Shown piece by piece: positions 1 to 64,000 of a DNA stretch of 64,000 nt. The notes below the pieces were generated by a model, which saw nothing but the letters and a program-made list of their open reading frames with translations, ran no database searches and was not told where the DNA came from. How positions within the stretch are numbered: the stretch's first letter is position 1; every line of letters starts with the position of its first letter. The translations under genes were made by a program, and so were the position numbers. This DNA is from Diphasiastrum complanatum (lineage: Eukaryota > Streptophyta > Lycopodiopsida > Lycopodiales > Lycopodiaceae): contig CM055102.1 of NCBI GenBank assembly GCA_029204225.1, positions 48,330,870 through 48,394,869 of the forward strand. The letters are read 5' to 3'.

Positions 1-2538
1 GGATGGAGGATCCACAAGCTCCCAAGTATTGTTGGTGATCAATGCATCATACTCTTGCTTCATGGCATCATACCACTCCTTGGTATTGAGTGTCTCTTGT
101 ACATTCTTTGGCTCTTCAAGAGAGACATAAAAAACATAATTAGTGGAATCAGGATCCACTTGTTTGCCTTTATCAACATATGAGAGCCTCTTAGGCTCGG
201 ATCTATCTCTCATGGATCTTCTTAGTGAGAAAATCCGAGGAGAGTCTTCTTCAAATCTTGACCCCATCACATCATGATTGTCTTCAAAATCCATAATTGG
301 TGATGCATCCATAGATTTCTTGATCTCGGCCTCTTCAAAAGATGAGTTTTGATCTTCATGAAAGACAACATCTCTACTTTCAATAACTTGAGAAGTAGAG
401 AGTATAAAGACTCTATAGGCCTTCTTGGTGGATGAGTATCCAACCATGATCCCTTTGCATGCACTAGGATCTTCTTTCTTCCTTGTTTCCAAGGGAATAT
501 GGACAAAGCATAAGCATCCAAAAACTCTAAGGTAATCAACCTTAGGCTTATTCAAATATAAGATTTCATATGGTGACTTTCCTCCAAGAGCTATATGTGG
601 GAGCCTATTGCAAAGATAATTTGCACAATTAATGGCTTCTCCCCAAAAATCTTTGGGCAAAGATGCCTCAATTCTCATATATTTTGCACATTCACATAGA
701 GATCTATTCTTTCTCTTGGCCACTCCATTTTGAGATGGAGAGTAGGCACAAGAGAACTCTCTTTTAATGCCTTCAAGCTCACAAAAATCTTGAAATTTAT
801 TGGAGATATATTCACCACCTCCATCACTTCTAAGAGCTTTAATCTTGAATGAGAATTGCTTCTCTACATAAGCATTGAAAATAAGGAAATGATCAAACAC
901 CATAGATTTAAAAGCAAGAAGATATATCCAAGTGAATCTTGTGAAATCATCAATGAAAGTAACAAAACAAGTGGCTCCTCCCTTGCTTGTAGTTGATGAG
1001 AAATGCACATCCGAGTGGATTAACTCCAAAGGATGCTTGCTTTTGATAGAAGATTTTGTAAATGGCTTTTTGTAAGATTTAGCAATAGCACAAGCCTCAC
1101 AAGGCTTGATCTTCTTGGAGAATGACTTTGGCAAGCCAATAGCTTTGGCTTCTTTGATCATAGAGAACATGGATTTGTAGCTGGGATGTCCCAACCTCCT
1201 ATGCCATAATTCCTCCATAGAGAGCTTGTTCACAAGAGCAACATTACAAGCATTCACATACTCATTTGGATCTAGTTTATAGATGCCACCAAATCTAGAT
1301 CCTAATGCAAGTATCTCATCATTCTTCTTGATAGTGCAAGTATCAACATTGAATTTTACATCAAGGCCATTATCAAGCAATTGGCCAACACTAATAAGAT
1401 TCTTGGTATGCTTAGGTACATAAAGAACTTTAGAGAGAGAAAGAACTTTAGAGGATGCAAGCTTCAAGGGAATGTTCCCTATGCCTTCAATAGGACATTC
1501 AAAATCATTTGCAGTGTATATTGATTTCTTGACTCCATCATAAGGTGCAATAGAAGAGAAAGAGTCCTTGGAGCTACACACATGTGAAGAGGCTCCACTA
1601 TCAATATACCATAGGCCGTCCTTCTTCAAAGGAGTAGATGAGAAACTAGAGACCATAAGAGATCCCTCTCCATCACTTGTAGTAATGTTGGCTTGCTTGA
1701 GTTGATTATTCTTCTTGAAGCAATTGGTGGCATAATGACCTTTCTTGCCACAATAAAAGCAGTTGATCTTCTTCTTCTTGAGCTTGGATGATGAAGCATT
1801 AGAGGAATCATCTTCCTCCTCATCTTTGTCTTTGTATTTGAATTTGTCCTTGCTTGAGGATTGTTGATACTGGTTCTTGCTCCTCCCTTTGTGCTTATCC
1901 TTGGCAAAGACAGCTTTGCCATCATTATGAGTGAGAGAAAGCTTGTCCATCCTCAAGAGCTTGTACTGTTGTCTTGATTCTTCCGAAATTAGCACACTTT
2001 GGAGAGCCTCCAAACTTGGTAGCTCCTCCTTAATGGCATAGCATTGGACAAGGTTATCAAATTCACTTCTCAAGCCATTGAGAATGACTTGAACTAGCTC
2101 ATTTTGATTGATGGAATCACCAATACAAGCAAGTTCTCTATGAATATCTTTTACTCTCAAAACATAACTAGATGCACTCTCATCACTCTTTTGGCTACTT
2201 TGAAAGATTTGATTCCTCAGAGTGAGAAGCCTAGAGGTATTCTTAGCCTCATAGATAGTCTTGAGACAATCCCAAGCTTCTTTGGCTGTTGTACAAGTAC
2301 CTATCTCCCTCAATATCTCATTAGAGACATTAATCTTAATGTAGTGGAGAGCCATCCTAGCTCTCTTTTTGTATTTTTGAACCTCTTGAAGAACTTGTGG
2401 TTCTTCTTCAAGGCCAAGAACTATGTCCATCACTTCTTGAAGGATCAAGATGGACTCCATCCTCATTTTCCAAATTGAATAGTTTGAAGTGGTCAATCTT
2501 TCAATTGGTTCCAACAAGGATGAACCCATTGAAGACAT
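1..2538 (-). CDS. Ty1/copia gag-pol polyprotein, 5' part, runs off window edge
   Basis: I translated this frame codon by codon: it stays open for 846 codons from the ATG at 2538 to base 1, so gag, protease, integrase and the start of reverse transcriptase form one frame. Upstream there is an in-frame TGA. Residues 1-60 look like a UBN2/DUF4219-type gag start (SNYSIWKMRMES). A CCHC knuckle, [14 protein letters not shown], is at 260-273; the protease motif WYIDSGASSHV has Asp313. The pre-integrase segment LWHRRLGHPS and a C-x2-C follow. Integrase acidic residues are Asp510 (IHSD) and Asp572 (LRSDGGGEY), but the third position, exactly 35 residues after Asp572, is Lys608 (NGVAKRKN) instead of Glu. 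The frame ends in WELVDPP, the usual lead-in to RVT_2. Apart from that change the copy looks young. The same family recurs at 60.7-62.6 kb. RNase H and the 3' LTR lie outside the window. Confidence 0.96.
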   Translation of the reverse strand, partial: MSSMGSSLLEPIERLTTSNYSIWKMRMESILILQEVMDIVLGLEEEPQVLQEVQKYKKRARMALHYIKINVSNEILREIGTCTTAKEAWDCLKTIYEAKNTSRLLTLRNQIFQSSQKSDESASSYVLRVKDIHRELACIGDSINQNELVQVILNGLRSEFDNLVQCYAIKEELPSLEALQSVLISEESRQQYKLLRMDKLSLTHNDGKAVFAKDKHKGRSKNQYQQSSSKDKFKYKDKDEEEDDSSNASSSKLKKKKINCFYCGKKGHYATNCFKKNNQLKQANITTSDGEGSLMVSSFSSTPLKKDGLWYIDSGASSHVCSSKDSFSSIAPYDGVKKSIYTANDFECPIEGIGNIPLKLASSKVLSLSKVLYVPKHTKNLISVGQLLDNGLDVKFNVDTCTIKKNDEILALGSRFGGIYKLDPNEYVNACNVALVNKLSMEELWHRRLGHPSYKSMFSMIKEAKAIGLPKSFSKKIKPCEACAIAKSYKKPFTKSSIKSKHPLELIHSDVHFSSTTSKGGATCFVTFIDDFTRFTWIYLLAFKSMVFDHFLIFNAYVEKQFSFKIKALRSDGGGEYISNKFQDFCELEGIKREFSCAYSPSQNGVAKRKNRSLCECAKYMRIEASLPKDFWGEAINCANYLCNRLPHIALGGKSPYEILYLNKPKVDYLRVFGCLCFVHIPLETRKKEDPSACKGIMVGYSSTKKAYRVFILSTSQVIESRDVVFHEDQNSSFEEAEIKKSMDASPIMDFEDNHDVMGSRFEEDSPRIFSLRRSMRDRSEPKRLSYVDKGKQVDPDSTNYVFYVSLEEPKNVQETLNTKEWYDAMKQEYDALITNNTWELVDPPS

Positions 2539-3000
2539 TTGAAGTGAAGAAAATTCAAATGATGATCAATAAATGTTGCTACACTCTCTCTCTATAGGAT
2601 CCAATAATAGAGTATTATCTCCTCCTATGAAAGATCTTGGAACTATATGTGAATTGATTCTCACTAGCTTCTCAAATCTCTCTAAAACAAGATCTATTTC
2701 ACATCAAATGATGGAGTATAGGCAAAGTTAGGATCAAACACTCTTAGCACGTGTGAAGTACACTAAGAAACCAAATTTGACTCAAATACAATGATATTGC
2801 ATGAAACAAAATGGGTAAGATCTCAAAACAGTGCCTAGATCACAAATAGATGAGATTGATAAGCATACAACTGTGATTTTGGATCAACCAAGCAATCTCT
2901 TGACCAAATCGTCCACCCAGGTCTAGGTGTTCTTAATCCTATTGGACCATTTGGAATTCATCAAACAAAAACATTACAGTTGTCTACACTCTAATTGGCA
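2539..3000 (-). other. Untranslated leader of the copia element at 1-2538
   Basis: Read on the minus strand, this stretch aligns by eye with 60950-61400, the leader of the second copy: shared blocks include the one ending TTTGCCTATACTCCATCA (minus strand near 2720; plus strand near 61240) and GGATCCTATAG just before gag. Similarity fades beyond about 3000. I found no TGGTATCAGAGC primer-binding site or LTR end here, so the 5' LTR of this copy is missing or too diverged to see. Confidence 0.6.
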
Positions 3001-3128
3001 CGAGTTTAGCCTCTTACTCTATTTTGGCTCAATAGTGACATTACAAGTGGAAATGCATAATTTACAAGTGGAATGCATAATTCTTCACATACCATTTAAA
3101 TTTTGTTGCTTCAGGTTCAACTTCCAGC

Positions 3129-5468
3129 TTATTGTTGTAGAATAAGATTGCAACGAGTTTTCTTCATATAGAGACTTTGATCTACAACTGATCCCATAGA
3201 ATTAATAAGATCACTGAAGAAGAAATTGATGAAACATAGGAAAGCCTCAAGTTGCATTAAAATTGTATGGGTTGACAGGATCCAAGCAACAGGACATTCA
3301 ATAGTCTTCTTCCTCAGTATCTTCCTTGATTGGATAGGCTCGTCTTTTCTTGTCCTTGCATCCGATTTTGTTGCCTTGTGCATTGCTCCTTGATGTAGGA
3401 TCACAATATTCTTTTGTGACTCCAAAGCGTTGATTAAAGCAATGATTTCATCCAAGTTATCTGATTGACCATTGGAGTTCCATCTTGTCGAATCATTCTG
3501 AGCAAGATTGGTAGCATTATCTCGCTGAAGATAGATGGCCATGGATCCATTGATATCCTCTGTGAATGAAGTGATGGGTATAGCTCCTGATAGATCAAAA
3601 TAGTAATGCTCCAAATCAAATGATTCATTGTCCAAATTTGGCCACATGCTAGTTGTTTCCAACTCATCATTTTGTTCCAAGAGAGCGTCGTTATGTTGAA
3701 ATATGAACAACTCATATTCGTTCTGTTGTAAACAATGATGATCCTCAGTTTGATCTCCAAAGATAAATTTCATATATACAATGTTGTAAGTGGTGATTAT
3801 CTTCAGTTCGATCTCCAAAGATAAATTCGTCATATATACAATGATAGGCAGTAGTAATGTTAATCTCAAAAGCTCTTGAGTCAACAATATTAGAAGATAA
3901 GTTAGAATCCATCTAATGTTGATGTTGAGACATGATTGGATGTTCAAGAGACGTATTCTGCAATTCCTTGATTCCTTTCAATCCTTCATCCGTTGAAGAA
4001 TTTTTCTCTAAAACACTTTGTACTTTATCCAAATGTTGACAGATGTGATCTTGAAGACCACGCAGATAGTGTTGGATGGATAGCTCTTCATTAAGCCACT
4101 TTAATTTAGATGCTATCAAACTGAACCTCAAATTATATGCCTTCATTGAACCAATTTGTTCCAACATATACCAAGAGTCCATGTAATAATCTATGAATGC
4201 TTCTGCAGAAAACTCCTTGAAATCATCAACTTCATTAGAAGATTCATGATCTTGTTTGCTCAAAACATCTCAATTGATATCTGCCTTTGGCTTGGAAGTT
4301 TGCCCTTGGACTAGAGGGAACATTGTTTCATAGACATCAACAGTGGTACACAATTCAGAATTTGTAGTTCGAATATCAATTGACTGTTGTGGAATACCAG
4401 CCGATTGCAAGATAGAGTCAAAACGAGTGACCATCTTGTTGTACATTTCTTCCCATCTTCGCTCTGACCTTTCTTGTAATTGTTGTCCTGTTTCTTTTGT
4501 TTGTTCAGTACTATCCTATATGGCAGTTAAAAGTGTACCTAATATTTCCTTTGTTTCACCGCTCACTTAACTGATAGTAGGGTCTACACTATTATTTGAT
4601 CTTCCATGAATATTGACCCACTGTTGTTGAGTTGATGGCGTTAGACTTCCCACAAAATTGACAGGGGGAGTGGAAATTGTCGCTCCACTTGCCACAGTAA
4701 TATTCCTTCCCTCCTTAAAATCGTTTGCATAAGCAAATGATGTACCCATCAGAGAAGAACCAATCATACCTGTAGTGGCATAGAGAGAACACCCTTCATT
4801 GTCATCAATTTCTTCACTTTCATAGGCATCTTCATAGGCCTCATAATCAACATTATCATCTTCATTATGATCGAAATATTGTTCTACACCATGGTGATGT
4901 CGTTTTTTGAGTTCATCAAGATCATAGAATTGATCCATGGGCTCGTAGTGATATTTTGTTCCACTTTGCACCTGTTGTTGCTCATCATGCTTGTCGCTTC
5001 AAAGTGATCCTTAGTAGTAAATTGGAATTGATCTTGATCCTGATAATCACCATCATTGAACTCTAGTTCATCCTGACCATCAAATGGTTCAACTGCTTCA
5101 TTTGCAGAGCCATCTTCAATGACTAGTTCGTGTTGTTCTTCACTTTGCTGATCGTTGTTGAAATCTTCAGAGTAATGGTCAAGTTCTGAAGTGTCGTTGT
5201 AATTCTGATACTGATCATCATTAGCAAAATTGTCGTTTTGGTCTTGATATTGATTGTCATCAACGATGTCACCACCTTGATCATAATCTTCAATGTTATT
5301 GTCACCTTGATCATAATCTTCGTTGTAATCATCACCTTGATCCCAACATTCTTCCATACCATTGTCATAATTGTCATGACAATATGATTGATTGTCATCC
5401 TCTTGTTCATAATCCCAATCCATTGGAATTGATGTGGAATAACCGAATTTTGTAACTGTGGATTGCAA
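3129..5468 (-). pseudogene. Decayed acidic / coiled-coil / gag-like polyprotein, probably retroelement
   Basis: An unrecognised gene relic in several reading frames. From 5468 the first 165 residues are rich in Asp, Asn, Gln and Glu, with short internal repeats (DYDQGDN, DYDQGGD near 5280-5340). Near 4970 the signal moves by one base into the frame of 4971-4567. That frame continues past TAA (4567), TAG and TGA codons into a likely coiled coil (TKETGQQLQERSERRWEEM, about 4500-4440). It then enters 4263-3913, a segment resembling the Retrotrans_gag fold (DSWYMLEQIGS, then SIQHYLRGLQDHICQHL). A shifted acidic segment runs on to about 3300. Order and composition suit a Ty3/gypsy-like or other retroelement gag. 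I see no protease, RT or integrase, so the class is uncertain. A decayed host gene is the alternative. Confidence 0.45.
3737..3843. repeat. Two-copy tandem repeat, about 60 bp
   Basis: The block TCAGTTTGATCTCCAAAGAT...CATATATACAATG at 3747-3783 recurs at 3805-3843 with few differences. It duplicates an acidic peptide inside the decayed polyprotein and shifts its frame. Confidence 0.8.
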
Positions 5469-5869
5469 TTTTGGGAAGAATTTTGAAGTGATATGAAAAT
5501 CGAATTTAGCAAGCTGCAGTTAAGCGGTGACAATAGGCATGGGTTTTTCGATTAGAGCAAATACAAAGACTTTTGAAGAGGTCAATTTTTTTGGTACAAA
5601 TAAGATTTCTAACTGTCAATCTTGGTGAGCTTTAGGGGTTTGCTTTTTACGGCACTAAAATCCGAGCTCAAACGGATGAGATACGGTCAATTGAAGGAAT
5701 AAAGTATTAAATGTAAACAACTTAGGACAATGGGATTCTAAAAAATTTAAAGTCAAAAAGTAATAATGATGACGACATGATGATCATTGTACTCGGCGTA
5801 GTGAGCTGGGCAATTCCGTTTTTATACCACTGAATTCCGAGATCCAACAAAAAAGTTATGAAGGTTCGA
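5469..5869. other. No recognisable gene
   Basis: AT-rich sequence between the decayed polyprotein and the inverted repeat. It may be the upstream part of that element, but I see no LTR or conserved motif. Confidence 0.5.
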
Positions 5870-6725
5870 AGACGACTATGGAATGCATTAGAGAAAATTT
5901 GAACTTGGAAAGGGCCCTATAAGGATTGCCGCATAGGATGACAATTTTTTGGCAATGTAAAATACTAAAATAAAATCTTTTTATGCCCGCAGTCCTGCCC
6001 ACACAGTCTTCGATGATTAGCTATTATGTGGATAGTATAGTCTATGACTGAAAAAAAAATCATAACTTTTGAACGGCAACTCGAATTGAGACGATTACAG
6101 TGCCATTAGAAAGCCCTCGACGAGAGCTTTTCAAAGACATCCAAGATGACTTAGTTCCGAGCTACGGTGAAGAAGTTATGGCCAGTTAAAATTTTGGTCG
6201 GTCAACACTTGGTCAACCCAATATCTCTTTCAAGCGCAGTTGACCCGGTCAACTACGCTTGAAAGAGACAAACCGGGTCAACTGCACTTGAAAAAGATAT
6301 CGGGTTGACCAAGTGTTGACCGACCAAAACTTTGACTGGCCATAACTTTTTCACCGTAGTTCGGAACTGAGTCATGTTGATGTCATTGAAAAGCTCTCGT
6401 CGAGGGCTTTTTAATGGCACCGTAATCGTCTCAATCTGAGTTGCCAATCAAAAGTTACACTTTTTTTTTTTTTTTTTTTTTTGTTGAGTTGCATACTACA
6501 CTACAAATAAAATGGCTTATTTACGGGCTGCCCCCACGCAAAATTACATTTCTTTAAGAAAGAAATGAAAATCAATTTGAAGAAGCTACGTTACGTAGAT
6601 TTCAAATTTGAGTGTTTTGATTGGACCATGCGGAAGAAAATTTTGAGAAAAAAAATGAAAGGTATCTTTTTGAAAGGCCCCTTTTGTGTTCAAATTTTCT
6701 CTAATGGAATTAACTAGAACTTAGA
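5870..6725. repeat. Long imperfect inverted repeat (foldback element)
   Basis: The strongest arms are 6065-6252 and 6274-6452, meeting around 6262. The left arm contains GTCAACACTTGGTCAACCC and the right arm its complement GGGTTGACCAAGTGTTGAC. Both continue through CCGAGCTACGGTGAA / TTCACCGTAGTTCGG and CTCGACGAGAGCTTTTC / GAAAAGCTCTCGTCGAGG. A-run and T-run flanks pair, and weaker pairing extends outward to GGAATGCATTAGAGAAAATTTGAA (5880-5905) against its complement at 6695-6720. A smaller palindrome sits at the centre (CTCTTTCAAGCG...CGCTTGAAAGAG, 6228-6268). I see no coding sequence. It could be a foldback/MITE-type element or a head-to-head pair of two copies of one repeat. Confidence 0.85.
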
Positions 6726-6996
6726 GTGGGGGTTCTAAAAAAAATCTAACAAATAAAATTATATAAGATTTGAAATCCTCGAAACATTGTTGTGCTCGTA
6801 ACAAAAAAAATGTAAAACCGGTCAAAGAAATAGGAATAACCAGGATTTTTTTTTTCTTGGGCATGTTGAGGGGAAGGAGAGAATATTTAAAGATTATTTT
6901 TCACGGAATCTTTTTTGGAATATTCTAGAATCCGGAGGGAGGTGCAGGCCTGGGCACGGACATACAGCATGGGCGATGAGCTAGATCTACCTTGTG

Positions 6997-7083
6997 TTTA
7001 CTAAGGCATTGAGCATTGATGCACACAACAAATTTTGTGTATCGCTTAGTTTGAATATCAAGACATTCATGGATCTAGATTAA
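6997..7083 (+). pseudogene. C-terminal end of a Ty1/copia polyprotein
   Basis: The 28-residue frame FTKALS...HNKFC...LNIKTFMDLD followed by TAA is the typical end of copia pol (the F-TKAL and NKF-x2-L pattern). A stop codon lies just upstream in the same frame, so only the tail survives. The polypurine tract AAGGGGGAG at 7082-7090 follows immediately, then an LTR. Confidence 0.75.
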
Positions 7084-7090
7084 GGGGGAG

Positions 7091-8041
7091 TGTTGGATTT
7101 ATTCCTCTACTCTCCTAAATCCCATGTTAATCTAGTTCCATTCATACTGTTGTAGTTTTATATGCATTGTCACACAGTCTGCAGAATCACTCTATTACTA
7201 AAGAAAGGCGACCGACTTGTCGAGGAAGGCCAGCTTGTCGAGATGACTGTCTCGATCCTATCGACTATCGGTAGCAACATGCTTTATTCCGAATAGTCGA
7301 AGCCTTCTCACGCCCACTTGCTGTAATGTGCAACTACTTGGACAATGACAACAACAACCACGATCTACTTCAGACAACACAACAACTCTATGCCACCTTC
7401 TCGTACATACATTTCACCAATGTAAAATTGTATATAGATGATGATCATTGTAAGTTCACAGTGACAAAGACAGACACATTGTAGATGCTTTTACGCATCG
7501 ATTCTTTTCCTTAGACTAATTGTCAGCATTAGGGCCCTTTTTGAAATCAAAAAGGGCCTCTTCCTTGCCTAGACTTGTTTGTTAATTAGGATAAATTAAG
7601 TCATTAATTGTCCCACGTGGCAGTTCACCTTGGGTTTATCATGGACTAACTCACACCTCAATAGGCTTCATGAAGCCTAGTGTAATAAATCAAGGACACA
7701 TGATCTTAATGTAGCCAAAAAAATTTGAATCCAATGAAGACTTTCACTCTTCAAGGCCGTCAAAAGTTACGTTAGTTAACTTAGAATGAGAAAAAAGAGG
7801 GCCTAATATTTCTTTGGGCCCCCATTTTGAAAAATAAATTCAAAAAAAAAATTGAGATTGCATTCAGATTTTGTCAGTGTTATATGCTTTGCTATTTCGT
7901 TTTATGTCTGACTTTCTAAATTGCTTTGTCTGACTATCTGCTCGTCCGCTTTCGCAACCGCAAATAGATCTTTGTGTTCGCCTATGTAACAGATTCCTAT
8001 CAACGTAGTGCACGCACTGAGGGAACCCATTTTCCCCGACA
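7091..8041 (+). repeat. 3' LTR of a copia element (about 951 bp)
   Basis: Starts TGTTGGATTT directly after the polypurine tract and ends TTTCCCCGACA, giving the TG...CA ends of an LTR. The LTR pair at 46951/49422 also begins TGTTGGATTT and ends in CCGACA, so the two families are probably related. A 12-bp hairpin (GGCCCTTTTTGA / TCAAAAAGGGCC) lies at 7533-7558. The matching 5' LTR is not in the window. The right boundary is inferred from the CA end. Confidence 0.7.
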
Positions 8042-8283
8042 TATCACACACATGTGGGGTCAGAATTCAATGTTTGATCAATGCTTTTGATTGCTCTTGA
8101 TTGTGGGATTCAACATTGCTTTTCTAGATCAAGTTTTTGTGACTAGTTTTGCAATAGATAGGTGTATCAATCAATCAATCACTCTTGGAGCCTTATGTAG
8201 GTCCATTTATGGTCCTTAGTATTGTACTTTCAATAGCTATGATAATGTTTATTTACTTGTACATGGATAAGAAAAAAACTTAA

Positions 8284-9904
8284 CTTCCACACTTTGTAAG
8301 AGTTTCGAAAGGTATTAAAGAAGATACATTTGTTCAAATGCATTTCGTTGGATCTCTTATCTACCATCGAGCACTTCAAGCCCATGTCTTTTTGACCTAT
8401 CCCAATGTTCATAATGATCCTAACTTGACAATTACAATTTTGCATTATATAATCACAAACTGGGAAGGTGATTTGCCACAAGTACTATACTTGCAGCTTG
8501 ATAATACGACTAGAGAGAATAAAAATCAAACATTGCTCGCTTATCTTAGTATGTTGGTGGAGAAGGAAATCTTCAAAAAAATTAAAGTTGGATTTCTTCT
8601 TGTGGGTAATACGCATGATCATATTGATCAGATGTTTAGCGTGTTCTCGAAAAGGCTTTCTCGTGAAGATGTGTTCACTTTATCGAAAATGGTATCTATT
8701 CTTGAAGGAGCTTATACTCCTCATCCCATTGTTGTCCATCTGAAGCAAACATTTGATTTTAGAAGTTTCGTGCAAGGTTTGTCTTTTAAAGAAAAATGCA
8801 TTTCTCAATTGAATGATCTCAGCTTCCAACATCAATTTCACATTGTAAAAAGGGATGGCAACACATTGCGATTTGGTAAACATTTGTCCAGCTCTTCTTG
8901 CTGGCTTTCAGAGATTGGCTTGTTATATCTTTTATTTATTCCAGAACGTATTATTGTTGGAGCTTTGCCAAATCGTTTGGAGGTGCATTATGTAGTTGAG
9001 CAATGTTGCAAACAAAATTTGGATGTTGATTGGAGGAAATGTTTGCAAGAAAAAAGGCTTCTCATTGAAAAAGCCAAGCTATATGCCAGAAATGTCGATT
9101 CAAGTTGGTGGGAAGAATTCTTTGAAGACCAGGAGTCCATACTCATGGATGTGACAACTAATCGTACTACTTTAGAGATGCCATTTTCTTGGCCCTCAAA
9201 GAGTAATGCAACGACTAATGAGGTTTCTAAATTTCCTTAGGATATTTAGCAAATGATCTTTGTTCCTTCTAGAGAGATGTATTTGGGAACTCGCAAATCT
9301 CGTCAAAGACAAGAAGAACTTGCTAGCTTTTGTAAAGAAAATGTGCAAGAAATCAAGGTGGGTACAATGGCTGCCACACTTGTAGATGATCATCCTCTTG
9401 GCCATCCCTTTTGGTTATGGAAGGTCGTTGATTTATCAAAGTCCGAAAATGGAGAGATTTGTATCTATTAAAGTACATTGGTATCGAACAAAGCATCATG
9501 ATGCATACACATAAAAGCATGTTCCTGAAATGATTGGCAACTCAAATGGTAAAAAGAATCGCCGCGCAATAAAAAATCGGCCCCACATAAGCGACCTTGT
9601 CCACATTATTGTTTATGATTTTGAGTTAACGAATTCAGGTTGAAAAACAACGAAGGAAATCATTCGACAAAGGCTGCCATCAAAAGAATGTGTTGTTGAC
9701 GTCGGGACCTCGAGAAGAACAAGAGCATGTGTGGAAGCTGACCTCGGATTGCATAGGGATGAAAATAATGTTTTGATTGATATTAATGAGCAGGATGGAT
9801 CTTCCACTTTTTTACCTTCTAATGATGAAATTGATGATGTTGAATCTGAAGGCGTGGACACCGATGAGGATATAAGTTTTGATACTAGATCCAAAAGAAT
9901 CTAA
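8284..9904 (+). pseudogene. DUF7869-type transposon protein, broken by stops and a frameshift
   Basis: The first open piece, ATG 8338 to TAG 9240, encodes 300 residues. It contains VLYLQLDNTTRENKNQ, then FLLVGNTHDHIDQMFSVFSKRL. This pair (LQLDN-x2-RENKN and VGHTHEDIDQ-F) is the hallmark of the DUF7869 family, abundant transposon-like proteins of plants and animals. NDPNLTI before it also fits. The stop at 9238-9240 and another soon after interrupt the frame, then MIFVPSREMYLG... carries on to HPFWLWKVVD. A one-base shift near 9455 leads into SIKVHWYRTKHHDAYT, another TAA, HISDLVHIIVYDFEL, a TGA, and a C-terminal segment ending at TAA 9902-9904. The family's usual N-terminal region is missing upstream. 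Function is inferred from family resemblance only. Confidence 0.7.
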
Positions 9905-10682
9905 ATAACGTATTACAATCTACAGAAATTTGACTAAATTACATTACTTGGGCCCTTTCTGATTTTTGTGTATTGTAACTTTTAGGAAAATTGTTGAATA
10001 CTTCAATTTTTTACATATTTAAATTTGTTTTTACAAAAAATTTGTAAAAAAGTTTGATGTTTTTTTTTATGTACTTTTAGAAATGGATATGATACTGTAG
10101 GACATTCTTTTTCAAAATGTGCCAAAAAGTGCCATTATTTAACGTGATTCTAAGAATATTTCTTATAGTTCTCATTTTCACGAAATATTATCCATTTGAT
10201 ACACAACGGTGTTTCAAGATGGTGAATTTATATGGCTCTATCAGTGACTCATAGGAGAAGTGGATGAGGTGGCCCGATCTGCTGATGTGTCCAATGAGGT
10301 GTCAAAGTGCACCACTAGTGGTGCATGGAACTTGGAGAGTATAAGTATACCCATTGGGCTCTAACCACTATATGATTGATTTTGATGAGCTACATGTTGC
10401 TGATGTGACCTCTCTATCCTATTGAGTGATCGATCCATAGCTTGAGGGCTAGATCAAATCGATCTAGATTCTTTTGATTCCCTATTGTTTCTTTTTGAGG
10501 TTTGCCTAGTCTTTGAATCCTTGGCGAGGACTTGATAATTGGTAGATGAAATTTCACTCTAGAGGTATTGGTCTTTAGTTATGCTTTTAGGCCTCCCAAC
10601 ATGGTGTATCACCTAAGCTCATAATCTAGTATGATATGAATCTTTTTGAACTTTATAGATTGAACTTGCAATCATGCATGTC
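9905..10682. other. No gene seen; contains one perfect 18-bp palindrome
   Basis: AT-rich spacer after the DUF7869 relic. The only structure I see is TGCACCACTAGTGGTGCA at 10308-10325, perfectly palindromic. Confidence 0.5.
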
Positions 10683-10845
10683 CACCCCGGATGCGGACAT
10701 TTCGCGTCCACGTCCGGTGTCCGACCCCCGGACGCGGAAGCTTTTTTTTTTTTTTAAGCTATTTTGCAATAATTTTTTTTAAAAAAATTATTTAAAAAAA
10801 AGTGCATCCGAAGACTCGCGTCCGTGTCCCACTACCTTTGGATTG
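10683..10845. mobile_element. Short element with GC-rich ends around poly(T)/poly(A)
   Basis: The left end has CGGATGCGG, CGCGTCCACGTCCGG and CCCCCGGACGCGG, then a T-run. The right end has an A-run, then GCATCCGAAGACTCGCGTCCGTGTCCC, which is roughly the complement of the left end (GGACACGGACGCGAG). GTCCGG/GGACGCG words in such density recur in this window only at 37493-37930, upstream of the hAT relic, so this could be a miniature derivative of that family. The assignment is inference. Confidence 0.45.
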
Positions 10846-11906
10846 AAGTTATCCCATTTTTTGTGTTTGTTCCACAGTTATGTGTTAGCGATTTTGCATA
10901 TTGTGTTTATAATTACGTGCAAAAAAGAACATCCATTTGCCTTTTAGGAGCGATGGTTGGCTTAGGTGGTGGGGCCAACATGAACTCCAATATTGCCAAA
11001 GAGGCAAAGAAACAAAAATAATAACAAATAGTTTTGTTGAGAAACATATGAATAGCTATGTTGTCTTGATGACTCAATTATGCTACAAAACAAAGTCAAC
11101 TAGCACTTACAAGCTACATCAATGCTAAAAAGACAAGGTTGAAACAAATGTGGACTAAAAACAACTTTATTGATGGAACTAGGAAATATGACTTCCACAG
11201 TATCTAGTCACTTAAGGATGGTTAAAACTATCTAAAGCAAATTTTCAAACTAGCTAATTTTTTCGCTTTTAGTACTTGAAGTGCAATAAGCTTCTGTAAT
11301 GAACGTTGCAACTTTGTCACCCTCTAATCTTAACAGCACCACTTGTGATGGAAAATCTGTATGAAACTTTTGAGCAACCTGATGACAGATTTTGACCTTA
11401 AAAGCATAATTGAGCATGTAACAAACAATAGCTTAAGCCAATGAAATGGATACAATAGAGCCTCACTTGGCTAAGCAGAAATTGTGTGACAAAAAATAAC
11501 AAAGTGGAAACGAGATCTACCGTCTTCCTTCAAAAGAATGTAGGGAGGGCTAAAAAGGATGGGAGATTGAGATGAGTGCCCTCATCAGGTTTGTAAATAG
11601 ATCGCTACAAACTTTTCTTCATTTAAATCTCATATGTATACGTATACCCATAATTAAACTTCGCTTTGCAATAAAATTTTAGAATAGTTTTAGAATATTC
11701 AGGCAATTATAATCATCTCCGGATGTGGAATTGCACCACGTATCAATCCGTTTACAGCCATTAACCCTCCATTACAGAGTAGGTCAAGTATACTGCTCTC
11801 TGCATTGATTACCAACTCGATATGGTACAATTATGGATTAGAAGTTTTCTCATACATGGTGGCATCTCATAAACCTGTCAAATATTGTCAAAAAGGATGA
11901 ATTCAC
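10846..11906. other. 3' flank of PRL1, no other gene seen
   Basis: The sequence just below 11907 should hold the PRL1 3' UTR (minus strand). I see no canonical AATAAA close to the stop and no recognisable coding sequence. Confidence 0.5.
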
Positions 11907-12079
11907 TTAGAATCTTCGTATATCCTTTGGAGGCTTGAAATGTATAGGATGCGTCTCAGGAGTAGCTTTGTCATCTTCCTTCCACATTTTTATTGTTTTG
12001 TCTGCTTCACAAGTGATAAGTCGACTTCCCGTCATATCAAACGCCGAAGCGTATATTCCTGCTTCACTATCCAGAGATC
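11907..12079 (-). CDS. PRL1: PRL1 exon 17 (stop codon)
   Basis: Codes [37 protein letters not shown] and the terminal [10 protein letters not shown], then TAA at 11909-11907. This is the last blade and the invariant C-terminus of PRL1/PLRG1. It is separated from exon 16 by a 7.1-kb intron that contains a LINE. Confidence 0.97.
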
Positions 12080-12189
12080 CTGTACATGCAAACCAAACAA
12101 CATAAGTGGCAAAATAAAGCTGAAATCTGTTATGACAGAAAGTGAGTGAATGAGTGAGTGAGTGAGCGACTATGCATGTGTGTGCGAGT

Positions 12190-12258
<69 letters not shown>

Positions 12259-12814
12259 ATTGATCGATCGATCGATCGAGTGAGTGAGTGAGTGAGTGAG
12301 TGCTCGCGCACGTGCATGTGTGTGCATGCGTATGGGTGTGGGTTGTAGAACCTGAGATAAGTTCAATTTCTTATTCAAAGCTTTTGGAGCCTGATTTAAC
12401 TAGGGCTTTTAAACTGTGCCTTGTAGAAATTTGGCTTACAGAATCAGGATTTGACAAATGGTGACAAAGGGCTTCTGAAATCAGATTAGATCAGACTGGA
12501 CAGTATTGCTGGATTACCTACAGCCAGTTTGAGCTCCAAAAGCTCATGAAGCTCAGGTACTCATGAAAGTTTGTAAGTATGAAGTCAGAAAGTCCCTTAG
12601 CTTTAACATGAAAAACACAAGGGATAAACATGGGAAGCCTTCCATTCCTTTAGAAAGCCCTCCTTCCCAATCCGCAGCAGCAAACCACAGCCCTCCTAGT
12701 GGCAAATCCATCAGCGGGTTCTTATTTTATCTTAAAATAGGAGTTTGTAGCAAATTCTGGAAATTTGAAATGTGTCAGGAACAGTGTTCCATACATGCCT
12801 AAATCACGTGCGCA

Positions 12815-12862
<48 letters not shown>

Positions 12863-13637
12863 ACAAGAGGTTGAGCATAAGACAAATTTGCAGATAACCC
12901 CACCCATGAGGTAAAGGCCTTCATTTGGTCCATTTAAATTGCTAACACTATTGCACTACAACTGTTAGTGCTAATGGTTATCTAAGTAACACACATTATC
13001 TTTAATGGGTTGGGGGGGGGGACAGTTTGTCTTAGTTAACTAACTGCTGCCACCTCAAAGTATTCCCTCAAGTTGGTGGGAACACCCCCCCCCCAACTTT
13101 AGCACCTTCGCCTGAACTCGGAATCCTCCCAGCATCAGGCCATCTCTCTCTCCTTGAATATAGAGAAATGGCCAACATTGAGCTACTTCCACACTATGGA
13201 AACAAGGTTTGAAATCCTGCTACAACAACTTCCTTCATAAGCTCCAAATGCTGCAAGCAGCCTTATCCACACACTCTCATCAAGAGGTATACCAGAAAAT
13301 CAGCCAATCTATTGCCACAAACCATGCTGACTCCAGTCCCCACAAAAAGAATAGGAAAATTTCATGTGGACTTCACGAATATCTAAGAAGTCCCTAAAGC
13401 TTAGGTTTGTAGCAGGTCCGAACTGTACCACTCCCTGAAGCCGGATAATAGGTGAGATTCCTACCCACTATGGGAAAAATTTCCCTTCCATCAATGATAC
13501 TAGGGCAAGTTAGTGATGGGAGCTTTCAGAATGCACAGAGGGAACCATGTATCTCCAACTCATTTCACAACAATTTCATATAGGAATTGAGCAAACAAAG
13601 CTCTGACAAAGACTCAAATAGGAATTTGGCAGACAAA

Positions 13638-13705
<68 letters not shown>

Positions 13706-16700
13706 CTCCTCCGCCCATGCCTCTGCGGAAAGCCCCCCGATTCCCCCGCTCTCCCCCTGCCACGCAGGCAGCGCCTGCCTGCGTGGCAGTGTCTGCCAAT
13801 GCCCCTGCCGATGATGCTGCCGCCGTCGCCTTTTCTGCTTCCGCTGCTCCAAAAGTGTCATCTGCTCCTCCTACTCCCGGCCTCCTTTGTATTCCTAAAC
13901 CTACGGCTTTCCACTCTTCTTCATCCACTCAAGAATCGGCTCTCATCCCCTATACTCCATCAAAATCAACCAAACTGTTCTCATGTTGGCAAGACAATCA
14001 GTTTAAAGCTGATTTCCAGAATATAAAAATAGAACTCTTGCAGTTGAAAGAAACGGGAAAGAAATCTGGTGAAGTCCAAGATTATGCTTTTGGAGCAAGC
14101 AATCGACAACAAACATTGGAACAAAAGATTGAGCAGCAAAAGGAAGAAGCCCTTTCTTGGGCATCGGTACTAAAGCAAGGCACCAAACCTAGTGCTCCCA
14201 TTACGTCGGTCATTTCAGCCACGATCCAGGAAGAGAAATCTCGGGAGCAAAAGGCTCTCAACATTAGGGTCAGAGGGATTCCAGATACACAGGATGCTGT
14301 AGCGGAGGCCAAGTGCTTTATGGATACCACATTGGGACATCGAACAGATGGTTTGGATACGACATGGAGGACTACTAGAGATACAACCACATTGATCATC
14401 CGTTTCACCTCCTTGGCGACTAGACAGGACACTCTACGATGTAAAGCTAAGCTCTGTGGCTCTACCATTTTCATGGATGATGATCTTACTTATATATCCA
14501 GGTGGAGGAGAGACGTAAGGCCTTCCAGGAAGCTAGAGAAGCAGGCATACGAGTCATATATAGAGATGGACGAGTGCACCGTTTTGATAGCGCTCATGAT
14601 GGTTCCCACAGTTAAGCTTGGGAGCACCCCCAGGCCCCATCCACACCACCTTCGGATTGGACTATGAGTCACTACTTTCTCTCTTTCACTATCGGCCACC
14701 TTATGCCCACTCATCCATCTTCACTACCTACGCATACCCGTGCACTCCCCACGATAGTCCAGTTGACACCCAAGCCACTTTTCTCACCACCTCCCTCCAC
14801 ACTGCTGCTTCATTAACCTTTCCCACTAAGCCCCATCCCAGTACAGCCCGACATACGTCTCGATCAACACCCTCCTTGGTATGATGCCGAGTGCCGTTCT
14901 CTTCATCATTTAGTCACCTATTCATGTACTCATGCTCCACATTTACTTCGATCTTCCCAACGTTCTTACCACCGTGTTCTCCACCGTAGAAAGCGCGCTT
15001 ATGATGACTTTGAAGGGAAACGTCTTATTGACCTTCTTTTCAGTTCTTCCTCAGGCGCTTTCTGGCACGAGTTCATTCTCCGATCTCCACCCCCTCACTT
15101 GGAGGACCTCGGCACTTGGACCGCCTATGCCACTAGTTTATACACCATCTCCACTAACTCACCTATCTCTATTTCCCCACGACCATTTGAGTTCTCCTTC
15201 TTCACACCCGATATGGTACTTGCTGCCATTAAGAACAAGTCCCATAAGCCAGAGATATCGAAGACCTCGAGTCTAAAATCCTTGCCCATGCATCCGATTT
15301 ACTCGCTCCCACCATAGCCACTCTTCTTAATTCCAGAGTTGTTTCCGGTTTCCCTTCGTCATGGTGCACTAAAATCATCCACCCCATCCATAAGAATGGT
15401 GAACCCATGATTCCAAGTAACTACATCATGATTGGGCATGTCCTGGCGAAGCTATATGGTACTATACTTTAGTTTGTTGTGAGTTCAGAGGCGGAGACTA
15501 CATGCTAAATGTCAGGCAGGCTTTCGGGCCCATTATTCTACCATAGATCACATCTTCACGTTACAGGCCCTGATTGAGGAAGCTAAGCACAACAAAGAGA
15601 GAGTTGACTGCTATTTTGTGGACTTCAGGAAGGCTTTTGATTCTGTTCCTCGCTCCTTGCTCATTCAGAGACTCCGAGATCTTGGCTTCTCCACCGACAT
15701 AATTTTAGCTGTGATGGCACTTTATGAGTGTGTCCTAGGATGTTTCCGGCATAGGAGTGACATTTCTGATCATATTGGGAGCACTATTGGGGTCAAACAG
15801 GGTTGCTCTCTTTCACCCGTCCTCTTTGGCCTATATATTGATGAGTTGGAGAGAGTCATTACATAGTGTGGTGGTACTGGTTGCAGACTTGGGGATATCT
15901 TGATTGCCATCCTTCTTTATGCCGATGATGTGGTACTAGTCTCACTGACCAGAGAGGGCCTACAGCGACAGTTGGATTGCTTACAGGAGTTCTATATCAG
16001 ATGGGGACTAGGGGTGAACATTGGGAAGACCAAAGTCATGGTCTTCAACACTTCTCGAGCATTCATGCAGCAACAGGAGCTCACTTTTGATGGACAAGTT
16101 CTAGAGGTTGTCCCTTCTTATACATACCTGGGGATCCTTTTCTCGGGTCCTACTTTTAGTATGAGACAGGCCGCTACCACTCGACTAGGGAAGGGACATG
16201 CCTCCCTTGTTCAGCTAGAGCGAGTTGTTTCCGGAAGTCCATCTAGGATGCTCGCAATAAGTGTCGCCTCTTTGATACCATTGTCACCCCCACGGCTCTA
16301 TATGCGGCAGAGGCATGGTGTACAGGTCTCCCCTCTTCAAACTGGGCCAGTCTTTCACGATTACGGACCACCATGCTAGCTCGGTTGATCCGAGCAAAGC
16401 CTTCTGTTCCTCATGAGATTCTTTTGGCTGAGCTTGCGGTTCCACCTATATAGATTGAGGCAGCTCTTTAGCTCATCACCTATATTCAGAGGGTACAAGC
16501 ACTACCAGAGATAGACGATACACAACTTGCACTATCCTCGTCACATTATCAGGGCTATGAATTATCATGGTTCTTTCAGGCATCCCACCTCCTCCTTGAG
16601 CCATTTGGTATCTCCATTACAGAGCTTCCCTCAGGCACTCATCATTATATAAAACAATTTCTCTATCGAGCATATCTGGAGCGGACTTGGAGTCGCCAGT

Positions 16701-19700
16701 TAGGGGTTAAGCCTTCTTTCTACCGGACCCATTTTCTTGAGCTAGATGCAGCAGGGATTCCGGTTATGCCACGCTACTTGGACTCAGGGCTATCACATTG
16801 TTGGGCTAAGCCCTCAGTTTCACATCAAATCATCTTGGCTGAGTTTGTAGCACCTCCATTGTAGATTCAGGCTATCTTATGGTTGGTTATATATATAGAG
16901 TCATTGAGTATGCCAATAGTGCCGGACACATTACCCATATACAACACTCACATCCTCGTGGCATATCTTTGGTTTGGGACAGGCCCCATCTATTGGACAG
17001 ATTTGGCATCTGTATCTCACACGATTCATACACCATGCATACATCCAGAAACTATTGTTGGGGTCAAGCTTGACTTCTGTCGTAGCCACTTTCTAGAACA
17101 AGGCACACATGGAGATTTGATATTATCTCGGTACTTCGACTCTGGATTATCTCATAGTCTCATATTTAGATGGAGACTGGACGCTTCCATGGCACTATAA
17201 GAGGAGAGAATTTGTCTGTTGTGCACCTTAGGCGAGATAGAGACTGAGGAGCATTTTATTTTCAAATGCCCTTTTTAATTTGAGATCAAAGGGAGATATC
17301 ATTGCCTTTTTCAAGACCACTCGATCGCTCTGCACTCACTGATAGCCTTTGAGGATCCTCAATGTGTGGCACTGATGGTATGTGAGATGTCCAAAGTTCA
17401 TAATAGACATCCTCAATAAAGATCAGCATCATGATCAAAGACGGTGTCGGATACAAAGGCATACAACAAGTAGAGGGACTCTCTCTCGTTGACATGGCAC
17501 ACAACAGAGGTAGGGGGAGCTCAAGCATTGCACTCATTGAGTTACAAATTCAACTATACAAGGCACTTTTGAGGAATTCCCACTATAACAAGACTGGTAG
17601 ACCTAAAGCCATATTGGGCTACCTAAAGTTACATGGGATCAACTCATAGGTTCTATCCACACCAAGATGACTAGCGCTAGAATTATCATGACATAAATGC
17701 AAAATTTCTCTACACAGTCTTTATTAGCAGGAATGAAAAGTTTGCCATTTCCTTTAACTGTACCATCTTCTATGGTATAATTTCGGCAAGTGTGAGCAAA
17801 GAAATCAGAAATCCCCTTCTAGGACTCTACTTGGCCAAGATTTACCTTGATCAACAATGAGAATCCTCTTGCTCAATTTGTCTAATCTCAACAATCAGGT
17901 CATTCTCTATGACAACAAAAAAACATTTGGAACGTGGCTGGTGGATTACATAATCCAAATGGCATTTGTCGATATGCATAAGTTTGGAACCTTTCTTGTA
18001 CCGTGTATCCATGTGAAATTCCACCATCAGACAGCCATGCTCATTGAGCTGGAACAAATTGGATTGTTAGTGGTGAGAACCCATAGACAAATGGAAAAAC
18101 AAAAGGGTCAACAAGTTCCTCAAAGATATGCTTCAGGTCTATTTGAGTCAAATGCAAGCCAATAGGGTAAATGAATTTGCCCCTAGTCAAGCTTTTGTAT
18201 AATGATAAGAGCGTGTACACAAAAACGAGTCTATTGGAACTGAGCCATTGTTCTTTGCCAGCCACCCCATAACCTTAGGCATCCTGTCGAAGGCACCTAG
18301 TGCAGCGAAGTTCTAACATGATGCAATAGAAGCTAGAGATACCTCAAGGCAATATTCCAAGGTGGTAGAGTAATGCTCCTAAAAACCGTACTTATTAAAA
18401 TTTCAATGGGAAAAATGGTTTTCATGTAGCTGCCTTTGAGTAGAAGAAATTAGGAAAATAAAATTTCTTTTGCTGTCTTCCAGAAAGTGTGGCCTATAAA
18501 GGACCATTAAGATGATAGACCATGTAGCTTACTTACCACCATTTGGAACTACCTAAGGGATCTAGGAAAAGAAATATTTACTTGAAATCACCAAACTAGT
18601 TACATTGCAAAAACATGATACACCAACCATGGGTTCAGTGAGCACTAGGCCAAAAAAAGAGACGACTGAGAAATTCTGTTCTCCAAGAGCATCTAATGGC
18701 TTGGAAAACTGGGTATTGTTGAAATTCCATTTGGGATTTTAGGTAGAGCTAAAAGCTAGCAACAATGTAGACGCATGAGAGTGCTTCAACTAATTCATGA
18801 AATGCCATTTCAATGTTGACTACAATGTTAATGAAACTAAATCAATACAGAAATGAAAGGCCGAACGGATGTAAAAACATTCTTTGCTCCAAAATCGGAA
18901 AGCAAAAATATCTTCTTTTGATTGATGATGCTAATGTCCACAGATTTGCAGGTGATTGAGAGACCAACAATACAATGCATGGGGAAATAAGAGCTTTCTG
19001 GTCTCTACAATTATTATTTGGATCAGAAATTTAACAATAAAACATATTCTAGATGCTGGAGTCTAGCAAACTTTGAAAGTTTACCTTCTAGCTTAGTAAC
19101 ATGTGACATGACTTATGACAAAGTATGAGTATGCAATACACACACTCTTTGAATTGAAGGGAATACTCATTGTAGAAGACATACCAGGCTGTACAATTGT
19201 CTGCACTTGTTGAAAATTGTGACCACTCTTCCAGTCCCAAAACCAGAGGCTTCCATTGTCACCTGTTTCCAAATCCATATGCAATTATTGGATGCAAAGA
19301 CATATCAATGTTTTCATTTTTAGGCTTCTCAAAAAAGTTATGATGAACAAACCCTACCATAGATCCAACTTGGAAGTTCTACCAACAACTAGATATAGGC
19401 TGGCACACGACTATGTCAACTATTTCTCATGTACAAAAGAACTCATAAGGCTACCAAAAGATTACATCTTGCTAAATCAACCCACCCTATTTTGTACATA
19501 CCTCCTGAGACAAGAACATTGTCCTCATTAATTGTCATACAGTTGACAATCGTTCTTTGCTGTGACCTACATGACGATGAGCAGCACTTAGTTATCTCTC
19601 ATTACAAAGCATTGTTCAACAGACTTGAATTCAGGAACCTTGCAGGGCATTGTACAGATTCCAAAGATGGCAATTTATGTGAAACTGGAATACAGATTTC

Positions 19701-22700
19701 ATGGCCATTATCATTAGAGTCCTTGAAAAATTATGGATGAGCATCTGAACGCCTGCATGTCCACGAAAGAAAGTGATACAGGAGCTGTAGACATAAGACC
19801 CTAGAGACGTGATGTGATTGTTGAGTGAAAGTCATCGGATATACTCTCAAATTTTCAAGCATAGATGTGTATAAATAACATCCACTCCAAACTTGCCCCA
19901 CACCAAACTCTTGAGCCTTTAGAAATGCAGCCCACTGATTAGCATACCAGCTTGAAGATGGTTCACTCTTTCCAACCTCATTATGTCTGTATGCCACCAA
20001 CTCCTTCGTACTTATGCAACTTGTTTATGAGGTCGCGGTTAATGTCGATGCAAGAATTTGATGGAGAATACAGATATCGTAAAAATGAGTTGCTTTGATG
20101 CTTTCAGAAGAACTGGATGAATGCCCAACTACGGTATGCTGAGATCAACCAAATCTAATCTATTTCTCTAAAGGCTATGTAAAAACTTGATGTTCCGGTC
20201 AAAAATGGAGTGAGATCCAAATTCACAGCTTGTTTCTGAGATCGTAACCCTTCCACAAGGAGTCACCCCCTTTTGTTACATTATTGCCATGGATAAAGGA
20301 GGGGCTTAATTTACGTGTTGTTCATAAAATCAAGTGTTTGTGGTTCAAAGTCGAATCTAGAGTGATAGACAATTGAACGAGTTTTTTATAACCTCATTCA
20401 GTTCAGGTCAACTAAGTATCACTACATTAGTGGAGACCAGTCCTTACCAAGTTTGAAGGTGTAAATCCTTCTCATAAAGCGGGTCCCGTAGGCTCACAAA
20501 CAAGTTGCACATAGGATATGAAGTCATGTGCAAGACAACAGACATTTCAACTTGACAAGGCATAGCCAACTCTCATAGTTGACAGGTTATATTCAAGAAA
20601 GACACATGCAAATTGCATGGCAGAGAGACCACTGCAAGAGCCACAAGGTTAAATTCACAGCTATTTTTCCTTAGAAGCTTCTGATTTATATTGGTGGACA
20701 CGACCCATTCAAGGTGGAAGAGGAGCCCCCCAGGAAGCAGGAAATGATAATTGAGAAACGGACACCACATGATTACAAAGACAAACTAGTGCAAGGTAAT
20801 TACGGTAGTGAATGTGGAAGAGAGGGATGTATTAAGGGAGAAAGCGATTTACATAGCAAAGGAGAGAACTTATGTTGAAATCAATTCAACAAGACTCCTA
20901 GAAATCTCTTAAAAAGCTCAAATGAATGATAGCATGTTTGTTATGGGGAAACGTTTCCCCAGAGCATTTCTCATAATGTTTTCCCAGAGTTGTGGGAAGA
21001 GTATTTCCCCATTAAATAAGCTAGGGAAATGTTTTTCCCCATAACTATGCTACGTGGACTCTATCCATTACTAATTGCATCATCAACTTACTAATGCATG
21101 ACATTAACTTGCAAATCAAAAACTGGTCCAGCCAACTAGAGAAATTATTGTAGATGATGTCAATAATTGTTGCATTCATGGGACGTCTAGGATCTGTAGC
21201 TTGTATTGACTAACACTTACATCAACATGACTATGCAAGATATCAAATCCCTGCTCTAGTAACATGCATCAATACCACTTAACTTTTCTCGATATGTTGC
21301 GAAACGTAATAGGGATGCATTGGCCATGTAACATGTTCTAAAACTATGTTGGGTCGCAACTAGCCCAAAGTCTGTACAATGAAATCGTGGCTAAGAGTCA
21401 ACCAGTCACATAGGTAGGACTTGATGAAGGAATCACAATCTTTGTACATTGTGCAGTGTGAAGGTTGCACCCTAGGTCAAAAAATGAATTTTAAGAACCC
21501 TCATCTGAAAACGTCTATTTTATTGATTCACCTACACCCTAACTTGCGTTTACGTATTCCATTTATTTCTCGAGAGAGTTGGTGATGTATCTAGCTATTT
21601 AATGCTCATTTAAAGAGATCGTAAATGTGTCACATAGGATAAACGCAAAATGAATTGTAAAATGGCAACCCTTCCACAAGCCCATCAATGGAGTAGCCTA
21701 CTGCTAGCTATATAAACCTTCTTTGCATACGAAATTGTCTTTATGCCTGTTGTGAGCTCCAATAAGTTAGACCTTACATGTAAAGGACAAGGTATCCTCA
21801 GATTGGTGCACATTGAGCACAGCAGCACCAGCTACAGTTGAACATGTTTCAGTTCAACCTAGAGTTGTGTTAACTCAACAAAGGCATGAAACGTTAAGTT
21901 GTAATCTATCATACATTGGGGCACACTTAAGTACATTTATACTGCTTCAACCTTCCCGTCAATTTACGATATGTACGTAAAAAAATGCCTATAGTGAGCT
22001 ATTAGCTACCAAAAATTCATCATAAACTAGATAATGTTCACTCCAAGGCCAGTTCCATAATATGACGAGGCGTAAAATTTATCAAGCTGTATTTGTAGTC
22101 GTGTGCCAGAAGTTAGCAATTTCAGGTTGCATCCATTCGGGCTCTAGATTTTTTAGGGCATTCAAATTACAACCAATCAAATTGCCTGACAAAATCAGGA
22201 CTCGATATAACAGTGGATAATGGGGGTCTCGAACTGCGATCACAGTCTCATCATGTAGGATTTGCGCTGACACAGATTGAGACCCTTATAAGATAACAGA
22301 CCGCTACAACGTATCATTTTTAGACCTCGCTTTCAAAGCAAATGTCATAAATGATTTGAAACAATTTGAATCTGTGGTGTATATGCAATCATACATAGGT
22401 CCATGTTAACTCACTAGAAGTTATAGAAGTCTATGTTTCATCCAGAAGAATAATAAATGACAAACAAATCAGTCTTTACTTGCACAGTTTTCAACAACAT
22501 AGCCCTGAACCATCAACTTAATCATGCACAGTATGGAAAACTTGCTGTAAAAATCCAGTCAGCTAAAGAGCAGCTCTAATGAATAAGCCTGACTTCATAT
22601 CACGTACTAGCTCTACAAAGTCATCACTCTCATCCTCTAATGAGAGCTTCTTGCCATATGATAAACCAACCTCTGAGAAGCAAGCTGAAACAAAAAAATT

Positions 22701-25700
22701 TATCATAAAAGTATAAAGAACCAGACATTGGAATAAAAGGTCGCTTACAGCATATTATGTAGAAATTCACCCTTGGGCAATCGGAATTTCTTGATATTAT
22801 CAGCAGATGCTGAGGCAAATGTGTGCCTGCAAAATGCAATAACCGCATTGGAAGTCATAGAAAGCTTATTCCAATCAAACTCATGTACCGTCCCTGAAAT
22901 GTGTTTCAGAACAAAAAAACTTACTCAAAGGGGTGCAGAGCAAGAGCTCGAACAGATTTCTTGTGAAAAGTGAGCGTTGACATTGCTTTTCCTGGAGATT
23001 CACCAAAATGTTCAACAGAGTACATACCAGAAACTCTTTCTTTTCGAAGCACGACTTTAAGTACCTTTGTGTGAAAAATACAACTGAAAACTCAAATAAT
23101 TTTTACTTTGAATTACCAGCAGCAAGATCCCAAAGCTTGATGGTGGTATCATGTGAACCTGTAACAACTTGGGGATCCTACAAAAAATGAAAACAGTTTA
23201 ATATACCACATCCTCGTTGCCACTCATCCTTCTATTCTCTCCACTAAAAACAAGTCAAAGTTGGACTCCAGTGCAAAACCAGGAAGCAGAGAGAATAAAA
23301 GCTCATTTTACCAGAAGAACTTTACCGTGGCTTGTGTAATGATTGAGCAGACTGTATTCTCATGACCTGATAATGCATAAATTTGGGCCTTGGTGCGCAT
23401 ATCCCAAACCTACAAAGACATTGCAAAATATACTGTATCTTAAACCCCCGAGTTATACGCATCACATCAAGAAAGAGCATAATTGATTGGAATAATCAGC
23501 AACTTAACTTACCCTACAGACAGAATCTCGGCCTCCAGTCAAGAGGATGTCCAAAGTTGGATGTAGAGATAGGCAATAAACTCCACTTAAATGTCCATGA
23601 TAAGAGCGAATCACCTAAAAACCTGACAGTTTGTTATACAGATTCCAAACAAGTAGCAAAAAATGAAAAAGTCGTATGTGCTTCACATAACATGCATATG
23701 TGCAACTATATAGAGTCAAACCAATTTCTGAAAGTTCCGGAGCTTGAAATTGCATGAGAATTCTGGTAAAATCACCTTATTGTACTCCAAATCCCAGCAT
23801 TTGACCTGTTTATCATCCCCAGCAGAGAACATGTAGGGATGGCGAGGACTAACTGCCAGGCCTGAATTTACAGTAGCCACAACAAACCAAAACATGCTTC
23901 CTTGAATGAGAAAACAGTAACCGACACTGACAAGGTTAGCAGAAACATATGCAATGGAGGAGCCTTTGTACAAAGAACCAACCTCTGACTTGTTCTATAT
24001 GTCCTGTCAGGGTGAGCTTCAAAGTTCCCGTGCCAACATCCCAAATCTGCAATAAGCTTCCTAGCATGTCAGGTGAATGAAAGTTTCCATTTCTGAAACC
24101 TTTCAGAATTGAAATCCACTGTTTTGAATACAAGTGCATGCATATACTATGTCTAACCTATTAGATCTGGATAGCCACCTGTCATAGACTTCCAAAGGAA
24201 AATTTTGAGTTAAGACCAAGTTTTGATGAGACACAGAATGCCACATCATAATTTCATAATGTACAAAATGGGCATGTACAGAACATCATTTCATACGCAT
24301 ATTTGAATTTTCTAAGATCCATTTGATCCATTTGTTTTTGAAGCCTCCGATAAGTTGGAAATTGGGAAGGAGTGATAGATTACAGATTAAAAGATTCAGT
24401 TTGGCTGATCAATTTCAAAGTGAGGATCAATCTCTGTTCAGACGGCCTGTTTGAAGCACTAAAAATGTGCCACCCTATAATCAATTTCAAAGTGGAAATC
24501 AATTTCTATTCAAACAACCTATTTGAAACCCTCAAAATGCACCCCCATGATTGTTTTCAAAGTGGGAATTGATTTCTGTTAAGCAGGCTGTTTCAAACCC
24601 TAAAAATCCGCCCTCCCATAATCAATTTCAGTTGAACAGCCTATTTCAAACCCCCAAGATGCACCCCCCATCAATTTCTGTTCAAACAGCACCTACAAAT
24701 ACGCGCCCCTCCCCCCTCCCCCCCCTTTCTAAAATCTATTTCAGTGGGGATCAATTTCTGCTTAAACAGCCTGTTCTAAACCCTGACAATGCTCCCCCCC
24801 AAAATCAATTTTAAAGTGGGGATCAGGGCTAGAAATCCGTAGCAATAGCACAGTCGGAAATCCATACCTAATAACATGATAGCAGGGCTGGAAATCTGCT
24901 GGAAAAAACCCTAAATGAACCCAGAAAAATAACATTTTTTAACATATAGAACGCATTAAGTTCCATATGTTACAGAATGGTACACTATGCACCACATAAA
25001 GGATTAAAGGAAAATTTAACACAAGTTGAGGCCAACTTGTGTTAACTAAAGTCAGGAAATGTGGATCAGATCGCTGTCCGAATCACGGACAGCGATTCGT
25101 AAATGCAACTATGGTATCTACATCCTGAAATGATAACATCCACAAGTCATGAATGGCATTGAAATGCATCATGTCCTTAGTGCATTTGGTTAATTGTCTG
25201 GGATCATCTTCTCTTCAACAAACGGATTCACAAAAATTAATTAAATTGCAATCAACATACCACAGGCCATAGTTGGTATGCATTCCGTTCAGGAATGTGG
25301 CCAAAAAAAAATATATTCATCTCACAAACGAAAAATTTGTACCCAAGCATATTCTAGTGCACTTTATAGCTTATCATTTTGATATCTACACATTAGAAAG
25401 ATTGAAATTCAGAATGCCAGCACTGCATCTCTTGCAAGTTGCTGCTACAGGTAGACCTTTCAGTATCTTATTACCTCAACATCTTCAGCAACACGTTTGC
25501 ATGCAATAGCATCTTGGTTATTGTGGTCACTGCTGGATTTTGCCACCCGAATTTTACTTCAGTGACAAGCTACAAGTCTATGCTACTTACTCCGCTGCTT
25601 CCTATCGTTCACCAGCATGTATTTGTCCTGCAATGACCAAGAAGATTCTATCCATCCACATCTCACAGAATGGGGTGGGGGTCATCTTAAGCTCACAGTA

Positions 25701-26972
25701 CTCTTTTCTTGTGTTGCAATCCATTTCTGGCTGTTCGTACCTTCCAGAAGTTACAGCACAGCTATTTTCTCCAAGGACTGTGACATATGTGATACATATT
25801 ATCTATTAATGCATCTACAAAATTTGGCAGGACCGCACACAGTACTTTCAAAGAGTATTGCTGGATCATTTTCATTGCTTACCCATCTATTTGAGAAAGA
25901 AAGAAAGAAAGAAAGAAAACTTATTAATGTCTTTTCAATGCCAAAAGGCATATAAGACTAAAAAAAAAGTACATGTCAAGTGTGTGGTATCTGTGGGAGT
26001 GCATAAAACATCTCCAAAAAGTGGTAAAGAAAGTACATGTAGATATACTGCTAAAAATAGTGAACTGAACTGAAAAACTATGCTCTGAAATGTGAAATAT
26101 AATGTACAGCACATGTGCGATATATAGCTGATAATCTGAAAAACATAGTATAGTGTCGTCATCATGCTCGTCATGCTCTACCGGAGATCAGAAATGATGT
26201 AATGCGAGGTGCTGCTGGAGGTAGAGGTAAAGCAGATTATATTGAGGGGACTTCAAAGCCAATTATTCTTCAATATCATATTAAAGTTGACTGGCATACA
26301 TTGTCCCTTCAAACGGCTTGGGATCTCTATGCTCCTCTCGATCCACTCCTTTCTATTGTTATAGAGCATTCTTGGTCTATATGACAAGGTTGGGAAGCAA
26401 TTGTTGTCAATATTTGGTAACAGTGTTCTTCTAATCTTTGATATTTGGTAACATAGCTATTATGGCACTCATTCGCGAAGCCCTGTTGCTGGTATTTAAT
26501 AGTTGCATTTTGACTCCATTCTTAAGGCATTACCTACATATTGATACTTTTTGTCTGGTATTTGTTGCAAGATTCTCAGCAAGCGATGCAAGATGCTTGC
26601 AAGAAATGCAACAAAAAAAAGTTCTCACATAGCAAAGCATGAGGAGTTTGATGCAATGAAGAGCTATTGGCAAGCTCAAATCACATCAATCTCACAAAAA
26701 CAAGAAACCATAACCAAGCAAGAAGAAGTATGACATCTACAAAGGAAAGCCATGTCACCAAAAAGTAAGAAATCAAACATACAAAAAAAATCGAAGCAAA
26801 ACACATAAAACCTGCTTACTTGCATTAAAGAGTTAAATCACATCAAAATGTGAAAAAGAGTGAGAGGGAGTGGGAAGCAGTGAGAACAAATAAAAACACA
26901 TGACAGTTGTGCATAAGGAGACGAGGAAAGAGAAAGATCAATTTGGGGAAGGAGGCAAAGTAGAACAAAGAG

Positions 26973-27036
<64 letters not shown>

Positions 27037-30000
27037 AACTACTGAAAATGGCAAATGACGGAGGAATACCTAAAATACAAAGGATTTGGGCCTTATATTC
27101 GATGAGGATAAGCCTTAGTCTTCCTCTTATTGACATGGATTAAGTTGATAACATCCGGATTATTCTAAGCCAATTAACTTACTACACCCATGGCACAGGT
27201 TGTTCTCTATGTTACTCCCAATAACTAAGCATGCTAGGCCCCTATCCTAGGTTAATCACTAAGTTAAGGGCCTTGGTTTGGACCTAGATACGCAGAATAG
27301 GCCATTCACTCCCACTGTATCCCCAAAGTGGCGTTTATACTGAGGTCTTTCCTTTTATTCAATGGAATAATAGGTTAACAATATTCCACGTCCATTGGCA
27401 AAAAAGTAAGGTTTACAAATAGCAGCATTGTCCCTATTTGTTGCATCAGCATATCAGAAGAAGGCCATGCTCATACTTCTCTCATGAGACCTTTAACAAA
27501 GATTGATCTTCCTCGCGTCAACTCCTCAAGGTTGCATACAGATCATACACAACCTTCACAATTGCTGCAACAACGCTCTTTTCCTCTTCATACTTCCTTT
27601 ACAACTGCCTATGGATCCATTATGCACACCTGACTACTCTGATTCTCACGCAGTCCCTTCATGCTCTCAATTGGCTTCCATTTCAAACGCTGCCTTGCTT
27701 CCACAACGCTGCACACTGCTCGTCTTTTTCTTGTCTTATATGCCCTCTTTTTTGCAGCTGACTATAGTGGAACTTCTCAAGTCAAGGGGAGGAAAGCTCT
27801 AAACCAACACACCACCCATCGGGAGGACTAAGACTGCTCATCATTACAAAGAGAGACAGAAAACGCTATTGCCATTGAAGAATATTCACTTAGAAGCAAG
27901 GGTTGCTGCTGCCCAAAATGGAGTGCATTGTTGCCTGCAAAGTAAAATCTTTGCATCTTAAAGGAAGGCAGGTCCTTGCCACTTGCAAGGTCATCACTAA
28001 TCAGGACAACATTGATAATTTTCTTGGATTTCATAAATTTTCATTTAAGTATAGTACGTGGATTCTCCTATGACCGTTAATAGCATCCCTCCAAGCACTT
28101 TGACAATAGAATCTCAATAGAACTTAGTGAAGGAAAATCAGATCTTTTTTGAAAGATCCGTGTCAAAAAATCAAAAATTAGTGTTTTCATTGCTAGCTTT
28201 TGGAAGTTGAACTTTGATCTTCAAGTTCCCAATCTAAATGCAAATCCAATCCATGTAGAATGTGGCGTCCACTTTCTCCTCCAGAATCAACACTCTGATA
28301 TCAAGTTACAACTAAAAAACACACAAATGCTAGAAATACTGCAAGAACTGTGAACTAATTGAGACAAATGCACTCTAGTGCTCAAATCAAGGCTGAAATA
28401 CTGAAAAAAAAAAAATGAAATGCCAAGCTGGAAGTAGAGCACGAACTCTCTAAGCTAGAAATAAGCTTTACTCTCAAGCCAATTACCAATCAAATGAGGA
28501 CCCAATAGCCTTATTGATATTGCGATTAGGGTTGCAAGTTTTTTACTAGGCTGTGAGTCACCCTGTACAGCCCAACATGGCCAAATTGCAGTAAATATCA
28601 AGTAGCTAAATGCAGGTTTATTGGGGCAAACTCATAAGGTGTGAACTGGGTTAATTAAATTGCTGAACCAAATACAAACATAAGGGAACAAATGCTTACA
28701 ACTAACGAAAGTAATAACATGAAGACTTTGGCCCAGGCAGTTTGAATGTAATTGCTGTAATAGGCATGATGAGAAGGCTAACACAATGACAGCAAACTTT
28801 TTCAGGTTGAAAACCTATGTGACATTTTACATCTATGAAACCTTGAATATGGTCCTTCGATTTTCTACTGGTCAAAACTTTGTATACCTTCTGCTCGTGT
28901 GTAAAATAAAGCCAAGTAAATGTCAAGCCTCGATCTGCTACTATTTGCATGTAGATGTCTTACTGTCAACTGAGTGTTGATTAGGTTTATCTGATAAAAA
29001 GTTGCTACTTGATGTTTGTTTGATCCCATTTGCAAGTTACCATAAACCCAGTACCAAAACAAATCGGTATCATCTATTCACTACATGAGAAGAATTGATC
29101 CAGTCTGAAAACTAGCATGCATTCCTGGACAAGCTGCATGCAAAAACCTCTTACTTTGATAGTTCGATCAGCAGAACCAGTGCAGAACCACTCGTTACCA
29201 GGGTCAAACGCTATTGATCGCACCCATCCCAAGTGCCCGCTTATTACCTGAAGTAAAGTGGTACAGGTCAAAATGACACAAAACTATAACAGACAATGGT
29301 GCTACTACTTCCAGCCTAACAACAGCATTATATGTATGATAAGAATTTTCGGTGGACACACATCACATAGATGCTTACAGGTAACTAGCCATTAAGTTGC
29401 AATCAAGAACCTCTTAATAACCTTCAAGGAAGTTCAAATTCAATGCCTCACCCTATAATTTTTCCATGGAGGATGCCAAGAAGGCCGTGGCCACTTACTG
29501 GGAAGCCTCTTCATTACAGCTGCACTAGGTTGATATCTGGTAAGAATGAAATAACATTTGTAGTTAGATCGTCATCGATCATGCCACTGCAAGATCCACA
29601 CACTTTTCTACTTCAATTTAAAAAGGCTAAATATGTATCCACACCCCTTAGGCTTAATCGTCTGACAAATTTCCAAAGTTCACAGAAGCATAGAGTTCCG
29701 AAATATAACGTCCTAAATATTGAGGATACTGAATAAAAAAAATTTATAATGTGACAACTTCTTGCATCCAAACTATACACATTAATAAACCACAGCCAAA
29801 ATCTGATTCCGTCAAAAACTAAACCACCAAGAGAATCTACAAAAAGTTTCAAACAAAGCAATACGCCTCGAAATAAATAAGCTGCAGGAGTAAGAACAAG
29901 AGTGGCAGTACTTAAGAAATGCCATTGACACTTGGAACAGAACCGAAGTACATGTAAGTTCAAACTTATTCTCTGAAAGCTACTCCTGATAAGGAGAACT

Positions 30001-33000
30001 TGGAAGATGTAACTCCTAAATATAGTGGAAATCAAGTGCAGTATGGATTCCAGACTGATTCCAAGAAGCCTTCATGCTTCACGACGAACCTTCAAGACTC
30101 CATCAGGCTAATAAAACACTGAACTTTCTCAATTTCGATGTTGCAAATCTCCGCATTGAATCCCTATCGTCACCAATATCCGCCCTTCAAATATAGCTGC
30201 AGACTTGCTTTGTTCAAGTCATTCAATGGCAGAAAACTGACTCCCATGGGTAGCAAGATCAACAAGGAACCTTCTATACGGACAGCAACACAGCCACCAA
30301 CGCTGAAGCTTATTGTTTGATGTTTGTCTTCCAACAGACCATAGTGGATCCATACTACCAAGACAGAAATGGATCCAGGTGTTCAACACTAAACAGGAGG
30401 AAATTGGTGGTGAAATAGGTGCAAATCCCCAGGCTGTTCCAATGAGCAACTTCGGCAAGGTTCTGCAGCATTCAAAAGGGCCAAAAGTTGAAAGTGCTAC
30501 ACTAGGAAGGAGAAGCAAACAGCGATAGTTCCACAGGTCTGCAGTGGCTACATCACATGTTTCGAATGGGCTGATCTAGTCAGGATGGGCGGTCCAATAA
30601 TCAGAACGACTTGTAGCAAGTTGCTTCTTGGTTCTTTCACACTAGAGTCGTACAGGTTGTTGTCTAGCCTCAAGAAAAACAACAAGGTTCATTTCTATTG
30701 ATGGGTTATTGATTAGAAAATCAATATAAAGTCTTCTTAAGTGAAGCAGGTTTCTTCAAGAAAGATGGACGTACACAAGTTGGGAAGTTTGCATATGAAA
30801 TAGTGTCAGGATAAATAGATGTCATGATGAGATGCTTTCTAAGTTGGAAAGTTGTTTGGGGCAAGTGACTTTATGTTCAGTTAGTTTGTGTGAGGAAGTA
30901 TTGTGTACGTTTTATCTTCTATTGGGGATGCTCTATTACTTGCATATTTGGTTGGGTTCATGGATGACATCCTATTTGTATTATTGTTCGGGAGTGGTTG
31001 CGATGCAAACATGAAGTGTACATCTAGGGGGAGTAGTTCATCTAAGTCCATCTAGTCCATCATAGGTGGTAACTTATGAGAGTATCAGGAGAATCGAAGT
31101 GGATTCAACTCAAGGAATCGACACAAGTGGACCCAACTACTTATGAAGTACAGGTTTCTAATGTGGGTGTTGATGTATGAGATTTGATGTTGATATTTGT
31201 ATATCTGTTTCCTCCTTATGATTATCATGATGATGGATGTTGGCAAGATCCTTACATATTAGTGGTAGCTTGGAAGATGTTCAAAAAGACCAAGGGAGTC
31301 AATCTTCATGCAAAGTTCTCAAAGTTATGGCAAAGGTTATCATGTCTACTATCAATTAGATATGTCAAATGACTGAGAACTATGGGGAGCCATAACTTCA
31401 ATGGTGCATGGGATCGTGGGTCCAAAGGTATGTCTCAAATCACCCCCAGAAATACAGTCAAAGTTTGGAAGTGTATTTACCCTTCTCTCTCAATATTATT
31501 GACACATTACTATGTTTTCTATCTACTCTTTGAACCACATTTTCTCATGTAAACTAAAATAGAAATGAGGATACAACTCACCATTCAAAGCAACCCAATC
31601 TTCAAATTGCACAACAGTCACAAGGTAGTGAAACATCCATGATCACCGTTATAATCCTATGAATTGATCAATTTTGAGCTCATATAGGTAGTTCTTCATG
31701 GTTTTCGTTCACGAATTTCTTTCTTCCCTTCACCACTAGATATGGATAAGAGAGAGTGGTTTGGTCGAACAATCATGCCCTTATTTGATATTAAGGAGAG
31801 TCGAGTTCTTTCATCCGAAGGAAGTCAAGGAATCTGGTGATATGTTGCACTTATAATGGTTACAAATATGCACTAAAGGGACATGAAGACAAAAGCACGA
31901 CACTGGGAAGTCATATGAAGCAGGTTCATATGAAAAGGATCGACATACAAAGGAATTCTACATCATTATACAACAGAAGTGTATACCCATTTGCAACCAA
32001 TGGGTTTTTTACCAACTGGTGGATGTACCAAGTCCCATGTGCCATGCTTGGCAATTGACTCCATCTCTTCTTCCATGGCTTTGACCCAAATGTCACTATC
32101 CTTTGCTTCATCATGAGTCGAAGGTTCTTTGCTTTGAATGATGCTAGATAAGAGAGCGTAGTTTGCTTCACACTTATCAGGTTGTGTCTTCTCTCTCGTT
32201 GATCTCCTTAGCTCTCCCCGGATGGATGATTCAAAAAATTCATCCATGTCACGACTTTCCATCAATCTCTCAAACCACTTGGGCAGCTTCCTATAAAGTG
32301 ACCTGCTTCCTGGTGAAAATGTATCCCACGGTGGCTCCTTCTCCTTGTGTTTGTCACCTCCAACTTCAATCTTCTTAGCACCCAATGGTTTATCCCTACC
32401 TCTCCAACCTGTTTCCCGAGGTTGAGCGATGGCATCATGAGGTGCATCCATATGTCCATCATTAGGAATGTCAACAAATGGTCCATCATCAAGAGGAAGT
32501 CTCACTATACCTTCTTTGTCATTTGTCATTTGATGTATCCAACTTCTCAATATCCTCATCCTTGTACAACTTTGCGCTCGGCTACACCATTGAGTTTGGG
32601 AGTGTGAGCTTGTGTGAATTGTCTTTTGATTCCACATTGGTTGCAAACATATTCAAATTCACTGGATTTGTACTCACCTCTACTGTCAGATCTTAGGAAC
32701 TTGATCTTCCTACATGTTTGGTTTTCAATCATTGCCTTGAAGCTCTTGAAGGTAGCAATTTCATCTTTAAAAAATAGATCCACGTTTTGCAAGACATATC
32801 ATCTATGAAAGTAATGAAATAGTACGCTCCACCTATGGACATCGTCCTCATAGGTCCGCATAGATCTGTGTGGATCAAATCCAGGATGTTCTTTGCCCTC
32901 GCAACACCACCACACTCGAACTTCTCTCGATGTTGCTTCCCATACACACGACTCGCACATCATCTTCAAGTGGTCTTCCATCACAGCCAATCCCTTCACC

Positions 33001-35011
33001 ATTTCTAATTTCCTCATCAAACCAAATGACCAAGACTTTTATGCCACAGTTTAGTTTGTGATGGAATGGACGAGACAAGTCCATGTTGCCCCGTAAATGT
33101 AGCATTCAACCTGTACAATTTTGTCTTAGGCTCCCTTGTACCATCCGCAATGACCTTGAACTTTTGGTTCATGTCTTTCACAAAGCAGCATGCGCAAACT
33201 CTACCAACTCTTGATCAGTAATGACACCAACGGAAAGTAGATTTTTCTTCAAATCTAGCACATAAAGTACCTCCTTGATCGTTTTGCTTTTATCGTCTGG
33301 AAGCTGAATAGAAACTGTGCCTACCCCTCGATCTTGCAAATTTTCACTATTTGCTTGTCAAACTGACGTTCCATTGTCCAGCTCTTTCAGGGTACTAAAC
33401 CAATCTTTATTGCCCCTCATGTGCCTAGTGGCTCCCGAGTCAATATACCAAGCTTTATCTTCCTGATTCGATGACAATGCTGATATGAAGATGCTAGAGT
33501 CTTCAACCTCACCTTCATTGACAAGGCTACCTGCTTGTTTTGGTTTTCCCTTGCCCAACTCCGCCAAGAATTTTCGGCATTCACTCTTCCAATGGCCCTT
33601 TTTGCCGCAATAAAATCACTTGCCTTTCTTCTTGGTCTTGCTGGATGACCCTTCTTCCTCTTGAGTCTTGGCAAACTGCTGTTTAGACTTTTTCTTGCCC
33701 TTGCCCTTGCCTTGCTATCGGCATGCCGCAAGTGCCCGATCATTAGTATTTTAACGACGAGCTTTCACCATTTCCCGTCATTGCTCCTCCTGCATCAAGA
33801 TCCTTGTGAGCTTGTCAAAGGTTGGTAGTCTTTCTCTTGACGCTATCCCACTTACGAACATTTGTAGGGCTCTACAATGTCGCACAATGCATTGTGCACC
33901 ATAACGTATGCGCTTGCCAATAGAATGCAGTTCATCCCTCATTGTCTTGATTCTGGTCATATAAGTTTGAATGTGCTCCCCCTTGCTCCATTCGGCACTA
34001 TTCAACTTTGACTTCAAAAACATAATCCTTGATGGATTTAAAATCCCGAACTGCTCCTTTAGCACATCACATGCCTGTCTTGGAGTAACAGCATCGCTTA
34101 CGTGGGTAACGATGTGGTCCTTCATCGATAAGTAGATGAAGAACAACGCCCTTCTCATCTTCTTGTTGAACACTTTGATGTCCGCTTCATTTGGCAATCT
34201 TCGCTCATCGCCTGTGACGACGTCCCACAATTCCTTCTCTTTCAAATAATTTTTCATTTTGAACTTCCACACTGCATAGTTGGAAATCTCGTCCAACTTG
34301 CTATTTTCACTCAAAATGGACTCTCCCATGTTCGCCATCTTCAAAATGCCTAAAACTACAATCGTAGGCTAAAAGAGATATTCTGAGTACAATGGCAATG
34401 TCGGAAACTCGTTTTAGTGACCTGCTAAAATTTCACACCAGGCCCTCTTGTTGCTTGGGTGGCAATTCGCAAGCCAAGTTGGTTTCCAATCGTGAAATGC
34501 CTTCTACCTCGCACTCCTGACTACCTGCTCCCTAAAAGGGGCAAAAAAGATTTGGTGTCCACTAAGCGCTTTCTCCACAGTTAACACTCTGTTTTGCGCT
34601 ACCATACTTGCAGGTACAGTCCAAGTGCCTTTCAATTGGAGTCCGTAGCCCTTCGTTTGGTCCAAAATGGTTAAAGGAGGTGGAAATAAGGGCCTTTTTA
34701 GAAAATGAACCGTTTCTTCATATTGAAAAAACTTCACTCTTCAAGCAATTTTGGGCCTTGGGTCCCTTCAAACTGAAAATTTTTAATGAAGTTGAAGGCT
34801 GTTTTGCTCTTCAAGGCACTTGGGTCCCTTCAAATTAATCTTGGCCATTGAATCCATAGAACTCATCTAGCCCACCATTCAACATTGAATCATGACCATT
34901 GGTGAAAGTGGGCTCCAATCTTGTGGTTAGGAGTAAGTTTGGGCATTCAAGTGGACACTTAGAGCAGCTAAACACTCATTTACACCACTTCATCTTCTTC
35001 ACGTAGATGCA

Positions 35012-35070
<59 letters not shown>

Positions 35071-38000
35071 CCTATGGGCCACGCCCTCCAACCCCTCCTA
35101 TGGCTTGATCTCTCTCAATTTTTGAGCTCTTTCAAAGCCGTCTGAGGCCTAGACCATGGGCGCCCATAGAGCTTTCAATTGCCAAAATCCGTGGAGAAAC
35201 GATGAGATAAGGCCAACTTGAGAAAAAGACTAGGTTCTCTGGCAATTGGCAATTCTCCGACAGAAAGTTCAAACTTTCTTCGTGGTTGTTGAGTGGGCTA
35301 GCACGACTACTTCCTTGTTCTTACGGGCCACGACTTCCAAACAGGTGCATGGACGGTGAAATTATTGCCGATTTTGTGAAAAATTTGTAACCCTCACCCG
35401 GTCTTTTCCACAAGCTAACTGCAAAATTCTCAAATTTTGCATGTTTTTGACACTATCTATTGCTATGCACATGCTAAGGATACATGTACTGAGCTTGGCA
35501 ACATTATGTGGTATTCAGTAGGAAGTAACATCCACCACACATAATTATTAGAGCGATTCAGTGCAGTTCATGACAAACCTGTCTACAGCACTGATTGTAG
35601 CCTTATGGTCGACATTATTTCCTGTCCCAGCAACTACTGCATTTGTATCTCCTGCTCCTGCACCTTCAGCCCTATAAAAAGCACAAATATGAATGCTTCA
35701 GTTGCAAGGTCAAACACTTACAGATTGAATTTTGCTTATGCTTGTACAAATCAATAAGAATAGTAGAAGCTTCAAAATTGATCATAACATCATATATCTA
35801 CCATGTTGATTGTGACTGAGAAGCAACAGCCACCACTTGTAAGTCTGAATCCCTTGCACCAGTGACTACTTCCAAAGAATCCTTCTGAAAGGCTGCAAGT
35901 AAACATATCGCAATACGATTGCAGTTATTTATTGCACATTTTTCAAACTCACATGTAAAGAAAGGACATGTATCAATGCTAAGTCCATGATAACATCCAA
36001 ATATGACAAGCACGACTTAGAATTTTAAATTTTATGGATTCGACCTAGAAAGTCTTAGACCCTTAACTCTATCATGCATATTAGGACCATATGCTACAAA
36101 ATTCACATCATGAGCTTCCAAGAGTAGATGCAAGTCACAATCATAATAATGCATCCACATCAGCTTTTATGATTTATAGAGTGTCCAAAGTGTTAGGCTT
36201 TTGATTCCCAAGATGAAGGACAAATCAGACAATATTGAAGGCTAGAACTAAAAAGGCTCATCAATTCTACACAATTCTTTCAATTTATGGCATTCCCTAG
36301 CTCTTTCTATGCAAACCATCCAGCTGAAACTAGTTGAATCACCAGAAAAAGCCTTGAAACGTTGTTCAGCCCCATGTGATTTTAGTCTAGCAAAAAAAGC
36401 ATTGTAATAATGGGGTTTCTGTAAGGAGCTATAGGTTGCCAATTCAATGCAACCCAGTACCAATTCATGAAACCCCTCCCATTAGGAACTACATATTGGA
36501 GATATGTGCATCCATAGCATAATCACAATACACATTCTAAAACACAATCTGGAATGCGAACGAAGATTAGGGTTTTCCAGAATGCAGAAAAAAATACTTG
36601 CTTTTGTACTTTTCCTTTAGAAAATTTGCTTCTCCTTTCTTTAGGGAAATTGCCAAAAATATGAGCTAAACTACAATAAGGGTAGACAAAGGTTTCTACA
36701 CAGACCTGCTGGAATTGTTTGGAATATTGACCTAAAATCTGCATTATTGAAATATTTCTATAAAAAACAAAAGAAACTTGCAATAATTGCAAATATAGTC
36801 TAATTCAAGAAGAACGACTATGCAACATATCCTTCAATTTGTGCATTTTGGTGACATTCTCAGTCAAGCATAGATGATTCTGTGAATGGTCTTTATAAGG
36901 CTCAACAAAATGCCTCTTTGTTGCAGCTACATATTTGAACAAGCTATTACAAACTGATGCTAAACTTTGATTTGGTGCCTGATCGTAAAGGAGAATCATA
37001 CCACATTTACACTTTATGACTGGCAACAGATTGGAGTTCAACTTAAAGCCTGGAAAATTCGCAACAGAGCTTGTAGCATACTAACAAAAATATTTCCAGC
37101 ATGCTGATAAAAAAAATCCCAACAAAATAATTGTTTTTCCTATTTAAAAAGAAATCGGATTTGCATTCCATAGTTACGCACATATGTAGCGCATACATGG
37201 ATACACACACATCAGAAGTTTATTAATTAATATATAGTCCATAGATGCAGATAGCAGAATCTTCCAAATGCTATTTTTTTTAATTCGTCAAAACCTGAAA
37301 AAAAAATTAATACTAAAAAGAAAAACCATAACAACATCTAAAAAAAATTACAAACTGCATAAAAAAATTTGCACCGAAAGAAAACAAAAAAAATACCATA
37401 AAGACTGTCTTGAAAAGAATCTGTTAAAAAAAATTTCAACGAACATGCAATTATAATATATACATTGTCATATATGAGGGGGTGTGTGTGTCAGACATGA
37501 GGGTCCGGGCCAAAATGCCCGCGTCCGGCGTCCGGACCCGGACGCGCCATAAAGACTGTCTTGAAAAGAATCTGTTAAAAAAAATTTCAACGAACATGCA
37601 ATTATAATATATACATTGTCATATATGAGGGGGTGTGTGTGTGTCAGACATGAGGGTCCGGGCCGGAATGCCCGCGTCCGGACCCGGACGCGTCCGGGTC
37701 CCGCTTCCTTAGGTGTGTGTTATAATTATTATTCCTATTGTTATTATTAAATATAGCCAGACATGAGGGTCCAGGGCGGACGCGGGCTTTTCCTGTCTGC
37801 GTCCGACGCCCGGACCCGGACGAGTCCGACGCCCGGATGCGGGGTCGGACGCGTCTAATTTTTTTTTTTTGTTTGGATGCGTCCAGCGTACTGGATGCGG
37901 ACGCGTCCGGGCCCCGGACGCGTTTTTTTAATTTTTTTTAAAAAAGAAAAAAAAAAAAGAGAAGCGCGCGGGCAGCGGAACAGTCCGCAGAACGTTCTGG

Positions 38001-38175
38001 GCCAGCGAGAGAGGAGAGAAAGGGCGGGAGAGAGAGAGAGCTATGGTGAGTGAGGGAGAGAGAGCTATGGTGGGTGAGGGAGAGCTATGGTGTGCACGTG
38101 GGTGGGTTATGGTGTGTATGTGTGTGTGTGTGTGGGTTAGTTGATTTGTGTGTGCACGTGTGGTGATTTGTGTGT

Positions 38176-38251
<76 letters not shown>

Positions 38252-38392
38252 GTGTACGTGTGTGTGTGTGTGTGTGTACGAGACATGGTGTGTGTGTGAG
38301 TTTAGGGTTTAGGGTCTGCATGCTTGGGTTTAGGGTTTAGGAGGAGAGAGAGAGAGAAAGATATTAGATTTGTGTGCTTGTGTGTGTTTGAA

Positions 38393-38461
<69 letters not shown>

Positions 38462-41400
38462 CGCTCGACCCATTTGGGATGAGGTGGAGTTGTTACCCGA
38501 CAAAAAGTGGCATTGCCCTTTTTGTCGAAAGCAGTTCACAAGGAACGCCTCTCGGGTTCGAGCACATTTGGGGGGATTGCGAGTCCAACCCACAGGGGGA
38601 CGCTACGGGATCGGCATTTGTATGGTCATCCCCTCTGCGGAGAGGGCTCGCATTCTCGAGACATATGTTGAGCCAGGTACTGAGGCCGGCGAGCCATCCA
38701 CGAATGCCGCGGGCTCCGCTTCCACTGGTGCACCCATTGCCACCGCCACCGCCACTGCCACCGCCGCCGCATCCGCACCCGCCACCGCCTTCGCCACCGC
38801 CTCCGCCACCCCCTCCGCCAGTACTCCCCATGGATCCACAACCTCCACTGTTGCACCTACGTCTGTGCCACCACCTTCAGATCTGCACGGTCCGTCTGCA
38901 TCCTCCGCTTCCGCACCTACACCTATGCCACCACCTCCAGATCCGCATTGTCCATCCCCATCCTCCCAGCCATCCACATCCCGAGGCACCAGACAGATGT
39001 CCATGTCGGGATTTTCAGAGAGGGGCAACACAGAGAAGCCACTAGGACCATAGCATAGATGTTCTATGACTTGAACCTCCCCTTTATCATGGCATCATCC
39101 CGCATCTTTTGAGAGGCTATCTCAAAAGTTGCAGTCTGCGTGCCCGGCTACACACCACCCACAGCCGACACGCTTCGTGGCCCTTTGCTCCAGGAGCGGG
39201 TTGCATCCGTCAGAGAGAGACTAGCCGCATTGCAGGAGGCCTGGAATAGATACGGCTGCTCCATCATGGCTGATGGGTGGACTGATCGTCGTAGACGTCC
39301 ACTGATCAACGTCATTGTTTCCAGCTGCTACAATTCCATGTTCCTTCGCAGCGTCGATGCCTCTGAGGCAGGGAGAGTGCACACGGCCGAGTACATCTAC
39401 GACATCATCCGTGCAGCAATAGAGGAGGTTGGGCCACAGCGCGTTGTCCAGGTAAATTTTTTTTCAATAGTTGCTTGATACAAATGTTTCAATAGTTTTC
39501 GATTGATTGCAATGTGTTTCCAAGCTGTGCATTAATCGTATCAACTAATCGCAATAGGTTGTGACGGACAATGCGTCCAACTGTTGCGGTATGGAGGAGC
39601 TTCTTATGGTAGAGTACCCCTCCATTGTGTGGACTCCATGTGCCGCACACTCATTGGACCTCCTCCTGCATTCCATCGGGCACCTGCCTTGGGTCAGTGA
39701 GATTCTCGAGGGCACTTGCAGTTGTGGACTTCGTCACACGCAAGCGCCGCACCACCGCCCTTTTCCGCACATTTAGTAGGTAAGATGCTACTTATTTTTT
39801 GGCTCGTTCAAAATGCTTCTTATTTTTTCACTCGTTTCGTGTGTGCCTCTCATTCCGTTTGTCAATGCAGGCTCGACTTGAAGAAGCCCGCTCGCACCCA
39901 CTTTGCCTTTTAGTTCATCATGCTTGAGCGGCTACACAAGCTCAAGGGTGATTTGTGGCGCATGGCTACTTCTGCAGAGTTCACAGCCATGGACATGTCC
40001 ACGACCCCAGAGGGCTTGGCCTTCCACGAGATCCTCTTCATGGAGCCTTTCTGAGTTGATGTCCAGCAGCTCATGGACGTCATGCGCCCCATCTACTCTG
40101 TTTGAAGGCTCGTTGATCGCAAGGGGTGCACGATGGGCCTCCTATATGAGTTCATAGACCGCATAGGCGAGTCTCTCCAACGTTCTGAGCAGGACCGTGC
40201 CAGGTATAACTTTTTCCGTCTCACCATCTTTCCTTCCATTCGCACTCTGTTTCGTCTTGCTGCCGCAGCACGCAATCGTGTAATTGTTGCCTCCACATGG
40301 TATGGTCCACAGGTTGGAGCCTATTAGGCGGTTGTGGCGGCGACGACGGGATAAGTTTCACCGGCCCATTCACAGTGTGGCCCACATATTGCATCCGCTG
40401 TTTCAGAGCGAGAGGCAGTACGACGATGCAGAGTTGCGTGCGGACTGGTTCTCATACATCCGCCTCCTCAGCAGCGACACTGGTATCTGCAGCAGGCTCG
40501 AGGAGTAGAGGCTGAGTTACAGGTAAACTCTTGCTCTATCGTTAGCTTTCGTTCGCTCAATTTCCCTGCGCAGGCTCAATTGTACTCACGCGTATCGCTG
40601 CTCAATTTCAGGCACTGTCTGGGGCTGTTCGGTGAGGACCTTGCACGTGTCCGAGAGAACAGACTTATGCATGTATCATGGTGGGATAGCTACAGCGCTG
40701 GACAGCCAGACCTGAGGACGCTCGCGTTCCGAGTCCTTTGTATGTTATCTAATCTCATTCATCCAACCAGTTTCCGCATTGTCTCTACAAGGCCGGGACT
40801 CACTCGAGTGGCTGCCAATTAATGCAGGATTGTTCTGCTTGCGTGTGCGAGCGGAACTGGTCAGCGTTCAGCCTTGTTCACACAAACAAGCAGAACTGCC
40901 TCACGACTGAGCGATGCAATGACTTGGTGTACTGCAACACCAACACCAGGGTGGTTCGACGCATCGCGGACGCATGAGAGCAGGAGGCGTACGCTCCCTA
41001 CTGTTGCAGGTATATGTCTATGCTCTATCGTTTGCTCTCTTATTAGTTTAAGACAATCAGTTTAATGCCCTCACGATTGCTTCGACTATTCTCACGAATG
41101 ATTGACATGTGTAGGTCAATCCCGATGATTGCCTTCTTCCAGCGGCCGATCCTGAGGCAGAGCCAGAGGTTGATCCAGACGAGGCCGCTCAGCGTGCTCT
41201 GCGAGGTGATCCTGAGGATGATTCTGACACCGAGGAGCCTACCCCCCTCCCTGCTGACGTTCCATTGCCCTCCTCCTCTGATGAGCCCACATATGATTCA
41301 GATGAGATGGTCGACATTGCAGGGGATGGTCCACATGCCCCACCCAGTACTCCCGCTACACGCCCCCTTTCAGATGATGGCTGGTCAAAGTTTGTGAGGG

Positions 41401-41859
41401 AGACAGAGGCGAGAGAGACGACTCAGAGCATCACAGGCAGTCGGTTCTTCCCAGAGACCCCCTCGTGGCAGAGGGAGACCCCCAGGCAGGAGTGTACCAC
41501 AGAGGGTTCTTTCCGGCAAACCCAAAGGCAGGCCAGCCAAGAGGGGACGCACCGATGATTTTTCTAGTCGTCTCTTGGCAGGCGTTGGCCCGGACTTGGA
41601 GGAGTCCCAGATGCCTCCAGACTCCCAGGCAGACTTTGTATTTAACACCCCCTGTAGATGCATCTGGCACGCCGAGGGATGATTTTTTTAGCACAGACTT
41701 GTAGATATTATACACACAGACTATCATGTATATTGGCATCAGACGAGATGTATATATTTTTTTACAATTTCTTTGTGTCATGGCTAATTTATCATGGTTG
41801 CTCACAAATGGTTAGCTCTGTGAAATTTGAATGGTTAGTTAGAAATGGTTTGCTCCGTG

Positions 41860-41930
<71 letters not shown>

Positions 41931-44900
41931 AACACATCTTCATGTCTCTCATAACATCTGCATCATGTTCAACCATTGAACATAACATGCTAACATAACA
42001 CCCTAAACCCTAACAAATCATCATAACCCCACAACCCCACAACCATGACTATCAAAACAAGCCACAGCCATAATCATCATCAACCCCACATCCTCATGTC
42101 TATCCGAAGTTCGACATTGAACAGGGCTTCAAGGACACTTGGTGAGGGACGGGAACTGAAAACATTTGGAATCGACAAAAATGGCCCAGGAATACAATCC
42201 ACAGATTCGTGATCCCGATACAAACTCAAGGGACCGAGCCTGGCTCGTGTTAGGTATCGTTCGGTCAAAATGGCCCTTCAACGGGATAGAAACGCAATTA
42301 GGTCAAGCGAAATGGACTAGTTTTGCAACTTTCCATCCGACAGCCCCGTTTCTCCAAACGGGATCCGTTTCAGATGTCGTCTTTTTCGGCCAGTGGACAA
42401 CCTCGATAGGAACCTATGGGAACAGACAGGACGAGGAACAGACGGACGGCCGGCCCAAAACGTCCGTCCGACGTTAAACAGAGCTTCAAGGACACCACGT
42501 GAAAATTGATCTCAAGGCACAAAAAAATTCCCAGAAAGAATTGGGGCCCGACTACCCAAAAAAAAAGGCGTGAAAACGTTCATTGATATCTTGAGTAGAT
42601 TTGGCCTACATCTTATATAAGTGTAAATGTTCGAGTGCAGTATATCACTAAATAATTTAAATAAATCACAAATCACAAATTTACAATGACATTTTGTGTA
42701 ATAGTCACAACAATTACATTCAAGCTTTAAATATTCACAACAATGAGACTATCAATCCTACAAAAGGACATATTTATGAGTTGTCCATTAAGTTTGAACA
42801 AATACTTTTTGACCTCTTACAAATTCAGGAAAAATTGGAATATCAATAAGTTCCATATAAAGGCATAGCAAGATGTAGATTGAACAAACAAAAGTTTGGA
42901 CTTCTACCCATATCAACATTGATCCATGAGAAACCCTTAGAGGATGGAGGAGAAATCCAAGAGAAAAATTGAGCCCTTACCATGACAATCTACCTAAATT
43001 CTTTGATGGGTGAATTTTCACATCTGTGTAAAAGTTGCTATAGCATGCAACAAAATTCGTGACTCTCCTACAAAATTTCTTATTTTTATGAATTATTCAT
43101 TGCTATACTTATAGAAGCTAACATTGTGTCAGTGATTTGAATTTGTAACATCACTTGATTGGCCAAATCTAACAATGGGGATCTTGCAACACGTGGAAAA
43201 TCCACCAACCAACTTTTAAAAAAAATAGTTTCAAGGGTGAGTTTTACACCACGTTGCACGCATATTCTAAAAACTGAAAACAAGGCATACAACCTCGCCT
43301 TCACATCTTTCCCAACGAGAATACTAGATGATCATTCTACTCAATTGTAGCAAGAAACATAAATTAAAATAGCACTATTTAGATCACTAACGCCCATAAG
43401 AAGATGCAAATCATAAGCATTTAAATAAAAAGCTATGTTAAGCCTTCAAAACTCCTAATATTGGTCCAATAAGCTTGAGAATCCTCAAAGGTGTTTTGCA
43501 ACTTTTTGTAAAATAAGAAGATTAAGATAAAGATGACATATAATTAATAACGAAGTCAAGGACTCCTCTTTAGAAGAAATGTTGCTTGGTTAGGTTAGAA
43601 ACCTAAAAATACTTCCTTTTCAATAAAAATCAACCTGATGTAGGCGTCTGATTCAAGAGAGGTGGATTTGGGGCCTCCCCTCCGACGGCAAAAGTGTTTG
43701 GGTCTCTTGATTGTGAAGAAGGCAAATCTTTTACTGCTGCATATTCTCCGTGCACCTACGCATCTCAATAGTCATTGTGGCAAAATCATGGCAAAGGAAC
43801 TGAACACATATTCATAACCTAAGTGGCGGATAATATGAAAATCTTACACCTTTTCACAACAAGAAGCTGAAAACCGTTACTCCCATCTCATTTTCATACA
43901 GGTGGAACATATAAATCCTCATAAAAATACAACTTGATAAAAAATGAATTGTTGTCTGATATTAAGTAGGCGGTACCGCACCTTACAAGTGATCCTCATC
44001 TGACGACTGATGGACACATACAATAACCACAAGAAATATGTGTGCATGTTAGTCGGAGACAAACTTAATTTCAAAGAAAAAAATTACGTATGCAAGAAAA
44101 TTTATAATTCTAATGCACCATAAAAATGATAGCATCTTCAGTTATCCTACAATCATTCTAACTTAAAAGTGTCAATAACCAATGTGTCATATTTTGACTT
44201 ACTCAATGGCTAACGAACTACAAAATTACCAAACACAAACCTGGCATTGTTTAAAACTAGCTAATAAGAATCACTAATTGAGCAAGGCTTGTTGAGTCTC
44301 TTTGTCATATGGTAGCAAAAGTCATCGGGTAGTAGAAACCCTCAGGTAGCAGAAGTCCTTCGTGTTGGATAGCTTCAGGCCATCGCTGTTGGATAGAAAC
44401 TTGTTCCTAAAAGTCATTGCCTCAAAAGCAAGACTTGATTGGGATGTGATTAGATCCACAATCGTTGCTTACAAGGAGCCAAAAAATCATAGCAAGGAAA
44501 ATTTTCAATAAGGAGATTAAGGTAGCACAAGTGATTTTATCCCAACTCTTGTTGGCAGTCACTACCTAGCATATGTCATATTTACTGATGGGAGGTACCA
44601 TCTGTGAATCGACCGTCAAAACAACAATTTGGAAATGGAAGCGGCTCTTGAATGCAAGGTGGAGAAATTGAAACCCTTGAAACAAATAGAAAACATGCAA
44701 AGTAATATCCACAGCTTGCAAGCTATAGTTGCAGAGCTCAAAATCAATGACAACAAGAAAACAACAGAAATCAAGAGCTAAAGACCGATACTACAAGTCT
44801 AGGAGAGCACAACCCATTCTCACGACACTAGAGATCTCCATAATATCCAGGAGCTAGAGAAGTTAGTCGAGCTTTGGAAGGACATAAAAATGTGGGTATA

Positions 44901-47900
44901 AGTGGCAAGAGGCAATCTTTCGATGGTAGGATAGTTGCCTACCATGATGGTGACAGGTAACGGATAATTAATCAAGGCCACTGTGGCTAGAAAAAAGCTT
45001 CAGGACAGCAAATCCTTCAACATTAGAGTGTGAGGAGTTCTTGACACCAATAATATTATGGACGAAGCCGCCAATAATTTTAACCGTCAATTTGGGGTTA
45101 GCAGACGTAGCTAGCCTTGATAAAGCTTGGAGAAAGCTATCAGCATTCTTGTTATTTATTTTCACACGCTCGAAGGTAGACATAAAGATTTTAAGCATGA
45201 TTTAAACTTAGCGAGGCTTTAGTTACATTCCTGGATCATGACCTCACTTCCCTAGAAGTGTTTGAAAGAAAAAAAGTATTTCAAGAAGCTAAAGAGAAAG
45301 GGAAATGGGTTACTTAAAGAAGCCCTATTTTCTTTAATAGAGGATCTCCACCAAATCTAGCAGATAGGCAATTGGGCCTCAACCCATGCTAATGCCATGG
45401 GTCCCAATCCTCTCTCCTAAAGTTTGGTAGTTGGAATTGTAATGGCATCCACTCTTCTTCACGGTCGATGACTTACATGATTTCATACGGAAAGGGAATA
45501 TTGTTTCCTTTATAGATACACACGAAAGCCAAATCAGGGGGGTTCCTATTTATCAAGGATTTCACTGGATTTTAGTACACGAGGGAAGTGCAATCACAAA
45601 GTGGCAGGTGATCGAGAGGGGTGGCCAGTCTCTTCAGAGATTCGTCACAAAAATCAAGCAAGACTTAAGGCAAAACTCCTATGGATCATACTTTAGGTCA
45701 AGTGGTTGGATTGGAAAGAAGACATTTACATTGCAACTTATTACTTCCGACCATAGACTTTGAACTTTGCTGATAGGATAGACGAGACTCCATTTGACAA
45801 GAGTTTTGATAGGATTTTGGAGGACATCATGGTAATTGCAAAGACGGGCCACTCCTCCACTTTGGTTTACCAAGGTACCCTTCACTCCCTTCTCATCCAT
45901 TTCCCATCCAACTACAGTCTAAAAGTCCAAGGATATTTCCTTTCATCCTCCCTCCATTCTGCAGCTGCAATGGCTTTCTGAACCAAGGCAGTTATGAGAA
46001 AAGGTGAACCTAAGACTCATGACAACCAACCCATGGAATGATGACGAATGTCACCTCCTCCATCTACTCAAGCATCAAAATTGCCACTCCCCTCTTGACG
46101 TCAAGAGAGCTATTAGTAACCAATACCAAGCCGCATGTCGATCAAAAAAGGCCCAATTTGAACATCTCAAGCACAATAGGTTATTGAACCTATTTTTAAG
46201 CCCCTCTTTGAAGTCCCTTTCAAAGGCTTCCCAACCGCCTAGTCCCAACATCATTAATCTCCAAGCTTTGACCAACTACATCACCTCACTTTACAACATC
46301 CTCTCCACCCCCATATCTCTCTCACATAGACCCACAAGCTTCCACTTTTTCCACCCCCTTGATGGTCTAGCAGGCTATCAACAAACTTCACCATCACGAA
46401 GCCAGAGCCATTCCACATCAAGTTAGCAAAGTTTGCACATCCTCCCATTCAGCTCGAGGCGATTTTGCATTTGATCATATTCATCCAGCAAGCCAAAGTT
46501 CGTACACTCATAGGTCGTTGAGGTTACATGAGCAGGGCCATCTTTTCTCTTGGTATTCCAGGCAAACCAGCTTCTTAGATCATGTGGCTTATCCATGACA
46601 CAGCATCAAAAGGTTCAGGGTATGTTTAGGGAGTATATGCTCAGCGTGTTTGGGAAGGTGGGTACCCAACTACACTTCTATAGGACACATTTCCTACAAA
46701 AGACATACTATTGGGGCACCATACCTAGACCTGAAGATTTCACCCTCTAAGATTCACACTTGGGCAATTGCAAGTGTCGTCCCATCATCTCCAAATTGAG
46801 ACTAGCAAATATGAGGGTAGTCCTCAAGAAGACGGGACAACAGACTTTGTTCAACCAGGAATAAAGCTCTCTCTTTGTCTATTATCTCTTACTTATAAAA
46901 ATTTGTACAAAGTTCATGTATGCATGCAATGAGAATTTTATGGTATTAACTGTTGGATTTTGATGCTCAGCCTATCAATAATGAGCATTCTGAAAAATCT
47001 GTCGAAGTTCGACTACATTGACTTCGAAGTCATCGACTTCATCGACTTCGACTTCTCTCATGTAGATATATACATATGTTCAAACTCAACATCGACATTT
47101 TTCCCTAACTCCATCAAATCCGAGATTGTTGACTAACCCGACTTTGTCGACTTTTCACCAACCATCAACTAACCGACTTTTTCCCATCAGGGAAAAAAAT
47201 CGATCAAAATAAACTGTCAATAGACTTTATGGCAGTTCACCAACTATTGTACATACATTTATTGTTACAAGGCGGTTGTAATAAATAGCAAATAGCATTT
47301 CAAGCTAAATAGATATTTAACAGACAGATACTTAGCAAAAATATATTTGTCAAGTAGATATTTGTAATATAGAATCAACTGAGAACGCACTTAGTTGAGG
47401 GTTGATCACTAATCAATCTTCTCAATTAGATTTTTCTGTTGCCAGCGTTTTCACGCTCAACTATCAAGCTGAAGTTATCACTTCAAGCAATTGTGTACTC
47501 GTTGTTGATATTAATTAGAGTACAATTTTTGTCTCACTACTGTATTGTTCATTTGTGCTTATCTGAATCATTAATCTTGAATATTTCTACTGCTAACTGT
47601 GGCGCTTCCGATCCTACACCGCCCACTCTCGCTCAAGCTTCCGCTGCCAGCCATATTCTCGATTTCCAATGTTACATACCTATGTAACTAGCAGTACTTC
47701 AGACCCCTAATAGTCCATTTAGTGTTGGGGGCTAAATGGCAATGTACCCTTAGGATTAAGGGTATGTGCCCATGGATAAGGACAGGCAAGTGACTATACC
47801 TTAGTTGGAGGTATGGAGTGTCCTTGGTGTCCTTGGTTAAGGGCAAGTAGGTGTCTATGCCTTGGATGGAGGTATGAAACCTAGAGAGGTGTTAGAAAGT

Positions 47901-50900
47901 CATTGGATGGCTATTTTTCTAAACTTTGGGCCTCAACCTTGAACCATATCACTTAATTGGTCTAGGACCAAAGTATATATGCACAACTTGGGCAATGGGA
48001 TCTAGTAGGAGGGCGCCCTTCTAAAGTGTCCATTGAGTTCTCAACTCCCACAAGAAAGGCATTCAAAGAGTCATAGGTTATGGAAGGAGTCTCTTGACCT
48101 TCCATAAGCCTATGGAGGCTCTTGGAGATTCTTTAACTCCCCTAGGCTTCTCTCTCTCTCATTGGATGAGCATGGAACTCCATAGTGCATTGGAGGGGTC
48201 CATGGGCCATCTATATGAGGGTAGTAGGGCGCCCATTGTGGAGGAGAGATCTCTCTTGTTTGCTTTGCTTATGCTCTAGTGTTGCTACTAGTGTGTAGAG
48301 TGCTTTCTTGTGGTAGTATGCTTGAGGTTTGGATCTTGCTTATGGTATGGGACATAAGTAGGGTTTGGATCTTGAGTATGCTATGGAGTGTTGTGGTATG
48401 CTTGTGATTTGTTTATGGTTAGCAAGGGGGTGCTAGATAGGTCTTGCTTGGAGCTTGGATCTAGCTATGGTTGGGTGGCGAATACTTGAGGCCAGCTTGT
48501 TATCTATCTTTGTGTTTAAAGAGTAGGGACACAGGTGGAGGAGAGATCCTTAGAGGCTTGCAGATCCTTACTTGCAGGTGGAGGCATCCTAGCTTGGAGT
48601 TGGGGAGCATCTTGAAGCTTGCAGGTTGCTTGGAGGATATTTGGAGGCTCTACCTTGGATTTGGAGGACTTCCTCACTTCTACTTGTAAAAGTGGTATCA
48701 GAGCTAGACAAAGGATGGTAACCTTTCTAACCTTCTTCAAGTTCTATTAAGATCACCAACTAATTTTTTTTTGGGATGTATGCAATGCTCTGCACACGAC
48801 CAGACCTTGCATACTCAATCAGTTCACTTAGCCAGTTCCTATCGAATCTAGGTTTGTGGAAAGCATTCATGAAAGTCATGAAATGCGTTCAAGCAACTAA
48901 AAACTTCAGCATCTGATATGGAGGCAGCCAATCTGCCAATATTCTCAAAGGATACACAGATGTGGATTGGGCAGGAGATATCGATACCAGAAGATCAACT
49001 TCTGGATTTGTATTTTGATACAATCAAGGCCCAATCTCTTGGAACAGCCGAAAGCAGACCTCGGTAGCATTATCATCGACTGAATCAGAATACATAGTTG
49101 CCACAAATGCTACCAAGGAGGCAATTTGGCTAAGGCACCTACTTGCAGATATCGACCTTGCTCAGGAACATCCAACTACAATTTACTGTGATAATCAAAG
49201 CACAATAGCACTCTCTCTAAATCCGAGAATTTACTCTCGGAGCAAACATATCGAAATCAGGTATCACTACCTTACAGAAAAAGTGCAAGGCAGGGAAGTG
49301 TCACTGATTTCCTGCAGGACAAATTACTTCACAAAGGCTCCATCAAAGCTGCACCATCTCAGATTCAACGACATGTTAAATATGAAGATCAAAAATTTCC
49401 AGGATCCACATTAAGGGGGAGTGTTGGATTTTGATGCTCAGACTCAAATCCATTCAATAATGAGCATCCTGAAAAATCTGTCGAAGTTCGACTGCATCGA
49501 CTTTGAAGTCATCGACTTCATCAGCTTCGACTTCTCTCATGTAGATATATACATATGTTCAAACTCGACATCGACGTACTCGACTTGCTCGACATCGACG
49601 TTTTTCCCTAACTCCATCAAATCCGAGATTTTCGACTTACCCAACTTTGTCGACTTTTCACCAACCATCAACTAACCGACTTTTATCAACTTTTTCCCAT
49701 GAGGGAAAAAAATCAATCAAAATAAACTGTCAGAAGAATAATTTATGGCAGTTCACCAACTATTGTACATACATTTATTGTTACAAGGCGGTTGTAATAA
49801 ATAGCAGATAGCATTTAATGCTAAATAGATATTTAGCAAGAAGATATTTGTCATATAGAATCAACTGAGAACGCACTCAGTTGAGGGTTGATCACTAATC
49901 AATCTTCTCAATTGGATTTTTCTATTGCCAATGTTTTCACACTCAACTATCAAGCTGAAGTTATCACTTCAAGCAATTGTACTCGTTGTTGATATTAATC
50001 AGAGTGCAATTTTTGTCTCACTACTGTATTGTTCATTTGCGCTTATCTGAATCATTAATCTTGAATATTTCTGCTGCTAACTGTGGCGCTTCCGATCCTA
50101 CACAGCCCACTCTCACTCAAGCTTCTGCTGCCAACCATACTCTCGATTTCCGACATTAACTCCACTTGTTCTTAGATTGTAGCATGACAATTACCTTTGA
50201 TATTCAAACTATTGTCTGATTCTTCATGTGTACACACATGTCACCATTGAAACTCTACTTTGAGCGAATCACTCCAGTTTCCTGTATTTGCTCATGCTAG
50301 GGTTGAGGGTGTTACATATATCCATTCACCTTCTTGCATCTTTCATTGTTGTCTATACATCTTCCACTCAAAACATGTACAATTGATAAGACTGCCATTC
50401 TATAGTTTCCACGTATTCAACCCGATTCCCTGTTTTTTTCAGTCTCCAGAACCTTCCAAAGTGCTTACTATTTACTACATATAGAGGCAAAGATCCTCAT
50501 TTCTCAAATTATTGAGTTTGAGGTCACGATCTCTTTGTAGAGAAGTTCTATCTTTTGGGGATCTTTGGTAGAGATTTGTCGAAGCTCTAGGCATGGATCT
50601 TTAATAAGTTTTTTTTGTTGGATAATGCATTGTAACTGATATGTGGCTTTACGTACTCCAATGGATGCCATATATGTGAATGTGTTCATAACAATGTTGC
50701 AGTGGATCACAATCCGCTACAAATCGTTCCGGAACGCCAGCGATCCGCGACCTAAATCACAACCTTTTTTTTTGTGGAAAAAATACTAATGGCCAAAATT
50801 TTTAAAATCATCAATGAATGCATCTAAAGAACAATGTATTGATAAACTAAAAAGAGGCAAAAATAAAATTGCATACAGGCTAGAGCCATATTGATCCGGT

Positions 50901-52614
50901 TAATTATAGATAGAGATATTGTTGGCACTGTATAATGTACTTGTATTTTGTTGAGCACGTAGTTGACTCACGTTTTTGTTACAAGCTCTGAGATGGGTTC
51001 TTATGCTTCATAATTGTTGTCAGTTTGTTTTCATTCAATATGGTTCCATGTGATTTCATTTCACATCATACAAAAATAGAGATGTTCGATAAATAATCAC
51101 TTAATGGCCCAAAATTGGACCGCACTCCTCTTGGAACTCCGAGTAAACTAGGTAAGTGAATTGCTCTTGAAAACACCTTTAATCTAATACCCATATTGGC
51201 ACCCAAAAAAAACAAAAAAACTCAAAAAAAAATTGCGTTCCGAGAAACCCTAATGGGATTTCCTGGAACGCGTTCCGAATCGTGTTCCGGGATGGAACAT
51301 GCAACATAGGTTCACAACCAAATACACAAACATGGCCCATTGTATCCAAGCCAAAGGCAATACAAGTTCTATGACAAAAGACACCTCATGATACAGCCAC
51401 AAGGCTGAGTGCCCATAGGTTCTTCTCAAAGAAATTTTCATTTGCGTGGATTGATACATATTATTAAGATCATGCATTTGTTGTTTCATGAAGCCCCTCA
51501 TATTCACGTAGTGGAGTCATCACAAGACAACCCATAGTGCAACAATTCCATGCTACCATGTTTGGAGATGGATACTTACGTTGAGCCCTCAACTTGGTTT
51601 AGGTTTTTGAGCCCATGTATTGTGTTTTGCAGCTTTCATTGGTGAGGGTTTCAACCTTAACCTAAGTTGTGAGTTAGGTTTTTCTAAAACCTAAGATAAA
51701 TTTTACTCTTTAAAATAAAGGCTAAAAATATCCAAAGAACTCAACACACGTTGGAATCACAAAAAAAGTGATGAGAAATGGAACACGGGCTATAAAGCTA
51801 TACTATTGGCTTAAGGCTACTAGAATCGTTTTCAATTGTCTCTAATGAGAAATCTAGGAGCACAGAGCATTAACTCCAACAGCACAATTCGAATTAGATG
51901 TAAAACATTTCAAAATTTATATAACTCTACTGTATTTATGATACATATTTACGTACACTCTGGTTATCTTTGGTCTCATGATACATATTTACGTACACTC
52001 TGGTTACCTTTGGTGTCATATTCTCGATAACGGCGTTTACAAATCACATGTACCAGGTAATCTAAGACTCATCTGAATAATTGTCGGTATGTCCCAGCTT
52101 GTATAAATCAAAACTATGGATACTCAACAATGTCATGTAGGGATACGTGTCTCTAGCTCGGCAACTATAGGGAACGTGAATGTCATTGAGGAGCACAAAA
52201 GGAATTGTGATTGAACCATATTTCAACATTCCCTTTACACCATTAGACCTTCCAAGATCAAAAAATAGCAGCTACTAGCACCAAGTGCTTAGGCTCCTTC
52301 TAAGTTAGCAATGTGACTCGTAAAAATCATGACGAACCTAGTTTTCCTTCAATTGCTTGAAAAGATTGTGATTGCAAACAGGGTCTTACACAAACTTCTT
52401 ATAATAGGGTGCCTACTTTTTACCAAGGGAATTGACAAATGGATAATCAAATTGAGAAGGACCATCGGTTAGCCACATACCTTTCAGGGTTTCCTGGAAC
52501 ACGATCGGCATGTGTGGCAGCAAACAAGTCATATGATCGCTTAAGGGACTTAAGACTAAGCTTCTTTAGAGATTGTGGCTCAATCAAGTCCCCAGACATT
52601 GGAGCAGCTGGCAT
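11907..52614 (-). CDS. PRL1: PRL1/PLRG1 WD40 protein of the Prp19 (NTC) splicing complex; 17 exons
   Basis: Coding exons (minus strand): 52614-52481, 44006-43982, 43755-43635, 35892-35802, 35671-35579, 29536-29452, 29247-29155, 24046-23983, 23861-23776, 23614-23513, 23409-23326, 23177-23117, 22991-22925, 22826-22749, 19566-19502, 19262-19185, 12079-11907. They sum to 1500 nt (499 residues plus stop); every intron is GT-AG and every phase fits. The length suits PRL1 (about 486 residues in Arabidopsis). Residues 1-183 form the N-terminal region, starting MPA and including [16 protein letters not shown]. Then come [16 protein letters not shown] and WD40 repeats from about 184 to 480, and the family's C-terminus [16 protein letters not shown] holds a WDxR (DWD) motif, as in CUL4-DDB1 receptors. 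Known role: nuclear NTC/MAC subunit working with CDC5 and Prp19 in splicing; in Arabidopsis it also affects sugar and stress signalling and SnRK1. No stop or frameshift is seen, so it is probably functional. Confidence 0.97.
12130..12320. repeat. Compound microsatellite (GAGT)n-(GA)n-(GATC)n-(GAGT)n
   Basis: GAGT units at about 12138-12165, then roughly 29 GA units (12197-12255), GATC units, and GAGT units again to about 12300. It lies in PRL1 intron 16, about 50 bp from exon 17, so any transcript from PRL1 would contain a CU-rich run near the last 3' splice site. Confidence 0.95.
12818..12859. repeat. (GA)n microsatellite
   Basis: About 21 uninterrupted GA units in PRL1 intron 16, after CACACGAG. 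Confidence 0.95.
13638..13702. repeat. (CT)n microsatellite abutting LINE ORF1
   Basis: About 32 CT units with one interruption, ending 14 bases before the ORF1 start at 13717. It may be part of the LINE 5' UTR. Confidence 0.95.
13717..14667 (+). pseudogene. LINE ORF1 protein
   Basis: A 316-codon frame. It begins with an Ala/Pro/Ser-rich region, then has a likely coiled coil ([18 protein letters not shown]) and an RRM-like nucleic-acid-binding segment starting [17 protein letters not shown] and reaching [15 protein letters not shown]. Near 14500 the true signal moves to another frame ([20 protein letters not shown]), so the last 50 residues of the open frame are out of register. Copy 2 has the matching [18 protein letters not shown] at about 45020. 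This kind of protein packages LINE RNA; that role is from family knowledge. Confidence 0.75.
14860..16380 (+). pseudogene. LINE ORF2 reverse transcriptase, interrupted
   Basis: Fragments in more than one frame. PPWYDAEC...[13 protein letters not shown] (14865-15030) is the usual linker after the endonuclease. [19 protein letters not shown] (15370-15425) is RT motif 1. [19 protein letters not shown] is followed by [13 protein letters not shown] (15617 onward), the first catalytic Asp motif. [20 protein letters not shown] follows, then a TAG at 15864. In the same frame come [12 protein letters not shown] (catalytic YADD, 15918-15929) and [15 protein letters not shown]. Catalytic residues remain but stops near 15470 and at 15864 kill the frame. 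Confidence 0.88.
16426..17160 (+). repeat. Diverged tandem duplication inside the LINE ORF2 C-terminus
   Basis: CTTTTGGCTGAGCTTGCGG...CCACCTAT (16421 on) recurs as CATCTTGGCTGAGTTTGTAG...CACCTCCATT (16831 on), offset 411. GTTAAGCCTTCTTTCTACCG (16707) recurs as GTCAAGCTTGACTTCTGTCG (17061), offset 354. The encoded [10 protein letters not shown] / [10 protein letters not shown] and RYLDSGLSH / RYFDSGLSH pair up. The differing offsets mean indels since duplication. Confidence 0.75.
17215..17277 (+). pseudogene. LINE RVT zinc-binding end
   Basis: [21 protein letters not shown] followed by TAA has the C-x2-C...H-x4-C pattern of the zf-RVT domain found after LINE reverse transcriptase. Similarity fades by about 17440. 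Confidence 0.75.
17441..19184. other. PRL1 intron 16, 5' part, nothing recognised
   Basis: Moderately AT-rich intronic DNA between the LINE and exon 16. Short open frames overlap on both strands without family resemblance. Confidence 0.5.
19185..19566 (-). CDS. PRL1: PRL1 exons 15 and 16
   Basis: Exon 15 (19566-19502) codes [20 protein letters not shown]; exon 16 (19262-19185) codes [20 protein letters not shown] and QTIVQP. Phase chooses the acceptor tcatgtag/GTCACAG over the downstream cacag. Confidence 0.96.
19567..22748. other. PRL1 intron 14
   Basis: 3.2 kb of intron. Apart from the small MITE at 20944-21041, I see no gene or repeat. Confidence 0.6.
20944..21041. mobile_element. Stowaway-like MITE, 98 bp
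   Basis: Ends are TGGGGAAACGTTTCCCCAGAGC and, on the other strand, TGGGGAAAAACATTTCCCTAGC: terminal inverted repeats of about 20 bp with few mismatches. Both are flanked by TA, the target duplication of Tc1/mariner-type (Stowaway) elements. No coding capacity. It sits in PRL1 intron 14. Confidence 0.7.
22749..24046 (-). CDS. PRL1: PRL1 exons 8-14, the central WD40 blades
   Basis: Seven exons lie close together (introns 98-161 bp), in contrast to the multi-kb introns around them. In order they encode [59 protein letters not shown] with [65 protein letters not shown]; and [20 protein letters not shown] ending in LHNML. The GH and WD dipeptides of the WD40 fold are visible in most blades. Confidence 0.97.
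24407..24830. repeat. Minisatellite, about 70-bp unit, 7 degenerate copies
   Basis: The unit is close to AATCAATTTCAAAGTGGG, GATCAATTTCTGTTCAAACA, GCCTGTTTCAAACCCT, CAAAATGCACCCCC. Copies start near 24407, 24478, 24548, 24619, 24667, 24731 and 24801; two are shortened. The C-run near the unit end varies in length. Confidence 0.88.
26974..27033. repeat. (GA)n microsatellite
   Basis: About 30 uninterrupted GA units in PRL1 intron 7. Confidence 0.96.
29155..29536 (-). CDS. PRL1: PRL1 exons 6 and 7
   Basis: Exon 6 (29536-29452) carries [18 protein letters not shown], the diagnostic block just before the propeller. Exon 7 (29247-29155) codes [20 protein letters not shown] and [10 protein letters not shown], the first WD40 blade. 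Splice sites are ttaccag/ and /gtgagg, tacttcag/ and /gtaagag. Confidence 0.96.
29540..31960. other. PRL1 intron 5, 3' part, nothing recognised
   Basis: Intronic DNA between exon 6 and the copia relic. Short open frames on both strands show no family motifs. Confidence 0.5.
31966..34344 (-). pseudogene. Ty1/copia gag-pol relic in PRL1 intron 5 (sense orientation)
   Basis: Gag starts at 34344 ([20 protein letters not shown]), 188 codons. The zinc knuckle, about 33618-33575, reads [13 protein letters not shown] with TGA at 33618-33616 where the first Cys codon should be. The protease motif is [14 protein letters not shown] (about 33440). Integrase keeps [19 protein letters not shown] and NGVAERK, so D-D-35-E is present but spread over two frames. 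Only the start of RT remains ([17 protein letters not shown], about 32060-31970); the rest, RNase H and any 3' LTR are gone. This is a different lineage from the elements at 1-2538 and 60.7 kb. No LTR or primer-binding site was identified. Confidence 0.9.
34345..35578. other. PRL1 intron 5, 5' part; includes (CT)n
   Basis: Probably includes the leader or LTR remnant of the copia relic, since it lies directly 5' of its gag, but no TG...CA boundary is evident. A (CT)n run is at 35015-35068. Confidence 0.4.
35015..35068. repeat. (CT)n microsatellite
   Basis: About 27 uninterrupted CT units, followed by CCCCC. Confidence 0.96.
35579..35892 (-). CDS. PRL1: PRL1 exons 4 and 5
   Basis: Exon 4 is 35892-35802 and exon 5 is 35671-35579, with a 130-bp intron between them. 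The junction TG/G makes a Trp codon: [20 protein letters not shown], resembling the family's APEGSK...NALVV stretch. Exon 5 ends in AG (phase 2), completed by A of exon 6 (Arg). This linker is poorly conserved, so identity relies mainly on phase, splice sites and position. Confidence 0.87.
35893..37395. other. PRL1 intron 3, 3' part, nothing recognised
   Basis: AT-rich intron, with A-rich stretches at 37270-37440. No coding motif seen. Confidence 0.5.
37396..37697. repeat. Tandem duplication, 151-bp unit
   Basis: CCATAAAGACTGTCTTGAAA at 37396 recurs at 37547, and near-identity continues through TATATATACATTGTCATA, the GT-run and CAGACATGAGGGTCCGGGCC. The copies differ in GT-run length and by a few bases in the GC-rich tail, so the duplication looks recent. 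Confidence 0.93.
37493..37930. repeat. Cluster of GTCCGG/GGACGCG words
   Basis: Dense overlapping GTCCGG, CCGGAC, GGACGCG and GCGTCC words, often palindromic, then T- and A-runs. CAGACATGAGGGTCC occurs three times (37493, 37646, 37758; the first two continue GGG, the third AGGG). This may be the subterminal region of the hAT element downstream; hAT ends often begin CAG. A similar cluster is at 10683-10845. Confidence 0.6.
38090..38456. repeat. Microsatellite field upstream of the hAT start codon
   Basis: (TG)n at about 38168-38208, (GA)n at 38208-38248, further (TG)n, two TTTAGGGTTTAGGG telomere-like pairs (about 38301-38342), then a long (GA)n at 38391-38456 that ends directly on the ATG at 38457. 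Confidence 0.93.
38457..41558 (+). pseudogene. hAT transposase relic with BED finger, DUF659 and dimerisation region; contains introns
   Basis: Starts [20 protein letters not shown], a BED zinc finger (CPFC, RAHLGG, GIC; residues 20-60), then a Pro/Ala/Ser-rich linker. A frameshift near 39050 and TGA at 39110 follow. DUF659 starts at [17 protein letters not shown] (39140) with [19 protein letters not shown]. An intron at 39452-39557 (gt...ag) leads in phase to [16 protein letters not shown] and [15 protein letters not shown]. One more frame slip precedes [19 protein letters not shown], then an intron (about 39779-39870) and [13 protein letters not shown], stop, FIMLERL. The C-terminal dimerisation motif [18 protein letters not shown] with [12 protein letters not shown] is at 40845-40965. 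An acidic last exon starts at 41116. It lies antisense in PRL1 intron 3. Stops show it is inactive. Confidence 0.88.
41559..43634. other. hAT 3' flank and PRL1 intron 3, 5' part
   Basis: Contains (GA)n at 41861-41928 and a GC-richer stretch (42230-42475) with GGACGGCCGG and ACGTCCGTCCGACG, possibly the other end of the hAT element. No matching terminal inverted repeat could be fixed by eye. Nothing seen from 42500 to 43634. Confidence 0.45.
41861..41928. repeat. (GA)n microsatellite
   Basis: About 34 uninterrupted GA units downstream of the hAT relic. Confidence 0.96.
43635..43755 (-). CDS. PRL1: PRL1 exon 3
   Basis: Forty codons plus one base: [19 protein letters not shown] onward, the moderately conserved linker before the WD40 domain. 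Acceptor gatgcgtag/GTG; donor ATCAG/gttgat. It ends in phase 1, which exon 4 (starting CC) completes to GCC. Confidence 0.88.
43982..44006 (-). CDS. PRL1: PRL1 exon 2, a 25-nt micro-exon
   Basis: Acceptor ccatcag/ and donor TAAG/gtgcgg bracket exactly 25 nt (1+24). This fits the phase 2 left by exon 1 and the phase 0 start of exon 3. It adds S-RQMRITCK, matching the family's (K/R)QIR(L/M)SxK segment. Without it, exons 1 and 3 do not share phase. Its assignment rests on phase, splice sites and short similarity. Confidence 0.82.
44620..46930 (+). mobile_element. LINE relic, copy 2, antisense in PRL1 intron 1
   Basis: ORF1 remains at about 44630-45200: a coiled coil ([19 protein letters not shown]) and KSFNIRV, stop, [12 protein letters not shown], matching copy 1. 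An endonuclease start, [15 protein letters not shown], is at about 45420, with later pieces to SDHRL (45750). The post-endonuclease segment [15 protein letters not shown] lies at about 46030, followed by the same threonine/serine-rich stretch as copy 1. The reverse transcriptase core is missing; the frame jumps to C-terminal pieces ([11 protein letters not shown] at 46445, then YRTHFLQ at about 46680). The copia LTR begins at 46951, so the LTR element may have landed in or beside the LINE tail. Confidence 0.78.
46951..47676 (+). repeat. 5' LTR of chimeric copia element
   Basis: Starts TGTTGG, contains repeated TCGAC words, and matches 49422-50155 to the motif CTCGATTTCC. Its last bases (AATGTTACA) differ from the 3' LTR end (GACA), so the inner boundary is disturbed. 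It lacks a TACTCGACTTGCTCGACATCGACG-like stretch present in the 3' LTR. Confidence 0.88.
47723..48692 (+). repeat. LTR of a second, unrelated copia family
   Basis: Starts TGTTGGGGGCTAAATGGC and runs to just before TGGTATCAGAGC. It contains internal repeats (GGAGGTATG, CTTGGATC, TTGGAGG). Its sequence is unlike the flanking LTRs. No partner copy exists in the window. Confidence 0.65.
48693..48704 (+). other. Primer-binding site, initiator tRNA-Met type
   Basis: TGGTATCAGAGC is the standard Ty1/copia primer-binding site complementary to the 3' end of initiator tRNA-Met. It directly follows the second-family LTR. Confidence 0.85.
48773..49414 (+). pseudogene. Copia RNase H domain and end of pol
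   Basis: [20 protein letters not shown] leads to [54 protein letters not shown] and [12 protein letters not shown]. These carry the RNase H acidic residues (Asp of DVDWAGD, Glu of TESEY, Asp of YCDN). Two in-frame TGA codons (after NFSI and after GFVF) inactivate it. It ends FQDPH-TAA at 49412-49414, followed by the polypurine tract AAGGGGGAG. Confidence 0.92.
49422..50155 (+). repeat. 3' LTR of chimeric copia element
   Basis: Begins TGTTGG straight after the polypurine tract and ends CCGACA, then the target duplication TTAAC. Confidence 0.92.
50694..51304. mobile_element. Possible non-autonomous element with GC-rich inverted ends
   Basis: The left end GTTGCAGTGGATCACAATCC with CGTTCCGGAACG is followed by a T-run. 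The right end, read on the other strand, is GTTGCATGTTCCATCCCGGA with GGAACGCGTTCC, then a T-run. Both outer ends start GTTGCA. The inner 450 bp is AT-rich and non-coding. The plan (GC words, then T/A runs) resembles 10683-10845, but the words differ. Confidence 0.45.
51305..52480. other. PRL1 intron 1, 5' part
   Basis: Nothing coding recognised. A two-copy 40-bp tandem repeat (ATGATACATATTTACGTACA...) lies at 51938-52017. Confidence 0.6.
51938..52017. repeat. Two-copy tandem repeat, 40-bp unit
   Basis: ATGATACATATTTACGTACACTCTGG-type unit at 51938 and 51978, with very few differences. Confidence 0.93.
52481..52614 (-). CDS. PRL1: PRL1 exon 1 (start codon)
   Basis: Codes 44 residues plus AG (phase 2). 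[20 protein letters not shown] matches the PRL1 amino terminus, and [12 protein letters not shown] follows. The ATG at 52614 is chosen because the family protein begins MPA. The donor is GAAAG/gtatgt. It lies 8.5 kb from exon 2. Confidence 0.95.
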
Positions 52615-53160
52615 ATTGCTTATTTTCCTTCGCTTTAGCCTCCCAAACTTATATATACTTCTAAAATATGACCAAAATCACATTACTTGCTTCTGCCGAA
52701 CACTGCAGAAAGGCTACTGCATTCGCTTCTGGCCCTTGCCAGCAACCCTGACCCTTCAATCGCCAACAATTATGTCTGCAACACTAATCTGCCTGTGAAT
52801 TTCGGCATCCTCAGCTCCGCAAGGAGACAGCCTTGCGATAGTCTCATTAGCTGCAACTCCTTGCCGCGCTACTGGAGATGAAAGGAGATGAGAAGCAGCT
52901 GCTATTTCGGTGCCATGGATCGACGAAATAGAGAGAAAGAAATGAACGGAAACTAATGCGAGCAAATTCAAGAGAGAAAATCACAACATTTTGAGACTCT
53001 CGTCTTTGCCCAACTAGGGCAAAAACTCAAGTGCACTTTTTCCACTCTCCTATCGTATTTAGGGTTTTCCTGAAATTTTATGTTCATATTTCTTAATGAG
53101 GGAAACAAAAATTTCTTTATAGTGTTCATCTTTTGACTCCTTTGGGGAGCATAGAGCACT
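52615..53160 (-). promoter_or_regulatory. PRL1 leader and probable promoter region
   Basis: Directly upstream of the PRL1 ATG. CATATTTTAG at about 52640 could be an acceptor of a leader intron, with a GAAG/GTCAGG donor about 110 bp upstream. Further upstream on the minus strand are AAAACCCTAAAT (a telo-box-like element, 53057-53068) and CACTATAAAG (TATA-like, about 53115-53124). The transcription start cannot be fixed from sequence alone. Confidence 0.35.
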
Positions 53161-53299
53161 CACTATAAACAAGCTCTAGACCTAAATGCCACCCTTGTGT
53201 TAAGTGTGAGCTTGAGGGGTTGGACAAATTGCAAGTAATACTCTACGAGTTTAGCGAGTTTTTAGGCTTTTATTTTTTAATAGCCATGATTAGAGTTTT

Positions 53300-53545
53300 G
53301 ATTAAGAAAATTGTGAAATTGATGCATCCAACAATGAAGACAAGGAAACTAGCTTGTATGCCATATTGACCTAGAAAGTTTGAAATTGCAATATCCAACA
53401 ATGCTTGAGGAGAAACAAGATTTGAGGCCATATAAAAAAGTTTCATTATTTGCAAACATAGAGTAACAAATCTCTGCAATATCCAACAACAAAGACGATG
53501 TAATGAGATTTGAGGCCTTCACTATTTTAAAACAGAGACTAACAA
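53300..53545. repeat. Degenerate tandem repeat, about 70-95 bp
   Basis: The phrase (GC)AATATCCAACAA-(T/C)... followed by GAGATTTGAGGCC and AGACTAACAAA-type ends occurs near 53319, 53387 and 53479 with indels. No gene is seen around it. Confidence 0.6.
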
Positions 53546-55117
53546 AACGAAGGTGATTGATGAATTTTCCAAATTCCATTCATGCCATACGGTGTGAAGG
53601 CAATGCCAACACATGAAAAAAATCTTGCATGTCGAGAATTGGCTAATTAACAAATAAATAAACAAAGTACAAATGTTTACATGGCAAATGCTTTTTCGAA
53701 GTCATATTCCAAAAAAAAAAATTGGACAAGTGCATGAAGGCTCTATACATATTGAAACATGACAAGTAAGACCTATATTTGAGCTATCAAAACTCTCAAT
53801 GACATGAAGTTCCTTGTTGTCCTTAGGATGTTTAGTTACCTCTCGAACATGACATTTTAACGACAACTCCTTCTTCATCCTCTCTTTTGCAACCAGATCG
53901 TCGTCTCATTTGGCTGCATTCAGAAGTTATGTTGGGTGTAGAGTTTGTCCACGTGTGATTTTGATTGGCACTGATTTTTGTTTGGGAATCATGTGACTTT
54001 TTCATTTGCGTGATGCATCATGGGTGCACCTGTCTCTAAAATATAACCACCTTGATTCAATGCATCCACCTCCAATTGTTGAAGACACGTGCCATGTTGG
54101 ACATACCAGACATCACTATTAGTTTGTGGAGAGATAGTGATGTTTGGAACTACTTTCCAGGTGCAGGTGGCATCAGTGGCACAAAACCACATAAACTAAT
54201 TTGAGAGTCCATTTTGATGTTGTCTGGTTCAAAAGGTCAACAAGCAATTTATTGAATTGAAAGTAGAGTCCAGCTTATATCTCATATCATAAATATGGGC
54301 AACCCAATCCTTCACCCTATACACATGATCAAAGCAGCACTCCTGCTTGCATCCTCTTCACGAGATCCACTCTTGAAGCAGGCCCAGTTGTCGACATCTT
54401 AGATATATGGTATCATGCATTTGTCCAAAAAACAATAAGCCATGAAAATACTCATGCGCAATGTTCTTTTAAGAATATTCATTATTTCATGAGACAAATC
54501 AGTAGGTTGCAATTCTTTTCTTGCTTCTGTAATCCGCTTTGCACATGTAGTAAATTTCAAAAATGTGAATTAAACACCTAGATTGCAAACTACCAGTAAA
54601 ATGTTTCTAGTTTTTGGTATCAAATGAGATGAAATGGGAACACTTTTTATTCCTACACTCAACTCTATCGTCACATGTTGAGATTATGCCTTTCAAGTTT
54701 AATGGAGAAAATTTGAATATAATATTACAGTTGTACATTTTTGGCAACAGCATGGTAAAGTTTTTTCCTCGCCCATTGTTATGTGAGCTCGTGAAAATGA
54801 GAATGAAACAACGAGAGAAAAGTTTACAATAGAAGGTCAATGAGGAGCCAGTAAAGTTGTTACCCTCTCACCTTGTTAGCTTGTGGCTGCTCTTCATTTA
54901 GAAGAAGAGCGGAGCAAAGGCTTTGTTGTGTCTGTGTTGTGTGCGTGCAGGTATGAAGGGTTTGGAAAATTTGAGCGAGAGTTGATTGAAATTATTTGGA
55001 AACATATGGAAATGTTGATTTGAAGCATGGTACGTGAAGGTACTTGAAAGTCTTCTATAAAATTTTATCTTCTTTACCAGTGTTTGACTTTGAACTGCGT
55101 ATATCTAAAGCTTTTTT
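53546..55117. other. No gene recognised
   Basis: AT-rich, short open frames on both strands without family motifs. Confidence 0.5.
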
Positions 55118-55755
55118 TTTTCTAGTCCATGCTCTATACTCCAAAGTGAAGCTTTTTGCATGTTGAGTATAATGTTTTCACTGTTGTTAGTGGATTTTGG
55201 AGCAAGTTCCTCTCTGTAGAATGCTTTAGACAATAGAGTGAGTGGGGAGGGAGGAAAAAATGCCATGCCACTCTACTCTCCAGCAAGTAGAGTGGCATGG
55301 CCATTTTTTTTTTTGCCCAGTCCATTGTCCATAGCTAGAGCCTACTTATTATTCATCCACTCATTGTAGGGTAGGTGATAGTCACAAACGATTAGTGAAG
55401 AGGCATGTTCGGCTATTTGTGATTGAAACCATGCTACGGCTTTGATGATTAAAGAATCTAGGATCGTGAAGATCCATTTTGAATTACAAGTCTGTTGATA
55501 ATCACTAGATAATGCCGCAGTCTATGATATGAAATGTTGGATCCATTAAGTGATTGCTCTTCCATTTGGCACCATCGAATCACTAACATCAATTTAACTA
55601 ATCGCTAGAATAGATATTTGTATTTCATGGCTTTTTTTTTGCCAGTCCATGCTCTGTGCTCTGTGTTATGTGCCTTGAAGTGAAGTTTTTTGTGTGCTAA
55701 GTTTAGTGTTTCACTATTGTTACCGTTACTAGATTTCGGAGCAAGTTCAATTTTT
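55118..55755. repeat. Direct repeats flanking a hairpin
   Basis: TTTTTTTCTAGTCCATGCTC...GGAGCAAGTTC (55118-55210) recurs in diverged form at 55628-55755 (TTTTTGCCAGTCCATGCTC...CGGAGCAAGTTC). A third TTTTTGCCCAGTCCAT start is at 55310. Between them, 55262-55276 and 55287-55301 form a perfect 15-bp inverted repeat (GCCATGCCACTCTAC) with a 10-nt loop, extended by A- and T-runs. Confidence 0.75.
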
Positions 55756-56159
55756 GTTTTTAATGTTTAATTGTTCAGTTTTTGTTTGAAAAAGACAGTA
55801 AAAAAAAAAAAACAAGACAAAATGAGAAAAGACTGATGAACAAAAGTCAGAAAAGTCATTAGTAAGGGAAAAGGAAAGACATTATTTTTTATGAATAATG
55901 ACTTATAAAATCATTGTTTCGGTCAGATGTTGTCTCTATAGTATCAGAAACCTTCGCTGGGCTTCCAGACTGTACATCCACTTCAGATATATCTATATTG
56001 AGTTGGGCGAAGGTTCTTTTCTAGAAAAAAATTCATTTTTTAAGTCAAACGAATGATCATCAATGTGCCATTTTGAGAACCTTCACCAAGCACCTTACTC
56101 TCATTAGGAACGTTCATCTTTTGTCATCTTGATATTACTCAATTTGACAAAAGGACTCT

Positions 56160-57720
56160 CTATCAAACGAAATGGATAAAAAACGAAAAATACGAAGATT
56201 TAGGGTGGTGAGAAAAGCGACAAATGCGATGATTTAGGGTTAGGGTAAAAACAAAAAATGCGACAATTCAGAGTTAGGCTAAAAACTAAAAAATGCGACA
56301 ATTCAAGGTTATGGCAAAAAAGCCAAAAGTCTATAAAAAGCGAAAAACCGAAAAACGAATTTCTTAAAAAACAAAAAACACGAAGGTGTAAAAAAAATGA
56401 GAAACTTGCAGGTGGAATTCAATGGTAAAAATGAAAAAGAGAAGAATGAGATGATTTTAGGGTAAATGTGAAGGTAGAAACGCAAAGCTAAAACCGAAAA
56501 ACCCAAAGGTTTAAAAAAACAGAAAAATACGAAGGTCGAGGATAACGCTAAAAAACAAAAAAGCAAACGTTTGCGGGTATTGATAAAAAAATGAAAAACG
56601 AACAACGTGACAATTTAGGGTTGGAAACATGTGAGGGTAAAAGAAGCGCAAAAAATGCGAAGGTAAAAAGTGAAAAATACGAAGGTAGAAAAGCGACATA
56701 ATCTGAGTAATACGTGGTGGCAACGTGGTAGCTAGATGATATATATGTGATGTCCTGGCAAGGTAAAAAATTGAAGGTCTAAAATACCGAAAAATGTGAA
56801 GGAAAAAAAGAGAAAAATGTGAAGGTCGAGGGTAACGCTAAAAAATGAAAAAACGAAAGTTTGAGGGAGATGAAACAAAGGCGAATAATGCAAAGGTTTT
56901 TAAAAGGCGAAAAATGTGAAGGTTTCACAAAACGAAAACATGAAAAATACAACAGCCTTGGGCGAGAAAAGCGAAGGTCTTGGGTGGTGGAAAAAAACGA
57001 AAACTACGAGGGTGATGAAAAAAATATGCAAAAAGTTGGAAGACACTGGAGAAAAACCCAAATGTTTTGGGCAAAAATCGTGAAAAAAACGATGGGCAAA
57101 AAACGCGAAAAATTGATGGCTCAAAAAACTGATATATCGAAAAAGGTAGGACTCGAAAAAAAAATTTATGGCTCAAAAAAATTGGGAACTTGAAAAATTG
57201 GTGACTCGAAAAAATTAGTAACTCAAAAAATTGGAACTCGAAAAAATTTGTGACTCGAAAAAAAGAGAATTTGAAAAAGATGACTCAAAAAATAAAACTC
57301 GAAAAAAATTGTGACTTGAAAAAAGACATATCGAAAAAACAGATAACTCGAAAAAAGAAAACTGGAAAGAAGTTGTGACTCGAAAAAAAATATCTCAAAA
57401 AAACAGATAACTTGAAAAAACTTTGAAAGTAGAAAAGTGGATGTTCAAAAGAGTGGATGTTCGAGAAATGGAGTTGGGGTCGAAAAACGGAAGTGGATTG
57501 GAAAGAAGAAAAAGAATTAAAAAATGTAGATTATGTCAAAAAAAAATTGTGTTTTGGTTTGGTACGAAGGGTCAAAAAAAGTTCTAAAGGCTCGAAAAAA
57601 TAACAAAGGCTCGAAAAAATAATGAAGTCTCGAAAATTAACAAGTGTCGAAATTTTTTTTGAGAAGGCTCAAAAAATTAATGAAGTAGCAAAAATAAAAA
57701 AGTATAAAAAATTTTGTAGT
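56160..57720. repeat. A-rich degenerate repeat tract with CGAAAAA words
   Basis: 56160-56700: blocks of about 45-60 bp built on AAAAATGCGACAATT, TTTAGGGTTAGGG and AAAACGAA. 56700-57130: GCGAAAAATGCGAAGGT-like words. 57130-57720: short units of about 15-25 bp on (G/A)ACTCGAAAAAA, later GGCTCGAAAAAATAA. Long open frames here reflect composition and show no protein family. Confidence 0.8.
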
Positions 57721-57723
57721 TTT

Positions 57724-58825
57724 CTGACTTGGTCGAGATTTCAAATTAGCAAACCCGGTCGAGATGTATAAAGGTCAAAATTTGGTTGAGCTTTGACGTT
57801 GGTTATCCGGTCGAGATTTGATGGGTCTTGATCCGGTTGAGATTTGATCTTGTTTGGTCCTCGGTCGAGATTTGATTGAGATTTGATGTCCCAGACTCGG
57901 TCGAGATCTGAACGAGAGGTGTGGGCAAAATTTCTCAGAGAGGACGCGATTGAGATTTGCAGGGCCCCCGGTTGAGATTTGAGGCTTCTGGTGGTGTTAA
58001 CTGAGTCATGTGGCTCGGTCGAGATCTGAACCCTGTGGCTTGGTTAAGATATCAAGTGTCTGTCTCGGTCGAGATTTGAGAGAACGTCCCAGTTGAGACT
58101 TGAAGTGCGGACCCGGTCGAGATATGAAACGCAAAGTTGGTCGAGATTTGAGTGTGGCGGCTCGGTCAAAACCTGAGCCTCTCTGGCTCATTCGAAAGCT
58201 TAGTGTTGCTGGCTCAGGCGAGAGCAATGGAGAACCGTTAGAGAATTTGAATAAATAGTAGCTGGTCTAGATAACATTGAAACCTAATGGAGTCGGCAGC
58301 CTCGGTCGAGATGGTAATGAAATCGTTCTTGGTTCGGTCAAGAGTTGATTGCTCCGGATTCGGTCGAGATTGCTCTGACAAAATGCATCGGTCGAGATGA
58401 CAACCAGAACCTTTGGTCGAGATTCCAAAGAAGTCGTCGGTCGAGATGACAACCAGAAGGCGTCGGTCAAGATTTGAAGAGAATGTCCTGGTCGAGATTT
58501 GAAGTGCAGACGCACCGACATCTAACTAAAATGCTTCGATTGAGATCTGACTGAAATGCTTCGGTTGAGATGGGACTGAAAGCCTTCGGTTGAGATTCGA
58601 TGAATTCCTTCGGTTGAGATTTAATTGAATTACTTCGGTCGAGATCAGATTGAATTGCTTCGATTGAGATCTAACCAAAGTCCTCGGTCAAGATTTCAAA
58701 AAATCGTTTTTTTTTGTGTAAGACACCTGTGTCGGTCGAGATGGTAACGTAGGGTGACTCGGCTGAGATGGGACGCAAAGGAGCTCAGTTGAGTTGGGAG
58801 AGAAAGAGGAGTCGACTGAGATGGT
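57724..58825. repeat. Spaced array of about 35 GGTCGAGAT(T/C)TGA-like cores
   Basis: The core CGGTCGAGATTTGA, with GGTTGAGAT and GGTCAAGAT variants, recurs about 35 times, always in the same direction. Between 58360 and 58690 spacing is mostly 24-26 bp. Elsewhere it varies from about 13 to 50, and one gap near 58170-58300 has degenerate or no cores. Intervening sequences mostly differ, though a few units repeat exactly, e.g. TCGGTCGAGATGACAACCAG twice. No coding function is evident. Confidence 0.88.
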
Positions 58826-60600
58826 GACGGAGGGAGGTGCAGACGATGTGTAAATTGTGGGTAGAGGAGGATGTAGAAGTATCTGAGGTCGTATGTAGGA
58901 TGTGTGGATGGTAGTTGCAGGTCATGTTGGGCTGTGAACAGATCTTGAAATGTGCTACGTTTCTTGGATGGATCTGATCAGGGGTAGTGTTGCAACATTG
59001 ATCGTTTCAGAATGTGAGTGGGCAAGCGGCAATGAGTCAAATGTTTACAGATTCTCTACTTTAGAATCTGTTGGCTTGTCTTCTGCTTATAGCTTTGTTT
59101 CTTGTTCTGTATATTGTCAACGGAGACGGTGGGTTCTTTTTAAGTTTATCTTTCTTGTTTCAGAGCCCGTATCAAGCAGAGGAGACTAATTAACGTTGTA
59201 GTATTTGTCCTGCCTATCAGAGGACATTCAGGTTTGTCACTCTTGCACTGAAGCACATGCATAAATGACCACATTCAATCAAGTATGCATGCCCAAAACG
59301 TTCAACCATCAGATCAGCATGCAAAACCGTTGAACAATGACTGAAATCCTACTCTAATGTTGCAAAAACGAGTTACAATCAAATCTTAAACATTTGACAC
59401 TTGCATAAATCCACAAAACGAGAAACAAAAAGCTAATCTACAACATTTTAGAAGTACAAGAATCGAGAAACCAACCAGTCTTTTGATTCTTGAACATCCC
59501 AAGAACATCAAGAACAGGGTTGTAAGGAGATATGCAAGAATTACATCACAATCTATTTAGTTTACCTGAATGCTGATTTCTACATTAATCCACAAACAAG
59601 AAATGAAATCTAATCCACTCTAGAAAAGCAGGAAAACTAATCCACTCTATTGTCCACAACCACACACATCACTCAAGAAACAAGCATGATCAAGGAGCTC
59701 AATGGATGCACCAAAACTCGTGGAGGCTCTTCTCATTTCAGCATGGAGTAGGTACATTTCACAAAAAGCTCCTCTTCTCAAAGAGGGAGTCTCTTAAATA
59801 AGCAAGAGAGCTCCTTAGGTGGCATGAAGAAGAAGTAACACTCGAAGAAGGGTGCTGTCATTAATACTTCCTCAAAGTCAGATACACAACATCCATCATA
59901 GCAAGAAAAGTCAAAACATCAACATGCCAAAATCTTCTTCAAGTTTGCAAGAAGAAAGGACATGATATAAAGGACTGTAGGATTTTTGCAAACAAGAACC
60001 AATAGGTTCATATTGCAATCATTGATGCTTCTGAAGATAAATGTATTCCAAAGCTGTTTATGGTCGAACCAAATAACGTATCTCAACTCTTGTGTGACAC
60101 AACATGTGACATCTCAATGAGACTGGTTCAAGCATTTTCTTTGTCACATAATGACAATACTATTTATCTTGCTAGTGGCATTTCCACATACACAAATTAC
60201 AAGTGGAATAATGCTCTCCACTAGAGGTCACCATCAAAAGGTGGCTCACTCTACTTTCTTTAAGAGGGGTCTACTTGCATTTATTACTTTGCCTAGAAAT
60301 ACTAGTTCCTACATGGTCATTCCATCTTTCGAGATTCACCATGAGGCTTACACTGTTCTTGCTTGTCATTCCTAACTAGCATTTCTTGGCTCTCATACTC
60401 GGCTCTCAGTCTTCGTTTGTCTCGTCTTCTCAGAGACCTCCTCGGTCTAAGGTGAGAGGTGCTCTTGGGTAGCTCTGGTCGAGTATCATGGGGATTCGTC
60501 AGAATCAGCCAACAGTAATGACTAAATGCATGCAGAATGGTCTTTTTGTCTTGAATCTTGTCATTGATCTTGGATTTCAATCAATAGGTGATCTATAGTG
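58826..60600. other. No intact gene; one weak zinc-knuckle-like trace
   Basis: Mostly unrecognised. At about 59950-59985 a frame reads VCKKKGHDIKDCR, like the second half of a gag zinc knuckle without its first Cys, so a retroelement trace is possible. The end of this stretch merges into the LTR that ends at 60667. Confidence 0.4.
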
Positions 60601-60679
60601 CATGAGCCAAGCTTAGGAGATCAATTTCACACATTAGGGCATATTTCCACATGTGTGAATTTTTACATGGTATCAGAGC
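60601..60679 (+). other. LTR end and primer-binding site of copia element
   Basis: The LTR ends GTGTGAATTTTTACA at 60667, and TGGTATCAGAGC (initiator tRNA-Met type) follows with no gap at 60668-60679. The left LTR boundary could not be determined. Confidence 0.8.
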
Positions 60680-61394
60680 CTACCTAAGCTTTTAATGCAT
60701 CTATCATCCATAATTTCAAAAATTTCATGAAAATCAAAATCTAGAGAGTGTTGATTGCATCTTCCATGCTATGTCAAACAAATTTGGATCAAGAGGGTTC
60801 ATTATCATAATGATTGAATCATTTCAGGGACTGTATGAAATTCAGTTCTCAGGAACATGTGAAGTACAACCAAATTCATTTGGAAAGTTCTCTTCCAAGT
60901 TAGATCCAAATTTGGTGCTAGATAGCTTGTTTGAAAGCTAGTTTTGTCTAGTTTTTGTAAAAATTTGTTTCAATCCATTTGGTAGAGCCAATCAAAAGTT
61001 GTAAGCTTTTGAAGAGGGTTAGGTAGGGCACCTAAACCTATGTAGACACATTTGGTTTGATCATATCTTGCTAGTTTGACCAAAAAATAAAAAGAAGAGG
61101 CTTGTTAATGTCATCTATTTGAGATCTAGTCATCATTTTGAGTTCATAGCCACTTTCTTTTATACAATTGGCTTGTATTTGAGTGATTTGTGAATTGTTG
61201 GAGTGTTTCACATGTGCCAAAGATAGTTTGACCCAAACTTTGCCTATACTCCATCAATTGATGAGAGGTTGATCTAGTTTGAGAGAAATTGGTAGAGCTA
61301 GTGAGATCCATCTCACATTTTGTTGCAAAATCTTGCATAGGGGTTGGTAGTACACCTTTCAAGGATCCTATAGTGAGAGAGAATCAAAATTTTA
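60680..61394 (+). other. Untranslated leader of copia element
   Basis: About 700 bp between primer-binding site and gag remnants, similar to the leader at 2539-3000 (minus), including TTTGCCTATACTCCATCA and GGATCCTATAGTGAGAGAG. It shows that the two elements are one family. Confidence 0.7.
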
Positions 61395-62575
61395 TTGTCT
61401 AAATCACAAGGAATCTTCACTATTACATGGCATCTATGGATTTCTTCCAAAAGTACAAAAAAGAGAGCTAGGATGGCTCTACATATCATAATGATAAATG
61501 TTTCAAATGAATTGTTGTGTGATATTGGCTCATGTACCACATCCAAGGAGGCTTGGGACACATTGGAATCCATCTATGGTGGAAAGGTGAAAGCATAATT
61601 CACAAAGGACAAGCCAAGAGTAAGGGACAAAGAGCAACATCAACATTTCATGAAGGACAAGTCAAAGGAGGAGAGTGATGAAGAGTCATCACAAGCATCA
61701 ACAAGTTGCAAATCCAACAAGAAGTGCTTCCTTTGTGATAAAAAGGGACATTTTGCTTCTAATTGTTTCAAGAAGAGAAATGATGATAAGGTAGCAAGAG
61801 AGACTAGTTGTGATAAGCTTTTCAAATTTGATGCTAATCCTTGTGGAAGTGTGGCCAAGAGGAGCTTCGATCATCTCAAGGAGGAGGCAAGTGGTCTACC
61901 TCAATCTATGTTCCAAGATGGTGAAGCTCATGAAGATAGTGCTTTTGGCAAAAGCACATGGAGAGTTATTGCCAAGGAGGTCTACTTCTCATATCTATTG
62001 GTGATCCCATTAAGCAAAAGAAACTTGTCCAAGTAGTATTGAATGGTCTTAGTAATAAATTTTCTAATCTTGTTCAATCTTATGCAATCCAAGGAGAGCT
62101 ACCATCCATGGAGAGTCTACAAGGGGTCTCGGTGGCTGAGGAGAGTAGACAAGAATTCAAGCTTGCTAGGATGGAGCAACTCAAGGTTAGAGGTGAGGAG
62201 AATGCTTTTTCCTCTCATGGAAAAGGCAAAGGAAAATTGAAGACACATTCCAAGAAGGACAAATCCAAGGAGCCTTGGTGATGAAGACCCATCACAACCA
62301 TCAACAAGTGGAAAATCCAAAATCAAGTGCTTTTATTCTAGCAAGAAGGGGCATGTTGTCATAAAGTGCTACAAGAAGAAAAGGGATAAAGAAAAACAAG
62401 AAGGAAAACAAGGGAATTTCATAAATCAAGAGGGAGATGGCTTCAATGAGGAGTCACTCATGGCATGCATGTGTACATCATTAATTTCTATGGAGAAAGA
62501 TCCTTGGTGGGGTGAGCTCACATATCACAAGGCAAAGGGAGTATTTCTCTTCATTTTCATCATGCTCAAGTTCTA
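61395..62575 (+). pseudogene. Copia gag with rearranged and duplicated modules
   Basis: Module order: gag middle (61455-61598: KKRARMALHIIMINVSNELL, SKEAWDTLESIYGGK); zinc knuckle 1 (CFLCDKKGHFASNC, about 61727-61768); a spacer frame; the next gag segment (KKLVQVVLNGLSNKFSNLVQ to EESRQEFKLARMEQL, 62015-62190); zinc knuckle 2 (CFYSSKKGHVVIKC, about 62329-62370, second Cys replaced by Ser). In the sister copy at 1-2538 these gag segments are contiguous and only one knuckle follows. The gag amino-terminal 30 residues are deleted, frames change several times, and no protease, integrase or RT follows. It is a dead, rearranged copy. Confidence 0.82.
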
Positions 62576-64000
62576 AGAAGTCTATTCTTGTTGCAAATGC
62601 TAAAAGTTATATTCATGAGATAGGAATCAAGAAGTAGATCAAAGTTTCAAAATGTCTTGTATGTTCTTTCAATGTCTAGAAATTTTTTCTAGACCAATTG
62701 ATTAAGAATGGATGAAATGTCTCAGTTTGGAAAGAGATAATAACTGCTGCTCAAGATTTTGAGGAACGAGGTCCAACTCGCCTACTCAAAAGTCGAAGTT
62801 TGGAAGAAGCTTGACAACATGGTGAAATATTTAAGAAAATATAAATTTTCAAATATTGATGTGCAAATGATACAGAAAAGAACTATTGAATTTGTTGATG
62901 CACTTCAAAATGCATCGGGAGCAGATTACATAACACATTATATGGTAAGATTTTGATACAGTACACAATTTCATGCTACTAAAGTATATTCTTCTGGTAC
63001 TGATTTAGATTTAGATTTATGAAATGCAACACATATTACGACATCATTCAACATTCTTTGCAAGAAATAGTGGAAGCCTCAATATATGGTCATAACAAGA
63101 AATGGAGAAATCTCATTGGCAAGCAAGAGCTGCATTTCATAAAAGTACACAACATGGTGGAACCAATATAAAGAACAATTATATTTTGCAACTTTTCCAA
63201 TGGTTTTACAAAATAGTATAGATCCGTCACAATACAAAATCGACAAATTATGAAAAATTTCAAAAAGCATGCAAATTTATACAAGCCAATAGGCAATAGA
63301 CATACATATATCATTCTGTATTTTGATATATAAAGAAATTACACAAAGTTTTTGGAATTTTCAAATTCTATTCCATTTTCGACACCTTCTCCCATGATAA
63401 TTGCAATTTGGAGTCATGCACTAACTTTCTTCTTTCATATGAATCCAAGTGCTCGTAGTTTCATACCTTACTCAGATCCACATAGGCATCATACAATGCA
63501 AAATGTGATGATATAAGCATCGAATTCATTGACCTATATCCTAAAATTTAGAGAGCAATGGTTTTTCTAACAAAAAAATTCTATGCACTCTCATAAAATT
63601 ATGTCCTCCAAGAAAATGAGAAAGTGCTTTGATTGCCATAATCATTGTTTCACCATGTTCATGAAACCTTGAATGGGCAACACTTATCTCATTATTGTTG
63701 AAGGACTTCTCTCATATTGTAGGAGCAACAAGTCGTGTCTAATGTAACTCAGGGTCCAATCTTTCTCCATCTCAATACAAGTTAGAAGTCCATCATCGTA
63801 AATTATGTCAATATTCCTCTTCTCTCAGAGTGTCCACTTTGTTCCAAATCTTGATCTAGTGGTACCGATTTACTTTTAATCCTTTTCCATTTTTGATAAT
63901 GGAAGCAGAGGCTGAGCATTTGTTTTCTATTTGATAACGAAAGCATATGGAGGACATTTTGATCCTACATTCTATATCTCCATTTGATTTTTTATCCCAG
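62576..64000. other. No gene recognised
   Basis: AT-rich sequence to the window end. Short frames such as 62759-62956 show no known motif. Confidence 0.5.

Follow-up and report, generated by a model that had tools for sequence, protein, structure and literature searches.

A one-way array of a short kept core in Diphasiastrum complanatum: a putative protein-recognition array, probably of a decayed mobile element

Motif arrays in plant mobile elements and the locus

Arrays of short motifs in plant mobile elements are described here after the passages of the cited papers that deal with them. In Arabidopsis, the non-coding parts of VANDAL21 contain the 9-bp motif of VANC21 in one orientation and at high density (Hosaka et al. 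2017, PMC5735166). This motif is often part of tandem repeats, and the targets of VANC6 bear different motifs (PMC5735166); multiplication of the VANC21 motif proceeds through tandem repeats (PMC5735166, PMC10398659). In CACTA elements of the Spm/En type, TNPA-like proteins bind many copies of 12-20 bp motifs in the subterminal repeats, which are located beside the termini in direct as well as inverted orientation and whose motif sequence varies between families (PMC2613891). Sireviruses harbor high-copy palindromic boxes, nearly all with a CGG-CCG core, which form CpG islands in non-coding copia DNA, together with multiple PPTs, purine tracts that recur ahead of the 3′ LTR (PMC2829016). Finally, in Retand elements, family-specific tandem arrays are frequent in the stretch from pol to the 3′ LTR, and their origin and function are given as unknown (PMC11963269).

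Here, we describe a tract of three one-way arrays, termed A, B, and C (Table 1), in a window of 64,000 nucleotides of the D. complanatum genome (contig CM055102.1). With the VANC-target arrays as portrayed in those passages, array C shares a short motif that occurs densely and in one orientation in non-coding DNA; however, its motif is unrelated, and neither a VANC (DUF1985) nor a MULE domain was found at 27-64 kb. Like the CACTA subterminal repeats in their published description, array C comprises many copies of a short motif, but nearly all of them have one orientation (36 versus one above 8 bits) and termini were not found. A CpG-bearing high-copy motif is common to the tract and the Sirevirus repeats described above, whereas the core of array C lacks the palindromic CGG-CCG and an LTR pair was not seen around the tract. 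Tandem arrays likewise link the tract to Retand, but Ty3-type domains were not found near the tract, and the passages of PMC11963269 on the Retand arrays do not mention a contrast between core and spacer as present in array C. On our best reading, array C may be a relic binding-site array of a mobile element that works like the VANC-target or the CACTA subterminal arrays, without necessarily belonging to either group; VANC21 offers the nearest well-studied case.

Three abutting one-way arrays

The first-pass annotation had reported about 35 cores in one orientation at 57724..58825. This claim is confirmed, coordinates included. On the + strand of the tract, a PWM of CGGTCGAGAT detected 39 cores with a cut-off of 5 bits and 36 with one of 8 bits. 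At the higher cut-off, 8 further cores were found on the + strand outside the tract (the other 62.8 kb) and 10 on the entire - strand, one of which is located in the tract (58062, 8.3 bits). All 17 occurrences of the exact 9-mer GGTCGAGAT in the 64-kb window lie on the + strand within 57.72-58.84 kb, and none on the - strand; among the matches listed in a literature text search for this 9-mer, all appeared unrelated judging by title. With up to three mismatches allowed, CGGTCGAGATTTGA matched the window 32 times, as compared with a mean of 3.81 in shuffled windows; 30 of the 32 matches lie on the + strand of the tract. A second copy of array C was not found within the 64-kb window.

The step of 24-26 bp that had been noted over part of the array was likewise recovered: 22 of 38 intervals fall into this range, five measure 47-49 bp, corresponding to two steps, and the remaining 11 range between 11 and 52 bp. 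The autocorrelation has its maximum at 25 bp (0.366; mean of lags 1-120, 0.257; sd, 0.024). Array C is hence composed of head-to-tail units in steady register, as an ordinary minisatellite would show. The kept block includes a T and, weakly, a C/T ahead of the first C, and conservation fades through a TTTGA tail that follows TCGGTCGAGAT in many copies. The sole self-complementary part of the core is TCGA. A likeness of the core to the tRNA B box was considered and dropped, as positions that we take to be essential differ. The 1.1-kb tract of array C is non-coding. Several ORFs of 45-100 codons on the - strand overlap it in different frames; a coding reading was rejected and these ORFs are read as a by-product, because the 25-bp step shifts the frame with each unit and the reverse complement of the core contains no stop.

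Table 1. Features of the window (positions are those of the 64-kb window)
Feature	Position	Strand	Description
Array A	56186..57096	+	28 one-way copies; AAAAATGCGAAGGT-like core; irregular 14-92 bp steps
Array B	57115..57676	+	ACTCGAAAAA in 26-27 one-way copies; most steps 14-20 bp
Array C	57726..58826	+	36-39 one-way copies of TCGGTCGAGAT; ~25-bp step; spacers largely free
Weak or lost cores	58163..58262	+	Roughly in 25-bp register
Local run in array C	58520..58672	+	~Six 25-bp units with spacers still in common; recent duplication
Composite tract A+B+C	56151..58840	+	CpG observed/expected and purine fraction by array: see text
ORF with DUF7869 match	8284-9240		Near full-length match, E 1.1e-48
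Single WD40 repeat match	29152-29259	-	Stops masked; ~28 kb from tract
Copia gag pieces	~33-34 kb		DUF4219 and Pol_BBD (Pfam)
hAT-like gene pieces	38334-39710		Weak BED finger; DUF659 split between two frames
Decayed copia	61.7-62.6 kb		Zinc knuckle and weak Pol_BBD (Pfam)

The continuation of the tract upstream as arrays A and B is a new addition to the first-pass annotation. Both arrays run in the same direction as array C, the gaps amounting to only 49 and 18 bp. For array B, all nine occurrences of CTCGAAAAA in the window lie in the tract on the + strand, with none on the - strand. Arrays A and B are A-rich with a strong purine bias (purine fraction 0.71 and 0.69, respectively; array C, 0.55; entire window, 0.51), and each is built round a CpG. 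The 2.65-kb tract retains CpG in a mostly CpG-poor window, with observed/expected values of 1.56 for A, 1.72 for B, and 1.15 for C, as compared with 0.50 in the entire window; downstream, the values drop to 0.36 and 0.19. The sole other 1-kb bin with a value above 1 is found at 37-38 kb (1.39, 37001-38000), and the bin at 6-7 kb reaches 0.95.

In array A the core is less strict than in array C, and the spacers keep some similarity. Far spacers exceed shuffles in A and in B (0 of 200 reach either), adjacent spacers of array B show no clear relation (13 of 200 shuffles as good), and transversions account for about a third of the core changes (26 of 69 and 7 of 22 in A and B, respectively). As A and B lack a contrast as clean as that of array C, the claim of a kept core with free spacers is limited to array C.

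Kept cores and drifting spacers in array C

Array C was divided into 44 units by a phase-fitted segmentation, the first fourteen columns of which were learnt. Over all 44 units, the ten core columns contain a mean of 0.94 bits and the fifteen others 0.19, the latter signal residing mostly in the TTTGA tail; this contrast is lowered because the fit skipped some strong cores (e.g., 57898 and 58303). Eleven of the 44 units match no recognised core, in some cases since the fit had slipped out of phase. As indels could blur the spacers, a gapped alignment was made in addition, which, like the spacer tests, took the 27 of 38 intervals that measure 22-28 bp. Here, the core reached 1.42 bits, a value inflated by the recognition of cores through their likeness to the consensus, and seven mid-spacer columns -0.04 to 0.11, with information rising in the shoulders beside the core, which retain signal. 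Owing to these shoulders and to local runs, the entire spacer (0.22 versus 0.009 when shuffled; largest of 60 shuffles, 0.039) and the inner spacer (0.123 versus 0.059 for the largest of 60 shuffles) lie above the shuffled level.

For the pairwise comparison, spacers were trimmed to their inner part by removing the four bases that follow a core and the single base that precedes the next one. Adjacent trimmed spacers are strongly alike, with none of 500 shuffles reaching their score (19 pairs). In 238 pairs more than 220 bp apart, the likeness is at chance level (74 of 200 shuffles as good); when left untrimmed, far spacers score above all 200 shuffles. Core identity, inflated likewise by the choice of units, is nearly flat with distance (0.84 to 0.81). 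The earlier description of the spacers as mostly unique has to be qualified for neighbours, which share them in local runs, most clearly at 58520-58672. These common spacers show that whole 25-bp units were duplicated, array C having grown in 25-bp steps through local tandem duplication.

The kinds of change differ as well. For neighbours at exactly 25 bp, ten of the eleven pairs were used, namely those in which the next step measures 24-26 or 48-49 bp. Their cores contain 18 transitions and one transversion in 100 sites, and their inner spacers 13 transitions and 28 transversions in 70 sites. The resulting Fisher p value for transversions of 7e-12 applies to units with recognised cores, which inflates core conservation; moreover, this and the following p values are optimistic, because the units are related by descent and the counts of changes are not independent. 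When the phase-fitted units were taken, which are not chosen by their core, the contrast became smaller but persisted, with transversions at 20 of 150 core versus 35 of 105 spacer sites (p 2e-4; 15 pairs at 25 bp). With 43 pairs of these units, the corresponding numbers are 68 of 430 and 120 of 301 (p 5e-13).

These data bear on the possibility that array C is a plain decayed 25-bp minisatellite, the core of which seems kept by chance or through the choice of columns or units. The 25-bp register and the local runs with common spacers would fit such an origin, and picking units by their core does inflate the contrast. However, far inner spacers are at chance with cores at 0.81, transversions are rarer in the core even without unit choice, and the contrast of 0.745 observed over all 44 units was not reached in any of 300 neutral simulations (maximum 0.43), although each was allowed the ten columns that served it best. 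The simulation combined tandem duplication with mutation, contained no indels, and used few rate settings, and thus serves as a control rather than a full model. A minisatellite with even mutation is rejected, and it could be rescued if mutation were strongly uneven within the unit; overall, we consider a plain minisatellite hardly probable at all.

The first-pass annotation had named equally conserved spacers as the mark of a decayed minisatellite, and the spacers are not equally conserved. Its statement that the core is kept and the rest is free agrees with the column information, the spacer comparison, the simulation, and the transversions, and has to be narrowed in that the shoulders keep signal. 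Taken together, the spacers of array C drifted to near randomness and the cores did not; something held the core while the spacers drifted.

The departures of the cores from the consensus point to methylation. The 39 recognised cores contain 50 departures in 390 core sites; 39 of these represent C>T or G>A changes, and 32 of the 39 fall on the two CpGs of the core. Within the core CpG, C>T (23) exceeds G>A (9; p 0.02, not corrected for shared descent), and a T may be tolerated there. In the spacers of array C, CpG amounts to 0.60 of expectation, near the window value of 0.50, and 45 of the 67 CpGs of 57.70-58.86 kb fall in core spans. From the core changes and CpG contents, we infer that the array C tract was methylated and that the present decay of the core would be an effect of methylation.

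Surroundings and origin of the tract

The window carries decayed mobile elements, including copia, hAT-like, and LINE pieces; the reverse transcriptase presumably belongs to a LINE by its look. GA/GT microsatellites adjoin the hAT-like pieces at 38334-39710. Long AG runs occur in the window and, together with the element pieces, suggest a land plant. An LTR-like direct pair (46951-47674 and 49422-50158; 84% identical, ~2.5 kb apart) probably represents the LTRs of a truncated copia element, and the ORF 49019-49414 between these 84% direct repeats, which has no Pfam match, is by likeness taken to be copia RNase H-like. A 55-bp palindrome (55255-55309, 86% self-complementary) sits between 68%-identical direct repeats (55099-55209 and 55620-55748). 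The decayed copia gag zinc-knuckle region is present twice, as if duplicated (61643-61784 and 62245-62387; 73%; second knuckle by eye). No tRNA was found in the window.

Pfam scans were performed on six frames of 27-64 kb, with X at stops and E up to 0.01 for 27-41.5 kb and 0.1 for the rest, and on four ORFs of 1-27 kb. Neither MULE, CACTA transposase, nor DUF1985 was detected in the six frames of 27-64 kb; matches at 41-55 kb were weak and below their cut-offs. A VANC-target array in the strict sense would be bound by VANC, with loss of methylation, and would belong to an element that encodes its transposase and VANC, domains that a non-autonomous copy would lack as well. Inverted termini were sought between 48.0-57.7 kb on the left and 58.8-63.95 kb on the right, with target duplications of at least 4 bp scored (those of CACTA elements measure 3 bp), and convincing ones were not found flanking the tract in this window, which ends 5.2 kb downstream. 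After removal of low-complexity pairs, 46 inverted pairs remained versus 15 in the control with the right side reversed; the 46 are mostly A/T-rich and without target duplications, and pairs with a target duplication of at least 5 bp numbered three in the real as well as in the control comparison.

The tract could be the hypervariable, repeat-rich non-coding region of an LTR retrotransposon, for example between pol and the 3′ LTR, with a core that has no job. Three different one-way repeats abut, arrays A and B are strongly purine-biased, decayed copia gag/pol pieces lie 3-4 kb downstream with a zinc-knuckle-like stretch, seen by eye, at 59.9 kb, and the published passages on Retand describe family-specific arrays as frequent (PMC11963269). 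However, this reading alone leaves the kept core versus the free spacer unexplained. Furthermore, no direct-repeat pair, as LTRs would form, brackets 56.15-58.84 kb within the window, of which 5.2 kb are visible downstream, and no polymerase domain was found by Pfam at 41-56 kb. We therefore regard it as possible, though rather unlikely. The earlier statement that no transposon feature explains the array is borne out by what the window contains, which covers 5.2 kb downstream and has decayed elements around the array.

A host origin, in which tandem duplication enlarged an enhancer or silencer cluster built on one transcription-factor site, would account for a single motif under core constraint. 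Enhancers, however, usually hold fewer than some 36 same-direction sites, and the Pfam scans of 27-64 kb revealed no recognised host gene except for the WD40 match, a possible host gene fragment ~28 kb off. Such a cluster thus appears improbable.

The core might also be the target or source of a small RNA, or the tract a structured RNA. With 24-26 bp, the step comes close to the lengths of plant small RNAs. Tandem repeats can moreover be siRNA sources, as stated in passages of PMC10398659. Against this, a 21-24 nt RNA should place more than 10-14 bp under constraint, Rfam gave no match at gathering score, and folding was not unusual in 14 segments of 150 nt, seven per strand (z-scores -1.08 to 1.20). 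The small-RNA target suggested in the first-pass annotation is without support, and we judge an RNA role highly improbable.

Outside plants, a scan for three cores in prokaryote and virus collections returned 11 stretches in viral contigs and at least 120 in genome contigs. The richest 40 of 243 loci, viewed as ~95-base excerpts, mostly looked like short near-identical tandem repeats with other steps, and a phage collection gave no match at E 1e-5.

We propose, at about an even chance, that the tract represents a homotypic array, running one way, of a putative 10-14 bp protein-recognition site (TCGGTCGAGAT), most likely in a non-coding part of a decayed mobile element. Protein binding would most simply account for a core that is kept, a spacer that drifts, and an orientation that stays fixed; the putative protein-binding-site array suggested earlier is the best reading. 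The closest published parallels found are arrays inside plant mobile elements, and decayed mobile elements surround the tract.

In this proposal, a sequence-specific protein would bind TCGGTCGAGAT, many molecules side by side, and the core would have been kept as many adjacent sites had to be bound for recognition of the element, serving transposition, transcription, or relief of silencing. The 25-bp units spread by local tandem duplication, after which spacers drifted and cores were held; the element, presumably dead, would since have been methylated and would now be losing its core CpGs. Arrays A and B may represent site types of the same element that are older than, or alternatives to, that of array C. 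A bolder version, to which we assign little probability, holds that the 2.65-kb tract is the target region of a sequence-specific regulator, acting in anti-silencing or transposition, of a family of mobile elements unrelated to VANDAL, and that the three successive site types A, B, and C, each with a CpG at its centre, record switches of binding specificity along a single element.

A short site kept amid drifting surroundings would be the footprint of a binding protein, readable from sequence only. The set of tests used here (far spacers at chance, near ones related, cores flat with distance, core transversions rarer) is simple and usable genome-wide. Should raw DNA suffice to recognise such arrays, plant genomes could be searched for the hidden regulators of mobile elements and for the changes in their specificity.
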